Source of the DNA: a virus
Reading direction: 5' to 3' (one strand)
Length of the DNA: 62,481 nt
Virus record (IMG/VR): IMGVR_UViG_3300020185_000051
Span: 1 to 62,481 of that record
Below, in pieces: positions 1-62,481 of the stretch. Both the position numbers and the translations under genes were made by a program. Below the pieces are notes generated by a model. The model made no database searches. It worked only from the letters and a program-made list of their open reading frames with translations, and was not told the origin of the DNA. The stretch's first letter is position 1; each line of letters starts with the position of its first letter.

Positions 1-68
1 ATATATACTCTCTGTTGATCTTTTAAAATTAAATAGCTTTGGTCACTTTTATTACATAGGAAGAAACG

Positions 69-806
69 ATGCCTAATATTATATTTGTAAGTTTTGAAAA
101 CGGTGGAGGCGGACATAAACTAGGCCGGGTATTAAGCACTTTGCCAGAAGTATATTGGTATAGTAACTATAACAATGGCATTTCGCCTTGGAATGTTCAC
201 TTTACAGATACTAGTATTATGCAACGTAATGTAAGCCGTTGGCATTTTGATAGGCTTGTACCAAAAGGAATGTTACCACCAACACACGATTATGTTAAGT
301 ATTTTGTACCTGATCCTAATGAATATTATTGCAATTATTTTGATCCTGAATTTGAACGTATGGGCGGCAAAGAAATTTTAAAAACACAAAATCTTATATA
401 TTGTAGCCATGAGATGCCAAATGAATTGGCACTAAGATTTCCAGATGCCAAGGTGCTAAATATAATTGATGATCCATTACAAGTTGCTGTTAGATATATG
501 GAGACTACTAGTTTGTTTCCTGCATACTTAAAATGCAAATGGCTTGATGGAGAAAATACTGGATACGGAAAACACTTAGCGTCTATTGCTAAAGAATTTG
601 GCAAGGGCTTTACTGTTAGAGATTTATGGTGTCATGATAAATTTGATGACATGTATTATCCAGAGTATGCAAACGAATATCAACAGTTTGTTGTTAATAT
701 GATTGATGATCGTGTTCAACAAAGAAGAGAAACTATCAATACTAACAATATTCTAAGTGTTGGCAAAAGAGACTATAAAACTATAAAGGAGTTTTTACGT
801 GATTGA
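69..806 (+). CDS. Hypothetical protein, possible sulfotransferase-like fold
   Basis: 245 aa, ATG preceded by an AGGAAG SD. A beta-strand followed by a glycine-rich loop (NGGGGHKLGR, residues 11-20) opens the protein. A later strand-helix unit (KVLNIIDDPLQVAVRY) sits where sulfotransferases carry their second PAPS-contact motif. No classical Walker A (GxxGxGK) is present, so the fold assignment is inference from layout and from the neighbouring gene, which has the motifs more clearly. It is the first of four overlapping + strand genes; the next gene starts 8 nt before its stop. Function unknown; modification of a surface glycan or small molecule is possible. Confidence 0.55.
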   Translation: MPNIIFVSFENGGGGHKLGRVLSTLPEVYWYSNYNNGISPWNVHFTDTSIMQRNVSRWHFDRLVPKGMLPPTHDYVKYFVPDPNEYYCNYFDPEFERMGGKEILKTQNLIYCSHEMPNELALRFPDAKVLNIIDDPLQVAVRYMETTSLFPAYLKCKWLDGENTGYGKHLASIAKEFGKGFTVRDLWCHDKFDDMYYPEYANEYQQFVVNMIDDRVQQRRETINTNNILSVGKRDYKTIKEFLRD

Positions 807-1530
807 TGAAAGTAAAATTATATTTTTCACTGGCGCACCAGGAAGCAAATGGAGTGCTGTAAGTAATGCTCTTAGCTTAACACCTAAAATTAAAGTTAAC
901 ACAACTGATAGAACAGACAATAGGGTGTATACACATCCAACTAAATTTAACAGTCAACAGCACTTGGGTACATATTTTGGTCCTGGTATGGAATTAGGGC
1001 ATAACTGGCATCAGTTACACAAATTAACTCGTGAAGAAATATTATCAGAAATAAATGGTGCTTGGACAGAAGAGCGTCCAGACGAATACCGCATTGTAAA
1101 AAGTCATGTTATCAGTAACAACTTGGATTGGATTGCGGAAAACTTTCCCAAGAGTAAAATTATGATTGTTTTTCGTCCTGTAGAAAGTTGCTATAAAGGA
1201 TGGTTTGGAGCAGGCGGATTTAATATTACATATCCAACATATGCTGATCATTATATTGATGAACCAACTATGCGTGGCAAGATTGAAGATGAGATTAAAG
1301 ATGCTAGAAGCTGGATATATAAAAAGCAATTAAACATACACGTTCTTACTCAAAGACATTGGGCAGAATATTGGGATATAGATCCGCTAATTCCAGATAC
1401 AAAAGAATTTAAAAACGTAAGAAGCATTGAGGGATATATGACAAACAAAAAGCGACCTGAAAGAGATATGACATACGATACAAACGTTGCATATTATAAC
1501 TTTCAAGATATAGATAGGAAGTTCTTATGA
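799..1530 (+). CDS. Sulfotransferase-like P-loop protein
   Basis: 243 aa, GTG start with SD AAAGGAG about 6 nt upstream; it overlaps the preceding stop. The N-terminal strand-loop-helix with TGAPGSKWSAVSNAL (residues 11-25) resembles the 5'-phosphosulfate-binding loop of sulfotransferases. KIMIVFRPVESCYKGW (about 119-134) resembles the 3'-phosphate-binding strand with its Arg and Ser. The sequence RIVKSHVIS lies between them, as expected for the conserved (K)SH segment. Known members move sulfate from PAPS to hydroxyls or amines of glycans and metabolites; substrate here cannot be told. Coupled to 1527-2654 by an ATGA overlap. Confidence 0.6.
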   Translation: MIDESKIIFFTGAPGSKWSAVSNALSLTPKIKVNTTDRTDNRVYTHPTKFNSQQHLGTYFGPGMELGHNWHQLHKLTREEILSEINGAWTEERPDEYRIVKSHVISNNLDWIAENFPKSKIMIVFRPVESCYKGWFGAGGFNITYPTYADHYIDEPTMRGKIEDEIKDARSWIYKKQLNIHVLTQRHWAEYWDIDPLIPDTKEFKNVRSIEGYMTNKKRPERDMTYDTNVAYYNFQDIDRKFL

Positions 1531-2654
1531 AGGCAGTTGTACTATTAATAAACCCAGAAAGACAACATAGTTGGAAATATGATGTTGCAAAAAACTATAC
1601 GCAATTAAACTTTGATTACTGCATGGCTGATCGTGTAGGAGATAGTGACTATTCATTTTATGAAACTGACGACTATCGTAAAATTCCCATGGACAAATAT
1701 GAATATCTAATTATATTAAATCCTGGTATTATATTTGAATATAGTTATTGGGAAAGCAGCGTTCGCAAACAAGTTGAAGAATGTGATGCAGGCCTTATTA
1801 GTTTTGATAACGAAAATATTGCAGTAGTGAAACCAGGAAGAACTGGAGAGGCTCACATAGAGTTAAACAGACATTATCCTTTTATTGATAGTACTAATGA
1901 TGATACTTTTGCACTAAGCCACAGTGGCGTTATGGCAACATTGACACACAACAGTAATATTAGTTATATTATCCACAATGAAATTCCCAAGCCAAAAAAA
2001 CTGCATGATCACTTGGATTTTGCAATGACAGTTAGTAGCGGTTTTTACATTAACTATGTTTTAAACCTAAGTACATTTGATAAAAAGACTCGTATACACC
2101 ATTTAGACGTTAGTCCAATGAGTTTGTATGTGAGAGAATATACCATCAAAAATTGGGATGGTCATAATTATTATGATTGGATGGACCATATCTATGAAAA
2201 ATTTCCAATGCTTGAAATATACAACGGAAAAAACAGATTACACAGTCATCACAAAGCGGCACGTAAATGCTGGGATCATGTTATTGAAACATTTGGCGAA
2301 GAAGGCTGGGTAGAACATTGGCAAAAATACAAACAATGTAAGCATACATTTAACCACGTTAATTTTAGTGACAATCAATTGTTACACAAAACATTAAAAA
2401 AGCTAAAGCTAGAAGGCAATGGTGCTTTTTGGTGGAACGGTGCTCTAAAAAGATTGCCTGCTAATGTTATGAAAACTAGTGATCAGAGCTTTGAAAATTC
2501 CAGGCTCTTCGTGAACACTTTAAGCCAGTATAATCCCCAAATAGCAGTATATGGCAATGACCACTGCAAAAATGAATTTAACGGAATCAGCGTTGCGGAA
2601 GCCCTTATTTCTATGGGCGAAAACAGTAGGAAATCATTATGGAAACGTTTCTAG
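1527..2654 (+). CDS. Hypothetical protein in the sulfotransferase-like cassette
   Basis: 375 aa, ATG in an ATGA overlap with the upstream stop and an AGGAAG SD. I do not recognise the family. The N-terminal half has strand-rich segments (KYEYLIILNPGIIFEY) that recall Rossmann-like or glycosyltransferase-like folds, and the C-terminal half is rich in His and Trp. No signal peptide or membrane segment. Tight coupling to a sulfotransferase-like gene upstream and a QueC-like gene downstream suggests a joint role in modifying a surface or metabolite, but this is guilt by association only. Confidence 0.5.
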   Translation: MKAVVLLINPERQHSWKYDVAKNYTQLNFDYCMADRVGDSDYSFYETDDYRKIPMDKYEYLIILNPGIIFEYSYWESSVRKQVEECDAGLISFDNENIAVVKPGRTGEAHIELNRHYPFIDSTNDDTFALSHSGVMATLTHNSNISYIIHNEIPKPKKLHDHLDFAMTVSSGFYINYVLNLSTFDKKTRIHHLDVSPMSLYVREYTIKNWDGHNYYDWMDHIYEKFPMLEIYNGKNRLHSHHKAARKCWDHVIETFGEEGWVEHWQKYKQCKHTFNHVNFSDNQLLHKTLKKLKLEGNGAFWWNGALKRLPANVMKTSDQSFENSRLFVNTLSQYNPQIAVYGNDHCKNEFNGISVAEALISMGENSRKSLWKRF

Positions 2655-3265
2655 GCGTTTCGTGCGTTCCAGACCATAAGATATACCTAAGTACATTAAG
2701 TGGAGGATTGGATAGTTTTTTATTAACTTACATGATTCTTAACGATTTGCCCAACAGTAAAGTTGTGCTTAGTACTGCAACTCATAAACATCTCAATTAC
2801 TATAATGTAGAATATGTAAATGGTATTAGAGAAAAGTTTGATGAATTATTTCCCAACAGAATTATAGAACACAAGATAGTTAAATATAATGATAGAGCAG
2901 ATGCAAGAGCAAGGCGTGGTAGTGTTACTCGTGCATTAGTAGAAAAACATAATATTGATGGATTGTTTAGTGGGATGACGGCAAATCCGTCTGATGTTGA
3001 AAATCTACTGACTGATGATAGAGATTTCACAAGAGATACTCCTGGCGAGGAGAAGACACATAGTATGGTAATAAATGGAAAGATTGTATATCATTATCAG
3101 CCATTTGTCAACTATACTAAGAAAAAAGTAGCTGAGCTATATCAGCAATATGACATTATGGACTTAACAGCATTAACTATAAGCTGTGAAAGTAAAACAC
3201 CACCACGCCCATGTAAGGACTGCTGGTGGTGTCGTGAAAAGCACTGGGCTTTTAATTTTTATTAA
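2639..3265 (+). CDS. QueC-like PP-loop enzyme (7-cyano-7-deazaguanine synthase family)
   Basis: 208 aa. The PP-loop SGGLDS (residues 21-26) marks an N-type ATP pyrophosphatase that adenylates a carboxylate or similar group. Near the C-terminus, C183, C192, C195 and C198 (SCES...CKDCWWC followed by REKHWAF) match the zinc-binding knuckle and trailing Arg/Ala-Phe of QueC. QueC turns 7-carboxy-7-deazaguanine into preQ0. The gene overlaps the preceding one by 16 nt and has its own SD (AGTAGGAAATC). No queD, queE, folE or DpdA homologue is visible in this window, so it either works with host or distant phage enzymes or has another substrate. Confidence 0.65.
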   Translation: METFLGVSCVPDHKIYLSTLSGGLDSFLLTYMILNDLPNSKVVLSTATHKHLNYYNVEYVNGIREKFDELFPNRIIEHKIVKYNDRADARARRGSVTRALVEKHNIDGLFSGMTANPSDVENLLTDDRDFTRDTPGEEKTHSMVINGKIVYHYQPFVNYTKKKVAELYQQYDIMDLTALTISCESKTPPRPCKDCWWCREKHWAFNFY

Positions 3266-3585
3266 TTTTCGAACCAACCTTCTGGTTTTGCTGGTGTCTC
3301 TTCAGATTCTTCAATAAATTCTACTGAAAAAATACCTGGCTTACGTAGTGTAGGTATGCTGTCTGTTCTGAAGTGTGTATTTCGAGCTTCAACATTTTCA
3401 TATGTTAATGTACGAACTACTGAACGTTTGTCTGCTTCTAGTTCTAGCACTACACTTGTTAGTCCTGGAATGCTTTCCATAAGATCATCGAATGAAATGC
3501 TATGCGCTGTTTGCCATGATGCTGTATCTTCCCAAGTCTGGTCTGCAGATAGAAGTGAAGTCATCTTTGATTTTAATGTGTACAT
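3262..3585 (-). CDS. Hypothetical protein (107 aa)
   Basis: Short acidic protein with no recognised domain. The start is fixed by an excellent SD (AAAGGAGGT) 7 nt upstream. A late-promoter-like GATAAATATA lies about 35 nt upstream of the ATG. Its stop codon overlaps the stop of the convergent QueC-like gene. The strong SD plus late promoter suggest a late, possibly structural, product; function unknown. Confidence 0.6.
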   Translation of the reverse strand: MYTLKSKMTSLLSADQTWEDTASWQTAHSISFDDLMESIPGLTSVVLELEADKRSVVRTLTYENVEARNTHFRTDSIPTLRKPGIFSVEFIEESEETPAKPEGWFEN

Positions 3586-3617
3586 TAGTTGTACCTCCTT
3601 TGGTTATATAACATATA

Positions 3618-3625
3618 TATTTATC
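3618..3625 (-). promoter_or_regulatory. T4-type late promoter upstream of 3585 gene
   Basis: Reads GATAAATATA on the minus strand, matching the T4 late core ATAAATA, and is placed about 35 nt before the ATG. Nothing resembling a -35 element is needed for this promoter class. Confidence 0.55.
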
Positions 3626-3638
3626 TGAAAAGCAAATG

Positions 3639-3669
3639 AAAACCCTTGATACATTGTACCAAGGGTTTT
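3639..3669. terminator. Bidirectional hairpin terminator
   Basis: Ten-base-pair stem AAAACCCTTG/CAAGGGTTTT with an 11-nt loop. A T-run follows on the + side (TTTTTT) and TTTT closes the minus side. It ends the tRNA transcript on the minus strand and can stop read-through from the + strand cassette. Confidence 0.7.
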
Positions 3670-3676
3670 TTAAAAT

Positions 3677-3752
3677 TGGTGGAGCATAGCGGGATCGAAC
3701 CGCTGACCCCCTGCTTGCAAAGCAGGTGCTCTCCCAGCTGAGCTAATGCCCC
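3677..3752 (-). tRNA. tRNA-Ala (UGC)
   Basis: Full cloverleaf on the minus strand: acceptor GGGGCAT/ATGCTCC carrying the G3:U70 alanine identity pair, D-arm GCTC/GAGC, anticodon loop TTTGCAA (anticodon TGC), T-loop TTCGATC, and an encoded CCA end. Last of a three-tRNA cluster. Confidence 0.95.
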
Positions 3753-3761
3753 AATTAAAAT

Positions 3762-3769
3762 TATTTATC
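3762..3769 (-). promoter_or_regulatory. Late-promoter-like GATAAATAA between tRNA-Leu and tRNA-Ala
   Basis: GATAAATAA on the minus strand, 10 nt upstream of tRNA-Ala. It matches the late core and may allow late transcription of tRNA-Ala; an A+T-rich tRNA spacer could also give this by chance. Confidence 0.35.
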
Positions 3770-3807
3770 TTTTATGTGTCCTATCGTTACATAATACAAT
3801 TACTAAT

Positions 3808-3891
3808 TGGTGCGGATGGAGAGACTCGAACTCTCACGCCGTGAAGCACAAGTACCTAAAACTTGCGTGTCTACCATTCCACCACATCCGC
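3808..3891 (-). tRNA. tRNA-Leu (UAG)
   Basis: 84-nt minus-strand tRNA with a long variable arm, perfect acceptor GCGGATG/CATCCGC, anticodon stem CAAGT/ACTTG with loop TTTAGGT (anticodon TAG), T-loop TTCGAGT and an encoded CCA. Class II structure agrees with leucine. Confidence 0.94.
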
Positions 3892-3899
3892 TAAATTAA

Positions 3900-3975
3900 T
3901 GGTGCTCCTACACGGACTTGAACCGCGGACCTACTGATTACAAATCAGTTGCTCTACCAGCTGAGCTACAGGAGC
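3900..3975 (-). tRNA. tRNA-Thr (UGU)
   Basis: 76-nt minus-strand tRNA: acceptor GCTCCTG/TAGGAGC with a terminal G-U, anticodon loop TTTGTAA (anticodon TGT), T-loop TTCAAGT, CCA encoded. First tRNA of the cluster, directly downstream of an early and a late-type promoter. Confidence 0.95.
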
Positions 3976-3993
3976 GTTATTAACTACTAATAT

Positions 3994-4001
3994 TATTTAT
4001 C
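3994..4001 (-). promoter_or_regulatory. Late-promoter-like GATAAATAA before tRNA-Thr
   Basis: GATAAATAATA on the minus strand about 20 nt upstream of tRNA-Thr and just downstream of a sigma70-type promoter, giving a possible tandem early plus late promoter. Confidence 0.4.
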
Positions 4002-4013
4002 TTCTATTCCATT

Positions 4014-4042
4014 ATACTATATTAAACACCATTGAAAGTCAA
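4014..4042 (-). promoter_or_regulatory. Sigma70-type early promoter of the tRNA cluster
   Basis: TTGACT (4042-4037), 17-nt spacer, TAGTAT (4019-4014) on the minus strand. Predicted start near 4007, about 30 nt before tRNA-Thr. An overlapping TATAAT with a 20-nt spacer is also present. Confidence 0.7.
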
Positions 4043-4045
4043 GTT

Positions 4046-5371
4046 TTAATTTAGTAGTTCACGTGATTCTTTTAGTGCTTGTCTGCGTACTCCCATTTGG
4101 AATGCCCATTCTTTTTCGCGATATGAATCGAGTGCTGGATTATTCCAAGCCCAGTCGCCAATCATCTGTTGTACATGTTTAGCTTGTGAAACTTCTATAG
4201 GTTGTCCACCGTCTGGTTCTTGTCCTTGAACATCTTCTGCTTTACGATGCATTTCATTTAATCTTGCATAATTATAATTGATTTCAGGATTAAGCCATAC
4301 ATCAAGTCCACGCATAATGACAGTCTGTATTGTAACATTAGTATTTGGGTGTGCGTTATCTCTAATGTCCAAACCTAAATAATAGTCTAATTCAACTGCT
4401 ACATGATCCAAGTATTCTGCTGTTTTAATCATATACGCAGGTGCTTGACCGCCACGTATCGAGTCAACTGTTGATCCATTTTTTGATGCGCCGCCAGCAA
4501 TGTTTGTAGCGACCCATATGGCTTCGTTAATGTAGTCACTGTTTTTATAGTACAGGCCTGTTAGTGCTAAATGATAAGCATAACGTGCTGCACCATTATC
4601 ACATAACCCATGGCTACCATCTTTTGTGCCACGTCTGTACACACTACTAAAATTAGGGTGTTGTGGATTGTTATCGTTTATGATAGGACATTTTTCAATG
4701 TCACGTGCCCAAACACTTGAGGTATTATACTTTTCAGTTTTCTCCCAGTAGGCTAGCATTTTGTTATCTAGTTCTTTGGATCGAACACCTGCCCAATCTC
4801 CAAATACATAGTACGTGTGAAAAATACTATAGCGTATATTATCGTTTGGTATATCTAATTGGAAACCAAAATCATCACGTACATCTTTAAGTACAAATGC
4901 TTCCTTTTCAATCCACATTGGAAGTGCTTCATTAAAAAACTCGTTTACAAATTCATGCTTTTCATCATGAGCGTAAAAGTATGCCATTGAAAATGATATT
5001 GCAGCACTACATCGTTGCACTCTATTTGCGTTTGTGTCGTCTTTATTTCCTTGCCAGGCAAACATTGCTTGGTCTTGTTTCAACATGCTTAGGCACTTCA
5101 TAGAATATTCAAGTACCCGTGGGCGCATATATGTATCGAAGTCTTGCCAGTGTGTGTTTGCAATACGTTTATAATCTTCTGGATTTTCAATAAAAACAAA
5201 TTTGTCATAATCAAACTGATACTGTGGCGAATAATCAATCAGCTTACTTCGATTGATGTTCATATTTGGCGCTGTATCAAAAGGACGCAACTTTGGCTTA
5301 ATTGAAGTCTCAGGGGCACCAGCATTTACTGCATTGGCCACTAATATTAAAGGTATCAAAAATTTAAACAT
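4046..5371 (-). CDS. Secreted protein, possible alginate-lyase-like polysaccharide lyase
   Basis: 441 aa with a clear Sec signal peptide (MFKFLIPLILVANAVNA, cleavage near residue 17) and strong SD ATAAGGAG. The body is alpha-helical. It holds an N-D-N-x-R-Y-S segment and, later, a DGS...AARYAYHLALTGLYY segment, which recall the Asn/Tyr and 'DG...YH..AL' blocks of the all-alpha alginate lyase (PL5-like) family. This is a motif-level guess. A secreted lyase could act on host capsule or on matrix after lysis, or be part of the virion. Lies between the tRNA promoter and a small unknown gene. Low certainty on function, high that it is a real exported protein. Confidence 0.6.
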   Translation of the reverse strand: MFKFLIPLILVANAVNAGAPETSIKPKLRPFDTAPNMNINRSKLIDYSPQYQFDYDKFVFIENPEDYKRIANTHWQDFDTYMRPRVLEYSMKCLSMLKQDQAMFAWQGNKDDTNANRVQRCSAAISFSMAYFYAHDEKHEFVNEFFNEALPMWIEKEAFVLKDVRDDFGFQLDIPNDNIRYSIFHTYYVFGDWAGVRSKELDNKMLAYWEKTEKYNTSSVWARDIEKCPIINDNNPQHPNFSSVYRRGTKDGSHGLCDNGAARYAYHLALTGLYYKNSDYINEAIWVATNIAGGASKNGSTVDSIRGGQAPAYMIKTAEYLDHVAVELDYYLGLDIRDNAHPNTNVTIQTVIMRGLDVWLNPEINYNYARLNEMHRKAEDVQGQEPDGGQPIEVSQAKHVQQMIGDWAWNNPALDSYREKEWAFQMGVRRQALKESRELLN

Positions 5372-5381
5372 ATCCCACTCC

Positions 5382-5666
5382 TTATACCAGTTCTGGAAAC
5401 ATCCGTTTTACATAATTACGAATAATTACATCTGTGTCATTATTAACTTCACTTGCTAACATACGTGGCGTTACTGCACCATATGTAAATATTTGATCTT
5501 TAGCCACACGCAATAACTCACGCTTATTCAACATTTGGACATCGTCAACTGATGTGCCGTTGACCACCGCACTTAATACATAGTCGCTTACGTCTGAATG
5601 TGACATGGGGATTTCAACTTTGGCGTTAATACGTTTTACGCCATCAGGTCCTGATTTGGCTCTCAT
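5382..5666 (-). CDS. Hypothetical protein (94 aa)
   Basis: Small basic-to-neutral protein, no recognised domain. A sigma70-type promoter (TTGACA-N17-TAGTAT) lies 37 nt before the ATG, with a GAGAG SD, which suggests early expression. It ends 10 nt before the start of the secreted protein gene, so both may be co-transcribed. Confidence 0.6.
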   Translation of the reverse strand: MRAKSGPDGVKRINAKVEIPMSHSDVSDYVLSAVVNGTSVDDVQMLNKRELLRVAKDQIFTYGAVTPRMLASEVNNDTDVIIRNYVKRMFPELV

Positions 5667-5702
5667 TTATTTCTCTCATTGTTAGTGTTAATTTACTCTA
5701 TC

Positions 5703-5731
5703 ATACTAACAACCGAAACAAAGAATGTCAA
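5703..5731 (-). promoter_or_regulatory. Sigma70-type early promoter of 5666 gene
   Basis: TTGACA (5731-5726), 17-nt spacer, TAGTAT (5708-5703), minus strand, in the 103-nt gap upstream of the 94-aa gene. Confidence 0.75.
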
Positions 5732-5769
5732 GTAAAAAGTATTACTTTTATAAACTTTTTTTGCTTTTT

Positions 5770-6084
5770 TTAATCATCTGCATTTGTATCTGGACTACTT
5801 CCAACTATAACTGCATTATAGATACCGTCTAAGCCTATGGTATCGCTTATTCTTGCAATTGGTTCACTGTCTCCATTAACTGTGCCACTTGCACTGCTAA
5901 TTCTATCTTTGTGACCGCAATCTGTAGTTACTTCATCTTTTAATCTAGCAGCACCTTTGCCATTTACGATAACGGTGCTGCTTGCTTTAGTTATTGTGCC
6001 GCCTGTTGATATAGGAGTCAGATGAGAAGGATGACTGCATATTCCTGTCGTCCTGTCACCTAATCTTGCGATACCGCGAGCCAT
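5770..6084 (-). CDS. 5.4: PAAR-repeat baseplate spike tip protein (gp5.4-like)
   Basis: 104 aa. The N-terminus MARGIARLGDRTTGICSHPSH and repeated 'G..A....D' turns (VNGKGAARLKDEV, EPIARISDTI) with scattered Cys/His are typical of PAAR proteins. These form a sharp beta-helical cone that caps the spike of contractile tails and often binds a metal ion. Length fits T4 gp5.4 (97 aa). It starts 3 nt after the Sm-like gene, with no clear SD, so translation is probably coupled. Confidence 0.85.
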   Translation of the reverse strand: MARGIARLGDRTTGICSHPSHLTPISTGGTITKASSTVIVNGKGAARLKDEVTTDCGHKDRISSASGTVNGDSEPIARISDTIGLDGIYNAVIVGSSPDTNADD

Positions 6085-6087
6085 TTT

Positions 6088-6381
6088 TTATACTGCCGCT
6101 ACCAGGCCACTGGTATTTTGGGTATACATATCTGCTGCATCTTTAGCAGTTTTTGTAATACAAATAATACCTGTGTTTTTAATTTTCATTTTACCTGATG
6201 GATTAACAGTAAACATGAATGGAGCAAAGCCCACGCCGTTTTCTGTTGCCATCAACATTAGTGGTTTACTAACTGTGCATGCAGATCCGTCTTCTGAATC
6301 TAAACGTGCAACCATTTCTTCTCCTGATGTAATTTTAATACTAACTACATCGCCCACTGTATAAGGTGCTTCAATAATCAT
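6088..6381 (-). CDS. Small beta-rich protein, possible Sm/Hfq-like fold
   Basis: 97 aa. It begins with a strand pattern (DVVSIKITSGEEMVARLDSED) that recalls the Sm1 motif of Hfq/Sm-like phage proteins, in which a short Gly-Glu turn joins two strands. No Sm2 motif is certain. Coupled to glutaredoxin by an ATGA overlap. Conserved near nrd genes in marine T4-like phages as I recall; function unknown. Confidence 0.5.
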   Translation of the reverse strand: MIIEAPYTVGDVVSIKITSGEEMVARLDSEDGSACTVSKPLMLMATENGVGFAPFMFTVNPSGKMKIKNTGIICITKTAKDAADMYTQNTSGLVAAV

Positions 6382-6629
6382 AATGTCATTCCTGTTCCGT
6401 TATATCCTGTTTCTTCCAAGTACGTAATTAAATTGTCTTTCGTACCAATTATTGTTCCGTTAATTTTAATCTGTGGAAATGTTCTTGCGCCAGGGAAGTT
6501 TTCAAATATTTCTTCTCTAGTAAAATCTACATCTAATTGTTTGTAGACATAATCAAGTTGTCGTTTCTCACAAATTGTTTTTGCTTGATCGCAATGCGGA
6601 CAAGCAGGTTTACCCCAAATTTCAATCAT
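6378..6629 (-). CDS. nrdC: Glutaredoxin
   Basis: 83 aa glutaredoxin with active site CPHC (residues 10-13), the cis-Pro segment ARTFPQIKING, and the terminal G-T-K-D-N helix cap. It reduces the C-terminal cysteines of ribonucleotide reductase using glutathione. The ATGA overlap with nrdB, itself just downstream of nrdA, makes the functional partnership clear. T4 NrdC is of similar size (87 aa). Confidence 0.92.
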   Translation of the reverse strand: MIEIWGKPACPHCDQAKTICEKRQLDYVYKQLDVDFTREEIFENFPGARTFPQIKINGTIIGTKDNLITYLEETGYNGTGMTL

Positions 6630-7753
6630 AAACTAAATCCTTTAAATGTGTCTTCACTGACGTCTTTCTTAACACCGCCAATGACATAAGAGCTGATTTC
6701 AGTCTCTTGTGGTGCAACTTGTACCTCTGCACCTGAGATCCACTTTTGCGTCCACGGCAGTGGGTTAGATTGTGGTGTTGAATATGGACATTTAAGTCCT
6801 AGAGCAGTCATACGTTTACACGCAATCCACTCGATATATTGATTAAGTAGTTCAGCGTTTAGCCCAATCATTGATCCGTCTTTAAAAAGATACTCTGCCC
6901 ATTCTTTTTCTTGCTCAACTGCATCTACAAACATTTTTACAATTTCTGGTTCACATTCTTTAGCAATTTTAGCAAAGTCTGGATCTTCTTGTTTTAATAC
7001 TTTTGAAAGCAAATACTGTGTTGATCCTAAATGTACATTCTCATCACGAGCAATAAACTTAATAATTTTAGCATTGCCTTCCATTTTTTTCAGTTCAGCA
7101 AATGCCCAGCTACATGCAAATGATACATAGAAGCGAATTCCTTCAAGTACATTAACACTGTTAATACACATCCAAATTAGTTTCTTTAGTTCATATTTGT
7201 CAACTGTAATTTTTTTGCCGTTAACTGTGTGCGTGCCTTCTCCCAATAACTGATACCATTGTGTGTATTCAATTAAGTCATCATAGTACTTTGAAATGTC
7301 ATCTGCACACTCTGTAATACGTGGATTATCCATCATAGTATCAAATACTACACTAGGGTCTGAATAAACATTACGAATAATATGTGTATATGAGCGTGAG
7401 TGTATTGTTTCACTAAATGCCCAAGTTTCAATCCAAGTTTCCAATTCTGGCAATGTTACAATAGGAAGCAATGCTAAGTTAGGACTACGTCCTTGTACAC
7501 TATCCAAAAGAATCTGACGCTTCAGATTACTTGTAAAAATATGACGTTCATGATCAGTTAAGTCTTTAAAATCCTTGCTGTCTTTACTAACATCTACTTC
7601 TTGTGGTTGCCAAAAAAAGCCTAACTGCTTCTCAGTTAGTTTGTCAAATTGTTTATATTTCATTACATCATAACGTTGCATGCCTAGGCCTTCGTCTAAG
7701 AATGCCAACTGGTCTGTGTGATGTTTTTTATTCTCTGTATTCAAAACTGCCAT
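6626..7753 (-). CDS. nrdB: Ribonucleotide reductase class I, beta subunit
   Basis: 375 aa, close to T4 NrdB (388 aa). The di-iron and radical site is visible in SETIHSRSYTHI (Glu, His and the radical Tyr) and in the second ligand set DENVHLG. It makes the tyrosyl radical that NrdA uses to reduce ribonucleotides, supplying dNTPs for phage replication. SD AGGGG precedes the ATG. Transcribed with nrdA upstream and nrdC downstream. Confidence 0.96.
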   Translation of the reverse strand: MAVLNTENKKHHTDQLAFLDEGLGMQRYDVMKYKQFDKLTEKQLGFFWQPQEVDVSKDSKDFKDLTDHERHIFTSNLKRQILLDSVQGRSPNLALLPIVTLPELETWIETWAFSETIHSRSYTHIIRNVYSDPSVVFDTMMDNPRITECADDISKYYDDLIEYTQWYQLLGEGTHTVNGKKITVDKYELKKLIWMCINSVNVLEGIRFYVSFACSWAFAELKKMEGNAKIIKFIARDENVHLGSTQYLLSKVLKQEDPDFAKIAKECEPEIVKMFVDAVEQEKEWAEYLFKDGSMIGLNAELLNQYIEWIACKRMTALGLKCPYSTPQSNPLPWTQKWISGAEVQVAPQETEISSYVIGGVKKDVSEDTFKGFSL

Positions 7754-7825
7754 TTATTCGGCCCCTATAAGTTTTTCACTATGTAATCATAGTACACTAT
7801 TCAACTGTTTATGTCGATTAGTTTT

Positions 7826-10120
7826 TTAAATCGTGCAACTTTCACAATATTCGTCATCAAGCTCGCCTGCTGCAAGTTCGCCCTCTTTGACACTAAAGTC
7901 CATTTCACCTTGTCCATCAAATGTATTAAAGTAATACAATTGCTTGCCGCCATATTTGTAGAACATAAGCAAATGCTGTAGCATTACACTCATTGGAATT
8001 TTTTCATCTTCATAAAATTCTGGATTGTAACTTGTGTTTACACTAATTGCTTGGTCAATATATTTTTGCAATACTGCCATAATCTTTAAATAACCCTCAG
8101 GACTACGTTGATCCCATAATAGGTCATATTTGTTTTGTAAACGTCTGTATTCTGGTACAACTTGTTTTAGTACTCCATGCTTTGATTGTTTAATGCTAAC
8201 AAGACTGCGAGGAGGTTCAATGCCGTTAGTACTGTTGCTAATTTGTGCTGATGTTTCAGCAGGCATAAGTGCCATTAGTGTACTATTACGAATGCCCGTT
8301 TCTTTTAGTTGTTTACGTAACTCATCCCATGGCATGCGCTCAACATGCGGGATAAGTTCATCTAAATCTTTTTTATATGTTTGGTTAGGTGTAATACCTT
8401 GTCCATATTTTGTTTCGTTGATTCCTTCAATATTACCTTTGTCAATTGCTAAGTCTGCACTTGCTTTAATTAGATAATAACTCCAAGCTTCTGTCCATTC
8501 GTCAATCAACTCTAAGTTTGGATTTTGATAGTTTGTGTCATTTTTTGCTAGCCAATATGCAAAGTTAATAATACCAATGCCTAGTGGACGTCTTTTCATT
8601 GTACTAAGTTCCGCCGCTAATACTGGATATTTTTGATAATCTAATAGCTCATCTAATGCACGTACTGCTAAACGACATACTCGTTCAAAGTCGGTAGGTG
8701 TTTTAATATTGCCCCAATTAATTGCAGCTAATGTACATAGGCTAATTTCACCTTCTGGATCATTTAAGTCAGACAATGGTTTTGTTGGAAGTGTAATTTC
8801 TTGACATAAATTACTCATATGTATTGGTGCTAATGATTCATTAAAACTACTATGTGTATTAGCATGATCTACATTTTGCAAATATACACGGCCTGTATTT
8901 TTACGTTCTTCCATAAATGTACTAAACAATTCACTTGCTGGTATAACAATCTTACGAAGTTTTGTATTGCGTTCTGCGGTTTCATACAAACGTTTAAATT
9001 CGTCTTGATCGTTAAAAAATGCTTCATATAATCCAGGTACATCTGCTGGTGAGAACAAAGTAATATCTCCGCCTGTTACTAGTCGTTCATACATTAGTTT
9101 GTTAAATTGTACACTATAATCCAAATGGCGCACACGATTATCTTCTGTGCCTTTGTTGTTTTTCAATACAAGCATATCTTGCACTTCCAAATGCCAAATT
9201 GGATAATGTAATGTTGCTGCTCCGCCACGTACACCGCCTTGGCTACATGACTTAACTGCACTTTGAAACATCTTGTAAAAAGGGATAACACCTGTGTGGC
9301 TTGCGTCACCTTTTCTAATAGGACTTCCAATAGCACGAATACTTCCTGCGCCAATACCAATACCAGCTTTTTGGCTTACATACTTAACAATACTACTTGA
9401 TGTTGCATTAATACTATCTAAACTATCTCCTGTTTCAATAAGTACACAACTACTAAATTGGCGTTGTGGTGTACGTACGCCTGCCATAATAGGAGTTGGT
9501 AAACTCAAATCAAATGTACTAACTGAATCGTACATATCTTTAACATACTTTATACGTGTATCAGCTGGATAGTCTTGGAATAATGTTGCTGCCATCATCA
9601 TATATGCAATTTGTGGAGTTTCATATATTCTACCTGTTACACGATTTTGCACTAGATATTTGCCACGGAATTGTTCCATACCAACATAAGCAATATTCTC
9701 ATCACGATCGTGTTTAATTAAGCTTTGTAACTTTTCAATTTCTTCAGTAGAATATTTCTCAAAAAACTGAGGATCATAATAACCTAGATCTACATTCTCA
9801 CGGGCTATGTTAGCAAGATGAAAAGGCTCAAATTGTCCATATACTTCTTTTCTTAGATGGTAGTTTATTAACCTTCCAGCTACCCATTGGTAGTTTGGAG
9901 TATCGCCACTGATTAAATCAGCAGCAGCTTTAATTAGTGTTTCTTGAATTTCGTCTGAAGTAATACCATTATAAAACTGAATGTGACTTCTAATTTCAAC
10001 TTCACTTGCACTTACTCCGGTTATTCCTTCACATGCATAAAATACAACATTATGCATTTTTTCCAAGTCTAAAGGCTCTCTCGAGCCATCCCGTTTGAGG
10101 ACAGTGATTTCTTTTGTCAT
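7826..10120 (-). CDS. nrdA: Ribonucleotide reductase class Ia, alpha subunit
   Basis: 764 aa, near the usual NrdA length. An ATP-cone (ITVLKRDGSREPLDLEK...) starts the protein. The active-site Cys lie in FSSCVLIET and in NLCQEITLPT (with Asn-Cys-Glu), and the C-terminal shuttle cysteines are YCESCTI. It reduces NDPs to dNDPs and is re-reduced by the glutaredoxin two genes downstream. SD AAGG sits upstream of the ATG. No strong promoter is seen; an AGTAAATAC at 10170-10178 is only weakly late-like. Confidence 0.97.
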   Translation of the reverse strand: MTKEITVLKRDGSREPLDLEKMHNVVFYACEGITGVSASEVEIRSHIQFYNGITSDEIQETLIKAAADLISGDTPNYQWVAGRLINYHLRKEVYGQFEPFHLANIARENVDLGYYDPQFFEKYSTEEIEKLQSLIKHDRDENIAYVGMEQFRGKYLVQNRVTGRIYETPQIAYMMMAATLFQDYPADTRIKYVKDMYDSVSTFDLSLPTPIMAGVRTPQRQFSSCVLIETGDSLDSINATSSSIVKYVSQKAGIGIGAGSIRAIGSPIRKGDASHTGVIPFYKMFQSAVKSCSQGGVRGGAATLHYPIWHLEVQDMLVLKNNKGTEDNRVRHLDYSVQFNKLMYERLVTGGDITLFSPADVPGLYEAFFNDQDEFKRLYETAERNTKLRKIVIPASELFSTFMEERKNTGRVYLQNVDHANTHSSFNESLAPIHMSNLCQEITLPTKPLSDLNDPEGEISLCTLAAINWGNIKTPTDFERVCRLAVRALDELLDYQKYPVLAAELSTMKRRPLGIGIINFAYWLAKNDTNYQNPNLELIDEWTEAWSYYLIKASADLAIDKGNIEGINETKYGQGITPNQTYKKDLDELIPHVERMPWDELRKQLKETGIRNSTLMALMPAETSAQISNSTNGIEPPRSLVSIKQSKHGVLKQVVPEYRRLQNKYDLLWDQRSPEGYLKIMAVLQKYIDQAISVNTSYNPEFYEDEKIPMSVMLQHLLMFYKYGGKQLYYFNTFDGQGEMDFSVKEGELAAGELDDEYCESCTI

Positions 10121-10197
10121 TCTTGTATACCTTATCTCTTGTGATTTCGTAGTGCGTTTTGCTGGTCGAGTATTTACTAGATCAACTTTTGATTAAA

Positions 10198-10629
10198 CTA
10201 AAGTGTTAACTCACTACTTTCCCAACTATGTAGGATTGTGCTATTTCTTATCTTTTTTTCATTTTCTACTTTACCATAAGTATAGTTTAAAATGTACAAA
10301 TCGTCAACTAAAATTATCATTTTCAGCAAACTTTTTTTTGTGTCTTGAATTGTGTAAATTGTGCATGGCCAATCTATCAATTGCAACGTATATGCCATTC
10401 CAAGAGCAATTGCATTTTCATCAAAGTTATTGTTGTTTATTAAGTCCCATGGTCCAGGCCAATCTTTGCTGTCATATGGATCAATTACCCGTGTACTCAA
10501 TGGTGCATTTTTCCACCAATCTACAATTAATTGTAGTACTTGATCGTCATCGTCTATATCATTTAATGACTTTCTGAAGCCTCGCCAATCACGCAAAAGT
10601 TCACGTGGGGAATTCTGGAAATGGTTCAT
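10198..10629 (-). CDS. Conserved hypothetical protein of marine T4-like phages
   Basis: 143 aa. Contains the sequence DPYDSKDWPGPWDLI (about residues 51-65), a Trp/Pro-rich block I associate with hypothetical proteins of marine myophages. No catalytic motif recognised. It starts within the TAATG of the subtilisin gene stop, so it is probably translationally coupled to that gene. Confidence 0.55.
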   Translation of the reverse strand: MNHFQNSPRELLRDWRGFRKSLNDIDDDDQVLQLIVDWWKNAPLSTRVIDPYDSKDWPGPWDLINNNNFDENAIALGMAYTLQLIDWPCTIYTIQDTKKSLLKMIILVDDLYILNYTYGKVENEKKIRNSTILHSWESSELTL

Positions 10630-13373
10630 TATTTTCTTCTTTTAATTATTGCACGGGGGTATACTGCACCTGATTTAGGTCGACCCATATGCGGTTTTGG
10701 ATACGCTGGTTTATCTTTTGGTTTTTCAAGGTTTGGATACATCAATGTTTTATTAACAGACCCAGTTATATTTTTTTCAATGTTTCCATCAATAGGTTCA
10801 TCATAAACTCCATCATTTGATACCATTATAGATTGTAGTAGACGTATTGCTTGCTTTTGCGACATATCTGGATACTTCTCTAACATACATGCCAAAATAC
10901 CACATACCTGTGGACTTGCCATACTTGTGCCACTTATCTTACGATATTTAAAACCATCACGTACTGGAGTATCATCTCTATCGTTATCATTTGGCCATGC
11001 ACTTTGTACGTAACTACCTGCTGCCCATACATCTATATTACTACCCCAATTACTAAATCCACTTCTTCTATTTAATGTTGAGGTTTGTAGATCTACATCC
11101 AAAGATCCTACAGTAATTGCTCTGGTGTCACTATTGCCACCTGCACTATGCGGAGAACCTGCTCGATTGTAATATGTATATGATGTCGCACTACTGTTAA
11201 GATATGCATTATCGTAATCGATATCGCCAGGATTAAAGATTCCAGCATTACTATTTCCTGCGGCGGCGACAAATAAAATTCCGTCATTCATTAAATCTAC
11301 ACAATCAGCATCATATGCAGAGTTTTTAAAGGAGTATCCGCTAAGATTAAATTGAAAATTATGAATTTCTTCTTCACTAAATCCACCATCCTGATAATCC
11401 AAAGGATTATTTCCATATGCCACGTCTATACGTCCTGGTTCATTTTCATAAAAAGTACATTGCCAGTCAAGATGTTCTGTTGGTCGATAGATCATGCTAA
11501 ACAATGTTTGCCATCCTCTATAGTGTACTACAAATGTTCTGTTAGGTGCTACACCCAAAGTTTTAGTTTTACAGTCAGATCCATATCGATTGGCGCCAGA
11601 AAGAAAACTTGAACCGGTGTTTATTAATGATGCGCTTCCCAATAGTAGTTTTGGAACACCTGGAGTATCTGGAGTGCCGCCATAGCCAGTTGAAAGACCA
11701 AACGTCATAAAGCTGTATGAAGATACCCCAATTGTAGTATAATCTTGTCCTAAGTAACTTATTGGCCACGGAGTATCTATTGTTGCTTTTTTTGGACCGG
11801 AATATGCATTACCAACAAACAAGTTTGATGCATCTGTGAAATCTAGTAGTGGAGTGTGTGTTATTTCTTCAACAGTTGCAGTAGCAGAGGTTGGACTAAC
11901 AGTATGGGCTGTAGGCTCGTCATATGTTAAATCATTAATCTCATTTTCATTTAATACTTGTGTTCCATACGCATGTGTTCTAAATTTCCAATCTACTTCG
12001 TACTCGGCTATATCTCCATTACGTAAATCAACTTCAACCAGATAACGTACTGGTATATCGCCACTTGCACTCATTTGACCAAACCTAGTAAGTCCTCTTA
12101 GGTCAACTGAAATTTGTCCATCGACAAATGGAAACGTAGTTACAATTTGGCCATTATTATTAATTATACGTCTAATAGTAATACTACTAACACTTGCAGT
12201 ATCATCAACAGAATCATAATTAACAATTTTAGCACGTAACGTACTATAAGATTTTAAATCGCATGGGGTGTTAATTGTAATTTCTTTATTACTATTACTA
12301 GGGTCATCTAAAGTAAAACTTGCACCAAAGTTAATTGATTTTTCAAATTCCGGAGGTACTGAAACTAATCTATCAACTGTTGACGTAGTAGGCGTTGCAT
12401 CAGATGTTATATATTTAAAAGTGCTATTGATTGGATTTGATCCTGTTGGAAGACCAACAAGTGTTTCGTCTGCTGTAGAGGCACCATAATATCCATCGTA
12501 CACTGTAAAAAGATCTGACGGAAGATAATTCTGTCCTCGAAAATTGATACTTGAAATGCTTTTAGGATTCATACCAAACATCCAACCAACAGAAGCACCC
12601 CAACTTGCATTAACAATTGTAGGATTTTTCCTACCTGTTTCTGGATTAACTGGTTTATTTCTGTGGAATAATCTAATATAGTCAAATGCAAGGTCTATAG
12701 AAACAGTTGCAGATGCATTATTACCACCAAATCGCATTGGTAAAAAATATATATTGGCGTCTGTAGCCCATCCTTCATTTCTACCAGCAACGGTTCCTGC
12801 TACGTGAATATTATGATAGTTGTCAACTGTTGGATGGTATATAACATCATCAAATTTGGTGATATCACCTAATTCTCGTGCGTGTTGGAACCAGTTATAA
12901 TCAATTACTCTAGTGTTTCCGTTCTCATCAAGAAATTCTGGGTGGTTTGGTTCCCATCCCATATCATCCATAATAACAACATCAACATTTTTACCAGTAT
13001 ATGGTAATTCTGGCAAAGTAATAATATCTGACGTTGCTGGTACTGGTTGATCTTGATGTATATGTTGAAATCTTCCCCAATTGTTGTCCAACGGTTGTTG
13101 GAATCGATATCTTCTATATTTTCCCAATAATTCAATTGGAAAATCCTTATCATATATTTCTACATCTTCTACACGATCGTCCTGTTTTACTAGGTCTGCT
13201 TCCTGAGGTGTTAAACTGTAAATTGTTACACGGCTGATTGGTTTACGCATATCAACTTCAACTTGTCTATCTGGAATAGTAATACTACCTCCAGGAGTTT
13301 CCATGTCATCGTAAAAAGTATCTGAGTCTTTAAAATCTTTCAGGATAACGGCATATAATTGTTGCATTGCCAT
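10629..13373 (-). CDS. Subtilisin-like (S8) serine peptidase, virion-associated candidate
   Basis: 914 aa. Catalytic Asp in VVIMDDMG (about 136-137), His in NIHVAGTVAG (H190), oxyanion Asn in FVAAAGNSN, nucleophile Ser in SGTSMASPQ (about 817). Some 600 residues separate His and Ser, far more than the roughly 150 of a bare subtilisin. The protease domain is therefore split by a long beta-rich insertion. No signal peptide. It is coupled to the fibre-like gene upstream (stop/start overlap at 13373), so it may be a virion protein that trims surface or structural proteins. The basic C-terminal tail ends in IIKRRK. Confidence 0.85.
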   Translation of the reverse strand: MAMQQLYAVILKDFKDSDTFYDDMETPGGSITIPDRQVEVDMRKPISRVTIYSLTPQEADLVKQDDRVEDVEIYDKDFPIELLGKYRRYRFQQPLDNNWGRFQHIHQDQPVPATSDIITLPELPYTGKNVDVVIMDDMGWEPNHPEFLDENGNTRVIDYNWFQHARELGDITKFDDVIYHPTVDNYHNIHVAGTVAGRNEGWATDANIYFLPMRFGGNNASATVSIDLAFDYIRLFHRNKPVNPETGRKNPTIVNASWGASVGWMFGMNPKSISSINFRGQNYLPSDLFTVYDGYYGASTADETLVGLPTGSNPINSTFKYITSDATPTTSTVDRLVSVPPEFEKSINFGASFTLDDPSNSNKEITINTPCDLKSYSTLRAKIVNYDSVDDTASVSSITIRRIINNNGQIVTTFPFVDGQISVDLRGLTRFGQMSASGDIPVRYLVEVDLRNGDIAEYEVDWKFRTHAYGTQVLNENEINDLTYDEPTAHTVSPTSATATVEEITHTPLLDFTDASNLFVGNAYSGPKKATIDTPWPISYLGQDYTTIGVSSYSFMTFGLSTGYGGTPDTPGVPKLLLGSASLINTGSSFLSGANRYGSDCKTKTLGVAPNRTFVVHYRGWQTLFSMIYRPTEHLDWQCTFYENEPGRIDVAYGNNPLDYQDGGFSEEEIHNFQFNLSGYSFKNSAYDADCVDLMNDGILFVAAAGNSNAGIFNPGDIDYDNAYLNSSATSYTYYNRAGSPHSAGGNSDTRAITVGSLDVDLQTSTLNRRSGFSNWGSNIDVWAAGSYVQSAWPNDNDRDDTPVRDGFKYRKISGTSMASPQVCGILACMLEKYPDMSQKQAIRLLQSIMVSNDGVYDEPIDGNIEKNITGSVNKTLMYPNLEKPKDKPAYPKPHMGRPKSGAVYPRAIIKRRK

Positions 13374-14524
13374 TATTCCATTTTCAGTATAGCTAAAGAT
13401 GCTTCAACTGCGGTTGTACTTCCTGACTTATTAGTAATTGCAAGATATACTGTATCATTACCAGCATCATTCCAACAAATACTTGCTGGAGTAAATTTTA
13501 CAGTAGTAGCTGATGTAGTAATTACTTCAGCATGTACTCCTGCATCTGATTCTGGGTCCATACCTTCCAATCTTGATGAGTCTGCGTTACGTGCTGTATC
13601 ACTACTGTATACTCTAACCCATGCCGCGGCATCAGTTGTAATTGAGAAAATACTATATGTTTTTGCTGCACTTGGAATATCTAGGTTGTAAGTAGCGCCA
13701 TCAGCAATTGAACCTGTCGTGCCAGATATTGCAATACGACTGTTTCCAGTGCCGCCGCCTGCGCCTCCTACACCATAACCAATTGATCCGCCGCCGCCAA
13801 GTAGTCCCGCCACTGTTTGTAAAGATGATGTTGGATTTGCTGGATCTGCAACTGCAAAACTTTGTTCAATCCATGTCATTTGTACTGGATTTACATCTGC
13901 ACATGTGTAACTTACTACAAATACGCCGTTAGTAACTGTGCCGCCAAAAATATGATCTAATCTGCTAGCTTCTGGTGACGTTGTACCATAATCATCGTCA
14001 AGCATAACATCGCCATTGTCATCAACACTAATGCGCATCGTACCACTTCTACGTGATGTTGCATCTGTTAGTGTATATGTAATTTGTGTAAATCCAAAAC
14101 GTGTTGTATCAATAGCGATTTCGTTAAGTGATACGTCTGTTGCAGATGGGGTTAGTTCAACTGTGCTTGGATTTTGTGGGGTTGCTTCTGGAGGGGCTAC
14201 TAGGGGTATTTCTGAATTAAACTTAACTACAATAACTGCTTGATCTGCTGGTGCAGTTGCAAAATTAATTACAAAATCGTCTACTGTATAATTAGTTGTT
14301 AATACATCGTCAATTGTAACTCTATATGCATTAGTTGACACATCATCTAAGTCAATGCCTGTGTTAAATTCTGTTGTATTGTTATCGCCTATAAAATTAA
14401 GCGGTTCATTACCAATAAACAAACGTTTTACGTCTGTAGCGTAACCTAATTCGCCTGTTGTAAGTGCTGGTAGGTTTTGTATTAGTCCCTGCCTCACCTT
14501 AATTGATGCATTAATATCTGCCAT
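13373..14524 (-). CDS. Fibre/adhesin-like structural protein
   Basis: 383 aa. The N-terminus (IKVRQGLIQNLPALTTGELG, then YATDVKRLFIGN) is the short 'GE-G-TD-RL-IG' attachment module found at the start of many tail fibres, such as the Mtd-type N-domain. Beta-rich Ser/Thr/Gly repeats and a glycine-rich hinge (LLGGGGSIGYGVGGAGGG) follow. A perfect late promoter TATAAATA is 33 nt upstream of the ATG. Directly precedes and overlaps the subtilisin gene. Confidence 0.7.
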   Translation of the reverse strand: MADINASIKVRQGLIQNLPALTTGELGYATDVKRLFIGNEPLNFIGDNNTTEFNTGIDLDDVSTNAYRVTIDDVLTTNYTVDDFVINFATAPADQAVIVVKFNSEIPLVAPPEATPQNPSTVELTPSATDVSLNEIAIDTTRFGFTQITYTLTDATSRRSGTMRISVDDNGDVMLDDDYGTTSPEASRLDHIFGGTVTNGVFVVSYTCADVNPVQMTWIEQSFAVADPANPTSSLQTVAGLLGGGGSIGYGVGGAGGGTGNSRIAISGTTGSIADGATYNLDIPSAAKTYSIFSITTDAAAWVRVYSSDTARNADSSRLEGMDPESDAGVHAEVITTSATTVKFTPASICWNDAGNDTVYLAITNKSGSTTAVEASLAILKME

Positions 14525-14556
14525 GATAGTTTACCCCGTGTGTTTTCTATATACTG

Positions 14557-14564
14557 TATTTATA
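14557..14564 (-). promoter_or_regulatory. T4-type late promoter (perfect TATAAATA) for fibre-like gene
   Basis: TATAAATA on the minus strand; it overlaps the stop codon of the upstream nuclease gene and lies 33 nt before the ATG of the 383-aa gene. Confidence 0.8.
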
Positions 14565-15252
14565 CGTTAACGCCATAAAATTGAGCAACTTTTGCTGCCC
14601 ATCCATCAGACCATTGTTTAAACTCAGCTTCTTGTACTTCAAATAATTGAAATTCTACATCACCACTACACATAAAAATAGCAATATTTTCAATCTTAGT
14701 CTCATATAATTCGTTATGTGCTAGTGCATATGCAGCACCTTGCATAAAGTAATCGTCAATCCATTCTCGCTTTTTAGGTTTATTAGTTTGCTTAAAGTCC
14801 ATAATGGTTGGCTTACCTTTGTACACTCCAACTAAATCTGTTGTTCCTGCATAAAGCTCAGGCATACAAAGCATAACTTCAGTACCCCAAATTTCATCAA
14901 TAGTAGGCTCAATATTTTTAATTACTTCGGCTGCCATTGCTTTGGCTTGTTGATGCACAATGTTATTACCAGGATTATATTCTTCATATTGCCCCAATGC
15001 CCAATGCTCTAATATATTGTGCATAACTGTTCCACGATTTGCGGCAGTTGTTGTAATACGTTGTGCTTCTTCTGTGCCAACACGTTTACGCCAGTTTTGT
15101 AAAACTTTACGTTTTTCTTCACTTTGAGTGGCGCCTAGGATTGTTGTGACACTTGGCACTGGTTCGCCCCAAGGGTTTTGATATAGACGTTTACCGTCTA
15201 CTTCTGTACGTTTTAATTCTTTATACGGGAATGGAGATTTTATGTTCAGCAT
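14560..15252 (-). CDS. PD-(D/E)XK nuclease (RecB/Cas4-like exonuclease)
   Basis: 230 aa. The core reads GTTDLVGVYKGKPTIMDFKQ (about residues 115-134): the Asp in TTDLV, then Asp in MDF and Lys in FKQ form the D...D-x-K active site. A preceding RGTVMHNILEHW helix carries the His of the RecB-type nuclease family. Likely acts on DNA ends in recombination or repair. A perfect-consensus early promoter has its -10 exactly 6 nt before the ATG, so the mRNA is predicted to be leaderless; no SD is seen. Confidence 0.82.
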   Translation of the reverse strand: MLNIKSPFPYKELKRTEVDGKRLYQNPWGEPVPSVTTILGATQSEEKRKVLQNWRKRVGTEEAQRITTTAANRGTVMHNILEHWALGQYEEYNPGNNIVHQQAKAMAAEVIKNIEPTIDEIWGTEVMLCMPELYAGTTDLVGVYKGKPTIMDFKQTNKPKKREWIDDYFMQGAAYALAHNELYETKIENIAIFMCSGDVEFQLFEVQEAEFKQWSDGWAAKVAQFYGVNV

Positions 15253-15258
15253 ATATAA

Positions 15259-15287
15259 ATTATACTATATTTAAGATAGTATGTCAA
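15259..15287 (-). promoter_or_regulatory. Sigma70 consensus promoter, -10 6 nt before ATG (leaderless)
   Basis: TTGACA (15287-15282), 17-nt spacer, TATAAT (15264-15259), then TTATAT and the ATG at 15252. Predicted +1 equals the A of the start codon. It lies inside the 3' end of the SGNH gene. Confidence 0.8.
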
Positions 15288-16032
15288 CAACTTTAGCTAA
15301 AATATAGTTGTCAAAAATCCATTTATTTGCCTTGGGGCTCCAATGGTCATCATCAATAGAAACGATTAAATCGTTATCAAGTAATAACTGATTTCTTTCT
15401 TTACGGGTGAGTGGGTTTCCTTCAAAGACGGATTTTTGTAGAGTCTGATATACCCCAAACTCGTTCATAAGTTCGATGTATGCATATGTAATCTTATTCT
15501 CATCATTACGTTTGTTTGGATCTGCTAGCAAGTTTAATTTTATTATGTGTTTAAAATCATACAGGACATCTACGTTATTCCACCATTTTTCATTATACAC
15601 CTGATATCTATTAGACGTAGCTGTATTCCTTAGTGTTTCTAATATTGTGTTCTCTAAATAGCTTGTAACTCCTGGAGGCTTTTTATCGCCGTAAAACTTT
15701 AATTTATCAGAATGTATAGAGTACCAATAAGTGTCGCTAAGACCAAGTGTTTTATAATTATCAGATACTTCTTCCTGAAGATCAAATAAATCATCACCAA
15801 AAACTGATAAAATTCGGTGATTGAATGTTTCATTGGTTAATACAACATCAACATCTTTCATTTTTGCATCAAGCATAGCTAAACGATAATAATCATATCC
15901 TCGACCGCCTAGTGAATAATTAATGTATTGGTGTTGTGGAAAGTATTGTGATAACAGATAGGTCCAACTATTTTTTTGCTGGCCTGGTTGATGATATGCT
16001 GAGTAGCTATCTCCAATGATTGCTATTTTCAT
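15271..16032 (-). CDS. SGNH-hydrolase-like protein
   Basis: 253 aa. Block I is IIGDSYSA (residues 5-12, with Ser in GDS) and block V is DDDHWSPKAN (about 227-236, the D-x-x-H pair). Together these are the catalytic Ser and Asp/His of SGNH/GDSL esterases. Such phage enzymes often deacetylate sugars on virion or host polysaccharides. SD CAGGA precedes the ATG. A second SGNH-like gene is at 24048-24836. Confidence 0.7.
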   Translation of the reverse strand: MKIAIIGDSYSAYHQPGQQKNSWTYLLSQYFPQHQYINYSLGGRGYDYYRLAMLDAKMKDVDVVLTNETFNHRILSVFGDDLFDLQEEVSDNYKTLGLSDTYWYSIHSDKLKFYGDKKPPGVTSYLENTILETLRNTATSNRYQVYNEKWWNNVDVLYDFKHIIKLNLLADPNKRNDENKITYAYIELMNEFGVYQTLQKSVFEGNPLTRKERNQLLLDNDLIVSIDDDHWSPKANKWIFDNYILAKVVDILS

Positions 16033-16055
16033 AGTACATTCCTGTATTCGTATTG

Positions 16056-16673
16056 CTACCAGTAAATATACCAGTTAAATGTTCTAGATGTAGATGTGTT
16101 TGTAGTGCGTTCAATCTTGAATCCAAGGTTAATAAAGTATTGCATTACACTATCCATTTGGTTTTGTTTAGCACGGTCTACTGTAGTGCCAATATATACA
16201 TTCCAATAATCAGCACTTGCTGGTGCTGGTGCTGATGTAACACCAGCTGTTAGTCCAAGAGATGTGTTTGCAGTACCTGCGCCAATTTCATAATTCCATG
16301 TTGCAGGATCTGTTTCTATTGTCAAAACTAAATGACCCGATGAATCTTTAGAGGCTGTTACACTTGAAATACCTGCATCATTAATGTCTGCAATTACTGC
16401 ATTTAGTGATGTGCCTGTTGTACCAAGAGTTACTGTTGTTCCTTGAATTATAATTGTTTCACCAACATTAATTGTTGGCGTTGCTACTGTTCCTGCAACT
16501 GTTGCTGATGGAGTAGTAGTAGTCATTTCAGTTTTATTAGCAATAGTAATTTCATAAGCACCTGTTGCACTTACTGTAATTATTTCTTTCATGATTGCTG
16601 TACACTCATTAAAAATAATTAGATCTTGGTGGCTTTTTGCTCGTGCCTGTGATGCATTTAATCCCATACTCAT
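16056..16673 (-). CDS. Putative virion structural protein
   Basis: 205 aa. Helical start (MSMGLNASQARAKSHQDLIIF), then a Thr/Val/Gly-rich beta segment and a C-terminal part ending NWYIYW. This layout resembles small structural proteins of marine myophages; no enzymatic motif. ATG overlaps the stop of the upstream 117-aa gene. Confidence 0.55.
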   Translation of the reverse strand: MSMGLNASQARAKSHQDLIIFNECTAIMKEIITVSATGAYEITIANKTEMTTTTPSATVAGTVATPTINVGETIIIQGTTVTLGTTGTSLNAVIADINDAGISSVTASKDSSGHLVLTIETDPATWNYEIGAGTANTSLGLTAGVTSAPAPASADYWNVYIGTTVDRAKQNQMDSVMQYFINLGFKIERTTNTSTSRTFNWYIYW

Positions 16674-17023
16674 TTGCTTAACTCTTTTTTCACTTGTTTT
16701 TGTGCCATTTTACTGACAACTTTATTGTCCTTTTCAGGATCTGGCTTATCGTAATCACTGTGACTTTGGTCACTATCTGAATTAAAAAATACAACTTTAT
16801 CTTTGATGTTCCTAACAATAGCGAGTTTATCGAGAAGATCAAATAGTGATCCATCGTCAATATCATATCCTTCAGAAGATAGTTCGGACATAATTGCATT
16901 AAAGCTAATACTGTCGATTCCTTCCCCACTCATTGTTGTTAAAATATCAATAACAGACTGTGTAGGGTCTCCTGGTTGCTCATTTAAACTAATTTGGGCT
17001 GATATGATGTCGTGTATACGCAT
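16670..17023 (-). CDS. Hypothetical protein (117 aa)
   Basis: Unrecognised. The N-terminal two thirds looks like a compact helical domain; the C-terminal third is highly charged (DSDQSHSDYDKPDPEKDNK then a basic KKELSK end). Sits 2 nt after the 264-aa acidic protein and overlaps the following structural candidate, so it belongs to the 17820-16056 unit driven by the late promoter at 17853. Confidence 0.55.
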   Translation of the reverse strand: MRIHDIISAQISLNEQPGDPTQSVIDILTTMSGEGIDSISFNAIMSELSSEGYDIDDGSLFDLLDKLAIVRNIKDKVVFFNSDSDQSHSDYDKPDPEKDNKVVSKMAQKQVKKELSK

Positions 17024-17025
17024 TT

Positions 17026-17820
17026 TTAGTCTTTTAACTTACCAAATGCTGCTGCTACGATATCCTTGTTAACTTTGCCTTCACGTTGTGCTTCTTTAAT
17101 CATACGCACTGCTGCTAGGTATTTGTCTTCTTTCATTTCACGACCTGTATCATCAAAAGAATCATCTGCGGCATCTGCGCCTTCAAAATCATCAGTTGCT
17201 GGAACTTCGTCACCCATTTCTACGTCTACGTCCATATCTGGCATTTCGTCACCCATTGGTGCGTCCATGTCTGGAGTTGTATCCATATCTGTTACTGGTT
17301 GACCTTGTGCTGTTAACACTGCGTTACTTACTTGGTCGTTTGCAGTTTTTACTGCTTCAAGAGCTGTACCAATTGCTGCTTCTGCTGATGCATTAAATGC
17401 TTCTGCTTCTGCTGTTCCAACTTCTTCTTTCATTGCATTAGTGATTGACATAAGGTCTTCCACTTGCATACTTGCTAAATTTTCCGCCATCTTTTGTAGA
17501 TCGTCGGCCATTTGTTTAGCTGCTAATAATACTTCGGCCTGGTCTAGGTCCGCTGATTCAGTAATGTTTTTCACTGGTTCATCCTTGGCTGTGCTAATTG
17601 CTATATTTAAACCTTCTTTAATAAGAATTAGTTTTTGATAGTCTTTGTTTGATTGGTCAATACCACTGTCACGCATCTGTTGGATACGTGTATCAGTTGA
17701 TTCTGACATTAATATTAATTTGTTTTTTGACGCTTTAAAATTTACGTTCACATCAAACACCTCTGATAGTGTTTTTTGTAGCTTCGCAAATGCGTTTTCT
17801 TGCAGATCACTTAAAATCAT
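17026..17820 (-). CDS. Acidic, Asp/Met-rich protein, structural or scaffold candidate
   Basis: 264 aa. Helical N-terminus; an Ala-rich middle (residues about 125-170); then a low-complexity acidic tract rich in DMD/GDE (about 175-225); then a basic helical C-terminus (EAQREGKVNKDIVAAAFGKL). A GAGG SD and late promoter CATAAATA 33 nt upstream point to late expression. The acidic disordered linker resembles prohead core or assembly factors, but the family is not recognised. Confidence 0.55.
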   Translation of the reverse strand: MILSDLQENAFAKLQKTLSEVFDVNVNFKASKNKLILMSESTDTRIQQMRDSGIDQSNKDYQKLILIKEGLNIAISTAKDEPVKNITESADLDQAEVLLAAKQMADDLQKMAENLASMQVEDLMSITNAMKEEVGTAEAEAFNASAEAAIGTALEAVKTANDQVSNAVLTAQGQPVTDMDTTPDMDAPMGDEMPDMDVDVEMGDEVPATDDFEGADAADDSFDDTGREMKEDKYLAAVRMIKEAQREGKVNKDIVAAAFGKLKD

Positions 17821-17852
17821 AGAATTTTCCTCGCTAGTTTCTGTTATAATAG

Positions 17853-17860
17853 TATTTATG
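17853..17860 (-). promoter_or_regulatory. T4-type late promoter of 17820 gene
   Basis: GCATAAATACT on the minus strand, 33 nt before the ATG; it also overlaps nothing coding except the spacer after the 18457 gene. Confidence 0.65.
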
Positions 17861-17872
17861 CAAGAACGGTTT

Positions 17873-18457
17873 TTATAGTAACTTTTTAATTTGAGCTTTT
17901 ATATTTTTCATTTTATCTACGGCAACGCTGTGCTTTGCCATGTAAACATCTTGTTTCATACTTTCAGTAATTACTTTAGAACGTTTTTTATATCCAGCTG
18001 CTTCATCAAATTGATTTGAATATTGGCTATCCAAAGCTAAAATGCGAGTTAATCCTGGTCCTGCAGATTTATTAGATAACATTAATTTAATTATTGCCAT
18101 TGTACTTTCGAATAATGCCAGGTCTTTATATAATGGTTCGTCATTTTCGCAAATAGTATAATATGTTTTTTTATACCCATATACACTTTGTTTATCCAAT
18201 GTTACATTAATACCGCCAACAGTAAAACTTTTTTCATCAACAGAACTAACACTTTCATTAACAACGGTTTCTACATTTTCTGTGCTTGCTGTTGCTGATT
18301 GTAATTTTTCTAGAATACTATACATTTCCTTAGCATCTGTACTAACACTGTTAGGTACTGGTGTGCCGTCTGCTGATACTCTTGGTTCTGGATTGTTTTG
18401 TGCATTGCTAAGTTTATCTAGGATATCTTGCATAGCTCTTGTTTCTGGTGTTGACAT
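17873..18457 (-). CDS. Hypothetical protein (194 aa)
   Basis: Unrecognised. The N-terminal part repeats an M-x-x-I-L-x-K-L element twice (AMQDILDKLSNAQNN and EMYSILEKLQSA), suggesting a duplicated short helix. The middle has a strand-rich domain (KSFTVGGINVTLDKQSVYG), and the C-terminus is basic. ATG follows a GGGAAG SD and overlaps the upstream stop at 18457. Confidence 0.55.
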   Translation of the reverse strand: MSTPETRAMQDILDKLSNAQNNPEPRVSADGTPVPNSVSTDAKEMYSILEKLQSATASTENVETVVNESVSSVDEKSFTVGGINVTLDKQSVYGYKKTYYTICENDEPLYKDLALFESTMAIIKLMLSNKSAGPGLTRILALDSQYSNQFDEAAGYKKRSKVITESMKQDVYMAKHSVAVDKMKNIKAQIKKLL

Positions 18458-18666
18458 TATAAACTTCCCTTTATGCGACTGTAATATGTTTTATTTTCTT
18501 TAATTGATCTCTTTACTACACCTTTGCGTACTAGCTCTTGTGCAACGTATTGTTCTCTTTCACTAAGGTCATTTTTGCATTGTTCTTCACAAAGATTTTC
18601 CCATAGTTTAAACTCTCTATTACTTAAAAATACATTAATGCCGCCTGGAGTTTCAACAAGTTTCAT
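18457..18666 (-). CDS. Small basic protein, possible winged-helix
   Basis: 69 aa. The segment LSEREQYVAQELVRKGVV followed by KRSIKENKTYYS looks like a helix-turn-helix with a beta wing, but it is too short to be sure. Overlaps both neighbours by 1-4 nt, so it is part of the 19139-17873 unit. Confidence 0.5.
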   Translation of the reverse strand: MKLVETPGGINVFLSNREFKLWENLCEEQCKNDLSEREQYVAQELVRKGVVKRSIKENKTYYSRIKGSL

Positions 18667-19139
18667 CTTTTAGACGCCATCTTGTCTACTAGTGATCTAA
18701 GGCGTGCAATTTCTTCTGCGTTACCTTGGCTTTGCATTGTATTATTATCTCGCTGTCCATCTTCTGGACTTGCTGGTTTTCTCATACCTGTGCCTGATCC
18801 TACACCTGCTGTTGTTCTTTCAGCGCCGCCGCCACGTACTGCTCTATCTTTTTTATCTGCTCTATTCATTTGGGCATTTAAAGTATTTTGTTTACGTTGG
18901 GTGGCTCTACTTGCTGCACCTGTACCTACAGTACCATATGCTTCATTAACTGTGATGTCAATGTAGTCTAAAAAGCGGTCACTGTCTTCACTTTTCATAC
19001 TATCAACCAGATCTAATGTCTGGGATAATTTTAACCCTCTAAGTTGTTCGCTAACTTTATCAACTGGCAGCTCTCTACCAAATTTCATACTAGCATATTC
19101 TATTACTGTGTCAACTATTGAATCGCCTTTAATGTTCAT
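18663..19139 (-). CDS. Hypothetical protein with disordered Arg/Gly-rich C-terminal half
   Basis: 158 aa. Compact N-terminal domain (about 1-75), then a charged Arg/Gly/Ser-rich stretch (RADKKDRAVRGGGAERTT...) and a terminal coiled helix. Late promoter GATAAATAA is 32 nt upstream, SD TAAGGA. Function unknown; a nucleic-acid-binding or assembly role would fit the composition. Confidence 0.55.
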   Translation of the reverse strand: MNIKGDSIVDTVIEYASMKFGRELPVDKVSEQLRGLKLSQTLDLVDSMKSEDSDRFLDYIDITVNEAYGTVGTGAASRATQRKQNTLNAQMNRADKKDRAVRGGGAERTTAGVGSGTGMRKPASPEDGQRDNNTMQSQGNAEEIARLRSLVDKMASKR

Positions 19140-19170
19140 TTTATTTTTCCTTAGAGTTGTTGTGTATAGT

Positions 19171-19178
19171 TATTTATC
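19171..19178 (-). promoter_or_regulatory. T4-type late promoter of 19139 gene
   Basis: GGATAAATAACT on the minus strand, about 32 nt before the ATG of the 158-aa gene. Confidence 0.6.
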
Positions 19179-19193
19179 CAAAATGAATGACGA

Positions 19194-19481
19194 TTATCTA
19201 AATTTGTTTAATCTTGCAGCGATCTTACTTGCTGGATTAGTACGCTTAGTACGTTGTGCTTTTTTAGCCATTCTAGCACCCTTGCTGGCTTTAGTGCGTT
19301 TCATTACAAAACGCTTCTTTAAATCAAAAGGAGCAACACATGCCTGAGGAGAGCTTACCACACGCCCTTTGCGTTTACCAACAGTACAACGAAACTTCTT
19401 AGTTACTGATTTACCACGACGGGCAAATACAACTTTTGATTCTGATACTACTGTGTTATATGATTCTGTTAAAAATTTCAT
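19194..19481 (-). CDS. Very basic small protein
   Basis: 95 aa with roughly a third Lys/Arg. Two segments: a Cys-containing core (KFRCTVGKRKGRVVSSPQAC) and a histone-like basic tail (KRTKASKGARMAKKAQRTKR). Likely binds DNA or RNA; no known family. SD AGGA; overlaps the stop of the upstream membrane protein gene by one base. Late expression from the TATAAATA at 19815 fits a DNA-packaging or structural role. Confidence 0.55.
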   Translation of the reverse strand: MKFLTESYNTVVSESKVVFARRGKSVTKKFRCTVGKRKGRVVSSPQACVAPFDLKKRFVMKRTKASKGARMAKKAQRTKRTNPASKIAARLNKFR

Positions 19482-19759
19482 TATGATCCTATTAGCGGCG
19501 ATATATTTTGTAAATTTAGTAATAGCAACACGATAGTTGATAATAGTCCTGCTATAACAGTTGCTGCTGCACCAATTACTAACTTATTACCTGACACTTT
19601 ATCATTTACCTGCTTTTCAGCTATTATTTGCATGGAATCTGCTAAGTTGTCCACTTTGCCTTCCAATCTGATTAATTTCTCTTCCAATACGCGATACCTC
19701 TCTGCACACAAGTCAACGTGTGCCTCTAGATTTTCACGCTCCAGTCTTGATATTGTCAT
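19481..19759 (-). CDS. Single-pass membrane protein with coiled coil
   Basis: 92 aa. Residues 1-55 form a charged amphipathic coiled coil (RLERENLEAHVDLCAERYRV...); about 60-82 is a hydrophobic membrane helix (LVIGAAATVIAGLLSTIVLLLL); a short tail follows. The shape fits a holin accessory or other small inner-membrane lysis protein, but no family is certain. Expressed from a perfect late promoter 55 nt upstream, with SD TAGGTGA. Confidence 0.6.
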   Translation of the reverse strand: MTISRLERENLEAHVDLCAERYRVLEEKLIRLEGKVDNLADSMQIIAEKQVNDKVSGNKLVIGAAATVIAGLLSTIVLLLLNLQNISPLIGS

Positions 19760-19814
19760 ATTTACTTCACCTAAGCTGATATTCTTTTAATGAGCATCAA
19801 GCCCAGTACATATG

Positions 19815-19822
19815 TATTTATA
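19815..19822 (-). promoter_or_regulatory. T4-type late promoter (perfect TATAAATA) of 19759 gene
   Basis: TATAAATACAT on the minus strand, 55 nt upstream of the membrane protein ATG; drives 19759-19194. Confidence 0.75.
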
Positions 19823-19827
19823 TAGAT

Positions 19828-20190
19828 CTATAATATTTTAACATGTGTGTTATAGGTTTCGTCCATTGTATCAACGTTTTCGTATCCTAACGTTACTGGT
19901 ATGTTATGTAAATCATTCTTAATAAAGTAAACTGAATCATTGTCCTTATTCCATGCATTACTAATGTCACAATCAAACTGCATTATCCAACAATCCCCTA
20001 ACTGCGGATCATTAGCTTTTGTTACACTTATATTCAATGGTTGGGCTCGCATACTCAATGTCTGTATAAAACTACTGAGATTTTGATATTGTTTATATTC
20101 TAACGAGTTACCTTTGGGATTTGTGCATTTAGTATTAGTAATATCTATCAGTGTTATTATCTGATAAGTATCATATGTTTGTGTTGACAT
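19828..20190 (-). CDS. Hypothetical protein (120 aa)
   Basis: Unrecognised. Alternating strands and a C-terminal segment YENVDTMDETYNTHVKIL. ATG overlaps the upstream stop (TAATG-type coupling at 20190). No membrane segment or catalytic motif. Confidence 0.5.
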   Translation of the reverse strand: MSTQTYDTYQIITLIDITNTKCTNPKGNSLEYKQYQNLSSFIQTLSMRAQPLNISVTKANDPQLGDCWIMQFDCDISNAWNKDNDSVYFIKNDLHNIPVTLGYENVDTMDETYNTHVKIL

Positions 20191-20942
20191 TAAACGTCCA
20201 AATTCTTACCTAACATATAACCAGCTGCAAAAGAACCAGCTTTGCGGGCAATTGATTTTGCAATCTTAGCTGTTTTGCTTTTTGTTAGTACAAGTTTATT
20301 ATCTTTAGCAAATTTATTAAACAATGGTGCCATATCGCTACGCATTGCGTCACTACGATAGTATCTAGATAAATGGTTACCGACTAACTGGCGTTGTTGT
20401 GAGTTTAGTGTTGACCAATCCTGTCCAAGTCTACGTGTTGCACGTAGTTTAGGATCAGTAATTTTTAAATCTCTTTCAAGCTTCATAAAAAATGTACTTG
20501 CTTGTTGTGGGGTTAGGTTACCTGTTTTGATACCATTTAAAAATCTTTTAACTTTTACTTGGTCAACATTAACTTTACCCATATGTGCTACAGCTTTTTC
20601 ATTTCCTTTGAAATACTCTGGGTGTTCTAGACTGTGTATAGTTTGATATAAATCAGTGCCGCCAGGACTAGGTCTTCCAAAGCCGCCCATACTTGTTGTT
20701 CTGCTTGCATACTTTCTTGCAACTGGAGCATAGTCATAATCATTACTCATAATATACAAGCTTAGTAAATTTGCAAACATATGATTAGTAAGTGTATTAG
20801 TACCAGACTTGGTTACTTGGTCACGTGTTTTAAACATACGTGCTTCGCCCAATTCTTGGAAAAACTTTAATCCTTTTTCATCTTCCGGCAAACTGTGTCC
20901 ACCTTCGATTAATGCCCATTCACTTGCTGTATACTTGTCCAT
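20190..20942 (-). CDS. Hypothetical protein (250 aa)
   Basis: Mostly helical, with a basic C-terminal third and a hydrophobic, glycine-containing end (KAGSFAAGYMLGKNLDV) that could insert into or lie on a membrane. No recognised family. Starts within the stop region of the nucleotidyltransferase-like gene, with a GGGAAAG SD, so both are co-translated. Confidence 0.5.
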   Translation of the reverse strand: MDKYTASEWALIEGGHSLPEDEKGLKFFQELGEARMFKTRDQVTKSGTNTLTNHMFANLLSLYIMSNDYDYAPVARKYASRTTSMGGFGRPSPGGTDLYQTIHSLEHPEYFKGNEKAVAHMGKVNVDQVKVKRFLNGIKTGNLTPQQASTFFMKLERDLKITDPKLRATRRLGQDWSTLNSQQRQLVGNHLSRYYRSDAMRSDMAPLFNKFAKDNKLVLTKSKTAKIAKSIARKAGSFAAGYMLGKNLDV

Positions 20943-22300
20943 TATCTTTCCCTTGTTGCGTTTGCTTTTGTAAATCCAGCACGATTAACTAGCTTTACAT
21001 CTTTTCCAACTACATAGCCTTCGCCACCGCGTTGTCCACCTGTGTACGCTTCAATTTCTGCTGGTTGACTGTCTAACATTGCAACCATTTTGTTTTTAAT
21101 TGTAGTAATAGCATTAACAACTTTCCACAATGATTCAAAACCATTTGCATTGTCTGATACCCATTGTGCTACTCGTTGTTTCTTTACATCGCTTATCTTT
21201 GCATTTTCCAACCATTTAACAAACCCATTACCTGGAGTTTCACCAGTTTTAACTGTGCTGTTGATATATGTATATAGTAAATTTTGGAAATCTGCCATTT
21301 TTAGCTCTGCTGGAGGATTAATAAGAGTATCAATACTATTGCCTGCACTATTAGCCATTTGTTCTAGCTTCTGCAAAGGCTCTGCAAAGCTCTTTGCATC
21401 TGAGGTTACATTTGGACTTACAGGAGGTAGTATTAGCAATTCTCCTGCTTGGAAGTTAGTTGTATCTGGTTTACTTTTATTACCATCATTATCAATTTGT
21501 ACATGTACTACTACCCCAACTTTACTTTGGCTAATTTTACCACCAATGTCACTATTAGGATCGACTGCGTATAATGTAGTATTTGGTTGGAATGTTAGTT
21601 TTCCGTCTTTAATTCCTGGTGTATTTGTGTACATAAGATCTCCAGCAATAAATCCACGAAAGTCTTCTGGCGTTGCTGCTTCAAATGCTGGCCAAATACC
21701 TGCCATTTTCTTAGCAAATGCTTTACGCTCTTCTTTTTTACTTGGATCTTTTAATTTTCTGTTTAAAAACATTTTTTGTAAGTCTGCTGGACTTTTTACT
21801 TTACCATCATAGCCTTTTGCACTAAAACCACTTTTGTCAGTTAAGATAAAATCTCCTGCATCGTCACGACCAAAAATAACAGCTGGAGAGCCGTCCCATT
21901 TAATAGTTGTTTCCTGTGGATTTGTTTCTAGACTGCGCAATGCATTAACTGCTCGTTGTCCGCCTTCTTTGCCATAAAAGATAACTAAATCTTCAACATG
22001 GTTAATGTCACGTCCCTTAGATTCTTTTAGATTGTTCTTCTTTCGATAATCATCAAGGTCTTTTTGTGCATCTTTACTTCTTTGTTTAGCATCTTTTGCG
22101 TCTTTAACATTGTCAGCATGCATTTTGTCTGCATCAATACCATGCTTTTTTAGTTGTTGTGTAAAGGCCGCTCTGCCAAATGCTTCGCCTAAATCATCAG
22201 CGGTTACTGTAAACAAGCTATCGCTTTGCACTTTACGATGTTTTCTATTATCTCTGCTAGTACGTGTTTTTCTGCCACCTAGAATGTCTTTAATTTTCAT
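20942..22300 (-). CDS. Nucleotidyltransferase-fold protein with ligase-like KxDG motif (DUF6267-like)
   Basis: 452 aa. It shows the ordered motifs of covalent nucleotidyltransferases (DNA/RNA ligases, capping enzymes). Motif I is TIKWDGSPAV (Lys134, Asp136, Gly137). A motif III-like stretch is RGFIAGDLMYTN (about 215-226), a IIIa-like one is TLYAVDP, motif IV is EGYVV (Glu427) and motif V is VKLVNR (Lys436). The basic N-terminus (1-30) may bind nucleic acid. I believe marine phages carry this family as DUF6267, but that is from memory. If active it would use Lys134 to form a covalent nucleotide intermediate; a C-terminal OB domain as in DNA ligases is not obvious. Late-type promoter region is upstream of the 82-aa gene. 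Confidence 0.65.
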   Translation of the reverse strand: MKIKDILGGRKTRTSRDNRKHRKVQSDSLFTVTADDLGEAFGRAAFTQQLKKHGIDADKMHADNVKDAKDAKQRSKDAQKDLDDYRKKNNLKESKGRDINHVEDLVIFYGKEGGQRAVNALRSLETNPQETTIKWDGSPAVIFGRDDAGDFILTDKSGFSAKGYDGKVKSPADLQKMFLNRKLKDPSKKEERKAFAKKMAGIWPAFEAATPEDFRGFIAGDLMYTNTPGIKDGKLTFQPNTTLYAVDPNSDIGGKISQSKVGVVVHVQIDNDGNKSKPDTTNFQAGELLILPPVSPNVTSDAKSFAEPLQKLEQMANSAGNSIDTLINPPAELKMADFQNLLYTYINSTVKTGETPGNGFVKWLENAKISDVKKQRVAQWVSDNANGFESLWKVVNAITTIKNKMVAMLDSQPAEIEAYTGGQRGGEGYVVGKDVKLVNRAGFTKANATRER

Positions 22301-22545
22301 TTATTTAATCTCAGTTTTTTAATACCACGAACAAATCTATCATTGTCACGATTTTTAATACTAAGCATAATGCGCTTTTGTAGATCATTAGAATCATCTT
22401 CGCTATAACTATTTTCGATCATTTCTAATAGATTAATAATACTGCTAATGGCATTAATACCTCTACTTTCAAGCAAATGATCTTTATCTCTGCTAGTTGT
22501 AATGCTATTAATTTCTTCTAGCAATGAACGTGTTTGTTTTTTCAT
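22297..22545 (-). CDS. Hypothetical protein (82 aa)
   Basis: Small charged helical protein (TRSLLEEINSITTSRDKDHL...). Overlaps the following nucleotidyltransferase-like gene by 4 nt (ATGA). SD ACGGAG precedes the ATG, and a variant late promoter GCTAAATACAG lies 30 nt upstream. Possibly a partner of the larger protein; no family recognised. Confidence 0.5.
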   Translation of the reverse strand: MKKQTRSLLEEINSITTSRDKDHLLESRGINAISSIINLLEMIENSYSEDDSNDLQKRIMLSIKNRDNDRFVRGIKKLRLNK

Positions 22546-22574
22546 TGTATCAACTCCGTGGTAACTCTTATACT

Positions 22575-22583
22575 GTATTTAGC
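22575..22583 (-). promoter_or_regulatory. Variant late promoter (GCTAAATAC)
   Basis: GCTAAATACAG on the minus strand, at the usual distance (about 30 nt) before the 82-aa gene. The same GCTAAATAC variant precedes the gp14 gene on the + strand. Confidence 0.45.
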
Positions 22584-22595
22584 ATAATTTGTTTA

Positions 22596-23996
22596 TTAAT
22601 CTTGTTTCTTTAATATACTACGTAATCGATCTGTATTATCGATAGCTTTTTCAGCTGCGGCATTTTCTGATAAGCCTTCAGCCTTTGCGCCTACTTCAGT
22701 TTTTTTCTTAATTCTATCATAGATACTACTTACTGCATGTGTTTCGTTATCTGCATCATCATCGTCCAAGTCTGCAATCCGCAATCCTTCAACATCAAAT
22801 TTTAAGTCAACTTTCTGCCCAACACCAGCACTACTACGTGTTTTCATAAACTGGATTTGATATCTTCCACGTTCACGCATTGCTTGACTAGTAAAGATGC
22901 CAATAACGTTATCTGCTGTATTGATCTTACTAATACCGCCACTAATATGACTATGATCAAACTCTACTTCATCGACGGCTCCACGATTAAGTTGTGATGC
23001 TGTTGCAAACAATAAGTCTTTTTCTACTGCCAGGTTTCTCAAATCTTCACTTACATATTTGTCTTTTACAAATAAATCACTTACATTAACTTTAACACCT
23101 GCTGGCATCATCAAGTCCAAATAGTCTACACACATAGCGTCATATTTACAATCTTGTTGAATCTCAAGTTCACGCATATATGATATCAAGTCATTTGTAG
23201 TTATACCATTTTTAAGTTGTACAATTTGCAACCGTCCAGCTTTTTTGCCTGCCATGCCAACCTTTAAGCTAACATCATCTACATTTTTAAATACATCTTT
23301 TGTATTCATACCAGTAATCATACTATCAATTCGCATACTACATAGTTCTTCACTAAGCTCTAGACTAACATACAATACGTTGTGCCCTTCTAATGCCCAG
23401 TTTAATGCCAAGTTTTGTAAGAACAAACTTTTACCGCCACCACTTGCCGCCGCAAAAATATTTAATTCTCCACGATTAACTCCGCCATATAGCTTATGAT
23501 CAATAGTTTTCCATCCTGTACTTGTACCGCCACGTTGATTTCTCACTCGCTCAATTCGTTCTGCAGGCGATTCCCAATAGTTGGTACCCAAATGTTTAGC
23601 AAGTCCAATTTGTACTGCATCTTTAATTAACTTTTCGACACTACCAAATTCACCATTTTCTAGTAAGTCTGCACTCTTAAGGATAGCCGCTTCTAATGCT
23701 TTATGTTTACAGAATGTTTCAAATTCATCCACAAACCATTCTTTATGTCTGTCATCAATTGCGTCTCCTAGTCCTTGCAATTTTAACCCAGTCAATGCTT
23801 CAATTTGCGGTTTTTCTGGAAGGGCACCATAATTGTCTGCATGTGACTGTATAAACGTCACAGTCTTGCGCAAACTCCTGTCAAAGTATTCTGGGTCTAG
23901 AATACCATTTACTCTGACAAAGGAGTCTTTGTCATGTGCCAGGAATTCCATAAAGAGTGTTTGTAACTCTAATGTATATTCTTTAATCTCACTCAT
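22596..23996 (-). CDS. 41: Replicative DNA helicase (T4 gp41-like, DnaB family)
   Basis: 466 aa (T4 gp41 is 475). N-terminal helical collar, then a RecA-type ATPase core with Walker A AASGGGKS (about 186-193), Walker B region YDAMCVDYLDL, and a helicase-type FATASQLNRGAV sensor. The hexamer unwinds the fork 5'-3' and works with gp61 primase, encoded just upstream. Consensus early promoter TTGACA-N17-TATAAT is 26 nt upstream; SD AAAGG. Confidence 0.93.
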   Translation of the reverse strand: MSEIKEYTLELQTLFMEFLAHDKDSFVRVNGILDPEYFDRSLRKTVTFIQSHADNYGALPEKPQIEALTGLKLQGLGDAIDDRHKEWFVDEFETFCKHKALEAAILKSADLLENGEFGSVEKLIKDAVQIGLAKHLGTNYWESPAERIERVRNQRGGTSTGWKTIDHKLYGGVNRGELNIFAAASGGGKSLFLQNLALNWALEGHNVLYVSLELSEELCSMRIDSMITGMNTKDVFKNVDDVSLKVGMAGKKAGRLQIVQLKNGITTNDLISYMRELEIQQDCKYDAMCVDYLDLMMPAGVKVNVSDLFVKDKYVSEDLRNLAVEKDLLFATASQLNRGAVDEVEFDHSHISGGISKINTADNVIGIFTSQAMRERGRYQIQFMKTRSSAGVGQKVDLKFDVEGLRIADLDDDDADNETHAVSSIYDRIKKKTEVGAKAEGLSENAAAEKAIDNTDRLRSILKKQD

Positions 23997-24022
23997 TTAT
24001 GTTGCCTTTTGTATTTTAATTG

Positions 24023-24051
24023 ATTATATAGTATTTGTTTGCTCGTGTCAA
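24023..24051 (-). promoter_or_regulatory. Sigma70 consensus early promoter of gp41
   Basis: TTGACA (24051-24046), 17-nt spacer, TATAAT (24028-24023) on the minus strand; predicted +1 near 24016 gives a 20-nt leader with an SD. Confidence 0.85.
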
Positions 24052-24836
24052 ATAAAGTTTTTCATTCTAGGATAAAGAACTTCATGCCACATTATTTTAT
24101 GTCCAGCTGGATTCAAATGTCCACAATCACAATAATGTTCTTCCTCAGTCATTGGGCCGCCTTGATTTGTTAATAATTTAAATCCTTGTACACCAATATC
24201 ATCCAGAAGATACTTATTCATTAAAAACCTACCTACTGCGTTTTTAGGATTGCTGGGGTCTGCTATCTCCCCAGGAGTATTAAACGTATACCACAATACT
24301 TTTTTACTATGACGCTCTAGCAAATTACACAAAGCAAGATTACTTGACCAAGTATCTATCATGTGCTGATAGCTAAACACATAATCTACAAAGTATCCTA
24401 TGTATTCTTCTTTTTTACGATCATTGGCATCCATTACATTTATTGGTTCCCAAGTTTTAAATTTTGCTTCTTTCCATTCATTGGCATCCAACCAACAATG
24501 ATATGTGTCGCTAAATGTTACAGTATCTCTATCAAATTGTACCTCAATATGACTATCAGGTCCTGGTATAGGATGGCTTACTGCCGTCTCCATACTTCTA
24601 CCTTCAACAATTGCCAGATCAAACTGCAAATCTGGATTATCCATAAAGTAACTAATAGCTACCATTAATTGTTGCTGGACTGTTACCCCTGATCTACTAA
24701 GATTTAGTACATCATAATCATGTTCTGTTTTTAAATAATCATGCCATCTGCCAGTTCGTAAAATTTCCATTTTGCCATCTGTTTCGCATGATGCTTGACT
24801 ATGACTCGTGCCTATAATTATAGCTGTCTTTTTCAT
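24048..24836 (-). CDS. SGNH-like hydrolase between primase and helicase genes
   Basis: 262 aa. Block I is IIIGTSHSQ (residues 6-14, Ser in GTSHS) and a terminal DCGHLNPAGH holds the D-x-x-H of block V; LNLSRSGVT matches the glycine block. An SGNH esterase/acyltransferase fold is likely. It overlaps the primase stop by ATGA, so it is expressed early together with replication enzymes, an odd place for a polysaccharide esterase. A role in modifying a nucleotide or lipid cannot be excluded. Confidence 0.6.
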   Translation of the reverse strand: MKKTAIIIGTSHSQASCETDGKMEILRTGRWHDYLKTEHDYDVLNLSRSGVTVQQQLMVAISYFMDNPDLQFDLAIVEGRSMETAVSHPIPGPDSHIEVQFDRDTVTFSDTYHCWLDANEWKEAKFKTWEPINVMDANDRKKEEYIGYFVDYVFSYQHMIDTWSSNLALCNLLERHSKKVLWYTFNTPGEIADPSNPKNAVGRFLMNKYLLDDIGVQGFKLLTNQGGPMTEEEHYCDCGHLNPAGHKIMWHEVLYPRMKNFI

Positions 24837-25846
24837 TTACAATACCTCTGTGTCATTAATTTTATTCGTGTAGTATTAGTTTCTACACTTTCTAATATAC
24901 TTTTTACTGTGAATAATCTTCCATATTTTTCCATAGCATCTCCTGCATCTTTACATTCGTGCCATTCAGGAAATGCAACTCCCCATCCACGTTCAATTGC
25001 TGTATTAACAGCCTTTGCTCCTGCACTATCTGCATCTGGCAATAGTACTACCCGCTTATTTAAACTATCAATAATATTAGCTTGATCATCATTTATATTA
25101 TTACTGCCAATAGCAACACCATCTGTAACAATTGCATCTAGTATACCTTCAGTAACAATTATTGTTCGCTTATCAGATGTTTGTTTATCAAGACCATAAA
25201 CGAAATTCTTAGGAGGCTGTTGATTATAATATTTAGGCATTTTATCAGGAGGTGTTCCAACCCATCTGCCAGTATAGCCAACCACACGTCCTTTATAATA
25301 AAACGGTATTACTATTCTCTTATTCATACGTGCTGGTATTTTAGATGCAGTATATAGGAATCTATTATCTTCTACATTAAATCCACGTTGATGTATATAA
25401 CTTGCTGCGGATATCCAGTCTTCATTAGTATTGGTATGTTCTGCAAACGGCAAAGTTCCTTCTGGCAGTTCAACAGTGGGCCAGTCAATAATTACTGGTT
25501 CATCACGTTTGTTTTGTTTATACAGTATTGATGCCATTTCATCTTCACGCATCAAGTCTAGAACAAGGCGATGTACATCACTCTCATCTGCACCTAAACG
25601 TAACAGTAATTTTTTTAGTTTGTAGCTAAGTTTCTTTCCAGGACTCCATCCAGTACTATATCCACAATTAAAGCAATTATACTGAAACTTATCTTCTTCA
25701 AAATGAAAGCCACCTCTCGACTTTGTATCTGGTCGACTTTCTCCGTTAACAACACACATAGGACAATTTCCACTAACCCATCCATTAGGGCTGTGTTTCC
25801 AGTTAGTTGGAATCAGAGTTTTTGCGTAATCTATTATAAGAGTCAT
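24833..25846 (-). CDS. 61: DNA primase (T4 gp61-like)
   Basis: 337 aa (T4 gp61 is 342). Zinc ribbon with CPMC (residues 29-32) and CFNC (58-61). The TOPRIM domain shows VTEGILDAI (the conserved Glu) and LLPDADSAG (D-x-D). Makes RNA primers for lagging-strand synthesis with gp41. The -10 TAGTAT lies exactly 6 nt before the ATG and no SD is present, predicting a leaderless transcript. Confidence 0.93.
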   Translation of the reverse strand: MTLIIDYAKTLIPTNWKHSPNGWVSGNCPMCVVNGESRPDTKSRGGFHFEEDKFQYNCFNCGYSTGWSPGKKLSYKLKKLLLRLGADESDVHRLVLDLMREDEMASILYKQNKRDEPVIIDWPTVELPEGTLPFAEHTNTNEDWISAASYIHQRGFNVEDNRFLYTASKIPARMNKRIVIPFYYKGRVVGYTGRWVGTPPDKMPKYYNQQPPKNFVYGLDKQTSDKRTIIVTEGILDAIVTDGVAIGSNNINDDQANIIDSLNKRVVLLPDADSAGAKAVNTAIERGWGVAFPEWHECKDAGDAMEKYGRLFTVKSILESVETNTTRIKLMTQRYCK

Positions 25847-25852
25847 ACATGT

Positions 25853-25881
25853 ATACTACACTCTTATAACTAGTTTGTCAA
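25853..25881 (-). promoter_or_regulatory. Sigma70-type promoter, -10 6 nt before primase ATG (leaderless)
   Basis: TTGACA (25881-25876), 17-nt spacer, TAGTAT (25858-25853), then ACATGT and ATG at 25846. Lies inside the end of the structural gene 26674-25856. Confidence 0.75.
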
Positions 25882-26674
25882 GTGATCCATTTGTTTTTGT
25901 GAAGACAGGGCGCAAAAATCTTAAATTACTCTGGAAGCTAAATGGTTCAATACCAGTAAAGTTAGTGAACAAATGGAAGTAATCTTGTACACCAAGTTCA
26001 ATCTTAAACCAGTCATCTTCCTCAGGGGCTGGACTTGCTGTTCCTTCAATAAAGAAGTTACCAGAAAAATCTGTTGCATATGCACCAATTGTAACTAGTC
26101 CATTTGATTTATCGTAGTAACCAGGTCCGTACATTGTATCGCCATAAAACTTTTCATTTCTTTCTATGAAATTTGTTGTTGCTTGAGTGTTTAGCGGAAT
26201 ATATCCTGCACTTGTAGTTACTTCAACCACATGTCCTGGGCGCATATTAGTATCGCTAAACAATGGCTTTGTTAATCCACGAGTATCAGTATAACTTAAT
26301 ACAATCTCATATAATCCTGGCTCAATACTTGACACTTTCTCACTACGAGCAAAGAACATGATAAGTCCAGTATTATAGTCAACTACTTCGCATTTTCTAC
26401 TTAGTATTGCACTATTAGTTACTGCATTAATAATGGTGGCGTTTATGGTCATTCCACGCAAATCTAAAGGTTTGGAGTTTTGTGTTTTTACATAATAGAA
26501 GAACTCATTATCAAAACCTTTATAAAGCATTTGCTTTCTGTAATTCAATGGGGCATTAATAGTTGTTGCACGTGAACTGGTATATTTGCTTAAACCTGCT
26601 CTGTCTACTTGTGTATCTAATGCATAAAGGTTGCCTGCTTGATTAATATTAAAACTTGTGTTATAGTTACTCAT
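25856..26674 (-). CDS. Putative virion structural protein
   Basis: 272 aa, beta-rich, no enzyme motif. Begins MSNYNTSFNINQAGNLYALD and contains long alternating strands typical of tail or head surface proteins. A late promoter GATAAATATC is 20-27 nt before the ATG with SD TAGGAG. It is an isolated late gene inside the replication block, divergent from the + strand gene at 26741. Confidence 0.6.
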   Translation of the reverse strand: MSNYNTSFNINQAGNLYALDTQVDRAGLSKYTSSRATTINAPLNYRKQMLYKGFDNEFFYYVKTQNSKPLDLRGMTINATIINAVTNSAILSRKCEVVDYNTGLIMFFARSEKVSSIEPGLYEIVLSYTDTRGLTKPLFSDTNMRPGHVVEVTTSAGYIPLNTQATTNFIERNEKFYGDTMYGPGYYDKSNGLVTIGAYATDFSGNFFIEGTASPAPEEDDWFKIELGVQDYFHLFTNFTGIEPFSFQSNLRFLRPVFTKTNGSLDKLVIRV

Positions 26675-26693
26675 TTTAGTCTCCTACTATAGA

Positions 26694-26701
26694 TATTTAT
26701 C
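26694..26701 (-). promoter_or_regulatory. T4-type late promoter of 26674 gene
   Basis: GGATAAATATCT on the minus strand, 20 nt before the ATG; forms a divergent late-promoter pair with 26725-26732. Confidence 0.65.
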
Positions 26702-26724
26702 CAAATTACACCAAATTTTTTAGA

Positions 26725-26732
26725 TATAAATA
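26725..26732 (+). promoter_or_regulatory. T4-type late promoter (perfect TATAAATA) on the + strand
   Basis: TATAAATA ends 8 nt before the ATG at 26741. T4 late transcripts start some 5-8 nt beyond this element, so the 26741 mRNA would have almost no leader. Confidence 0.7.
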
Positions 26733-26740
26733 CAATTAGG

Positions 26741-27112
26741 ATGAATACAACATATCAAACTTTATTAGAAGAATATCCGTTTTTGTCGGTTATCGCACAT
26801 GCTGGCAATGAATATTTGGGAATCGTACAAAACGTTGATACCCATATTGCTACGATGTATGTGTACGACCGTTTAAGAAATATGGATGAAAAACTTGAAT
26901 TTTTAGAATTGGGAGAAACTTGGTGGTGGGAGACTAATAGGAAATTACCTATTAACATTGCATTAATGAACAAGTGGAATTTTACCCATTGCTGTCAAAG
27001 TTTTAATGTCAAACAGATGGAAATAATAAGCGGTCCTGAAGTAAGATTAAGCAATAGCATTACTAAACGTATTAAACGTAGATCAATTAATCTTATGAGA
27101 AAGAATCTTTAA
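26741..27112 (+). CDS. Conserved hypothetical protein of marine T4-like phages
   Basis: 123 aa on the opposite strand to its neighbours. A Trp-rich block (LGETWWWETNRKLPIN, about residues 63-78) and a basic C-terminus (KRIKRRSINLMRKNL) are visible; I associate this pattern with cyanophage hypotheticals. The perfect late promoter sits 8 nt before the ATG, and the only SD-like bases (TTAGG) touch the start codon. The message may therefore be leaderless. Its 3' end overlaps the convergent 27093-27674 gene by 20 nt. Confidence 0.6.
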   Translation: MNTTYQTLLEEYPFLSVIAHAGNEYLGIVQNVDTHIATMYVYDRLRNMDEKLEFLELGETWWWETNRKLPINIALMNKWNFTHCCQSFNVKQMEIISGPEVRLSNSITKRIKRRSINLMRKNL

Positions 27113-27674
27113 CAATTTTGTTTAACTGAACAATTATAGCCATAGCGTATGCATGTGCATGTGCTTTTTTAAAAAAATAACCTTCGTCATTGTTTGGCTT
27201 TGTCCAAACATCAGAAAGAACTACTTGCCAACTTTTTCCTAGCAAATGACGTTTTGCAGGCCTAATCACACCTAGTACCGCAGCTAGTTGGCCAATGCTC
27301 TGCGGTTTCATTCTACGTACTACTTCATAATGACTATGTATATGGAATAATTTTTTAACAATATCTTCATGCTCAAGTAATTCCCACATTACATCCATGG
27401 ATAGAAGTTCATCCATTTCAGCATTGGTTTCAATGCCATCATATACGCTAACATTTAAGATATCCATTTTAAAGAATCCAAAGCTTTCTGCTTCCTTGTG
27501 ATCAACAGTACAAAAACCATTAAATGGATTTTCTGGTACTTCATGGAAGTATACACCAGTGTTGTGCTTTTTTTGTCGATTTTTGTCATTAATCATTGCA
27601 GGTGTATTTTTAATACAATTTAGAAGTTTGTTTCTGTCTGCGGTATCAATATCAATATCTGTTGTAGTAATCAT
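27093..27674 (-). CDS. DnaE/PolC-related fragment-like protein
   Basis: 193 aa from the ATG at 27674, which overlaps the upstream stop as ATGA; an upstream in-frame ATG at 27695 is less likely. Four segments in order resemble bacterial DNA polymerase III alpha: HNTGVYFH, FFKMDILNV, SIGQLAAVLGVIRPAKRH and FFKKAHAHAYAMAI. The last recalls 'FNKSHAxAYA' of DnaE and the second 'KFDFLGL'. The polymerase catalytic Asp motif is not evident, so this looks like a reduced, non-polymerising relative. Conserved in marine T4-like phages as I recall; role in replication is inference. Confidence 0.6.
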   Translation of the reverse strand: MITTTDIDIDTADRNKLLNCIKNTPAMINDKNRQKKHNTGVYFHEVPENPFNGFCTVDHKEAESFGFFKMDILNVSVYDGIETNAEMDELLSMDVMWELLEHEDIVKKLFHIHSHYEVVRRMKPQSIGQLAAVLGVIRPAKRHLLGKSWQVVLSDVWTKPNNDEGYFFKKAHAHAYAMAIIVQLNKIVKDSFS

Positions 27675-28354
27675 CCTATAATACTTTCTACCCATGCAAA
27701 GTCTGGGGCATTGGTTTTTAATTTACGTTGCCAATATTGCGGATCAATGTAATCTACTATTAATCCAAGTTGATCACCGTTCATGCTATCTAGTAAATTT
27801 TGTGCTGTTTCGCTGGAATAAATAACCCAAGGACTAATACGTCCACTACATATATGAAATACAATTTGGTTAATATTAGCATGTTGCCAATAATCATTCC
27901 AGTTCATATTTGTTGACTCTGCCCATTCATTCATAAACATAATAGTTCGTTCTACCGCACGATCGCAACTTTCCTTCTTGAGTCGTTCTTTGTTCCAAAG
28001 ATTAAACTGTGTATCACGTGTCCAACTATCCAGCCTAACACTATTTTTTAACAACCATGTAGTGTATCCTTCAAAGTCGTCTATTTTTAAATCTATAGCA
28101 TACATACCAAACTTAACAAATGCACTGTAGTAATTACTACCAGCAAAGTCTTCATATGACTTTGGCTTTCTACTATTTGTACCAATTCGATAAAACAATT
28201 GAAAGGCACGATAACCCAAACGAACGTCTGGGTCATCTTTCTGCATATGTCTGCGTTTTTGTTCACAAGTGTGTGATGCTAGAGTTTTTTCTCTAACAAA
28301 ACTCTTGTTGCAATATTCGCACTTAAATTTAACTGGTGTAGCCATTTTTTCCAT
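27671..28354 (-). CDS. Zinc-finger protein, probably DNA-binding
   Basis: 227 aa. An N-terminal C2H2/C2HC-type finger: FKCEYCNKSFVREKTLASH, with Cys at the C-x2-C pair, one His, then a Cys (TCEQKRRH) and a further His. The rest is helical with many Trp and no known domain. The start at 28354 is predicted leaderless: TATAAT ends exactly 6 nt upstream. An alternative ATG three codons in (ATGGCT) has a weak GGA SD. Couples by ATGA to the DnaE-like gene. Confidence 0.6.
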   Translation of the reverse strand: MEKMATPVKFKCEYCNKSFVREKTLASHTCEQKRRHMQKDDPDVRLGYRAFQLFYRIGTNSRKPKSYEDFAGSNYYSAFVKFGMYAIDLKIDDFEGYTTWLLKNSVRLDSWTRDTQFNLWNKERLKKESCDRAVERTIMFMNEWAESTNMNWNDYWQHANINQIVFHICSGRISPWVIYSSETAQNLLDSMNGDQLGLIVDYIDPQYWQRKLKTNAPDFAWVESIIG

Positions 28355-28360
28355 ATATTC

Positions 28361-28389
28361 ATTATAACACTAAACAATAAATCTTGCAA
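28361..28389 (-). promoter_or_regulatory. Sigma70-type promoter, -10 6 nt before ATG (leaderless)
   Basis: TTGCAA (28389-28384), 17-nt spacer, TATAAT (28366-28361), then GAATAT and ATG at 28354. Confidence 0.7.
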
Positions 28390-29263
28390 GTGGATCTTTG
28401 TGATCTTCACCACAACAAAATGCACAAAATCTGTCAAACATTTCCATTTGGTCAGTCATTGCTACAGAGTATTCAATGTTTAATTTCAAACATAGATCTG
28501 GAATATTAATATTAAACAAATCAACATGAATAACATCTGGATCATCCTTAAACATCTGATATAGAGAATTAGCTGAGAATATTTCTTCTTCAAAAACGTC
28601 ATCAATAAATTTTTGTTTATTCTCTGGCGTATTGGTTGGTACTTCTGGATAACCATGATGGTATGCTGCTTGTAGTTGCCAAAATTCTAACTTTCCTTCT
28701 GCAGCTTCCTGTCTAGCATTTCCTAATCGCCTACCTAACGCAATTCTGTAATCTTCATTATCTCCATGATGATCATGCACATGCATATCAAAGCTTTGTA
28801 CAAGTTCGTTTAAATCAAACTTCCTGCTCCAATATGCTATCGCAAACATTTTTTTATACTTTTCTGTGTTTGGATGATCGTAATCTGGCGGTCCAACAAT
28901 TACAATATTACAATTTGGGTTTTTCCATACAGTTTGTTTTGAATAGGCTCCATAACTAAGTCCAAAGATTGTTCTCACATCTAAGTTTGCGACGTAGTTG
29001 TCCATCCATGAAAAGTCGTTGTTATCTTGTTCGATAGATTCGATATAGGCGTGTGTCCAACTACTTGGATTATCACTATGATTATCCCACGGGTCAATAT
29101 CAGTTCTATCGCCTGGCTGCCAAAATTTATGTACTAGTTCAAGTTCTAAATATTCACTAAATTTAAAATTGTCTGATTTGTAAGTTGGGCTTTGTTCTAG
29201 TATCCAGCCAACAATACTTGCTGACATTCCTTCATAGCTATATATGTAGCAATGATCTTTCAT
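28370..29263 (-). CDS. Hypothetical protein (297 aa)
   Basis: Not recognised. It has a central strand followed by proline-glycine turn (CNIVIVGPPDYDHP, about residues 118-131), a His/Asp cluster (MHVHDHHGD), and a Cys-Cys near the C-terminus. The N-terminal YSYEGMSASIVGWILEQ could be a nucleotide- or sulfonucleotide-binding loop, but this is weak. ATGA overlap with the gp62 stop puts it in the UvsW-gp62 operon. Confidence 0.5.
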   Translation of the reverse strand: MKDHCYIYSYEGMSASIVGWILEQSPTYKSDNFKFSEYLELELVHKFWQPGDRTDIDPWDNHSDNPSSWTHAYIESIEQDNNDFSWMDNYVANLDVRTIFGLSYGAYSKQTVWKNPNCNIVIVGPPDYDHPNTEKYKKMFAIAYWSRKFDLNELVQSFDMHVHDHHGDNEDYRIALGRRLGNARQEAAEGKLEFWQLQAAYHHGYPEVPTNTPENKQKFIDDVFEEEIFSANSLYQMFKDDPDVIHVDLFNINIPDLCLKLNIEYSVAMTDQMEMFDRFCAFCCGEDHKDPLARFIV

Positions 29264-29712
29264 TTGCGTTTTCTCTTTTTATTGTCATCAAGTTGTTCTT
29301 TCAAGTCCTTAGCTTGCTTGACAGTTAATGTGTTTAAATAGATGTTAATTTCATCGTCATTTAAATAGGGATATTTTGTAGCAACTAATTCTACCATCTT
29401 GTCGCTTTTGCCACGTTTCCCTGGGGCAATCCAAGGATGGAATTGATTGCTCCCTATACCTACTACCTGTAGTAGTTGTATTTGTAGTTCTGGATGATGA
29501 CGTAATGTGTTAAAGTGTACATTAACTAGTTCATTGGTCCATTCTAAATAATGTTCTTCGAAGTCAATAACATCATGCTTTACACTACTAGCATATCGCA
29601 TTAACATCCACGGACTTACTTTCTTCTTCTCATCAGCAGTTAGATCGTTATACCAGTTTCTGTTCTTTTTATCAATTGCTGACATTTCAGCTTTAATGCT
29701 AAGTCCACCCAT
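29260..29712 (-). CDS. 62: Clamp-loader small subunit (T4 gp62-like)
   Basis: 150 aa from the ATG at 29712, which overlaps the previous stop; an in-frame TTG lies two codons upstream. The segment AIDKKNRNWYNDLTADEKKK followed by SPWMLMRYASSV matches the conserved N-terminal block of gp62 in marine T4-like phages. The WIAPGKRGKSDK and YPYLNDDEINIY blocks follow in order. gp62 with gp44 loads the gp45 sliding clamp; neither gp44 nor gp45 is seen in this window. T4 gp62 is 187 aa. Confidence 0.75.
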   Translation of the reverse strand: MGGLSIKAEMSAIDKKNRNWYNDLTADEKKKVSPWMLMRYASSVKHDVIDFEEHYLEWTNELVNVHFNTLRHHPELQIQLLQVVGIGSNQFHPWIAPGKRGKSDKMVELVATKYPYLNDDEINIYLNTLTVKQAKDLKEQLDDNKKRKRK

Positions 29713-30212
29713 TACCAAATTTCGTTCATATCTAAAACCTCAGGTATCTTATTTGCATCTTTAACAATAATAATACACGGGCTTTCTGGCTCATCGCTTA
29801 ATGGCACACAAAGTAAGTGGCCATATTTTAGTTTAGGTGCATGCCATTTAATATCGTTATATATATTAACAATATCTACTTGCAAATACTGCGGCTGAAA
29901 TCCATTAATAGGATTCATTGCAAATGTAGTGAATCCACGATCGTTTAGGCTCATTAAACTAACTACTTCAGGATCACCTACTTCTGGATCACAAATAATA
30001 ATACTCCAATCAAGTGGTACATTCACTGTATATTTACCAATTTGTAATACCGCCGCTGGACTATAAAAACTTTCCAAAAAGATTAGTGGAATAAAGTAAT
30101 AGTCTACATTCTTTGGATTTGTGTAATCTAATACACCATATCTCAAGTCATCAATTGTTTCTGGTATTTCATCCAGTTCATATGTAGTGTTGTCTACTGT
30201 TAGGATTTTCAT
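29712..30212 (-). CDS. Hypothetical protein between uvsW and gene 62
   Basis: 166 aa, acidic, beta-rich, no recognised domain. Sequence elements VPLDWSIIICDPEVGDPEVV and FAMNPINGFQPQYL are distinctive and I associate them with marine myophage hypotheticals. ATGA overlap with uvsW upstream and TAATG with gp62 downstream show tight co-translation, so a role in replication is plausible. Confidence 0.55.
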   Translation of the reverse strand: MKILTVDNTTYELDEIPETIDDLRYGVLDYTNPKNVDYYFIPLIFLESFYSPAAVLQIGKYTVNVPLDWSIIICDPEVGDPEVVSLMSLNDRGFTTFAMNPINGFQPQYLQVDIVNIYNDIKWHAPKLKYGHLLCVPLSDEPESPCIIIVKDANKIPEVLDMNEIW

Positions 30213-31660
30213 TTGTATTTTACTTTCTCGATTGTAAACGGATAGTTTGCCTCTTTATAAAACTTTTTTCTTTCCGTTAAATGTTTTTTGCTATACTTAG
30301 CGGTACTTGTTATGTCCCAGATTTGTACAAAATCTTTATCTTCTGCTTTTCTTACTCCACGCCCAATTGACTGAATTACTCTTACAAAGGACTTGCCAGG
30401 CTCCAGTAGAACCATGTTAAAGATACGAGGAATGTTAATGCCCACGGAAGCAACTCCATAGGTCGCGATAGTAATACTATTATTTGATTCATTAATTTCA
30501 TCATACGCCTCTTTTCTGTCAGTTGTTTTCATTATACCACTTACAAACTTTGCATTTGGCAGATTCTCCAATAACATTTCTCCGCTTTTAATTCTATCTA
30601 CGAGTACTAATGTATTGCCGTCTTGTGAAATTCTTTCAAGTAATTCACTGATGTAACGTATGCGAGCTTTGTCTGTTGTTAAGTAGCTTAGTTCACTTTG
30701 GTAGTTATTATATTCCACATGTTCCATCATTTGCACAACATTAACATGACATTTACTTAAAACGTCCATATCTTGTAATGTTTTAGCCGCCAGTCGATTG
30801 ACTACTTCTCCCAAGCAAGCTTGCAAACTTACAAACTCATGTGGTGCTTTAGGAATAGTTCCTGTTAATCCCCAACGTAGCGGAATATGCGCAAAATCCT
30901 TTGTTAACATTTCTTTAAGTACATCAGCTTTTGCTTGGTGTACTTCGTCAACAATCACACATACTACATCTTCAGCAAATTCAGCTAATCCCAGTTCGCT
31001 CTCGCCTTCACGGAAACGCTTCTTAATACTGTTTAAACTTTGCCAAGTACAAATAGTATGTGTCTTGCCAATGTCTTTTTTATCTCCATAATAAACTCCA
31101 ACATCTAATCCTAAGTTTTCATAATCAGCGGCAGTTTGTCGTACTAGATCTTTATTAGGAACGATAACAATACTGCGGCCATATTCTTCTATCTTATAAC
31201 TTAATGCTGCTGTAATAAGTGTTTTACCGGCACCAGTTGCAATCTCTTGTAAGCAATGCGGCGTTTCCAAAAACTTATTTACGATCTCAATCTGATAGTC
31301 TCGCAATGTTACAGGTTGTCCTGCAACTGGGTGTTTCTCTGGCCAAACTTTATGTTGAAATGTCTCTGTTGATACTTTATCAAAATATAAATTATGATTT
31401 GTTCTCAAATCTTGAATCTCAGGAGCATATCCGTCACCAATAATAATTGGCAATACACGATCTAGTAAATTAGTATATGTAACTCCCCCTACAGTAAAAT
31501 AAGTAGCACACCCATCCCATCTGCCTAGTTTGTAGGCAGGAACATGATATGCATGGGGCATAAAAAACTTTAACTCTTTTTCGCACTTGCGCCTAGTGTC
31601 CAGATCAAGTCCTTCAATCTTGCAGTTAACTTCATCTTTTAAAATAATTTTACATGTCAT
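30209..31660 (-). CDS. uvsW: UvsW-like superfamily 2 helicase
   Basis: 483 aa (T4 UvsW 503). Walker A is ATGAGKT (about residues 140-146) and the DEVH box lies in VVCVIVDEVHQ. GLTGTIP is motif III, and QSIGRGVRK is the arginine-finger motif VI. It remodels R-loops, D-loops and stalled forks and promotes recombination-dependent replication. TATAGT ends 6 nt before the ATG and there is no SD: predicted leaderless early mRNA, unlike T4 uvsW, which is a late gene. Confidence 0.93.
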   Translation of the reverse strand: MTCKIILKDEVNCKIEGLDLDTRRKCEKELKFFMPHAYHVPAYKLGRWDGCATYFTVGGVTYTNLLDRVLPIIIGDGYAPEIQDLRTNHNLYFDKVSTETFQHKVWPEKHPVAGQPVTLRDYQIEIVNKFLETPHCLQEIATGAGKTLITAALSYKIEEYGRSIVIVPNKDLVRQTAADYENLGLDVGVYYGDKKDIGKTHTICTWQSLNSIKKRFREGESELGLAEFAEDVVCVIVDEVHQAKADVLKEMLTKDFAHIPLRWGLTGTIPKAPHEFVSLQACLGEVVNRLAAKTLQDMDVLSKCHVNVVQMMEHVEYNNYQSELSYLTTDKARIRYISELLERISQDGNTLVLVDRIKSGEMLLENLPNAKFVSGIMKTTDRKEAYDEINESNNSITIATYGVASVGINIPRIFNMVLLEPGKSFVRVIQSIGRGVRKAEDKDFVQIWDITSTAKYSKKHLTERKKFYKEANYPFTIEKVKYK

Positions 31661-31666
31661 ACTAAT

Positions 31667-31695
31667 ACTATACTTTATATAAGGGAGGGTGTCAA
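31667..31695 (-). promoter_or_regulatory. Sigma70-type promoter, -10 6 nt before uvsW ATG (leaderless)
   Basis: TTGACA (31695-31690), 17-nt spacer, TATAGT (31672-31667), then ATTAGT and ATG at 31660. Confidence 0.78.
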
Positions 31696-31701
31696 TCTAA
31701 A

Positions 31702-32037
31702 TTAACTTTTCAGATACAATAGTAGTCCGTACAAGCAAATTAATGTTAATGCAATAGCTGCAGATATTGCCGTCCAGAAATTATAATTTAAGATCATATA
31801 TGAAAATACAGGAAAAAATATCAAACTAACAACTACAAAATAAACAGTTTCTTTGGCTAATTTTGCAAACGTTGCTGGATCAATACCTCCTCCATAATGC
31901 ATAAACACTAAACTAATAATAGTGCCTAATGGTATGCCCAAAATAAGTGCGCCAATAGTCGGGTTTCCTCTTTGGGCGGCGCTTACTACACTGGCGACAA
32001 TAATGCCGCCAATGATTGCTTTGATTAAAAATTCCAT
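31702..32037 (-). CDS. Multi-pass small membrane protein
   Basis: 111 aa with about four hydrophobic helices (roughly residues 3-20, 27-46, 63-83, 86-108). The loop AAQRGNPTIGALILGIPLG with G-P-x-x-x-x-L-x-L resembles GlpM/DUF3147-like inner-membrane proteins. Function unknown; the position after an AAA ATPase gene in an early operon argues against a holin. SD GGAAG. Confidence 0.55.
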   Translation of the reverse strand: MEFLIKAIIGGIIVASVVSAAQRGNPTIGALILGIPLGTIISLVFMHYGGGIDPATFAKLAKETVYFVVVSLIFFPVFSYMILNYNFWTAISAAIALTLICLYGLLLYLKS

Positions 32038-32038
32038 T

Positions 32039-32902
32039 CTACTTCCGTTTCATACAAGTTACTTCGGCAGTACGCATCCATTTGCTACCCATTGACTTTT
32101 TAAGGTCAGCAAGTTTAGTAACCATACGTAAACTAATCTCACGCATACGGTCTTTGTTATCGATCATAAAGTTCATTAGTTGTGTTTCTTCTTGGGCAGT
32201 AAAGTCGTATTCGTTAAGCATACCATCTGCAACGATTTGCTTACAACGCAATACCTTTTCACGTGTTGTATCCATTGTAAGATCTAAATAGTGACAACGT
32301 GACATAATAGCATCTAGGTGATCTTTAATTTTGCCACGTACTTTATCAAACTTAAGGTTTGTAATAAAAATAACACTACCTTTAAATTCAAACTTATCAG
32401 GAATGCCTTCACGGCGTAGCAATGCACTATCTGTATTCCAGCTCAAAGTACGCTTCTTGCTTGAGTCTAGTGCCGCTTTAAGCAAGTTAAGCGATGTCTC
32501 ATCATACAATACTGTATCACAATCATCTAGCACAAGAACACTTTTTCTATCTGCATTATTGTACAATACTTTATACAACCCAATTGCACTTGACGCACCT
32601 TTGATAACTTCGTATCGTAGCTTGTTTTCAGCCATTACATCAAATAAGGAGTCTTTTTCTAAAACAGCTTCTACACCAAATGACTTACCAACGCCTGGAG
32701 GTCCTGTTACAACCATACCACGCACAACGCCATCAATTGACGCTTGTGTCATATCATCTAGAATACTAAAACGTTCACGCATACGTTCAATAATTTCTGC
32801 GTCTGTTTCATTTGGATTATCAATTGCTTCATCTTGTACTACTTCTAAAATTTTAGTAGCTTTTTTAGCACGAGTTTTTTTAAGTTGCATTACAGTTGCC
32901 AT
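32039..32902 (-). CDS. AAA+ ATPase of unknown role
   Basis: 287 aa. Walker A is TGPPGVGKS (about residues 66-74), Walker B is SVLVLDDCD, and sensor 1 is SVIFITNLKF; a basic N-terminus precedes. The protein is shorter than gp44 (319 aa) and lacks its SRC box, although a MSRCHYLDL stretch at about 208 superficially resembles it. It may be a remodelling ATPase or loader conserved in marine T4-like phages. Driven by its own early promoter; SD TGGAGA. Confidence 0.75.
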   Translation of the reverse strand: MATVMQLKKTRAKKATKILEVVQDEAIDNPNETDAEIIERMRERFSILDDMTQASIDGVVRGMVVTGPPGVGKSFGVEAVLEKDSLFDVMAENKLRYEVIKGASSAIGLYKVLYNNADRKSVLVLDDCDTVLYDETSLNLLKAALDSSKKRTLSWNTDSALLRREGIPDKFEFKGSVIFITNLKFDKVRGKIKDHLDAIMSRCHYLDLTMDTTREKVLRCKQIVADGMLNEYDFTAQEETQLMNFMIDNKDRMREISLRMVTKLADLKKSMGSKWMRTAEVTCMKRK

Positions 32903-32938
32903 TTTATTTCTCCATACGTTTCATCTAATTACCTTTAC

Positions 32939-32967
32939 ATTCTATATAAAGACAATACAATTGTCAA
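32939..32967 (-). promoter_or_regulatory. Sigma70-type early promoter of AAA ATPase gene
   Basis: TTGACA (32967-32962), 17-nt spacer, TAGAAT (32944-32939); leader about 30 nt with a clear SD. Confidence 0.75.
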
Positions 32968-33012
32968 TCAGAAAGCGAACAAACAAATCGTTAACTTTCA
33001 ATAGGTTATAAA

Positions 33013-33735
33013 TTAATATATTTTTACACGATTTACTAGTGTTTCTTTTGCGTTACTGAATCGACCAACTTCATGACGATGTGCTGTGCCGCGGAGCCTG
33101 ATTGTTTTTCCTTGAATAATATCATTGATATCAGGCTGGTCTCTCCACCAGAATTTAATAATATCTCTATTATTATGGACGGAGGTAATCATATACACTC
33201 CACTGGATTGGATATATTTGCAATCTATTATTTCTACAGATATATCATATCGAGTTTTTATTTCACCAAAATATTCACTATCGAATCGCAGTTCTTCCAG
33301 TTTAGTTTCAACTTTTGTTCTATGCGCATCAATTATATTCATATTTGGAATACTGGCAATAATAGCAATTTGAAACTTTGACAGTTCATTACCAGCAGAT
33401 AATGCTTTTGCAACATTATTTTCAAAATCGTTAATTGTACCATTCATTTTCTTCATCATAAACTTTCCTTGAAATTTTTTACAAATTTCTGTTGCGGTAG
33501 TCATTGATTTAATAGATGGTTGTGTTTGTGACATAATAAGTTCAGATAGCATTGTTTTGCTATCTTGTACTACAACACGGTTTTCTCCGTTGTCATCAAA
33601 TTTTACATAGCCTTGCCCACTTCTGACAAAGCCAAATTTTTCATAAGTTTCGAGAGCTAATGCTAGTACCTGTACAGGGTTATAATCTGCAACTGCTACT
33701 AGCAAAGCTTCTCGAGTATCTGTAGTTGTGGTCAT
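33013..33735 (-). CDS. Conserved hypothetical, possible OB-fold C-terminus
   Basis: 240 aa from the ATG at 33735, chosen for its SD (GGAGA, 6 nt upstream); an in-frame ATG 13 codons earlier lacks one. N-terminal helices, then a C-terminal strand set ending IRLRGTAHRHEVG...ETLVNRVKIY. That ending resembles the last strands of a nucleic-acid-binding OB fold. Early promoter at 33792-33820. Lies between uvsY and the AAA ATPase; a replication/recombination accessory is likely but unproven. Confidence 0.55.
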   Translation of the reverse strand: MTTTTDTREALLVAVADYNPVQVLALALETYEKFGFVRSGQGYVKFDDNGENRVVVQDSKTMLSELIMSQTQPSIKSMTTATEICKKFQGKFMMKKMNGTINDFENNVAKALSAGNELSKFQIAIIASIPNMNIIDAHRTKVETKLEELRFDSEYFGEIKTRYDISVEIIDCKYIQSSGVYMITSVHNNRDIIKFWWRDQPDINDIIQGKTIRLRGTAHRHEVGRFSNAKETLVNRVKIY

Positions 33736-33791
33736 TTTTCTATCTCCGCATATTTGAGTGCATTGTTTCAGCACTCTGTGTCCGTATTATT

Positions 33792-33820
33792 ATACTAGCA
33801 AATACAGATACCAAAGTCAA
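33792..33820 (-). promoter_or_regulatory. Sigma70-type early promoter with extended -10
   Basis: TTGACT (33820-33815), 17-nt spacer ending TGC, TAGTAT (33797-33792): a TGn extended -10. Located just after the uvsY terminator. Confidence 0.78.
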
Positions 33821-33848
33821 GCCTTAAAGTGAATAAAAGTCAAAAAAA

Positions 33849-33869
33849 TACCTCCCACTAGGGGAGGTA
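33849..33869 (-). terminator. Rho-independent terminator after uvsY
   Basis: Minus strand TACCTCCC, 5-nt loop, GGGAGGTA, then seven T. Ends the gp32-uvsX-uvsY operon. Confidence 0.9.
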
Positions 33870-33894
33870 AGTGTTATACCAAATGTCACAATGG

Positions 33895-34353
33895 TTATAA
33901 GCTAATATCTTCTAGGCCTGCGGCCCTTAGTTTAACAATATTATTAATCTGAAACTGTTTTGCTTCTAGTGCTTTAATAACACCAATGAAGCGGTTTCTG
34001 ACTAAACTAAAATCGTTGATAACATATTGTAAGTTTACAACATCATCTTCGCCATCAACAAACTTTTCAGCGTCGCGACTACTTAACGCTCTTGCATATG
34101 TTTCTAAAAATTTTCTAAATGTTTTACTACGTATCTTTCGCATTTCTGTATTTAAAAATTCAAGTATCGCTTCCACTTCTTGAAGTTGATTAAAACGAAA
34201 CTCTACAATGCCAGGCATGTCTCTACTCTGCTTTTCTAAGTTTCCTTTCATACCACATTCAAATCTAGCTGATTCAATCTCACGCTCAAAGTGTGAGATT
34301 GCACCAACAATTTCTGCCATATTAGCCGTAACTTTGCGATACCAAATGCTCAT
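33895..34353 (-). CDS. uvsY: UvsY-like recombination mediator
   Basis: 152 aa, mostly helical and basic. The stretches RSKTFRKFLETYARALSSRD and QFQINNIVKLRAAGLED are the blocks I associate with cyanophage UvsY. UvsY helps UvsX displace gp32 from ssDNA; the genes for all three are in one operon here. T4 UvsY is 137 aa. Sequence-only assignment, strengthened by position. Confidence 0.7.
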   Translation of the reverse strand: MSIWYRKVTANMAEIVGAISHFEREIESARFECGMKGNLEKQSRDMPGIVEFRFNQLQEVEAILEFLNTEMRKIRSKTFRKFLETYARALSSRDAEKFVDGEDDVVNLQYVINDFSLVRNRFIGVIKALEAKQFQINNIVKLRAAGLEDISL

Positions 34354-34614
34354 TTATTCGTCCCAATCGCCATAGGCGTCCGTGTCTAAATATTCTTCTT
34401 CTTCTTCATCTTCGAGAACAATTGACATTGCTTTATCCAAATAAGGACATGTTTCGACGAATTCTTCGATGTGAAATTGTATTTCAACACCTTCAGATTG
34501 TAGTAGATCCAAATATCTAAATGCCCAGTCTGGTCGATCTTTTGCAGGGATCAAACTCTTTGCACCTGAATACATTGACAAATATACTGATAGCTCAGCC
34601 TCACTGAGGGTCAT
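34354..34614 (-). CDS. Small acidic protein between uvsX and uvsY
   Basis: 86 aa from the ATG at 34614 with a strong SD (GGAGG, 6 nt); the longer in-frame start overlaps uvsX too far. Helical with an acidic tail (LEDEEEEEYLDTDAYGDWDE). The acidic tail resembles the one missing from this phage's gp32, so it could bind the same partners; that is speculation. Overlaps the uvsX stop by 14 nt. Confidence 0.55.
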   Translation of the reverse strand: MTLSEAELSVYLSMYSGAKSLIPAKDRPDWAFRYLDLLQSEGVEIQFHIEEFVETCPYLDKAMSIVLEDEEEEEYLDTDAYGDWDE

Positions 34615-35740
34615 TTTGCGCCTCCATGTCAGCACTACGTTGAGCTTCTAATTCTTCTTGCTCCATTGCATCTAGAACTTCATCTTCTTCAACTGCATCA
34701 ACTACTTCATCATCCCACTCTGACATGACAAGATCTAGCGCACCGTCTTTGTTGGCATTCCAAGGTTTACGGAACATTTTAATTACTTCGCCTGTTGTTG
34801 GGCTAGTGTATTCTAAACTGTTGCCGCTTTTCTTGAGTACATCTTTTGCTTCCAAAAACTCAACAAGCCCACTATAAGGACTCATACCTGTTTCATAAGG
34901 AATTTCCACCTGTACACTTTCAAAGGGTTTAGCATAACGTGTTTTCATTACTTTACACGCCGCTCTAATACCATGTACTTGTGAAGTTTTATTGCCATCT
35001 GCATCAACTTTTAGTTTAAGTTTACGCATTGCAACCACAATACTTGATGCATAGATAAAGCCTTGACCGCCACTGATCTTGTCATCTGGATCAAACATAT
35101 CTTGTGATGCATATGTATGGTTAGTTGCCATTAAGCCAACGTTAAATTCTCCAAACATATTAACAGTATTACGAACAAGTGCTGTTAGTGCTTTGGGTTT
35201 ACGACCTAAGTCACCTTTCATATCACCTGCTTCAAACTGTTTAACGTCTGTTGGTGTCAACATCATACCCAAACTGTCTAATACAAATAGAACTTTTGGA
35301 CGATCGTCTTTTTCTTTGTCAGTGTACTCTTTTTTATAGTCTTGCATAAAGTCACTGATCACTTTAGCAACATCATCAATCATTGCTAAGTTAAGTTTTA
35401 GTAGTTTTTCTGGCGAAGTATCTACGTCAAGTGCATGTAACCATTTGGCATCCAATGCATTTTCTGTATCAATAAGAACAACAAAAATACCTTGCTCTTG
35501 TGCTTGCTTTACAATGTTACCAGATGCAATGTATGATTTACCTGCGCCTGATTCACCAGCTAGTACTGATACTTTACCTAGTGGAATACCTTTGTTAAAG
35601 TCTCCACTGATTAGTTTGTTTAAGGTATAATTACCTGTACTGATCCATGTATCTGGATCATTAAACCCGACACTAAGTCCGGGTACCGCCTTCGTAATAC
35701 TCTTGCGGAATTTACTTACATCAAATGGTTTAGTTGACAT
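34601..35740 (-). CDS. uvsX: UvsX RecA-family recombinase
   Basis: 379 aa (T4 UvsX 391). Walker A is GESGAGKS (about residues 58-65), Walker B is KVLFVLDSLGMM, and the MATNHTYAS region follows as in RecA-type L1/L2 surroundings. Forms filaments on ssDNA and drives strand invasion for recombination-dependent replication. Acidic C-terminal tail (DEVVDAVEEDEVLDAMEQEE). SD TAGGAGA; transcribed with gp32 upstream. Confidence 0.94.
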   Translation of the reverse strand: MSTKPFDVSKFRKSITKAVPGLSVGFNDPDTWISTGNYTLNKLISGDFNKGIPLGKVSVLAGESGAGKSYIASGNIVKQAQEQGIFVVLIDTENALDAKWLHALDVDTSPEKLLKLNLAMIDDVAKVISDFMQDYKKEYTDKEKDDRPKVLFVLDSLGMMLTPTDVKQFEAGDMKGDLGRKPKALTALVRNTVNMFGEFNVGLMATNHTYASQDMFDPDDKISGGQGFIYASSIVVAMRKLKLKVDADGNKTSQVHGIRAACKVMKTRYAKPFESVQVEIPYETGMSPYSGLVEFLEAKDVLKKSGNSLEYTSPTTGEVIKMFRKPWNANKDGALDLVMSEWDDEVVDAVEEDEVLDAMEQEELEAQRSADMEAQNDPQ

Positions 35741-35764
35741 ATATATTCTCCTAGTTAAAAGGTA

Positions 35765-35787
35765 GCAAGGGACATAAAGTCCCCTGC
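35765..35787 (-). promoter_or_regulatory. Hairpin between gene 32 and uvsX
   Basis: Minus strand GCAGGGGAC, loop TTTAT, GTCCCTTGC: a 9-bp stem with one G-U. Only a short TTTT follows, so it may be a weak attenuator or mRNA 3'-end stabiliser that keeps gp32 output above uvsX. Confidence 0.5.
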
Positions 35788-35800
35788 ATTAATGTTTATC

Positions 35801-36826
35801 TTAAGTTTTTGGACGTTGGCGAATTGCTGCAAGAATATCTTGTGCTGACGCCTTTCCTGTGTCAGCCGCTGCTGCCGCTGGAGCAGGTGCTGCTGGTTCC
35901 TGCCAACCTGTATCATTAACAGTTTCAGCAACCGGTGCTGGAGCAGGTGCTGGAGCAGGTGCTGGTGCTGGTGCAGGGGTCGCCGCTGGAGCTGCTGTTT
36001 GTACTGGTGCAGTTGGACGTGGTCCTGACGATGGTGCTTCTACACCATATGGACGATAGTAATTTGCAAACCGCTCTGGATCATATAGTTGACCCTCTAC
36101 ACTTGCTTCGAACATTTCGAAGATAGCATTTAGATGCTCTGCATCTGGCTTCTTAGGCAAGAAGTCATTTAAGTTATACAGTCCGTGTTGTGCAATTGCA
36201 TCACGTTCTGTTTGATCTAAACTACGTTCACGTCGAGCCCAGTTTGATGTACCATAGTCAGCATACTGACCTTTTTTACCCTTAACTACTTTAAAGTCTG
36301 TTCCTGCTTCATAATCAGTAGGTAGCTCTTGGAATTCTGGATCCATTAGTGCTGCACTAATAATTTTAAAAATTTGAGGACTAATAACAAATCTACGAAT
36401 TGGATTTGCTGGTTTTTCTTCATTTAGTGGATTGTCTGGAACAAAGCCTTGGAAAATATAAGAACGCTTCTTCCAGTACTTACGTGCTGTGTCTTCCATG
36501 GATGGATCTTTAAACCATGGACGAATTTCTGCATGGATTGGGCAAGTTTCGCCCCAAGTTTCAGTACAAGGTACTTGAATTGTTACGGGCTTATGTTCGT
36601 CTCCGCCCTTTACACCAGAAAATTCTAGACGAATCATTTGACGTTCTTTCCAAAAGAACGTATTGCTTTCGTCAGAGTCCGGCAAGAATCGCAATGTTGC
36701 GCTTTCGCCTTCGTTAATATTCCAATGTGTGAAAATTTGATTGTCACCTGATCCTGATGACTTATTAGAACTACCTTTGTTCTCCATTTCGAGCAATTTT
36801 GCTCTGATCTCTGCTAGTGATGCCAT
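35801..36826 (-). CDS. 32: Single-stranded DNA-binding protein (T4 gp32-like)
   Basis: 341 aa (T4 gp32 is 301). The N-terminal B-domain (MASLAEIRAKLLEMENK) and core with FLPDSDESNTFFWKERQMIRL and the Cys/His segment PCTETWGETCPIHAEIRPWF are clear. After about residue 270 comes a Pro/Ala-rich linker (repeated PAPAPA) ending with AQDILAAIRQRPKT. The acidic C-terminal tail that T4 gp32 uses to bind partners is absent, and the end is basic. Coats ssDNA for replication and recombination. Strong early promoter and a 110-nt structured leader precede it. Confidence 0.92.
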   Translation of the reverse strand: MASLAEIRAKLLEMENKGSSNKSSGSGDNQIFTHWNINEGESATLRFLPDSDESNTFFWKERQMIRLEFSGVKGGDEHKPVTIQVPCTETWGETCPIHAEIRPWFKDPSMEDTARKYWKKRSYIFQGFVPDNPLNEEKPANPIRRFVISPQIFKIISAALMDPEFQELPTDYEAGTDFKVVKGKKGQYADYGTSNWARRERSLDQTERDAIAQHGLYNLNDFLPKKPDAEHLNAIFEMFEASVEGQLYDPERFANYYRPYGVEAPSSGPRPTAPVQTAAPAATPAPAPAPAPAPAPAPVAETVNDTGWQEPAAPAPAAAAADTGKASAQDILAAIRQRPKT

Positions 36827-36937
36827 TATATTTCTCCTTGTGCCTTTATTAGCCTTTAATGGTAGCGGAACACTGTTCCACTTTGCTGTTTATGTTTTAT
36901 GTAACCTATTGATTACGTTGCCTTTATTAGTATATAC
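36827..36937 (-). promoter_or_regulatory. Long structured leader of gene 32, candidate autoregulatory region
   Basis: About 105 nt from predicted +1 to the ATG. Two hairpins: GTAATC/GGTTAC (loop AATA) and GTGGAAC/GTTCCGC (loop AGT). Between and after them are A-rich unstructured stretches, and CTAATAAAGGCA occurs twice, 78 bp apart (36841-36852, 36919-36930). T4 gp32 represses its own mRNA through a leader pseudoknot plus unstructured A-rich sequence; this leader has the right ingredients but the pseudoknot is not shown. Confidence 0.5.
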
Positions 36938-36966
36938 AGTGTAGTACTTTTATTGCTCACTGTCAA
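36938..36966 (-). promoter_or_regulatory. Sigma70-type early promoter of gene 32
   Basis: TTGACA (36966-36961), 17-nt spacer, TACACT (36943-36938) on the minus strand, just after the 36987 stop codon. Confidence 0.75.
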
Positions 36967-36986
36967 GCAATTTTTTTGACTTCTTA

Positions 36987-37355
36987 TTAAGAAATCTTAT
37001 TACGCAGCTCTGTTGTTACTTCTGCGTCAATAGCTGTTGATTTCTCAACAGATTCCGTTTTTGGCGCATACATTGCATAGTTAACAAACTTTGCAAGTGC
37101 CATTTTTGTGTTTTGATCCATACTATGTACGTTTTCACTAAGTTGTGCTACTGTGTTTGATAGCTCGTCATTTGTTGAACGTTGTGCAATATATGATAGC
37201 ATACTACTTAGTTTAGCCGTAATACCTTCGTTGCCTGAGTACTTTTTTTGATCTTCATTATTAGGGTTTTCAGGATCGTTTTTATCTAGTTGTAGTCCTA
37301 GATTTTGCTTTGATTCGATCATTGTAAAAAGTTTACCAAATAATTCATTATTCAT
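36987..37355 (-). CDS. Predicted nested in-frame C-terminal product (122 aa)
   Basis: Starts at an internal ATG (MNNELFGKLF...) of the 426-aa gene. AGAGGAT ends 7 nt before the ATG, a good SD in an otherwise coding stretch, and a TTGACA-N17-TATAAT promoter lies 79 nt upstream of the ATG. Helical, charged, probably oligomeric. Evidence is only the coincidence of a perfect promoter and SD; no separate homologue is known to me. Confidence 0.35.
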   Translation of the reverse strand: MNNELFGKLFTMIESKQNLGLQLDKNDPENPNNEDQKKYSGNEGITAKLSSMLSYIAQRSTNDELSNTVAQLSENVHSMDQNTKMALAKFVNYAMYAPKTESVEKSTAIDAEVTTELRNKIS

Positions 37356-38267
37356 AGTTGTGATCCTCTGTGTCTCTGAAACAATTCTGTTTACACGAGT
37401 CAAGACATTGTCTAGCCCGCTTTCTGTAAATGTATTATAAGGGAAACGATTTGATATGTCAACCCCTAAATCATCTTCTTCTAGAGTTTCTTTTACCTGC
37501 ACTGGTGTAAATCCTTCATAACCTTTGTTAGTAATAAGAGATTGTACTTTCTTCTTACTTTCTGCAAGCTTTGTTCTAACAAGCTCAATTACATCATTAT
37601 TTGATTCACTTACTAGTTTATTAGTTCTAGTATGCTTGATAAATTTTGATAAGTCAACTACTTCTTCACATAATTCTAAGATTTGTTTGCCTTTTTCATC
37701 ATATGGTGTACCGCCTTCATTAACATGCTTGGTCATTGCTTTTGCGCCAGCCATGTATTTGTGTGGGAAAGCGAATTTTTCGCCTAGTGAATTTTCAATA
37801 AACAAGCTATGAATGTTTCTGCTTCTTGCGCCACGTTTTTCTTCATTTACACCTTTGGTGTGTTTTATGATTAGTTTTGCATTTGCGCTTGGAAGGTAGC
37901 TAGTTTTAATGCTACCAAATGCTTTACCAAATGCACTTTCTTGTACACTTTGATGGCTAAAGTCTTTTGGTTCTATTTTTTTATCGAAGTTTCTCACTGT
38001 AAATTCACCTAAATTGTTGTGTGTTACCTTTTTAATAGCTATAATCAATTTTTCATTATCTGTAATGTCATAATCCATGCCTGCTTGCACTGCTACTTCT
38101 AGGTTCTTATTTTCTGTTCTAACTGAAACCATTAAGTCTTGATCATATGCATAGAAGCGAGTAGCTTCTGATGGATCTAAGGTTTTTGCGCCCGCTAATG
38201 TAAACAAACGTAGTTTATAGTTAGCGCCTTTTAAAATGTTAAATATTTCGTTAGATACTTGATCCAT
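36987..38267 (-). CDS. Conserved hypothetical protein (426 aa) with a probable internal start
   Basis: Unrecognised family, conserved in marine T4-like phages as I recall. N-terminal mixed alpha/beta half; charged helical C-terminal half (residues about 305-426). ATG with SD TAAGGA; late promoter GCATAAATAA is 28-34 nt upstream. Inside the gene a perfect-consensus sigma70 promoter (37434-37462) and an SD-preceded in-frame ATG (37355) predict a separate 122-aa C-terminal form, see the nested entry. Lies between terminase gp17 and gp32. Confidence 0.6.
   Translation of the reverse strand: MDQVSNEIFNILKGANYKLRLFTLAGAKTLDPSEATRFYAYDQDLMVSVRTENKNLEVAVQAGMDYDITDNEKLIIAIKKVTHNNLGEFTVRNFDKKIEPKDFSHQSVQESAFGKAFGSIKTSYLPSANAKLIIKHTKGVNEEKRGARSRNIHSLFIENSLGEKFAFPHKYMAGAKAMTKHVNEGGTPYDEKGKQILELCEEVVDLSKFIKHTRTNKLVSESNNDVIELVRTKLAESKKKVQSLITNKGYEGFTPVQVKETLEEDDLGVDISNRFPYNTFTESGLDNVLTRVNRIVSETQRITTMNNELFGKLFTMIESKQNLGLQLDKNDPENPNNEDQKKYSGNEGITAKLSSMLSYIAQRSTNDELSNTVAQLSENVHSMDQNTKMALAKFVNYAMYAPKTESVEKSTAIDAEVTTELRNKIS
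37434..37462 (-). promoter_or_regulatory. Perfect-consensus sigma70 promoter inside a coding region
   Basis: TTGACA (37462-37457), 17-nt spacer, TATAAT (37439-37434), predicted +1 near 37427. It lies in frame within codons for VDISNRFPYNTF of the 426-aa protein. Could express the nested product and add to gp32 transcription. Confidence 0.6.
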
Positions 38268-38294
38268 GTCATGGTTTCCTTATATTACTATAGT

Positions 38295-38302
38295 TATTTA
38301 TG
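38295..38302 (-). promoter_or_regulatory. T4-type late promoter of 38267 gene
   Basis: GCATAAATAACT on the minus strand, 28 nt before the ATG. It abuts a 19-nt perfect palindrome (38302-38320, GCTTTTTAT-A-ATAAAAAGC) that spans the gp17 stop codon. Confidence 0.65.
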
Positions 38303-38309
38303 CTTTTTA

Positions 38310-39866
38310 TTATAAAAAGCTCATTGGCATTGGGTCATCATAATCATCGTCACTGTCAGCGTCAAAATAATCATATGCACCTTCTTCATATTTGGTAATT
38401 TCCAATGACATTCTGATGATTAATATCAATGCCATAACTAAATCATCATGTTCGCCTTCTTTAGCACTAAAACTATTTCCACGAGCAATAAATGTTTTAA
38501 GCTCTCTAAGTAAATTTTTACTAGCTACTTCACATTTATTTGTTTCTATCCATTGTTTGAGTTTTGCACATGCACTAATTTTACTTTTATGTGTAGTAGT
38601 AAATCCTTTACGATGTGTTTTAGCATTGCCGTGAGCTTTTGGTTGATTTAAGAATGTGCCTGGAAAGTGCTCTTCTCCTATTTCTTCAATCATAACCAAT
38701 CCTGCTTCCCCTAGAGTATTATTTTCTAAACTCCAATATATTTCACTTGTACCGTCAGTTTCACTTTCTATATGTTGACATATTTTTTGCATTATTTTAA
38801 CTTGCTGTTGTATAGGGGTTCTATTATGTTGCCATTCTGCTGCTTGTTTCATTCCAGGAAGTTCATATACTTGTATAGCAGAGGCATCGCCTCCTGTACC
38901 TAAGCTAGGATCTAATGCAATCACATATATTTTTCCTTTAACTACTGGCTTATACCAACGTATTTGCCCCATCCTACTATATGGATCTACTCCACTCATT
39001 GATGCAAGTTTAATACTATCAATAAGTGTTTCATCAAATGCAATGAATTCATTTAAGTGTTCACGACGGAAACGTTCTTCACCAATTTTATTTTGTTCTT
39101 CATCTGCCCAGTCTTGATCTCGATCTGGATGTGCTTTCCAATCAGCACTATATGACCTAAATCCATTTCTACCTGTTTCTTTTTCGTTACCAAAATCATC
39201 AGTACGCCTAGTTGCTTCACGCCAAATCTGTGCAAATTGGTCATCATCTTGATTTGGTGTGCTTGTAATGATACATTTACCACCAGTACTTAATGTGGGT
39301 GATAGTGCGGTCCAAAATTCACGAGCAATGTTAGGACGCACAAATGCAAACTCGTCTAAGTATGCTAATGATATGGACATACCACGTCCTGTGTTGTCTG
39401 TTGTAGCCTGTGCTACAATACGTGATCCGTTATCAAATTCAATACTACCTTTGTTATAATTAACTGCGCCAGCTCTTAAAAAATCTGGCAATGTTTCGTA
39501 TGCGAAACGTATTCTTGACATAATTTCTTGCGCACCGCTATATTTGTGTGCGGCGATTAGAATAGTTTGATCTTGTATAAACATCGCATACCACAGCAAA
39601 TATGCGGCCGCCGCTGTTGACTTGCCCATTTGTCTACTAATTAGTGCAATACTATATCTATAATCATGATATGAATCAATAAGTTCTTCTTGATAATCAA
39701 ACAAATCAAACTTCATACGTCCTTTAACAGGATGTTGGATCCAGCAATATTCTTTAATAAAATATTTTGGATCTTGTGTACATTTTACAAGTTCTGTAAG
39801 TTGATCTTGTGTAAACTTTTCTTTCTTATATGGTGCTTTTACTAGGTTTGTATTTTGTGTTGACAT
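38310..39866 (-). CDS. 17: Terminase large subunit (T4 gp17-like)
   Basis: 518 aa (T4 gp17 610). Walker A is SRQMGKSTAA (about residues 77-86), Walker B is LAYLDEFAFV, and coupling motif is CIITSTPN. The C-terminal RNase H-like nuclease domain shows VIALDPSLGTGGDA and a late acidic block (EGEHDDLVMALIL). It powers packaging of DNA into proheads and cuts concatemers. ATG immediately follows the stop of the 2OG-oxygenase-like gene. Confidence 0.95.
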   Translation of the reverse strand: MSTQNTNLVKAPYKKEKFTQDQLTELVKCTQDPKYFIKEYCWIQHPVKGRMKFDLFDYQEELIDSYHDYRYSIALISRQMGKSTAAAAYLLWYAMFIQDQTILIAAHKYSGAQEIMSRIRFAYETLPDFLRAGAVNYNKGSIEFDNGSRIVAQATTDNTGRGMSISLAYLDEFAFVRPNIAREFWTALSPTLSTGGKCIITSTPNQDDDQFAQIWREATRRTDDFGNEKETGRNGFRSYSADWKAHPDRDQDWADEEQNKIGEERFRREHLNEFIAFDETLIDSIKLASMSGVDPYSRMGQIRWYKPVVKGKIYVIALDPSLGTGGDASAIQVYELPGMKQAAEWQHNRTPIQQQVKIMQKICQHIESETDGTSEIYWSLENNTLGEAGLVMIEEIGEEHFPGTFLNQPKAHGNAKTHRKGFTTTHKSKISACAKLKQWIETNKCEVASKNLLRELKTFIARGNSFSAKEGEHDDLVMALILIIRMSLEITKYEEGAYDYFDADSDDDYDDPMPMSFL

Positions 39867-40691
39867 TTAGTCTTTCTCTCTTGCTATCAAATCAATTATA
39901 ATACTATATCTAGATACTTTTGTTTCGTTTGGATTCGGGATAACACGATGATATGTTGGTTGATGTCCAAACTCTTGACTATCTTCTCCAAAAAAGAATA
40001 ATGTTTTATTTTTCATTAGTCCAGGGATATAGCTATATTCTCCATCTTCTCCAGTGTAGCTTGCCTGAAACTCCTGTACATCTTCTCCTAAATGCAAACC
40101 TCCTAATGATTCGTCGCAATGTGTAGGTCCCCATACGTTAGTATTGTATACACGTTGTTCATAAGAATTTTCATCTGTGGCAAATGGGCAATCATATTTT
40201 ACTGCCATAAAGTTAGTATGAAACTTATATTTGTCGTGAATACCAGTATATAAGTTATTAAAATAATATCTTAGTACTTCATCAAAATCTTGTTTCATGC
40301 TTATAAAGTATTCACTTAATGGGTCTGGATCATTTCCTTGACTTAAATAGCTCTGATATTTCATAATATTTTTGTCTTGTATATAAAGTTTTTTACGTTC
40401 TACAAATTCATGCTTACTAATATCTTTTGCATATATAGTTGCATTTGGTATTTTTGTATCAATTGATATATTAAAATAGGGATGATCGTTATACGCAAAA
40501 TTAAACTTAGTTGTTGGTTCATCAGAGTATAATCGTAGATCTGATCTATCTATAAGATCAAGTGAAGGATATTGGTTAAAAAATTCCTCTAAGCGGTCCC
40601 ATCTATCAGCGTAATCAGCACACAAGGAAACATCTGTGCATAATATTGGCTGATTTAGATTGATGTCTTCTGGTAATACTACTCTTGTCAT
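39867..40691 (-). CDS. 2-oxoglutarate/Fe(II) oxygenase-like protein
   Basis: Start set at 40691 because it forms an ATGA overlap with the upstream stop; an ATG eight codons earlier (40715) is also open. The metal triad appears in order: H-x-D in THCDES, the distal His in TYHRVIP, and the 2OG-binding Arg in SRYSIII. Such enzymes hydroxylate proteins or nucleotides. It sits between packaging genes, as does a second one at 44686-45333, so both may modify virion proteins or prevent oxidation; substrates unknown. Confidence 0.65.
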   Translation of the reverse strand: MTRVVLPEDINLNQPILCTDVSLCADYADRWDRLEEFFNQYPSLDLIDRSDLRLYSDEPTTKFNFAYNDHPYFNISIDTKIPNATIYAKDISKHEFVERKKLYIQDKNIMKYQSYLSQGNDPDPLSEYFISMKQDFDEVLRYYFNNLYTGIHDKYKFHTNFMAVKYDCPFATDENSYEQRVYNTNVWGPTHCDESLGGLHLGEDVQEFQASYTGEDGEYSYIPGLMKNKTLFFFGEDSQEFGHQPTYHRVIPNPNETKVSRYSIIIDLIAREKD

Positions 40692-41407
40692 GATCTTTTT
40701 TGAATCCATAACCATTTTTGATAATCTTTATTTTCTATATGCCATTTATTAATATCTGGTTCTTGGAACTTATGAGTTTCTAAGTTTGCAATAGATATTT
40801 GTCCAGTCTGTTCCATGTTTAACGTTGTTTCATTTGACAAAGTATGATCTTTGTACACTTCAGTATATAGATTTACATATCTATATCCTAATCTTGTAGT
40901 TATATTTCTAATATTTGTTATAACGTCAAACCTATTACTGTCATTCATTGGATAAGTGTCCATTAATTTATCAGCAATTTCTAGTTGTATATTATGTGAT
41001 TCTTCTGCAAAAAAACGTAATAACATTTCTAAACAACTACTAGCATATATAGTTTCATTAAAATATCTTGATTCTGCTGTATTAAGATTTCCCATATTGC
41101 TTATGTGCATTGTTATTTTAAATGTATTAGGATCGTATCCGAGTTTTTCTTCGCTTATACGGTCAAGACTAATAAGATGTTTTATTTGTTGCATTACAGA
41201 TTTGTATTCTTCTTCCCAAGGATTTGTGCATGATTGTGGTATTTTTAAATCAATACTTCGAAACATATTGGCTCTATCAGACCAAAACATATCTTTAATA
41301 AACGCATCAGTTTTAACATAATTGCAGGTTTCGCTGTAATTTAAAGTATAATTTTCAATAGGCTCTGATGGTTCAATTACAATGGCAGGGTATAGTTGTT
41401 TCTTCAT
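40688..41407 (-). CDS. Hypothetical protein (239 aa)
   Basis: Unrecognised. Opens with a short strand (LYPAIVIEPSEPI) and contains several Asn/Tyr-rich segments; no catalytic motif. Late-promoter GATAAATAA is 22-29 nt upstream and AAGTGAG is the only SD-like element. Coupled by ATGA to the 2OG-oxygenase-like gene, so it may be its substrate or partner. Confidence 0.5.
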   Translation of the reverse strand: MKKQLYPAIVIEPSEPIENYTLNYSETCNYVKTDAFIKDMFWSDRANMFRSIDLKIPQSCTNPWEEEYKSVMQQIKHLISLDRISEEKLGYDPNTFKITMHISNMGNLNTAESRYFNETIYASSCLEMLLRFFAEESHNIQLEIADKLMDTYPMNDSNRFDVITNIRNITTRLGYRYVNLYTEVYKDHTLSNETTLNMEQTGQISIANLETHKFQEPDINKWHIENKDYQKWLWIQKRS

Positions 41408-41427
41408 AATTAACTACTCACTTTATA

Positions 41428-41436
41428 TTATTTATC
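41428..41436 (-). promoter_or_regulatory. T4-type late promoter of 41407 gene
   Basis: GATAAATAATA on the minus strand directly after the terminator at 41445-41468, at the usual distance to the next ATG. Confidence 0.6.
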
Positions 41437-41444
41437 TAAAAAAA

Positions 41445-41468
41445 AGGAGAAGGTAAAAACCCTCTCCT
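41445..41468 (-). terminator. Rho-independent terminator after 41499 gene
   Basis: Minus strand AGGAGAGGG, loop TTTTTA, CCTTCTCCT (one G-U), then nine T. Ends the gp16-side operon. Confidence 0.9.
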
Positions 41469-41498
41469 CAAGTTGTCTAGTCTAGCTAGATATTATTT

Positions 41499-42599
41499 TT
41501 ATTTTTTTGCATTGTATGCTGCAGTCAATGCCTCTGGTGTATGACTTTCGCTTACTTGTACTTTCATGTCCTGTGCGTCTAAGTAACGCTTTAGACTTAG
41601 GTTAACACTTTGTGCCATTTCATATGCTTCGCCGTGATCAGTTGGATCTATTTCACCAACACCTTCAGGTGTATTAGCCCACTCTGTTAATTTTTCCTCA
41701 ATTGCTTCTGATGTGAAACCTGAGTTCTTTAATAGTGTAATTAACTGTGTTGTATCCATTGTAGGTGCTTCGTTTACTGACTCAGTTTTGCAACCACAAT
41801 CACTCGCACAATCACATGGATCATTTCCACAACAACCACATGAAGATTCTTCTAGCTCTTCTGATTCAAACTGAATGTCATCATCTAGTTGGTGTGCTGT
41901 ATCTTTCTTCATTGTAGTTTTGTGTGTCTTACCACCAAACTCAAATGTGTCTTTACCTGCACGTGCCGCTGCCGCTGCCGCTTGGTTAAATGCGTTTTCA
42001 TCTAAATCGTCTTCTTCCAATGATTCCCATGGTGCTTTTGCTACTGATACTTTTTTACGCTTCTCACCACGCTCTGGTTCGTCTGATTTAGCAAAAGCAC
42101 GTTTCATTGCTTTTTCTCTTTCTTCATCTGACTCGTCTTTATCTGAACCTTTTGCTTCGTCTAGATCATCGTCCATGTCCATTGGTAGATCATGGTGGCG
42201 TCTAAAGTCTGCAACAAATTCTTCAATTTGGTCGACGCTTAGATAACGTACTAGCTCATCTAATACTAGTTTATGTGAACTTAACTCGTCAGCCAAGTTG
42301 TTCGCCACATCGTCAACCAAGTCATATAGCGGATCTGCACTGTCGCCTACTGCTTCTTCAACTTCTGCTTCTGCCATATCTGCAGATACTTTAATGTCTG
42401 CATCGCCATCGCCATCTACATCAATATCAATCCAATGATCGCCATTTTTGTCATGTGCATCGTTTTCACAATCTGTTGTTGGGTGACCCATTTCATCACC
42501 GCAATCCCTGCATACTTTTTTTTCATTGCTTTCATCTTCAGCTACTGTTTTAAAGCCAAGACCAGCAAGACTTAAGATTCTACCTATATCATCACTCAT
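41499..42599 (-). CDS. Acidic, Cys-rich protein with EF-hand-like Asp loops
   Basis: 366 aa. Near the N-terminus a CRDCGDEMGHPTTDC cluster is followed by DKNGDHWID and DVDGDGDAD, which look like two calcium-binding DxDxDG loops. A long acidic helical middle follows, then a second Cys cluster (SCGCCGNDPCDCASDCGC, about residues 256-273). The C-terminus is a helical domain. Unknown family; metal binding and a scaffold or assembly role are inferences from composition and from its place beside gp16/gp17. Overlaps the 42592 gene by 8 nt. Confidence 0.6.
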   Translation of the reverse strand: MSDDIGRILSLAGLGFKTVAEDESNEKKVCRDCGDEMGHPTTDCENDAHDKNGDHWIDIDVDGDGDADIKVSADMAEAEVEEAVGDSADPLYDLVDDVANNLADELSSHKLVLDELVRYLSVDQIEEFVADFRRHHDLPMDMDDDLDEAKGSDKDESDEEREKAMKRAFAKSDEPERGEKRKKVSVAKAPWESLEEDDLDENAFNQAAAAAARAGKDTFEFGGKTHKTTMKKDTAHQLDDDIQFESEELEESSCGCCGNDPCDCASDCGCKTESVNEAPTMDTTQLITLLKNSGFTSEAIEEKLTEWANTPEGVGEIDPTDHGEAYEMAQSVNLSLKRYLDAQDMKVQVSESHTPEALTAAYNAKK

Positions 42600-43080
42600 T
42601 GTCTTTTTCCTTTGTTTTTCGTAGCTTTAATAACTCTTGTACAAAGCTAGTGTTATATTTGTCGCCAAAGCTGTCTTCAGCTTTGTTTTCTTCAGCTTCC
42701 TTATAATCAGGATCAGCTAAAATGCTGTCTCCCTCATTAGGCGCATCATGTTCATCAGGCTCGTGTGCGGCACGTACCTTCATAATCCCATCATTTAATC
42801 CTAGCATATTCTGCAATTCGATTTGGATTTGGTATCCACTTGCTACCATGTTTGTTTCAAATTCAATACAGAAGATCTCATAACCACGTAAATGTGGGAA
42901 ATCTACTGGTGTTGATTGTAACATTAATTTTTTAGGGGCTGATACTTTTGAAACGTCATATTTGATTAAATGACGTTCGATGCGATCAACATCTGAATCT
43001 GATGGCTCGCTTGCCATTTTAATTTTGAATTTATAAGTCTGCTTAGACTCATTCAAGTATTCTATGTACGACTTCCTCAT
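42592..43080 (-). CDS. Conserved hypothetical protein in packaging cluster
   Basis: 162 aa. Domain of alternating strands and helices (residues 14-105: YKFKIKMASEPSDSDVDRI...) followed by an acidic disordered tail. I associate it with cyanophage hypotheticals adjacent to terminase genes. Late promoter GATAAATAA 25-31 nt upstream, SD TGGAGA. No function known. Confidence 0.55.
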   Translation of the reverse strand: MRKSYIEYLNESKQTYKFKIKMASEPSDSDVDRIERHLIKYDVSKVSAPKKLMLQSTPVDFPHLRGYEIFCIEFETNMVASGYQIQIELQNMLGLNDGIMKVRAAHEPDEHDAPNEGDSILADPDYKEAEENKAEDSFGDKYNTSFVQELLKLRKTKEKDNE

Positions 43081-43103
43081 GAAATTGTTCTCCAGTATTA
43101 ATA

Positions 43104-43652
43104 TTATTTATCTTTTTCTGTCATATTGGCCATGATTTCTGCTAGCATACTACTACGATCACCCACAACTCTGCCCTCTATTGTGTCTTGTCTGTCATCA
43201 TCGTCATCTGATAATGATTTTAGTTTAGCTTCTGACTCACGTTCTTGGATATCTAGTTTTTGCTTGCGCATTTGCAATTCTATCATTTTTAGCTTTTTAT
43301 CTATCTTAGCTTGTTTGGCCTGCATACCAGCAGTTAACATCTTACTCGCACTATCATATATAGGAGCAACATGTCTATCCTCTACATTTTTTCCTAAATC
43401 TATTAAGTCTTGGAATGTATCCATAGCTTTTTGTGCATATTCGTCCATTTCACGTTCTAACTGATCCATGCCATCAACTAATGGCAAAGCAGCATCTACT
43501 TTTTCGCTTAACTCCATTGAATGTTGGGTTGTTATCATTGTTGACTGAATCTTTTCTAAATCAAGCTCTTCAGTCGGTTCTTCAGCATCTGGATCATATT
43601 TCAGATCATCAATAGATGGTAGGTCAAATTCTTCCTCAAGTTTCTTTGTCAT
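43104..43652 (-). CDS. 16: Terminase small subunit (gp16-like)
   Basis: 182 aa (T4 gp16 164). The central helical block ALPLVDGMDQLEREMDEYAQ leads into ...MLTAGMQAKQAKIDKKLKMI, matching what I know of marine T4-like gp16. The long coiled coil that follows fits the ring-forming small terminase. It recognises DNA and stimulates gp17. Its start overlaps the upstream P-loop gene by 17 nt. Confidence 0.75.
   Translation of the reverse strand: MTKKLEEEFDLPSIDDLKYDPDAEEPTEELDLEKIQSTMITTQHSMELSEKVDAALPLVDGMDQLEREMDEYAQKAMDTFQDLIDLGKNVEDRHVAPIYDSASKMLTAGMQAKQAKIDKKLKMIELQMRKQKLDIQERESEAKLKSLSDDDDDRQDTIEGRVVGDRSSMLAEIMANMTEKDK
43105..43112 (-). promoter_or_regulatory. T4-type late promoter of 43080 gene
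   Basis: GATAAATAATA on the minus strand, overlapping the end of the gp16 gene. Confidence 0.6.
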
Positions 43653-44247
43653 TCTCTCGTCTCCATGTTTCTATAAACATATTACACATATCTAAATTTA
43701 GCTCAATATCAAATTTCTTAAAATGGCGATTTAGTAAAAATATAATCTTGTCAGTATTGTAAAATAAATCATAAGGATCTAATGTTATGTATTCACGTTT
43801 ACCTAATATATTTGATGCTCTTTCTAACATCTTCTCTCTATCTTTGTGCATATGATTTTCTATATATCCACCTAAATGTGAAAGCTTCTTTAATACGTTA
43901 TTGTGTACAAATTGTACACTTTCTTTACTCCTGGGAAACATTAATATTATTAATGATTCATCCCATATGTCATATCTAGTTCTTAAAAATTCATCAGTAT
44001 CACAGCTATGATGAAATAGAGCATGATCATGCTCACGTAAGATATTAACTCTATTTTCACAAAAACTATGCCTATCAAAAGAGCTAGGGTCTAGATGAAA
44101 AAATTCTGGTCCAATAATATTCCAACGGTTTTCAGTTTGCATGTATAAATTAGTTGGGCATGCCCCTTCATGTTGACTAAGCAACCAAGTAAAGAACTCT
44201 CCTCCACTTCCTGGAGTATATATTACTGTTAACGCTTTGTTATACAT
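43636..44247 (-). CDS. P-loop / sulfotransferase-like protein
   Basis: 203 aa. IYTPGSGGEFFTWLL (residues 9-23) is a strand-loop-helix like the sulfotransferase phosphate loop, and ESLIILMFPRSKESVQFVHN supplies the second strand with Arg/Ser. Similar layout to the + strand genes at 69-1530, with no close sequence identity seen. Accessory gene inserted between gp4-side and gp16; ATGA-type overlap with the upstream gene. Confidence 0.55.
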   Translation of the reverse strand: MYNKALTVIYTPGSGGEFFTWLLSQHEGACPTNLYMQTENRWNIIGPEFFHLDPSSFDRHSFCENRVNILREHDHALFHHSCDTDEFLRTRYDIWDESLIILMFPRSKESVQFVHNNVLKKLSHLGGYIENHMHKDREKMLERASNILGKREYITLDPYDLFYNTDKIIFLLNRHFKKFDIELNLDMCNMFIETWRRENDKET

Positions 44248-44686
44248 CTTTTTTATCTTTAGATAACATTTTTAGCATTTCTATTCGCTCCTGCTCAATT
44301 CCATCTCGTGTTAATATATCAGCATCTGGTTCTATAACATTTGGCTCACCAAACATAAAATCTTCTGGATCTACAGTTACATATGTTGGGCCATCTATTC
44401 TAGTAACACTATAATGATCTTGTTGTGTAAATTTGTTACGTAAGAAACAATCTACTTTTTGTACATAATTCCATCCATAATCAGTAAAAATATAAACTTT
44501 AGTTATTGTGCCATCATCTTCAAGTATATTAGTATACTTCCATATCTGCTTAGTTCCCCATAAATGTCTCATCATTAAAACATTTTCTAAGTTTGGACTG
44601 TATGCTACAATAAAATCACGTTCTTGATCTAAACTATCCCATGGGCCATCATTCCTAGTGTATTTCAATGTAATACTGTAAGGCAT
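44240..44686 (-). CDS. Hypothetical protein (148 aa)
   Basis: Unrecognised; strand-rich N-terminal two thirds and a helical end (EQERIEMLKMLSKDKK). Starts at the stop of the 2OG-oxygenase-like gene and overlaps the P-loop gene, so the three form one accessory unit expressed from the late promoter at 45356. Confidence 0.5.
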   Translation of the reverse strand: MPYSITLKYTRNDGPWDSLDQERDFIVAYSPNLENVLMMRHLWGTKQIWKYTNILEDDGTITKVYIFTDYGWNYVQKVDCFLRNKFTQQDHYSVTRIDGPTYVTVDPEDFMFGEPNVIEPDADILTRDGIEQERIEMLKMLSKDKKDV

Positions 44687-45333
44687 TAGATATTTAAAAA
44701 CTCACCTGGCTTCATTCTATCCATACAGGTTTGATAATCATCGTATATACTAATTTGGAGATAAACTCTTTCAGCAGCTACATCGCCTGTATTTCTAACA
44801 CCATGTACTTTTTCTACATTCATAATATTTGCATGTGTATTTGAATATCTAAAAGATCCTAGATAATAATCTTCGTCATGCTCTCCAGCACCTGCACCAT
44901 GTGAAGTTACTTTGGGCTGTTCACCAAGTATATCATTATCATAATAATCTACCATTGCTCCGCCATCAGTTGGAAATATTGGAAACATTATACAACTTCT
45001 TCTACTAAAATCAATATGCGGATGAAATAAAAATCCTGGCTGATATACTGTTACTGCTATATTACCGTGTGTAATTGGCTGTGTAATGGGATTAAACTTT
45101 TCTACTAGTTCTGCCACTTCTGGATAGTGCAAGAAACTTCCACCGTCCTCCAAATCGTCTACTTTGATAGACTTAAATAAGCCTTTAGTTGCACGTTTGC
45201 GCAATGAACTATAATCAACTGCATGCTCTTTTACCTTTTCATAAAATTTTTGTAATTTTTCTATGTCGTAAGGTATTTGGTCAATGGTACATATTCTATC
45301 AGCAGCATCTTGTGGGGTTATCTCTCTGATCAT
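44686..45333 (-). CDS. 2-oxoglutarate/Fe(II) oxygenase-like protein
   Basis: 215 aa. H106-x-D108 in FHPHIDFSRR, distal His177 in VEKVHGVRN and Arg189 in AAERVYLQI form the full Fe/2OG set on a jelly-roll pattern. Closest in style to protein hydroxylases of the aspartyl/prolyl type. Late promoter and SD AAAGGA upstream. Its placement in a late morphogenesis operon suggests a virion protein substrate; this is inference. Confidence 0.72.
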   Translation of the reverse strand: MIREITPQDAADRICTIDQIPYDIEKLQKFYEKVKEHAVDYSSLRKRATKGLFKSIKVDDLEDGGSFLHYPEVAELVEKFNPITQPITHGNIAVTVYQPGFLFHPHIDFSRRSCIMFPIFPTDGGAMVDYYDNDILGEQPKVTSHGAGAGEHDEDYYLGSFRYSNTHANIMNVEKVHGVRNTGDVAAERVYLQISIYDDYQTCMDRMKPGEFLNI

Positions 45334-45355
45334 TATATATTCCTTTATATAGTTC

Positions 45356-45363
45356 TATTTATT
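45356..45363 (-). promoter_or_regulatory. T4-type late promoter of 45333 gene
   Basis: AATAAATAGAAC on the minus strand, 23 nt before the ATG; ATAAATA-related core overlapping the gp4 stop. Confidence 0.45.
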
Positions 45364-45808
45364 TTTTTCTTCTTTTGCTTTTATTAGGCTTGTTAAATAT
45401 TTCTCGCTCAGTAATAACACGAAAGCCAAGACCTTGTGATTTGCACCACGCTCTTGCGGCTTCCCATTTAGCTGCATTAACAACTGCCGCTAGTTTGTCT
45501 TGTTGACTTTTAGCTTCGCCAAGTATTTGTGAGCTGGGTTTAATCTCTACCATCTCAGCATGCTTTTGACCTTTTTTATCCTGATACACCATAAGTATAT
45601 CAGGTACATAGTTTGTATTTTTTCCAGTTAATGGATTTCTATAAGGGATACGATGTGTTTCGCTTCCCCACCCAATAATGGCAGGATGATTATCGCACAT
45701 ACGAAAAACAGTAAGCTCCCAACCACTGCGATAATGTGGAGGGCGCTTACTTAAATATTTTTGTGGGTTTTGTGGTATGTATTCTCCACTTTGAAATTTA
45801 CGTGCCAT
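45359..45808 (-). CDS. 4: Head completion protein gp4-like (nuclease fold)
   Basis: 149 aa (T4 gp4 150). Features YRSGWELTVFRMCD, W-G-S-E-T-H-R-I-P-Y, YVPDILMVYQD and EMVEIKPSSQ. The Asp in VPDIL, Glu in VEI and Lys in IKP give the E..D..E-x-K pattern of the TnsA/PD-(D/E)XK-type fold proposed for gp4. It finishes packaged heads. Start is fused to the preceding stop as TAAATG. Confidence 0.85.
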   Translation of the reverse strand: MARKFQSGEYIPQNPQKYLSKRPPHYRSGWELTVFRMCDNHPAIIGWGSETHRIPYRNPLTGKNTNYVPDILMVYQDKKGQKHAEMVEIKPSSQILGEAKSQQDKLAAVVNAAKWEAARAWCKSQGLGFRVITEREIFNKPNKSKRRKK

Positions 45809-46441
45809 TTATTTAGATGTCACATCAAATCCTTCGTATGATATTTCAATACGAATTTGTGCCATTGAACTTTCACTGTAGTTAAGTGTATCGCCGCTAA
45901 CCCCTGTAATCATCGGACTGTATATAGTAATAAGGTTTTGAGGGTTCTCAGCGTTAGAATCAAGTCCACGTTCGATTTCAATTTTATCAATAAAATATTT
46001 ATCGTCAACTAAATTTAATCCTTTGCCGCTGCCTGCGGCTGCAAAGTTTGGACCAATTATATCAGTATAGTTATTTTCAGTTTTTCCGTCTGAATTCATT
46101 GGACCTCCAGAATAGTAATAATCCATATATTCTTTTAGAAACTTTTCTATTTCAGCATCACGTGTATCGTATGCATTGATATATATTGGAGTATATTCTA
46201 ATCCAACATTGGTAATTCTTTTTCTATTGTATTGATTAAGCACTGCTGTTCGTAAAATACTGCCTGGTAACTGTATTTCACTTATTCTTTCAATTACCAG
46301 CGGCTTCTTAACAGAAGTACCTTTGTGGTAAATAATTGTTTTAAAATCCCATCTACTTCGTGGAAGGAGCATATTATCGCTCCCTCCGCTAGAAGATTGG
46401 TTGTAAACAGATGCTGCTAAACTACCTAAATAGCTACTCAT
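45809..46441 (-). CDS. Tail-tube-related protein (gp19 paralogue or tube-initiator type)
   Basis: 210 aa. Beta-rich core RSRWDFKTIIYHKG...QLPGSILRTAVLNQYNRKR...EIEKFLKEYMDYYY resembles the tail-tube fold of gp19/gp48/gp54. It lies directly downstream of gp19. A baseplate-proximal or terminating tube ring is possible; the exact T4 counterpart is uncertain. SD AGGAG. Confidence 0.55.
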   Translation of the reverse strand: MSSYLGSLAASVYNQSSSGGSDNMLLPRSRWDFKTIIYHKGTSVKKPLVIERISEIQLPGSILRTAVLNQYNRKRITNVGLEYTPIYINAYDTRDAEIEKFLKEYMDYYYSGGPMNSDGKTENNYTDIIGPNFAAAGSGKGLNLVDDKYFIDKIEIERGLDSNAENPQNLITIYSPMITGVSGDTLNYSESSMAQIRIEISYEGFDVTSK

Positions 46442-46462
46442 GTTAAGTAACTCCTAGTTTGT

Positions 46463-47074
46463 TTATGTTGTCGCTGTTGATGAGTTATTGCCTGATACAA
46501 CTGTCTGATCAGATAATAAATCAGCACTGTTGCTTTTCACATGATGTGATGCATTGTCATAACGAATCGTTGCTGTAATTTGTACTGCATCTGATGTTGC
46601 GTAGTTTAAGTCACCATACTGAATATTTGGAATAAAGCAACCTGCTAATTCCCATGTTTCTAAAACTGATTCTGATCCATCATTGCCGCCGTCTAACATT
46701 TCAATTTTCATCTGAAATTTATAATCACCACCTGCATTTGCTGATGATTGATCTTCATGATCAACTTGTTTATTTAATTGTGCGCCAAGCTCAGTGATTA
46801 CACCACTATTAACATCATCACGAATTACTAGAGTAATATCTTGCCATGTATGTTTGCCTGCTAGGCGGATTTTTGAGTTGTATGTATCAATTGTTACGTC
46901 ATCATGATCAAGTGCCGGACGAGTTACTGAAACAACATTTCTTGCTACAACAGTAGCAGCGCTCTTATTACCGATATTTGTAAAGGTAACACGGAAGCGG
47001 TATTGTAGTTTAGGCATTAGCGATGCCCCTGTGGCTCCAGTTGCTGGAACTCCAAAATTTGTTAATACAGCCAT
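46463..47074 (-). CDS. 19: Tail tube protein (gp19-like)
   Basis: 203 aa (T4 gp19 163). The sequence YRFRVTFTNIG, RNVVSVTRPALDHDDVTIDTYNS and the following AGKHTWQDITLVIRDD are the gp19 hallmarks. Hexameric rings stack into the tube inside the gp18 sheath. Late promoter plus SD AAGGAG. The C-terminus carries an extra Ser/Thr-rich tail. Confidence 0.92.
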   Translation of the reverse strand: MAVLTNFGVPATGATGASLMPKLQYRFRVTFTNIGNKSAATVVARNVVSVTRPALDHDDVTIDTYNSKIRLAGKHTWQDITLVIRDDVNSGVITELGAQLNKQVDHEDQSSANAGGDYKFQMKIEMLDGGNDGSESVLETWELAGCFIPNIQYGDLNYATSDAVQITATIRYDNASHHVKSNSADLLSDQTVVSGNNSSTATT

Positions 47075-47109
47075 TTAATTATCTCCTTATTAAACTATTC
47101 TATATAATG

Positions 47110-47117
47110 TATTTATG
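47110..47117 (-). promoter_or_regulatory. T4-type late promoter of gene 19
   Basis: GCATAAATACAT on the minus strand. A TTGACT-N17-TATATA pair (47129-47101 region) overlaps it and may be coincidental. Confidence 0.65.
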
Positions 47118-47131
47118 CTTCTTAGTCAAAA

Positions 47132-47159
47132 AAATAGGACAGATTAATCTGCCCTATTT
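47132..47159 (-). terminator. Rho-independent terminator after gp18
   Basis: Minus strand 13-bp stem AAATAGGGCAGAT/ATCTGTCCTATTT (one G-U) with a TA loop, then TTTT. Separates gp18 from gp19. Confidence 0.9.
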
Positions 47160-47180
47160 TATTTTTGCTATATCTATAGT

Positions 47181-49541
47181 TTAACTTAGTTCACCAGTAT
47201 TTACAATTCTAACTGGAATGTAAATAAATTCTGCTGCTTTAGTTGGCTCGATTGCCACGTCAACCCATAGTTCATTTCTATCAATACGTGCTGGTGTATT
47301 GTTTGATTCATCACATAAAACTGCAAAGTCATAAACACCACGTTGTGATAAGATATTGCCCATAAAGCCAGTAAACGTACCAGTAACATTGTCACGAGTT
47401 CCGCTATCATTTGGCTCAAATAAGTATGGTCTTGCAATAACTTCAAAACGTTCACGCAAGTAAGCTGCTAAACGTGCTACATTAACACGATCCAATGCTG
47501 ATGCACCTGCTGCTAGTGTTTTCTGACCAAATACAATAATTCCTTCTGCAGGGAATCTTGCAATTGGGTTCAGTTTTGCTTCGTACATTACATCACGTGA
47601 GCCTTGGCTTAGTGATACTGGTACAAAGTCACCTTCTGCATTTACATAACCAACATTTGATGCGTTTTGTACTTGACCACGTGTTAAACCTGCAGGGGCG
47701 AACCACTGGAAGCTTACATTGTCATTATACGCATATGTGTATAAGATACTGTGCGATGCTGGAGCAACTACACTTGCACCTGATGTTGGATCAGTTGTTA
47801 GTACACTTGGATAGTAAGCTGCTGAATATGTATTCTTGCCTACTAGTCCGTCTACACCGTTTTCAACTGCATTAGTACCTTGTACCCATGCAACTGCTGC
47901 TGATGGTGCTAGTTTTAATGGAGCGTCAACAATAACAAATGCTGTTTCATTACGATCTGCATTTAATGTTGTCATTTCATCAAACATTTCTGGATAACCA
48001 GGAGCTGCAATTAGACGGAATTGAAGATTATCTTCACGTAGGTCTGAACTACCTGCACTTGATTGCATTGCTGTTACAACTACTTTACGTTGTGCCATAT
48101 CACCAAATGAACCTGCACCTGAAGCTTGGTTACCTGCTAGGTTACGCCATTTCCATGCTGTTGCTAGTGAACTATCGTATTGACGAACAGTACCACCTGA
48201 ACGACACATGTTAATGCCCGTTGTTCCTACTGGATATACTAATGGATTTGGACCATTTTCTAATAGCGTGTCTTCAAAGTCGCCTGCTGATGTATCGTTT
48301 GCAGTGATGTCACCAAATGCAACACCATTTGATGTTGATTGGTCTGCGTTATCTTTTTTAACCCATGCACTACCGTTATGTCTGTAAATTACAGGATAAC
48401 CACTTTCATCTGTATCGATCCAATAATCGCCTACTGCACCAGCTGCTGGCATTGATGATGAATATGTTACATTAGTTGCTTTTTTCCATTTCTGAACACC
48501 ACTATCTGATGCTACTTCGTAAATAGCTAGTTCGTCAAGATCTGCGTCAAACCACATTGCACCGTCCACTGGATTGCCAGTTGGTTTTGCTGTTTGTGCT
48601 GTAATTGAAACATTGCCCCAAGCGCCACTTGTATAACGTTTGATAACAATTGAACTTGCGCCTACTGCCAACCATAAATCACCTTCATTTAATGAACGTG
48701 CTTTGCCTGCTGAACCGTCTTGCATAATGTCGCCTACAATACCTGTTGGATCTGTAGCTTCAGCATTTGCATAAAGTATTGCTTGTGCAACAAAGTCATT
48801 AGCTGCTGTTGTAAATTCACGGATGTCAACACTAACACCAGTACCTGGCGTTGTTGTTTTAACCCAAACATCACCTGTTGATGGTGCTGCTGGTTCGCTA
48901 TAGTGTGGTGCAAAAGTTGCAGTAATTGCAACCCAAGATCCGCTATCGCCTTTATAATAGTTTAATGATGTTACTGAGCCGTCTAGGTCTACAGTTACGT
49001 GGTATGAACCATCAACTACTGCCGCTGATGGAGCTGCACTACCTGTTGTTAATTCTACTGTTGGTGTTTCTTTTGACCAGCCATTTGCTGTATATTCAAA
49101 AATACCAAAGTCTGTATTTGATGGATTTAACCATTTTGTGCCTACTTCAGCAGGACCTGTTGGTGCTGTTGATTGTGGGCGAATTGCTGTTAAGTCTAGG
49201 TCTGCACGAACAACATATGCTGCTGATGCTTGTCCTAAGAATGAATAAGCTGCTAACAATCCATAATCATTTGTTTCATCAGCTTGTTGCACTGTACCTG
49301 ATACTGTGCGGAAGTCTGTGTTTCCAAAAAATTGTGTTAGCTCACGCTGTGATGTAACCAAAACTGGTTTACCAGCAAATTCTGGTTTTGTATATTTTGC
49401 AATTGTTTCAGTGCCAGTTGGATCTGCTTTGTTCGCACCAGTTGCGATGAAAATCATCGGTACTGTGCCTGCTCCTGCTGATCCGTATACTGACTCGTCT
49501 ACGATGCTAACCTGTACTCCAGGTGATACTAGATTTGCCAT
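47181..49541 (-). CDS. 18: Contractile tail sheath protein (gp18-like) with repeated surface insertion
   Basis: 786 aa (T4 gp18 659). N-terminus MANLVSPGVQVSIVDESVYG and C-terminal blocks (VNVARLAAYLRERFEVIARPYLFEPND, WVDVAIEPTKAAEFIYIPVRI) are typical sheath. Residues about 127-396 hold an insertion of roughly six copies of a 'P-x-x-G-x-x-W-x ... Y-x-x-x-x-W' unit, for example VGDYWIDTD...YRHNGSAWVKK. It should lie on the sheath surface. A perfect late promoter (49610) lies 68 nt upstream; SD AAAAAAGGAG. Contraction drives the tube into the host. Confidence 0.93.
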   Translation of the reverse strand: MANLVSPGVQVSIVDESVYGSAGAGTVPMIFIATGANKADPTGTETIAKYTKPEFAGKPVLVTSQRELTQFFGNTDFRTVSGTVQQADETNDYGLLAAYSFLGQASAAYVVRADLDLTAIRPQSTAPTGPAEVGTKWLNPSNTDFGIFEYTANGWSKETPTVELTTGSAAPSAAVVDGSYHVTVDLDGSVTSLNYYKGDSGSWVAITATFAPHYSEPAAPSTGDVWVKTTTPGTGVSVDIREFTTAANDFVAQAILYANAEATDPTGIVGDIMQDGSAGKARSLNEGDLWLAVGASSIVIKRYTSGAWGNVSITAQTAKPTGNPVDGAMWFDADLDELAIYEVASDSGVQKWKKATNVTYSSSMPAAGAVGDYWIDTDESGYPVIYRHNGSAWVKKDNADQSTSNGVAFGDITANDTSAGDFEDTLLENGPNPLVYPVGTTGINMCRSGGTVRQYDSSLATAWKWRNLAGNQASGAGSFGDMAQRKVVVTAMQSSAGSSDLREDNLQFRLIAAPGYPEMFDEMTTLNADRNETAFVIVDAPLKLAPSAAVAWVQGTNAVENGVDGLVGKNTYSAAYYPSVLTTDPTSGASVVAPASHSILYTYAYNDNVSFQWFAPAGLTRGQVQNASNVGYVNAEGDFVPVSLSQGSRDVMYEAKLNPIARFPAEGIIVFGQKTLAAGASALDRVNVARLAAYLRERFEVIARPYLFEPNDSGTRDNVTGTFTGFMGNILSQRGVYDFAVLCDESNNTPARIDRNELWVDVAIEPTKAAEFIYIPVRIVNTGELS
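48354..49163 (-). repeat. Six-copy degenerate protein repeat inside gp18
   Basis: Coding region for gp18 residues about 127-396. Copies at about 127-157, 171-204, 216-243, 286-309, 319-352 and 364-396 share a Gly-x-x-W/Y entry, then a Y or F and a closing W. The unit resembles small beta modules in tail fibres. Confidence 0.55.
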
Positions 49542-49609
49542 AAGGGAGTCTCCTTTTTTAATACTCTTCTTTTACATGTAATAGAATTATATCATAATAA
49601 TCCTAACTG

Positions 49610-49617
49610 TATTTATA
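49610..49617 (-). promoter_or_regulatory. T4-type late promoter (perfect TATAAATA) of gene 18
   Basis: CTATAAATACAG on the minus strand, 68 nt before the gp18 ATG. A CCTTTTTT upstream of it (complement of 49628-49635) can pair with the AAAAAAGG of the gp18 SD (complement of 49552-49559). Confidence 0.8.
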
Positions 49618-49673
49618 GTATGTGGGCAAAAAAGGGGCTGATACAGAGTTATGTTAGTATTTAATGTGAGATT

Positions 49674-50411
49674 TTATCCAATAGTAAAGCCTAATCCTGC
49701 ACTACCATCATTGTATAATGTTAGCTCAGTATCTAGCTTATCAATTTCTTGTTGGGCATCAGTACGTAACTGATCTGCGTTCATTGTTGTGCCACCTTGT
49801 GGGCCAGCTATTTGACTAAACTTACCACGTGCTTCGGCTAACATTAAACGTACATGAGCAAATGCATAATCTTTAACCCATGGGCCAGCATATGTATCTT
49901 CAAGTATATTTTGATCTGGACGATAATTGAAAACTGCTAAAATGCATTCGTCGTCAGCTTTAATTTTACGATGTATAATAAGTTTATGATCTTGAGGGCG
50001 CCATGTAAACATTAGTTCTGCTCCAAACAAGCGGCCCATTGTTTCACGGTTCTGTTGTAAGAAATCATAAGATGCTAGTCCGCCGGCACGTGCCGAGCCT
50101 AGTAAGTATGAGTTAATGTAAGCAGCTTGGAATGGTTCTATATCGTTACCTGTTCCACTGCTTACACCAGTTGTACGTCTATAAATGTCTTTAACTTCAA
50201 TTATATTATCTGGTAGTGTATACTCACTAATATCTTTTAATAATGATAATGAAATATAGCTTTCTTCTACGGCATTTTCAGCACGTTGACGGTATTTGCT
50301 TAAACTTTTTTTAATAGCCAGTTCGTAATGTTCTGGATCCAGTTCTACATCAACCATTCCGCCACCAAGGCGCAATTCCATTTCTTTAATTAAATCATTC
50401 ACAGCACTCAT
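49674..50411 (-). CDS. 13: Neck protein (gp13-like)
   Basis: 245 aa. GGGMVDVELDPEHYELAIKK, SEYTLPDNIIEVKDIYRRTTG and AEARGKFSQIAGPQGGTTMN are blocks I associate with gp13 of marine T4-like phages (T4 gp13 309 aa). Joins head to tail with gp14. The SD (TAGGAGA) is embedded in the 3' arm of a 12-bp hairpin whose loop carries the late promoter, see the 50417-50457 entry. Confidence 0.65.
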   Translation of the reverse strand: MSAVNDLIKEMELRLGGGMVDVELDPEHYELAIKKSLSKYRQRAENAVEESYISLSLLKDISEYTLPDNIIEVKDIYRRTTGVSSGTGNDIEPFQAAYINSYLLGSARAGGLASYDFLQQNRETMGRLFGAELMFTWRPQDHKLIIHRKIKADDECILAVFNYRPDQNILEDTYAGPWVKDYAFAHVRLMLAEARGKFSQIAGPQGGTTMNADQLRTDAQQEIDKLDTELTLYNDGSAGLGFTIG

Positions 50412-50416
50412 GTAAA

Positions 50417-50457
50417 TATCTCCTACTGTATGTATTTATGCCAAACAGTAGGAGATA
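50417..50457 (-). promoter_or_regulatory. T4 e/soc-type switch: late promoter inside an SD-hiding hairpin
   Basis: Minus strand TATCTCCTACTG, 17-nt loop with GCATAAATA, CAGTAGGAGATA, then TTTAC-ATG of gp13. Read-through RNA from the early gene upstream forms a perfect 12-bp stem that buries the SD. RNA started at the late promoter lacks the 5' arm and leaves the SD free. Confidence 0.75.
50433..50440 (-). promoter_or_regulatory. T4-type late promoter of gene 13
   Basis: GCATAAATACA on the minus strand, 22 nt before the ATG, in the hairpin loop described at 50417-50457. Confidence 0.7.
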
Positions 50458-50465
50458 GTATTAGT

Positions 50466-51728
50466 TTATTTGTAGACTGCTAGCAGAACAATTCCATCAT
50501 TAAAACGTCCATTAAGTTTGATCTCAGTAGTTTTAAGGAATTCAAATTGCTTAACTGCTTTTGATTTAGTTGTTTTCTTGTAATTGGGCAGAACTTCCAA
50601 CGGCTTTCGTATCGTTTTTTGCATACTAGTTTCTTCATTATAGTTTAGCAATGTTGTTCCTCTAATACCAAAACCATTTGCATCTTTTGCTACATACAGT
50701 CCTAATTTACGGTTTTTTGTATTAAACACAACTGCACATACGCCGCCCAGCAATTTTGTAGGGCTGATACTTGCAATACCATAATCTGGATCACTAGCCT
50801 TGAACTTAAACTTGGATATAATTTGGTCTGCTGACTTCTCTTTAACTTTGCGAGGCTTACGATTTACTTTTTGCTCTGCAATAATAATGTCACATGCATT
50901 GATAATTTTAGTATACATTTCTAAACTTGCTTTAACATATGCAGTTGATAAATGCCCGTAACCTTCAGCAATTTGTTCCCAATCGTCACGTTCAACATCA
51001 GACATTTTTTTGAGTGCTGTTTTGTTTGGCATATCTAAAATAAGTTGCATTTCAGCCTGTTCGCTTTCATAAAACTTACGGACAATACGTGCATGATTAG
51101 CTTTTGCACCATGCTTATGTAACATTTTAATAGGAGCAAACTTTTTAAGAGCTACTGTATCTACTTTACTATTGCGTATAAAGTCATCTACAAACTCTTC
51201 AATTTCCTCTGTCATTGCTTGACTGGCTTCAAACATGATTTGACGTATAGTAGGCTTATATACATTTTTCTTTTTATCTTGCACATCTACGACTTCTTCT
51301 TTTTTAGCCATGCCTTCAGCAATAGCTGCTTCTAGCATTTCTGCAATATATTGGTCTACAGGGCGAGGTGTGGTTGTCCCAGTACCTGGCAATGACACCC
51401 AATATTCTTGTGCCTTTTCATGTACACTTGGCATTCCTAAATTACGCAAACGACACTGAATAGCAACATTAGGACTAATATACTTAGCACGTTTTGCTGC
51501 AGAAATCTGCGTTTTATCATAATTGGCATTTTTCATCCACTGGAAGATTGCAGGTGCAACATCTTTAGCATCTGCTTGATTATAGTAAAGCCACTGAAAT
51601 TTACGGACATACGTATGATACTTTTGCCCAGTCCAACGTTCGCAACCATCAAATACTGGATCTTGAAACCCCATTTTACGATTTACTTTTTGTTTGTTAG
51701 ACTTCTTTGGTACTTTTATGCCAGCCAT
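50466..51728 (-). CDS. Conserved hypothetical basic protein (420 aa)
   Basis: Start at 51728 is fixed by SD TAGGAGA 6 nt upstream; the open frame extends 40 codons further but across the promoter. Lys/Arg-rich (opening MAGIKVPKKSNKQKVNRKMG), with a helical centre (MTEEIEEFVDDFIRNSK) and a C-terminal strand domain (LLGGVCAVVFNTKNRKLGLY). Unknown family, probably nucleic-acid-binding by charge. Early sigma70 promoter with a divergent late gene (gp14). Confidence 0.6.
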   Translation of the reverse strand: MAGIKVPKKSNKQKVNRKMGFQDPVFDGCERWTGQKYHTYVRKFQWLYYNQADAKDVAPAIFQWMKNANYDKTQISAAKRAKYISPNVAIQCRLRNLGMPSVHEKAQEYWVSLPGTGTTTPRPVDQYIAEMLEAAIAEGMAKKEEVVDVQDKKKNVYKPTIRQIMFEASQAMTEEIEEFVDDFIRNSKVDTVALKKFAPIKMLHKHGAKANHARIVRKFYESEQAEMQLILDMPNKTALKKMSDVERDDWEQIAEGYGHLSTAYVKASLEMYTKIINACDIIIAEQKVNRKPRKVKEKSADQIISKFKFKASDPDYGIASISPTKLLGGVCAVVFNTKNRKLGLYVAKDANGFGIRGTTLLNYNEETSMQKTIRKPLEVLPNYKKTTKSKAVKQFEFLKTTEIKLNGRFNDGIVLLAVYK

Positions 51729-51758
51729 TGTGTTTCTCCTATTACAAACTATGTAATG

Positions 51759-51787
51759 ACAATAATACATTTTTAAACCAATGTCAA
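51759..51787 (-). promoter_or_regulatory. Sigma70-type early promoter of 51728 gene
   Basis: TTGACA (51787-51782), 17-nt spacer, TATTGT (51764-51759) on the minus strand; about 30-nt leader with an SD. It shares the 88-nt gap with the + strand gp14 promoter. Confidence 0.72.
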
Positions 51788-51789
51788 TA

Positions 51790-51798
51790 GCTAAATAC
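51790..51798 (+). promoter_or_regulatory. Variant late promoter (GCTAAATAC) of gene 14
   Basis: AGCTAAATACAT on the + strand, 19 nt before the ATG of gp14; same variant as at 22575. Confidence 0.45.
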
Positions 51799-51816
51799 AT
51801 ATAAGAGGAAAAAAAT

Positions 51817-52884
51817 ATGCCAAGACTAAGTTTATATAAGCCAAACAAGGGAAATGACTATAAATTCATGGATAGAAATATACGTGAACAGTTTGATATT
51901 GGTGGAACCGCGATACATATTCACAAGTATCTTGGTCCAAAAGAGCGAATTGATAGCAATGACCCTAGTGAACCAAACTATGGCAGTGGACTCGAGATTG
52001 ATTATATTACTGGAGAAGCAGTCAATCCTGAGGGATATATTGATGAAACTAAGATTCAAGACTTGCTGTTCATGGAAAATAGAGACCGTAAGTATGATCC
52101 AGATATCTATGACTTACGTGGGGTATATAATGTAAGTGATAATGACTTTGATTTAAGTCAATTTGGCTTATTCCTAACTAACGACACACTGTTTATTACT
52201 TTTCACACAAATGATATGGTTGAAAAACTAGGGCGTAAAATTATGCCTGGTGATGTTTTTGAACTTCCACACCTGAGAGAAGAATTATTATTGGATAATG
52301 AACGTGATGCTGTTAATAAATTTTATGTAGTTACTGATGCTAACCGTGGTAGTGAAGGTTTTTCACAAACTTGGTTCTCACATATTTGGAGAGTAAAAGT
52401 ATCTCCACTGACAGATACACAAGAATACGCAGATATACTTGGTACTGCTGAGGATCCAGATAGTCTAAAGAATAAGATTAGTAGCTATAAAACAGAGTTA
52501 AACATCAGTAATGCAATTGTAGCAAGTGCTGAAGCGGCTGATCCATTAGGTCTTCCGCTACTAGAACATTTGTTTGGACAAGATGAACAAGATGATACGT
52601 ATGATCACGGCGAAGTATTAGATGCTGGTGATCAATTTCCTCAAAATCCAAACGATGGAAAATATTTTATAAGAAATGACTTTAACCCTAATAGACTGTA
52701 TGTATATCGTGGAAGCCGTTGGCATAGGTTATATGATAATATTACTGATACTACGTGGACTGATAGAACATATAACGCAAGTGGATTCATTAATAATGAA
52801 AATACTACAGTTGTTGATAATCAAGAATTTCCACAACGTCAGGCAATTAGTAAAGTTATTAAACCGAAGAGTGATTTTGAATAA
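51817..52884 (+). CDS. 14: Neck protein (gp14-like)
   Basis: 355 aa, longer than T4 gp14 (256). IHKYLGPKERIDS, LFMENRDRKYDPDIYDLRGVYNV, SQFGLFLTNDTLFITFHTND and WFSHIWRVKVSPLTDTQEY are the conserved gp14 blocks. The C-terminal extension contains NPNDGKYFIRNDFNPNRLYV, then YRGSRWHRL, the same surface module as in gp18 and gp15. SD AAGAGGA. On the + strand, away from gp13. Confidence 0.85.
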   Translation: MPRLSLYKPNKGNDYKFMDRNIREQFDIGGTAIHIHKYLGPKERIDSNDPSEPNYGSGLEIDYITGEAVNPEGYIDETKIQDLLFMENRDRKYDPDIYDLRGVYNVSDNDFDLSQFGLFLTNDTLFITFHTNDMVEKLGRKIMPGDVFELPHLREELLLDNERDAVNKFYVVTDANRGSEGFSQTWFSHIWRVKVSPLTDTQEYADILGTAEDPDSLKNKISSYKTELNISNAIVASAEAADPLGLPLLEHLFGQDEQDDTYDHGEVLDAGDQFPQNPNDGKYFIRNDFNPNRLYVYRGSRWHRLYDNITDTTWTDRTYNASGFINNENTTVVDNQEFPQRQAISKVIKPKSDFE

Positions 52885-54239
52885 TGGCACAACAATATTT
52901 TTACGACAAGCAAGTTAGAAGATACATTCAGCAGTTCATAAGACTGTTTAGTGGATTCAGTGTACAGATGGGCGTTGGAGAAGACAAACTTCCAATGTAT
53001 TTAGAAGTTCCTGTAAGATATGGTGATATTAATCGTATGGCGGCGCACATTCAAAGAGAAAACAGTGAAAATATTACAAACACTGTTCCATTTATTAGTT
53101 GTTATGTTACTGATTTATCATTAGCACCTGATCGTCGAGTAGAGCAACAGCATGTTGATAAGGTACAAGTTTGGGAAAAGAAACAAACTGAAAATGGTGA
53201 TTATGAAAATGAAGTAGGCAATACATATACTGTCGAGCGTTACATGCCAGTACCATATAACTTAACTATGAACTGTGATGTATGGACATCTAATACTCAC
53301 CAAAAATTACAGCTACTAGAGCAACTATTAGTATTATTCAATCCAACACTAAATGTAAGAACGTCAGACAATGCTTTTGACTGGAGTTCATTGGCTTATG
53401 TGGAAATGACTAATATTGTATGGAGTAGCCGTAGTATTGGTAACAGTGTTGATGATATTATTGATGTTGCAACTCTTACATTTAACATTCCAATCTTTGT
53501 TAACCCACCAGCCAAAGTTAAACACCAAAGAATTGTTCATACTATATTAAACCAGTTATATAATTTAGACGATGAAAATCTAGATAATTTTAAAGAAGAA
53601 TTACCTTTCGATAGGTCATCATTAGAATATAATATCGTAACTTTAGAAGATAGAAAACTTAGCTATGTTGATGGAAAAGCAAGTTTACTTGCATCTAGTG
53701 GCAGTAACGTTGATCCAGAAACAGGAGTTCCGTTACGTTGGGATTCACACTTAAAGCCTTTTGGTCAATTACGTGAAGGTATAAGCCAATTGCGTTTAAA
53801 GAAGAATAAGGATCCAGGCAGCTTAGATGGAGACATTATTGGTAAATTATCTATTGATGATAATAATCTCAATACGCTGTTAGTAGATATTGATACTGAT
53901 ACATTGCCAGCAAACACCTTAACACCATTTAATGGAATTGTAAATCCACAACAAAACTTTCCTGGTGATGGAACATTGCCAGATGCTGAACTTGGACAAA
54001 GATATCTTATTACTGCGTCTACTGCTCAACAATGGGACAATGTTAATGCTAATGTAAACGATATTATTGAATATAATGGCAATGCTTGGGTATTGAGTTT
54101 TACTAGTAGCTCACAGGCAAATAATGTACATTATGCATTAAACCTTATTACTAATGACCAATTTGAATGGAATGGTACTGAATGGTTTAATAGTTATGAA
54201 GGCATATATAACGAAGGGTTTTGGAGATTATATCTATAA
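52884..54239 (+). CDS. 15: Proximal tail sheath stabiliser / completion protein (gp15-like)
   Basis: 451 aa, much longer than T4 gp15 (272). N-terminal part with FYDKQVRRYIQQFIRLFSGF, VQMGVGEDKLPMYLEVPVRY and the MPVPYNLTMNCDVWTSNTHQ block is gp15-type. The C-terminal 90 residues hold module copies (LGQRYLITAST...IIEYNGNAWVLSF and QFEWNGTEWFNSY) like those in gp18 and gp14. Caps the sheath and locks tail to neck. Starts at the gp14 stop. Confidence 0.82.
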   Translation: MAQQYFYDKQVRRYIQQFIRLFSGFSVQMGVGEDKLPMYLEVPVRYGDINRMAAHIQRENSENITNTVPFISCYVTDLSLAPDRRVEQQHVDKVQVWEKKQTENGDYENEVGNTYTVERYMPVPYNLTMNCDVWTSNTHQKLQLLEQLLVLFNPTLNVRTSDNAFDWSSLAYVEMTNIVWSSRSIGNSVDDIIDVATLTFNIPIFVNPPAKVKHQRIVHTILNQLYNLDDENLDNFKEELPFDRSSLEYNIVTLEDRKLSYVDGKASLLASSGSNVDPETGVPLRWDSHLKPFGQLREGISQLRLKKNKDPGSLDGDIIGKLSIDDNNLNTLLVDIDTDTLPANTLTPFNGIVNPQQNFPGDGTLPDAELGQRYLITASTAQQWDNVNANVNDIIEYNGNAWVLSFTSSSQANNVHYALNLITNDQFEWNGTEWFNSYEGIYNEGFWRLYL

Positions 54240-54692
54240 ATGTTAAATGCAAGCGGGTGCGTATTTCTTGCTATTGATAGCGGGCGCATTTTATTACAAC
54301 AGCGAAGCAATAAAAGTAGCCATCCACGTAGTTGGGGGTTTTTTGGTGGCAAGGCACATCAAGGTGAAACTCCATTAAAAGCACTATTGCGTGAACTAGA
54401 TGAAGAAGTTGGAATATTACCAGATGTAGAAAAAGTATATCCTTTGAATATATTTACTAGTCCAGATAAAAAATTTATATACAATACATTTGTTGTGGCT
54501 GTTTTTGAAGAATTTATTCCAGTATTAAATAATGAAAGCGATGGGTACTGTTGGGTTAAAATAAACAACTGGCCTAGGCCATTACACCCTGGAGTTAAGG
54601 CACAATTATATAATAAAGATATAATCAAGAAACTAAAAACTATCTACCAGAACTGTCCCAAAGACGGTGAGAATTGGATAGATACGTTATAA
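54240..54692 (+). CDS. Nudix hydrolase
   Basis: 150 aa. A complete Nudix box, G-x5-E-x7-REUxEExGU, is at residues 37-59 (GKAHQGE...RELDEEVGI). It hydrolyses a nucleoside diphosphate linked to another group; substrate unknown (oxidised dNTPs, sugar nucleotides, or RNA caps are typical). It starts one base after the gp15 stop (TATAAATG), so it is made late with neck proteins. T4 NudE is of similar size (about 151 aa). Confidence 0.88.
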   Translation: MLNASGCVFLAIDSGRILLQQRSNKSSHPRSWGFFGGKAHQGETPLKALLRELDEEVGILPDVEKVYPLNIFTSPDKKFIYNTFVVAVFEEFIPVLNNESDGYCWVKINNWPRPLHPGVKAQLYNKDIIKKLKTIYQNCPKDGENWIDTL

Positions 54693-54693
54693 A

Positions 54694-54715
54694 AAAAGCA
54701 GCCTAAGCTGCTTTT
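54694..54715. terminator. Bidirectional terminator between convergent genes
   Basis: AAAAGCAGC/GCTGCTTTT-type hairpin (AGCAGC, loop CTAA, GCTGCT, extended by A-T pairs) with T-runs in both directions. Confidence 0.9.
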
Positions 54716-54719
54716 ATTT

Positions 54720-55805
54720 TTATCTAATTTGCTTTTTCATGTTAGCAACAAATAGTGTACGTAACCATTCAAAGTCATTAATTTTATTCAATGCTTCGAC
54801 ATCGTCTTTGAACTCTTCTCCGTATGCCTTACCTTCAATAGCACCTTTAATGCAATAGCGTCCAAAACGTGCGCCATTGTCTACAGTGGTCCATGTTTCT
54901 AAACGTTGCAATGTTTCAGCACTTGGGTTATTTGGATTAATACCACTTGATAGCTTCACACATTCACGGAAAGCACTACGCCATGTACGGAATGGGTCTT
55001 TATTGAAGCTAGTAATATTAGCAACATCTTTAACTGGTTGGTAAAAATTAACGCCAGTTGTAAAATCAGGAAGTGTGTGGCCCATATCTAAAATTTGTTG
55101 TTTTGGAAATAATTTAATACCACCATAACCATATTCTAAACCATTAATAGGATTACGAGCAAACCAACTATAAGTTGTATTTTTTCTACTACTTAACGGA
55201 GGCGTATAATCAAAACTAAAGCTTGGTAAAATATCAGCATCAGCGTCTACAATCCATACCATATCTGTAGTTGCTAGTTTAGCGGCTTCTTTATGTGCTG
55301 CGCCAATACCAGTAACATTCTTTACGTGCTTTACGTCAGGGAATCTAGCACTTAGTGCTTGGAATTTTTGGTCTGCTTCGGCCTCGTGATAACTGATCAT
55401 AACAATATCAAAATCAGCTTCTTGTACGCTTGCTGTAATTCTATTTTTTACAGTGCCATGTGCAACGCCGCCTGTTGGTACTAATCTTACATCGCCATAG
55501 CCCATTGACTTACGTGTTCTTTTTGTTACTCTTGGAAATTCGTGAATGTTATTTCTTCCTACGTCACTTGGCCTAAAATGCCATGGAAAGTCTTCAACAA
55601 TTTTAGCTTCTTCGTCTACAATCCATACCATATCTGCTTCATCAACAAAACGCAATCCTATTTCAAGTAGGTTATTCGGATCTTCTATTTTTGGACCTGA
55701 ATGTATTGGATATGAAGGAAAGATATGCTTTTTTAGTCTGTCCCAAGGAGTAATAACATTTTGGCCATTATATGCTAATAGCTGAGATTTTTCTAAATTA
55801 ATCAT
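54720..55805 (-). CDS. Glycosyltransferase-like protein with duplicated domain
   Basis: 361 aa. Two related halves. Half 1 has MVWIVDEEAKIVEDFPWHF, then the ...RVTKRTRKSMGYGDVRLVPTG part. Half 2 has MVWIVDADADILPSFSFDY, then SWFARNPINGLEYGYGGIKLFPK. Half 2 keeps a D-x-D (DADAD) expected for a metal-binding GT-A glycosyltransferase, while half 1 has DEEA. Between them VQEADFDIVMISYHEAEADQ begins the GT-A fold. Probably modifies virion or DNA with sugar, or acts on a nucleotide-sugar; uncertain. Overlaps the 55798 gene stop. Confidence 0.6.
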   Translation of the reverse strand: MINLEKSQLLAYNGQNVITPWDRLKKHIFPSYPIHSGPKIEDPNNLLEIGLRFVDEADMVWIVDEEAKIVEDFPWHFRPSDVGRNNIHEFPRVTKRTRKSMGYGDVRLVPTGGVAHGTVKNRITASVQEADFDIVMISYHEAEADQKFQALSARFPDVKHVKNVTGIGAAHKEAAKLATTDMVWIVDADADILPSFSFDYTPPLSSRKNTTYSWFARNPINGLEYGYGGIKLFPKQQILDMGHTLPDFTTGVNFYQPVKDVANITSFNKDPFRTWRSAFRECVKLSSGINPNNPSAETLQRLETWTTVDNGARFGRYCIKGAIEGKAYGEEFKDDVEALNKINDFEWLRTLFVANMKKQIR

Positions 55806-56445
55806 TGTTAATACTTTCTAATGTAAATGCAGTTGTTCCAATATGTGATATTTTATTGCTCATATCACAATCAATATATATTTTAAATCCATTTAATCTT
55901 GCTTTTTGGCAAAAATAAAGATCTTCTCCTGTTAAACTAGTATAGTCTTCATTCCATCCTACACTAAAATAAGGAAGATCCATTTTTTCAAATACAGATC
56001 GTTTGATTAACATACACCCAAATCCAACTGCTACAACTGGATGTATTCCATTTTTCTCTTCTAGTCTTGCATCCATATCTACATCGCTCGTAAATGCTAC
56101 TGGGCGATATGGTTTAACACGAGTGCTATAGTTACATGCTATAATATCTTTTTTACTTGATAATAAGGCTTCAAGTATATTTGTTGGAAACTTCATATCA
56201 CTATCTAACCATAATAAATGTGTACAATTAGTTTGTAATGCTTCAGTCGATAACGTTTGTCTTTGGCTGGCGATTTCGCTTCCCATAACCATGTGTAATG
56301 TTGTTTTTAAACCAGCCTCGCCGCACTTTTTCATAAGCATAGCAAGACTGAATGAAAACGCGGCTGTTACCACATCACGCACAGGAACGCAAATAGCAAC
56401 TGTTGCATTAGTTTCCTTGGTATAATATTTTGGCATTGATACCAT
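55798..56445 (-). CDS. Glycosyltransferase family 2-like protein
   Basis: 215 aa. GT-A features: AICVPVRDVVTAAF at the N-terminus, THLLWLDSDMKFP (D-x-D metal site, about residues 76-88), and VAVGFGCMLIKRSVFEKM, as in GT2-type proteins. The downstream GEDLYFCQKA acidic-aromatic block fits. Predicted leaderless start at 56445: TATAAT ends exactly 6 nt upstream, no SD. Probably acts with the following gene. Confidence 0.7.
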   Translation of the reverse strand: MVSMPKYYTKETNATVAICVPVRDVVTAAFSFSLAMLMKKCGEAGLKTTLHMVMGSEIASQRQTLSTEALQTNCTHLLWLDSDMKFPTNILEALLSSKKDIIACNYSTRVKPYRPVAFTSDVDMDARLEEKNGIHPVVAVGFGCMLIKRSVFEKMDLPYFSVGWNEDYTSLTGEDLYFCQKARLNGFKIYIDCDMSNKISHIGTTAFTLESINND

Positions 56446-56451
56446 TTTTAA

Positions 56452-56481
56452 ATTATATTAGTCCGCTAATTCTGAGCTCAA
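56452..56481 (-). promoter_or_regulatory. Sigma70-type promoter, -10 6 nt before ATG (leaderless)
   Basis: TTGAGC (56481-56476), 18-nt spacer, TATAAT (56457-56452), then TTAAAA and ATG at 56445. The -35 is weaker than in the other four. Confidence 0.6.
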
Positions 56482-56877
56482 TTCAGCTTCAATTTCACGT
56501 ACTTGATCATTTAAGGTTTTAGCTAATGCTGATGCGTTTTTAACACATGCACCAAATGCTGCATCACCTAATGATGCCATATAATTCATATGTTCTGGTT
56601 GTACTTTACCAATTGTTAAAATATCAATTGCTGCTAGACGAGCTAGCTTTTGTACCCAGTACTCTTCTTCAGACTCCTCTACGGCGCTAACAAGACCACT
56701 CATTGGTCCGTTTGCTGCTTCAAAGTCTTTTGCAACTGCTTCTAAAATTGATAGATCTGGATGACCACCTGCTTTAGCCGCTTCAAGCTCTGCGTTGAGT
56801 GCCATTGCTTGTCTTGCTACTGTTGGGTGAGCCCCTAACAGAAATGTTTCGATCTCAAATCGTGTTCTTATACTCAT
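56458..56877 (-). CDS. Hypothetical helical protein (139 aa)
   Basis: Mostly helical, opening MSIRTRFEIETFLLGAHPTV and rich in Ala/Glu; a hypothetical I associate with marine phages. SD CAGGAGA upstream. A sigma70 promoter with TTGACA and TAAAAT (N16) lies upstream, and the leader has a short TTTACA/TGTAAA hairpin. Function unknown. Confidence 0.55.
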   Translation of the reverse strand: MSIRTRFEIETFLLGAHPTVARQAMALNAELEAAKAGGHPDLSILEAVAKDFEAANGPMSGLVSAVEESEEEYWVQKLARLAAIDILTIGKVQPEHMNYMASLGDAAFGACVKNASALAKTLNDQVREIEAELSSELAD

Positions 56878-56927
56878 TGTTTTCTCCTGTGTTGAGTTTA
56901 CATTTTTTGTAAATATAATTAGTTACT

Positions 56928-56955
56928 ATTTTACAATAAAAGATGATGTTGTCAA
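56928..56955 (-). promoter_or_regulatory. Sigma70-type early promoter of 56877 gene
   Basis: TTGACA (56955-56950), 16-nt spacer, TAAAAT (56933-56928). The -35 overlaps the terminator stem of the gene upstream. Confidence 0.6.
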
Positions 56956-56972
56956 CAAGTAACAACACCATC
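56942..56972 (-). terminator. Terminator after 56986 gene
   Basis: Minus strand GATGGTGTTGT, 9-nt loop, ACAACATCATC (one G-U) then TTTTATTG. Ends the highly structured short transcript from 57296. Confidence 0.75.
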
Positions 56973-56985
56973 ATTAAATTAATTC

Positions 56986-57207
56986 TTATGGATGTGTTGG
57001 TTCGTCAGTTGTCGGATCTACTCCGGAACTCGTACCCCACGTGTTAGGATTCTGCCATCCACCAAAAGTAGCAGATAGTTTAATGTTAGTTGTTACGCTT
57101 GGTGAAATGTAGTTACCCAATGTACTTAGTGAAATTGTTCCACTTAATCCAAAGTAATTACGTACTGTGCCCATTGAGATCGTCGATCCCGTTGCTGGTA
57201 ATGCCAT
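56986..57207 (-). CDS. Small structural protein (73 aa)
   Basis: MALPATGSTISMGTVRNYFGL and then LGNYISPS: this opening recalls short phage proteins that repeat an 'S-I-S-x-x-x-V/I-x-x-x-F/L' pattern and are found as minor virion components. Strong SD GAGGAG. Expressed as a single gene between a perfect late promoter with a triple-hairpin leader and a terminator, so probably abundant. Role unknown. Confidence 0.6.
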   Translation of the reverse strand: MALPATGSTISMGTVRNYFGLSGTISLSTLGNYISPSVTTNIKLSATFGGWQNPNTWGTSSGVDPTTDEPTHP

Positions 57208-57228
57208 GTTGAACTCCTCAGTTTCTTA

Positions 57229-57292
57229 TTTTAATTAGCTAATTAAAAATTATTTTGGCTAGAGTATAGCCATGTAAGCATTTCGCTTACAT
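57229..57292 (-). promoter_or_regulatory. Triple-hairpin 5' leader of the 73-aa gene
   Basis: In RNA order: ATGTAAGC/GCTTACAT (8 bp, 57292-57272), TGGCTA/TAGCCA (6 bp, 57272-57256), and a 20-nt perfect palindrome TTTTAATTAGCTAATTAAAA (57248-57229). All lie between the late promoter and the SD. Confidence 0.65.
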
Positions 57293-57295
57293 CTA

Positions 57296-57303
57296 TATTT
57301 ATA
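57296..57303 (-). promoter_or_regulatory. T4-type late promoter (perfect TATAAATA) of the 73-aa gene
   Basis: CGTATAAATATAG on the minus strand, just downstream of the fibre gene stop and 3 nt from the first leader hairpin. Confidence 0.78.
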
Positions 57304-57325
57304 CGATTTCAGGTTGTAGTTAAGT

Positions 57326-59761
57326 CTACACTTTATTTTTTAAATTGTCAACCTCTTGTTTTAACAATTCAATTTGTATTTGTTGTTCTTTTATTGCTTC
57401 AATTAATAGACCCACCATATTACCATGTCTAACTGCTAATATTGAATCTACTCCATCTTCAGTTTCTAGTTTATTAGTTTCAAAAACTGCTTCAGGTAAT
57501 ACCTCTTGTACTTCTTGTGCCATTACTCCAGTCATACGATCTTCATGATTAAGATAATTAAATGTATAACCATTTAATTGATTAACCTTGTCTAATGCAT
57601 TTTCCAAACGTTCAATATTTTCTTTTTGTCTTCTGTCAGATACTGTGCCATATGCTGTTATATCTCCAGTAGCTACTATAGCCCCGCTGCCAATTTGGAC
57701 TTTATTAGTTGTGTTATTTCCAAAAATAGTATTCTGGCCGTCAGTTTGTAAATATAATGTAGCCAACGATCCATTATTTCTAGCTATAATTTCATTGGAG
57801 TCCATTGCTATATTTTGTCCAGTAGTTACTCCTACTTGAAATCCATGTCCTGTTGACGTTGCACTTACATCAGCAGTAGCAGTTGCTCTTAATGTAGGGG
57901 CAATTAAGCCGCCAGTCATTGTACTGCCAGATAAATTTACTTTTCCATTTAGATCTGTTTGCAATCCTGTTACATTTGCAATTGTATGGTTATGACTATT
58001 ATCAGCAACTGTTGCAGCAATAGTAACATTATTTAAATTAGTCATTGTAGCAGATCCGCTTAGATCTCCATTTAATGTTATAACTGGGTCATTAACATTA
58101 AAGTTTAATTTGCCGTTAGTGTCATCATATGTTACTGATATTCCACTTTCAGTATTACCACTAACCATTCCACCGACAATATCCTGTACATCCTCAGCGT
58201 TAAATGTCGAGGTTACATATCTACCATCTAAGTCAACTGTTAAATCAAGAAGTGAACCAGTACGTCCAACTGTAAGTATACCATTGGTTGTATTAAATCC
58301 TAGAGAATCAACGAATTCATTTGTGTCAGTAAACGTTGTAATATAACCAGCACCGTTTGTCAACTGATTATTGTTTGTTGGTATAGTTGGTTTATTAATT
58401 AAGTCTGTATAACTGCCACTAGTTGCTACTGTTGCAAGATCAGCCGTGTTTGCCTTATTAGCAATTTGGTTTGTAATTGTTGTACTAAAATTTGCATCAT
58501 CACCAAGTGCCGCTGCTAATTCGTTTAATGTGTCTAAAGTCGCTGGCGCTGCGTCTACAATATTAGATACTGAGTTATTAACAAATGTTTCAGTAGCATA
58601 ATTTCCTGCATCTATAATAGTTTGTACTCTTGCAGACGTAAAATAAAGGTTGGAAGGGCCTTCAGTTAAATCATCAGTTGTATTTGCTGACAAGTCGTAA
58701 CCACCACTTGCTGTTGTTGCAGATGCGATTGACAATGTATTAAGTGAATCATTATAAGTAAGTGTTATGTTACTACCAGCAACCAATAGGTTTGAAACTC
58801 TATCATCAACACGTTCATTTGTATAGTACAATGGACCATTTTCAGCAATATCACTTGTGTCGAGAGCATCTGCATATGTTTGTGCTGACGATAATGCGTT
58901 ATTAGCTTTTGTAGTTGCATCTGTTGCTGCTGTTGAAATTGCATCTGCTTCTGCTGAATCAATTCTATTTTTAATAGTGTTGCCAATTGTGCCGTTAATT
59001 GAAGAGTCGCCAATAAGTGTAGTATCTCTAAAATCAGTATAAATGTTTGCTGCTGAAATCGCATCTGCTTCTGCTGTATCTGCTTTTGTAGTTGCATCTG
59101 CTGCTGCTGTTGCAATCGCATCTGCTTCTGCTGTATCTGCATATGTTTGGTAAGCACTTGTAATTGCAGTTTCACGGGTATCTGTATATGTGTTTGCATC
59201 TGATTCTGCTGTATCTGCATATGTTTGGTATGCACTTGTAATTGCAGTTTCACGTGAATCAGTATATGCATTTGCATCTGATTCTACGGTATCTGCATAT
59301 AATTCATATGCAGTCGTAATTAATACTTCACGACCGTCAGTATATAGATTTGCATCTGATTCTGCTGTATCAACATATGCTTCTGTAGCATAACCTGTCA
59401 AGTCTGTGCTTAATGTTGATAAGTCAACACTGTTACCATTACTTATTGTTAGATTTGGATTACTAAATGATAATGTTTGGCTGTCAGTTTCTGAAGTAAT
59501 GTAACCTACATCATTTGTAAATGCACTAATATTAGTAGGTACTTCACCAGATGCATCAATTGACACTATGCCATTAGATTCAGTTACAACAGTTAGTCCT
59601 GCCCCAGTAATTGTAACTGGTTGTCCTCTGTTTATGGGTGTTGAATTTACACCATCAGATATTGTAATTACGTTGTCTAATACATTAGTTGTATCAATTG
59701 TGGTATTTGTTACATCACTATTATCTGTAATTACTACATTGTTTAAAATTTTGAAAGCCAC
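57326..59761 (-). CDS. Tail fibre with 26-aa repeats and S74 intramolecular chaperone
   Basis: 811 aa. Beta-rich N-terminus; residues about 125-215 repeat a 26-aa unit (AITSAYQTYADTAESDANTYTDTRET-like); a middle of TENTESGISVTYDD-type blocks. The C-terminal about 110 residues are an S74 domain: SDRRQKENI, GVMAQEVQEVLPEAVF, and RHGNMVGLLIEAIKEQQ with a coiled end. S74 domains trimerise the fibre and then cleave themselves off at the Ser-Asp. Perfect late promoter 24 nt upstream, SD GTGGAGA. Shares modules with 60324-61697. Confidence 0.88.
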   Translation of the reverse strand: MAFKILNNVVITDNSDVTNTTIDTTNVLDNVITISDGVNSTPINRGQPVTITGAGLTVVTESNGIVSIDASGEVPTNISAFTNDVGYITSETDSQTLSFSNPNLTISNGNSVDLSTLSTDLTGYATEAYVDTAESDANLYTDGREVLITTAYELYADTVESDANAYTDSRETAITSAYQTYADTAESDANTYTDTRETAITSAYQTYADTAEADAIATAAADATTKADTAEADAISAANIYTDFRDTTLIGDSSINGTIGNTIKNRIDSAEADAISTAATDATTKANNALSSAQTYADALDTSDIAENGPLYYTNERVDDRVSNLLVAGSNITLTYNDSLNTLSIASATTASGGYDLSANTTDDLTEGPSNLYFTSARVQTIIDAGNYATETFVNNSVSNIVDAAPATLDTLNELAAALGDDANFSTTITNQIANKANTADLATVATSGSYTDLINKPTIPTNNNQLTNGAGYITTFTDTNEFVDSLGFNTTNGILTVGRTGSLLDLTVDLDGRYVTSTFNAEDVQDIVGGMVSGNTESGISVTYDDTNGKLNFNVNDPVITLNGDLSGSATMTNLNNVTIAATVADNSHNHTIANVTGLQTDLNGKVNLSGSTMTGGLIAPTLRATATADVSATSTGHGFQVGVTTGQNIAMDSNEIIARNNGSLATLYLQTDGQNTIFGNNTTNKVQIGSGAIVATGDITAYGTVSDRRQKENIERLENALDKVNQLNGYTFNYLNHEDRMTGVMAQEVQEVLPEAVFETNKLETEDGVDSILAVRHGNMVGLLIEAIKEQQIQIELLKQEVDNLKNKV
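59130..59370 (-). repeat. 78-bp tandem repeats in the fibre gene
   Basis: Near-repeats of 78 bp (26 codons), for example TAATTGCAGTTTCACG at 59161 and again at 59239, encode the DTAESDANTYTDTRETAITS-type unit. Same period as the repeats at 62260-62440. Confidence 0.7.
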
Positions 59762-59784
59762 ATTATGTCTCCACTTTATATATG

Positions 59785-59792
59785 TATTTATA
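59785..59792 (-). promoter_or_regulatory. T4-type late promoter (perfect TATAAATA) of 59761 fibre gene
   Basis: GTATAAATACAT on the minus strand, overlapping the stop codon of the ParB-like gene, 24 nt before the fibre ATG. Confidence 0.8.
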
Positions 59793-60255
59793 CAAAATTA
59801 TCATATTGCTTTATAAGATGCAAGACATCATCAAGTGTTTTTGCGCCAGAATCTTCAACGAACATTGTAATTAGATCAGCTAATTGGCCGCTGTCAAATT
59901 TCTCTATAGACGGTACTTGTTTAAAATCTAAATTGTCACATTTATATACTATACAAGGTATATTATCAAGCCCGGCTAGCCAATTTACTGTAGCACTATG
60001 TTGTCCTTCCCATAGTATATATTTGTCACCTATGTGAGCAACACTACTGGCTCTAACTATTGCTGGATGATATTCTTTACAGATATCTGCTACATGATCA
60101 GGGTCAAAAGTATCAAGCTGATTTTGAGTTACTAATAAATCTTCAAATGGTATCCATTCAAGCGATAAGTTATTTGTTCGGTTATCAGATAATCTAGTTA
60201 AATTATATTTCTTTAATGATTCACTATGATTATGAAGTTTTGATATATTGGACAT
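59788..60255 (-). CDS. ParB/sulfiredoxin-like domain protein between fibre genes
   Basis: 155 aa from the ATG at 60255. The segment EWIPFEDLLVTQNQLD, later HIGDKYILWEGQHSATVNWL and IPCIVYKC, follows the ParB/Srx pattern 'I..i..tQ..l....v......dg.y.i.dG.Hr..A....g...i.c.v'. An earlier in-frame ATG (60273) falls inside the T-tract of the preceding terminator and before the late promoter, so it is not used. Late TATAAATA ends 5 nt before ATG 60255: near-leaderless. Function among fibres unknown. Confidence 0.6.
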   Translation of the reverse strand: MSNISKLHNHSESLKKYNLTRLSDNRTNNLSLEWIPFEDLLVTQNQLDTFDPDHVADICKEYHPAIVRASSVAHIGDKYILWEGQHSATVNWLAGLDNIPCIVYKCDNLDFKQVPSIEKFDSGQLADLITMFVEDSGAKTLDDVLHLIKQYDNFV

Positions 60256-60260
60256 ATAGT

Positions 60261-60268
60261 TATTTATA
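60261..60268 (-). promoter_or_regulatory. T4-type late promoter (perfect TATAAATA), 5 nt before ATG
   Basis: TATAAATAACTAT-ATG on the minus strand; also within 3 nt of the previous terminator's T-run. Predicted leaderless late mRNA. Confidence 0.65.
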
Positions 60269-60279
60269 TTCATAAAAAA

Positions 60280-60300
60280 AGAGGGACAAATTGCCCCTCT
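60280..60300 (-). terminator. Rho-independent terminator after 60324 fibre gene
   Basis: Minus strand AGAGGGGCAA/TTGTCCCTCT, one-base loop (one G-U), then seven T. Confidence 0.92.
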
Positions 60301-60323
60301 TTCTTATTAGATATGTTTAAGAA

Positions 60324-61697
60324 TTACTTCTTAAGATCTTTAACTTCTGCTGATAATTCCTTAACTGCTTCAATTAATAGACCTGTAATGTTACCATATG
60401 CTACTGAATGAACACCATGTGCATCTGTGTGAACTGCTTCAGGTAATACTGCTAGTAGTTCTTGAGCAACAACACCAGTTGATGTTGAGCCGTCTGCAAT
60501 ACGATCAAAAGTAACACCACGTACTGCTTCAACTTTGCCTAATGCGCCGTCAATAGTTTGGATGTTAGTTTTTAATGATTCATCTGAGTAAGCTGTGATA
60601 TCACCTGATGCTGTTACTGATGCGAAGTTAACCGCACTGGTAGTTTTAACATGCTGATTCATTCCATCTGCATAAGTGTTATCTGTAAAACGACCATCTA
60701 GGTCAACTGTTACTGTGCCACTGTTACGTGATAGTGTTAGAACACCATTGGCTGTGTCGAATGACGCACCTGTTACATATGTGTTGCTGTTAGCATCTGA
60801 AACTGTTACTGATTCTGATGTACCGTCACCTTTATGGATTGTAACTGTATCATTTGAAACTGTAATCGCATCTGTTGCACGTAGTGCTTGTGCTGATGAT
60901 GTTGCTACTTTACCTGCTAATAAACTTGTGATTGATGCTGCATATGATGCATTATCGCCAATTGCTGCTGCTAGTTCGTTAAGTGTGTCTAACGTACCTG
61001 GAGCACCATTTACTACTGCATTAACATGAGAATCAATTTCTGAATCTACTTGAGCTTTTGTATAGTAACGAGTATCGTGTGTGTGCGAATCGTTAGCAAC
61101 TGCAACAGTTAGTGTTTTGTTAGCTGTACCGTCAATTGATACTGAACCTGAAGCATCACCACCTAGTGTAATTGTACGTGCTGTTGCCCATTTTGGTGCT
61201 GAAGTAACTGTAAAGTCAACTTCACTACCTGTATCATCATATGTTACTGTGATACCTGATTCAGTATTGCCTGTTAACATTGGAGAAACAACTACATCTT
61301 GAATTGCTTCTCTAGCTGTTGAACCTAATGTTAATGAACTATTAATATGTAGGTGACCATCAATTTTGATTGCATCACTTGAACCGTTACCTAGTTGAAC
61401 ATCTCTTTTGAACTTAGTGTCTTTGTTAACAACTGTATCAAAATCACTATCGTTTGCGTCTGTAACTCCACCATCTGTAGTAGTTAGTTTTGTTGCTAGA
61501 ATCGAAATATTACGCTCCATGTCAGCCATTCTACGTAGAGATGACTTTGAACCTGATAGTACGATATCATCATCGGCAATTGGGTTAATTGCTGTAACTT
61601 CTTCAAGACTACCTGCTTTGTTGTATTTGTATTTTTTGTTTTTATTGAACGAGAACTTCTGTTGCGAACCGTTGTGTTTAATTTTTCTTGATGACAT
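60324..61697 (-). CDS. Tail fibre with S74 intramolecular chaperone
   Basis: 457 aa. A basic N-terminus (MSSRKIKHNGSQQKFSFNKN), then a shaft and repeated blocks such as TGNTESGITVTYDDTG and NGAPGTLDTLNELAAAIGDN. The S74 C-terminus shows SDESLKTNI, GVVAQELLAVLPEAVH, and AYGNITGLLIEAVKEL. Several blocks are nearly the same as in the 811-aa fibre, so the two share recombined modules. SD TAGGAGAG. No clear late promoter; the leader has the alternate hairpins at 61751-61799. Confidence 0.88.
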   Translation of the reverse strand: MSSRKIKHNGSQQKFSFNKNKKYKYNKAGSLEEVTAINPIADDDIVLSGSKSSLRRMADMERNISILATKLTTTDGGVTDANDSDFDTVVNKDTKFKRDVQLGNGSSDAIKIDGHLHINSSLTLGSTAREAIQDVVVSPMLTGNTESGITVTYDDTGSEVDFTVTSAPKWATARTITLGGDASGSVSIDGTANKTLTVAVANDSHTHDTRYYTKAQVDSEIDSHVNAVVNGAPGTLDTLNELAAAIGDNASYAASITSLLAGKVATSSAQALRATDAITVSNDTVTIHKGDGTSESVTVSDANSNTYVTGASFDTANGVLTLSRNSGTVTVDLDGRFTDNTYADGMNQHVKTTSAVNFASVTASGDITAYSDESLKTNIQTIDGALGKVEAVRGVTFDRIADGSTSTGVVAQELLAVLPEAVHTDAHGVHSVAYGNITGLLIEAVKELSAEVKDLKK

Positions 61698-61750
61698 TTT
61701 AACTCTCCTATTTTATGAGTTTTATTGGCACGAAAGGTATACTCTGTATT

Positions 61751-61799
61751 CCTCACTGTTCTTGCGAACTAAGTGAGGGGCTGTCTCTAACCCCTCACT
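61751..61799 (-). promoter_or_regulatory. Mutually exclusive hairpins upstream of fibre gene
   Basis: Minus-strand order: arm C' AGTGAGGGG (61799-61791), arm B' CCCCTCACT (61780-61772), arm A' AGTGAGG (61757-61751). B' pairs with C' (9 bp) or, with GTTC/GAAC added, with A' (11 bp). AACAGTGAGG is repeated in both outer arms. No T-run follows, so it is not a plain terminator. Confidence 0.5.
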
Positions 61800-61814
61800 G
61801 TTGGCCAATGGTTA

Positions 61815-62481
61815 TTATGAACTAAAACCTGTTACTTCTAATTCATCGTCTGTTGCCAAGACACCAGTTTGAATAGTTAGTGTTGTGCCACTAACAGAAT
61901 ATTCTGATGGTCTTAGTACTTGTCTGTTTAACAATACTACATAATGCCTAGCGTTAGATAGCTCACTAAATGTATAGCTAACTGAAGCTGTAGAATTTGA
62001 AGTTGAAACTGCAGAAGTTACATCTACTACTGAACTGTGGAAGTGTGTTAAACTTGATTCAAGGTTACTAATTCCAGTATCTGCGTATCCTTTAGCATCT
62101 ACTTCTGCTTGGTCTGCGTATGCTTGTGCTGTTGATAGTGCTGCATTTGCTTTAGCTGTTGCGTCTGCTGAAGCTGTTGCTTCTGCTGCTGATTGTGCTG
62201 CGTTTGCTTTAGCTGTTGCATCTGCTGCTGCCGCTGATGCACGTACCACGTCTTTTGCTTCTGCTGATGCAATTGCGTCTGCTTCTGCTTGGTCTGCATA
62301 TGCATTTGCTGCTGCCGCACGTACTACATCTTTAGCTTCTGCTGATGCAATTGCGTCTGCTTCTGCTGTATCTGCATATGCATTTGCTGCTGCCGCACGT
62401 ACTACATCTTTAGCTTCTGCTGATGCAATTGCATCTGCTTCTGCTTTAGCTACAGAACCTGTACCTGAGCCTTCAATCGTA
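61815..62481 (-). CDS. Tail fibre/collar-type repeat protein, 5' end beyond the window
   Basis: At least 222 codons, open to the window edge; no start seen. N-terminal visible part is an Ala-rich repeat (AEADAIASAEAKDVVRAAAA with NAYADT linking units, 26 aa each), then looser Ala/Thr repeats. The C-terminal domain (HYVVLLNRQVLRPSEYSVSG...VLATDDELEVTGFSS) resembles the beta-sandwich ends of phage fibres. The repeat is likely a triple coiled coil. A shorter GTG start at 62249 in the same frame is an artefact of the repeat. Confidence 0.7.
   Translation of the reverse strand, partial: TIEGSGTGSVAKAEADAIASAEAKDVVRAAAANAYADTAEADAIASAEAKDVVRAAAANAYADQAEADAIASAEAKDVVRASAAAADATAKANAAQSAAEATASADATAKANAALSTAQAYADQAEVDAKGYADTGISNLESSLTHFHSSVVDVTSAVSTSNSTASVSYTFSELSNARHYVVLLNRQVLRPSEYSVSGTTLTIQTGVLATDDELEVTGFSS
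62248..62460 (-). repeat. 78-bp tandem repeats encoding 26-aa units
   Basis: AATTGCGTCT-type anchor bases recur at 62271, 62349 and 62427, exactly 78 bp apart, with only a few substitutions between copies. May promote length variation by slippage or recombination. Confidence 0.85.

Follow-up and report, generated by a model that had tools for sequence, protein, structure and literature searches.

Recurrent, predicted leaderless starts at replication genes of T4-related jumbo phages

Most discussion of leaderless messages concerns archaea and mycobacteria, along with a small number of phage repressors. In Sinorhizobium meliloti, 171 leaderless transcription starts have been mapped, all of them starting with AUG (PMC3616915), and the cI mRNA of lambda is named as a model leaderless mRNA (PMC9031893). 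Kasugamycin stops translation led by a Shine-Dalgarno sequence and spares leaderless translation (PMC5230787). The study of AR9 describes phage transcripts as often leaderless, AR9's own leaders being 26-491 nt long (PMC5312081). Here we report that, in jumbo phages related to T4, a sigma70-type promoter very probably starts at the A of the ATG of the exonuclease, primase and UvsW genes, whose transcripts would be leaderless, as judged from sequence and its conservation.

Like the leaderless mRNAs of S. meliloti, the predicted transcripts start at the A of AUG, have no Shine-Dalgarno (SD) sequence and use AUG only; those, however, come from host genes with mapped 5' ends, whereas ours belong to phage replication genes and are predicted from sequence and conservation. 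The likeness to lambda cI lies in a phage gene that would be translated from a 5'-terminal AUG, but cI encodes the repressor of a temperate phage, and the genes considered here are a conserved replication and recombination set in a T4-related lineage. Leaderless mRNA is already known from bacteria and lambda cI; for T4-related jumbo phages, the literature searched described no conserved leaderless set of replication genes, nor any leaderless gene set in jumbo or T4-like phages, which does not prove that there is none.

The window, that is, the whole stretch of DNA analysed, is a complete IMG/VR virus record of 62,481 bases. It encodes terminase, UvsX, UvsY, a gp32-like single-stranded DNA-binding protein (SSB), a gp41-like helicase, a gp61-like primase, UvsW and ribonucleotide reductase, and three consecutive tRNA genes (Ala, Leu, Thr) lie on its minus strand at 3677-3975. 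The best cultured matches to UvsW are T4-related jumbo phages, led by Sinorhizobium phage Phosso (56%) and PA5oct (52%) and followed by 121Q, CBB and similar phages. Close relatives are present in IMG/VR (for example L007, with a UvsW 93% identical), and a near-identity search with the record matched no cultured phage. A search for the host among genome contigs led only to metagenome bins whose assignment is doubtful. This phage group's UvsW and primase also occur on two contigs binned as a Neomarinimicrobiota metagenome genome (G006:C57 and C77; PBPT01000016.1 and PBPT01000082.1; 335 kb and 153 kb), which appear to be jumbo-phage DNA and both of which carry the same region.

A preliminary description of this DNA had singled out five genes in which a -10 hexamer ends exactly 6 nt 5' of the ATG. 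This spacing and the lack of an SD were confirmed for all five, which lie on the minus strand and whose ATGs open reading frames of 215-483 aa (Table 1). The accompanying statement that a -35 lies 17-18 nt further up held well for the nuclease, primase and uvsW, where TTGACA stands at exactly 17 nt, and poorly for the zinc-finger gene, with TTGCAA at 17 nt and a TGn extended -10, and for a GT-like gene, where TTGAGC lies 18 nt away. When the two strands of the window were scanned strictly, the search pattern (TTGACA with at most one mismatch, N16..18, TANNNT, a start codon 5-7 nt on and a reading frame of at least 50 aa) returned exactly three sites, those of uvsW, primase and nuclease, all at distance 6.

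Table 1. Positions in the window of the promoter-like boxes and of the genes predicted, or possibly, to be leaderless
Feature	Position	Strand	Remarks
-35 box TTGACA, nuclease promoter	15282..15287	(-)	kept in relatives
-10 box TATAAT, nuclease	15259..15264	(-)	ends 6 nt before ATG 15252
PD-(D/E)XK exonuclease gene, predicted leaderless	14560..15252	(-)	phrog_298 exonuclease, E 2.9e-56; expected +1 = A at 15252
-35 box TTGACA, primase promoter	25876..25881	(-)	within 3' end of upstream ORF
-10 box TAGTAT, primase	25853..25858	(-)	TAG = stop codon of upstream ORF; ends 6 nt before ATG 25846
DNA primase (T4 gp61-like), predicted leaderless	24833..25846	(-)	phrog_47 DNA primase, E 4.4e-34
-35 box TTGACA, uvsW promoter	31690..31695	(-)	
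-10 box TATAGT, uvsW	31667..31672	(-)	ends 6 nt before ATG 31660
UvsW-like DNA helicase, predicted leaderless	30209..31660	(-)	phrog_16 DNA helicase, E 8.3e-74
-10 box TATAAT of zinc-finger gene, TGn preceding	28361..28366	(-)	ends 6 nt before ATG 28354
Weak -35 TTGCAA, zinc-finger gene	28384-28389	(-)	
Zinc-finger (C2H2-like) protein gene, possibly leaderless	27671..28354	(-)	phrog_11058; zf-C2H2 below Pfam cut-off
TATAAT before GT-like gene	56452..56457	(-)	6 nt before ATG 56445; just past stop codon of upstream gene

The A+T content of this genome is 64%, and TATAAT-like words are frequent near ATG in such DNA, so that chance could produce the arrangement. As a general account we consider this extremely improbable. 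Promoters at distance 6 (TANNNT with a -35 matching in at least 4/6 positions) precede 4 of the 73 window genes, whereas 2000 shuffles averaged 0.12 and never exceeded 3; the primase is missing from the window count since its TAGTAT fails the filter used there. The earlier argument that chance is improbable is upheld for the nuclease, primase and uvsW, for which conservation across phages excludes it. It does not extend to the GT-like gene at 56445, which we rejected as a fifth case: its -35 is weak, and no relative but the closest retains the TATAAT, there at a distance of 5 nt and lacking a -35, with positional information near background. We judge this TATAAT to be a chance match from the pattern in relatives. 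Seven further TATAAT/TATAGT-N6-ATG matches in the window, none of which opens a likely gene, also fit chance.

Across 2882 deduplicated upstream regions from 291 loci and the window, promoters that have the two boxes, with no more than one mismatch in either, lie 6 nt before the start in 79 cases, a non-random sample because most loci were fetched for carrying these genes, and at 5 and 7 nt in 8 and 6 cases. Elsewhere up to 25 nt there are on average about 1.8 promoters per distance, and a second, broad hump at 26-38 nt corresponds to ordinary leaders. These leadered sigma70-type promoters of the same phages (gp41, the AAA protein and others) share the -35, the -10 and their spacing with the leaderless set and belong to neighbouring genes, but their -10 mostly lies in that more distant range, and 90/147 (61%) of their genes have an SD against 0/93 of the leaderless set, an absence partly forced because the -10 occupies positions -12 to -7. 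Leadered early promoters of relatives can also carry a palindrome of the GTAAGAC-TCTTAC type in the -35/-10 spacer (L003 1960; L004 1232/2091/2513; L006 3278; G002:C1 133633-138958), which resembles the operator of a phage regulator; it occurs in 18/110 leadered and 0/83 leaderless promoters, and was not found at the window promoters.

The start codon is ATG in 92/93 of the leaderless set, and the 17-nt spacer recurs in 71/78 of its promoters at distance 6. A pyrimidine occupies -1 in 88% of the leaderless set, compared with 43% of starts that have no promoter (p 4e-16). This fits the usual initiator, a pyrimidine at -1 followed by a purine at +1, and gives independent, if indirect, evidence that the A of the ATG is +1. 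The arrangement might instead reflect compact packing, in which promoters serve the operon, the -10 is squeezed between genes with its TA also forming the upstream stop codon, and longer mRNAs are translated through coupling or re-initiation. Packing is in keeping with the primase, whose -10 holds the upstream stop codon and whose stop-to-ATG gap is fixed among relatives; overlap with the end of the upstream coding sequence also accounts for part of the conservation of the primase -35. It predicts, however, a spread of distances rather than the observed concentration at 6 nt, and it leaves both the -1 pyrimidine and the ATG-only starts unexplained. Additionally, the exonuclease keeps its 6 nt constant although relatives differ in the gene that lies upstream and in where that gene stops. 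We therefore hold packing to be improbable and favour a start at the A of the ATG.

Because the loci are biased towards these genes, a less biased pattern scan of IMG/VR was added. Among the matches listed, TTGACA-N17-TATAAT-N6-ATG fell on gene starts in 47/124 cases, compared with 13/116 for a control pattern with N12. The N6-ATG genes among the matches listed included uvsW, four primases, this exonuclease and four 5'-3' exonucleases, as well as UvsY, thymidylate synthase and a clamp loader. Six genomes, whole or large, together contain 15 promoters at distance 6 where about 2.4 were expected, a small peak, and the strict filter gives about 1-5 leaderless genes per genome. The suggestion of a translation class for early genes was thus too broad as worded: a small set is predicted, and most promoters of the same type have a leader, usually with an SD. 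Whether leaderless genes differ in function from leadered genes with the same promoter was also considered, and an enrichment was dismissed, both sets being rich in replication and nucleotide-metabolism genes; among the families listed, primase alone stands out (4/52 leaderless, none leadered).

The leaderless promoters have the features of host sigma70 promoters, namely TTGACA, a spacer of 16-18 nt and a TATAAT-like -10. As the genes sit in a T4-related replication module, phage middle or late promoters (T4 MotA-box or TATAAATA type) with a start elsewhere might be envisaged in place of host sigma70. This appears most improbable, since the three solid promoters combine a full TTGACA and 17 nt spacing with TATAAT, TAGTAT or TATAGT, not TATAAATA, at -10, and no MotA-like TGCTT at -30 was seen on reading the sequence. 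The combination that marks a T4 late promoter, TATAAATA at -10 with no -35, is absent from the window promoters.

Comparison of the spacing between -10 and start in orthologues, anchored on the start codon in deduplicated relatives, bore out the exonuclease, primase and uvsW, the zinc-finger gene only locally, and the GT-like gene not at all. The exonuclease has a promoter 5-7 nt before the start in 41/45 orthologues, 39 of them at exactly 6, and at no other tested distance in these 45 relatives; the primase has one in 45/58 (40 at exactly 6), and uvsW in 20/97 (14 at 6, 5 at 5). For the three genes, promoters at other distances are few or none. A neighbouring family (window 29712-30212) has the promoter in 12/91 members, all at 6, and lacks it in the window's own copy.

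In 31 exonuclease upstream regions less than 80% alike, information amounts to 0.95 bit per position in the -35 and 0.72 in the -10, and to 0.22 in the spacer and 0.31 in the N6 before the ATG. Length is thus kept while the intervening bases drift, as selection on the start point predicts. Most relatives offer no alternative in-frame start for the exonuclease, and the L115 protein, 87% identical, is encoded without such a promoter. The uvsW promoter lies at 6 nt in L001 and L003-L007 and at 5 nt in L002, with diverged spacers, and the start itself is kept, homology beginning at residue 1-3. Leaderless uvsW is confined to the near clade of the window and scattered others; in most of the distant relatives the gene has no such promoter and starts within or adjoining the preceding gene.

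Taken together, exact conserved spacing, the lack of an SD, ATG-only starts and the -1 pyrimidine strongly support a leaderless start for the nuclease, primase and uvsW. For the zinc-finger gene, whose TGnTATAAT-N6-ATG is kept only in its two closest relatives (L093 and L206), a leaderless start is plausible and would be a local feature; the GT-like gene drops out of the proposed five, as only its closest relative shares the -10. The leaderless class turns over among relatives, with primase, exonuclease and UvsW as its recurring members. On protein trees, changes of the leaderless state are few: two for the exonuclease, three for the primase and seven for uvsW (tree of 97).

Among cultured phages, the Pseudomonas phage PA5oct carries TTGACA-N17-TATAAT at two of these genes, 7 nt before the exonuclease ATG at 158242 and, in the primase, 6 nt before a GTG at 145890. 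It differs in that its primase would begin with GTG, a poor leaderless start. The annotated primase start (MK797984, 145884) immediately follows the -10 box; should this promoter be active, translation would probably begin instead at the GTG, 6 nt beyond the annotated start. The leaderless arrangement was not found in the tested orthologues of 121Q, RaK2, CBB, Vibrio 2.275.O, Phosso and Atu_ph07, and in enterobacterial jumbo phages the exonuclease has an SD leader.

We infer the transcription start, early timing and translation of these genes, early expression being deduced from promoter type and gene function. Host RNA polymerase with a housekeeping sigma70-type factor would recognise the consensus TTGACA-N17-TANNNT and begin each transcript on the A of the ATG itself. 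The mRNAs of the exonuclease, primase and UvsW, and perhaps of the zinc-finger gene, would begin 5'-AUG with neither leader nor SD, and the ribosome would load directly onto this terminal AUG. The three proteins are likely to be made solely from their own promoters, in modest amounts, because in read-through mRNA their reading frames would have no ribosome-binding site; the bulk proteins (gp32-like SSB, UvsX and gp41 helicase) would retain leaders, mostly with an SD. Tentatively, the three proteins may be needed less than SSB, UvsX and gp41, and since a reading frame without SD might be poorly read from longer transcripts, the leaderless promoter may couple translation to the gene's own early transcript.

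A further-reaching reading, which we think unlikely, is that T4-related jumbo phages have long maintained the arrangement under selection as a means of regulation, whereby primase, exonuclease and UvsW could be translated solely from the early transcript of each gene, while a phage initiation factor would later disfavour leaderless mRNAs. Genes for IF3 adjoin those for ribosomal protein bS21 in two relatives of the window, G001 (a large one, 221 kb; G001:C1 154940-155428) and G004 (G004:C1 81506-81980), and bS21 is also encoded by PA5oct and SCTP-2. Such pairs may matter because IF3 is reported to inhibit leaderless translation (PMC9031893). CBB, an enterobacterial phage with IF3, has an exonuclease that is not leaderless, and thus the link between IF3 and leaderless genes stays conjecture. 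A nuclease of the T4 RegB kind cuts SD sequences (PMC3014915), and a lack of SDs might serve to escape it; a search of 11 records for RegB (PF10715) gave no match, the positive control being likewise unmatched.

Start-codon annotation may benefit from these findings, as programs that depend on an SD can misplace leaderless starts, and phage PA5oct offers a cultured test case. Recurrent leaderless replication genes, gained and lost repeatedly, would provide natural examples for when and why leaders are dropped.
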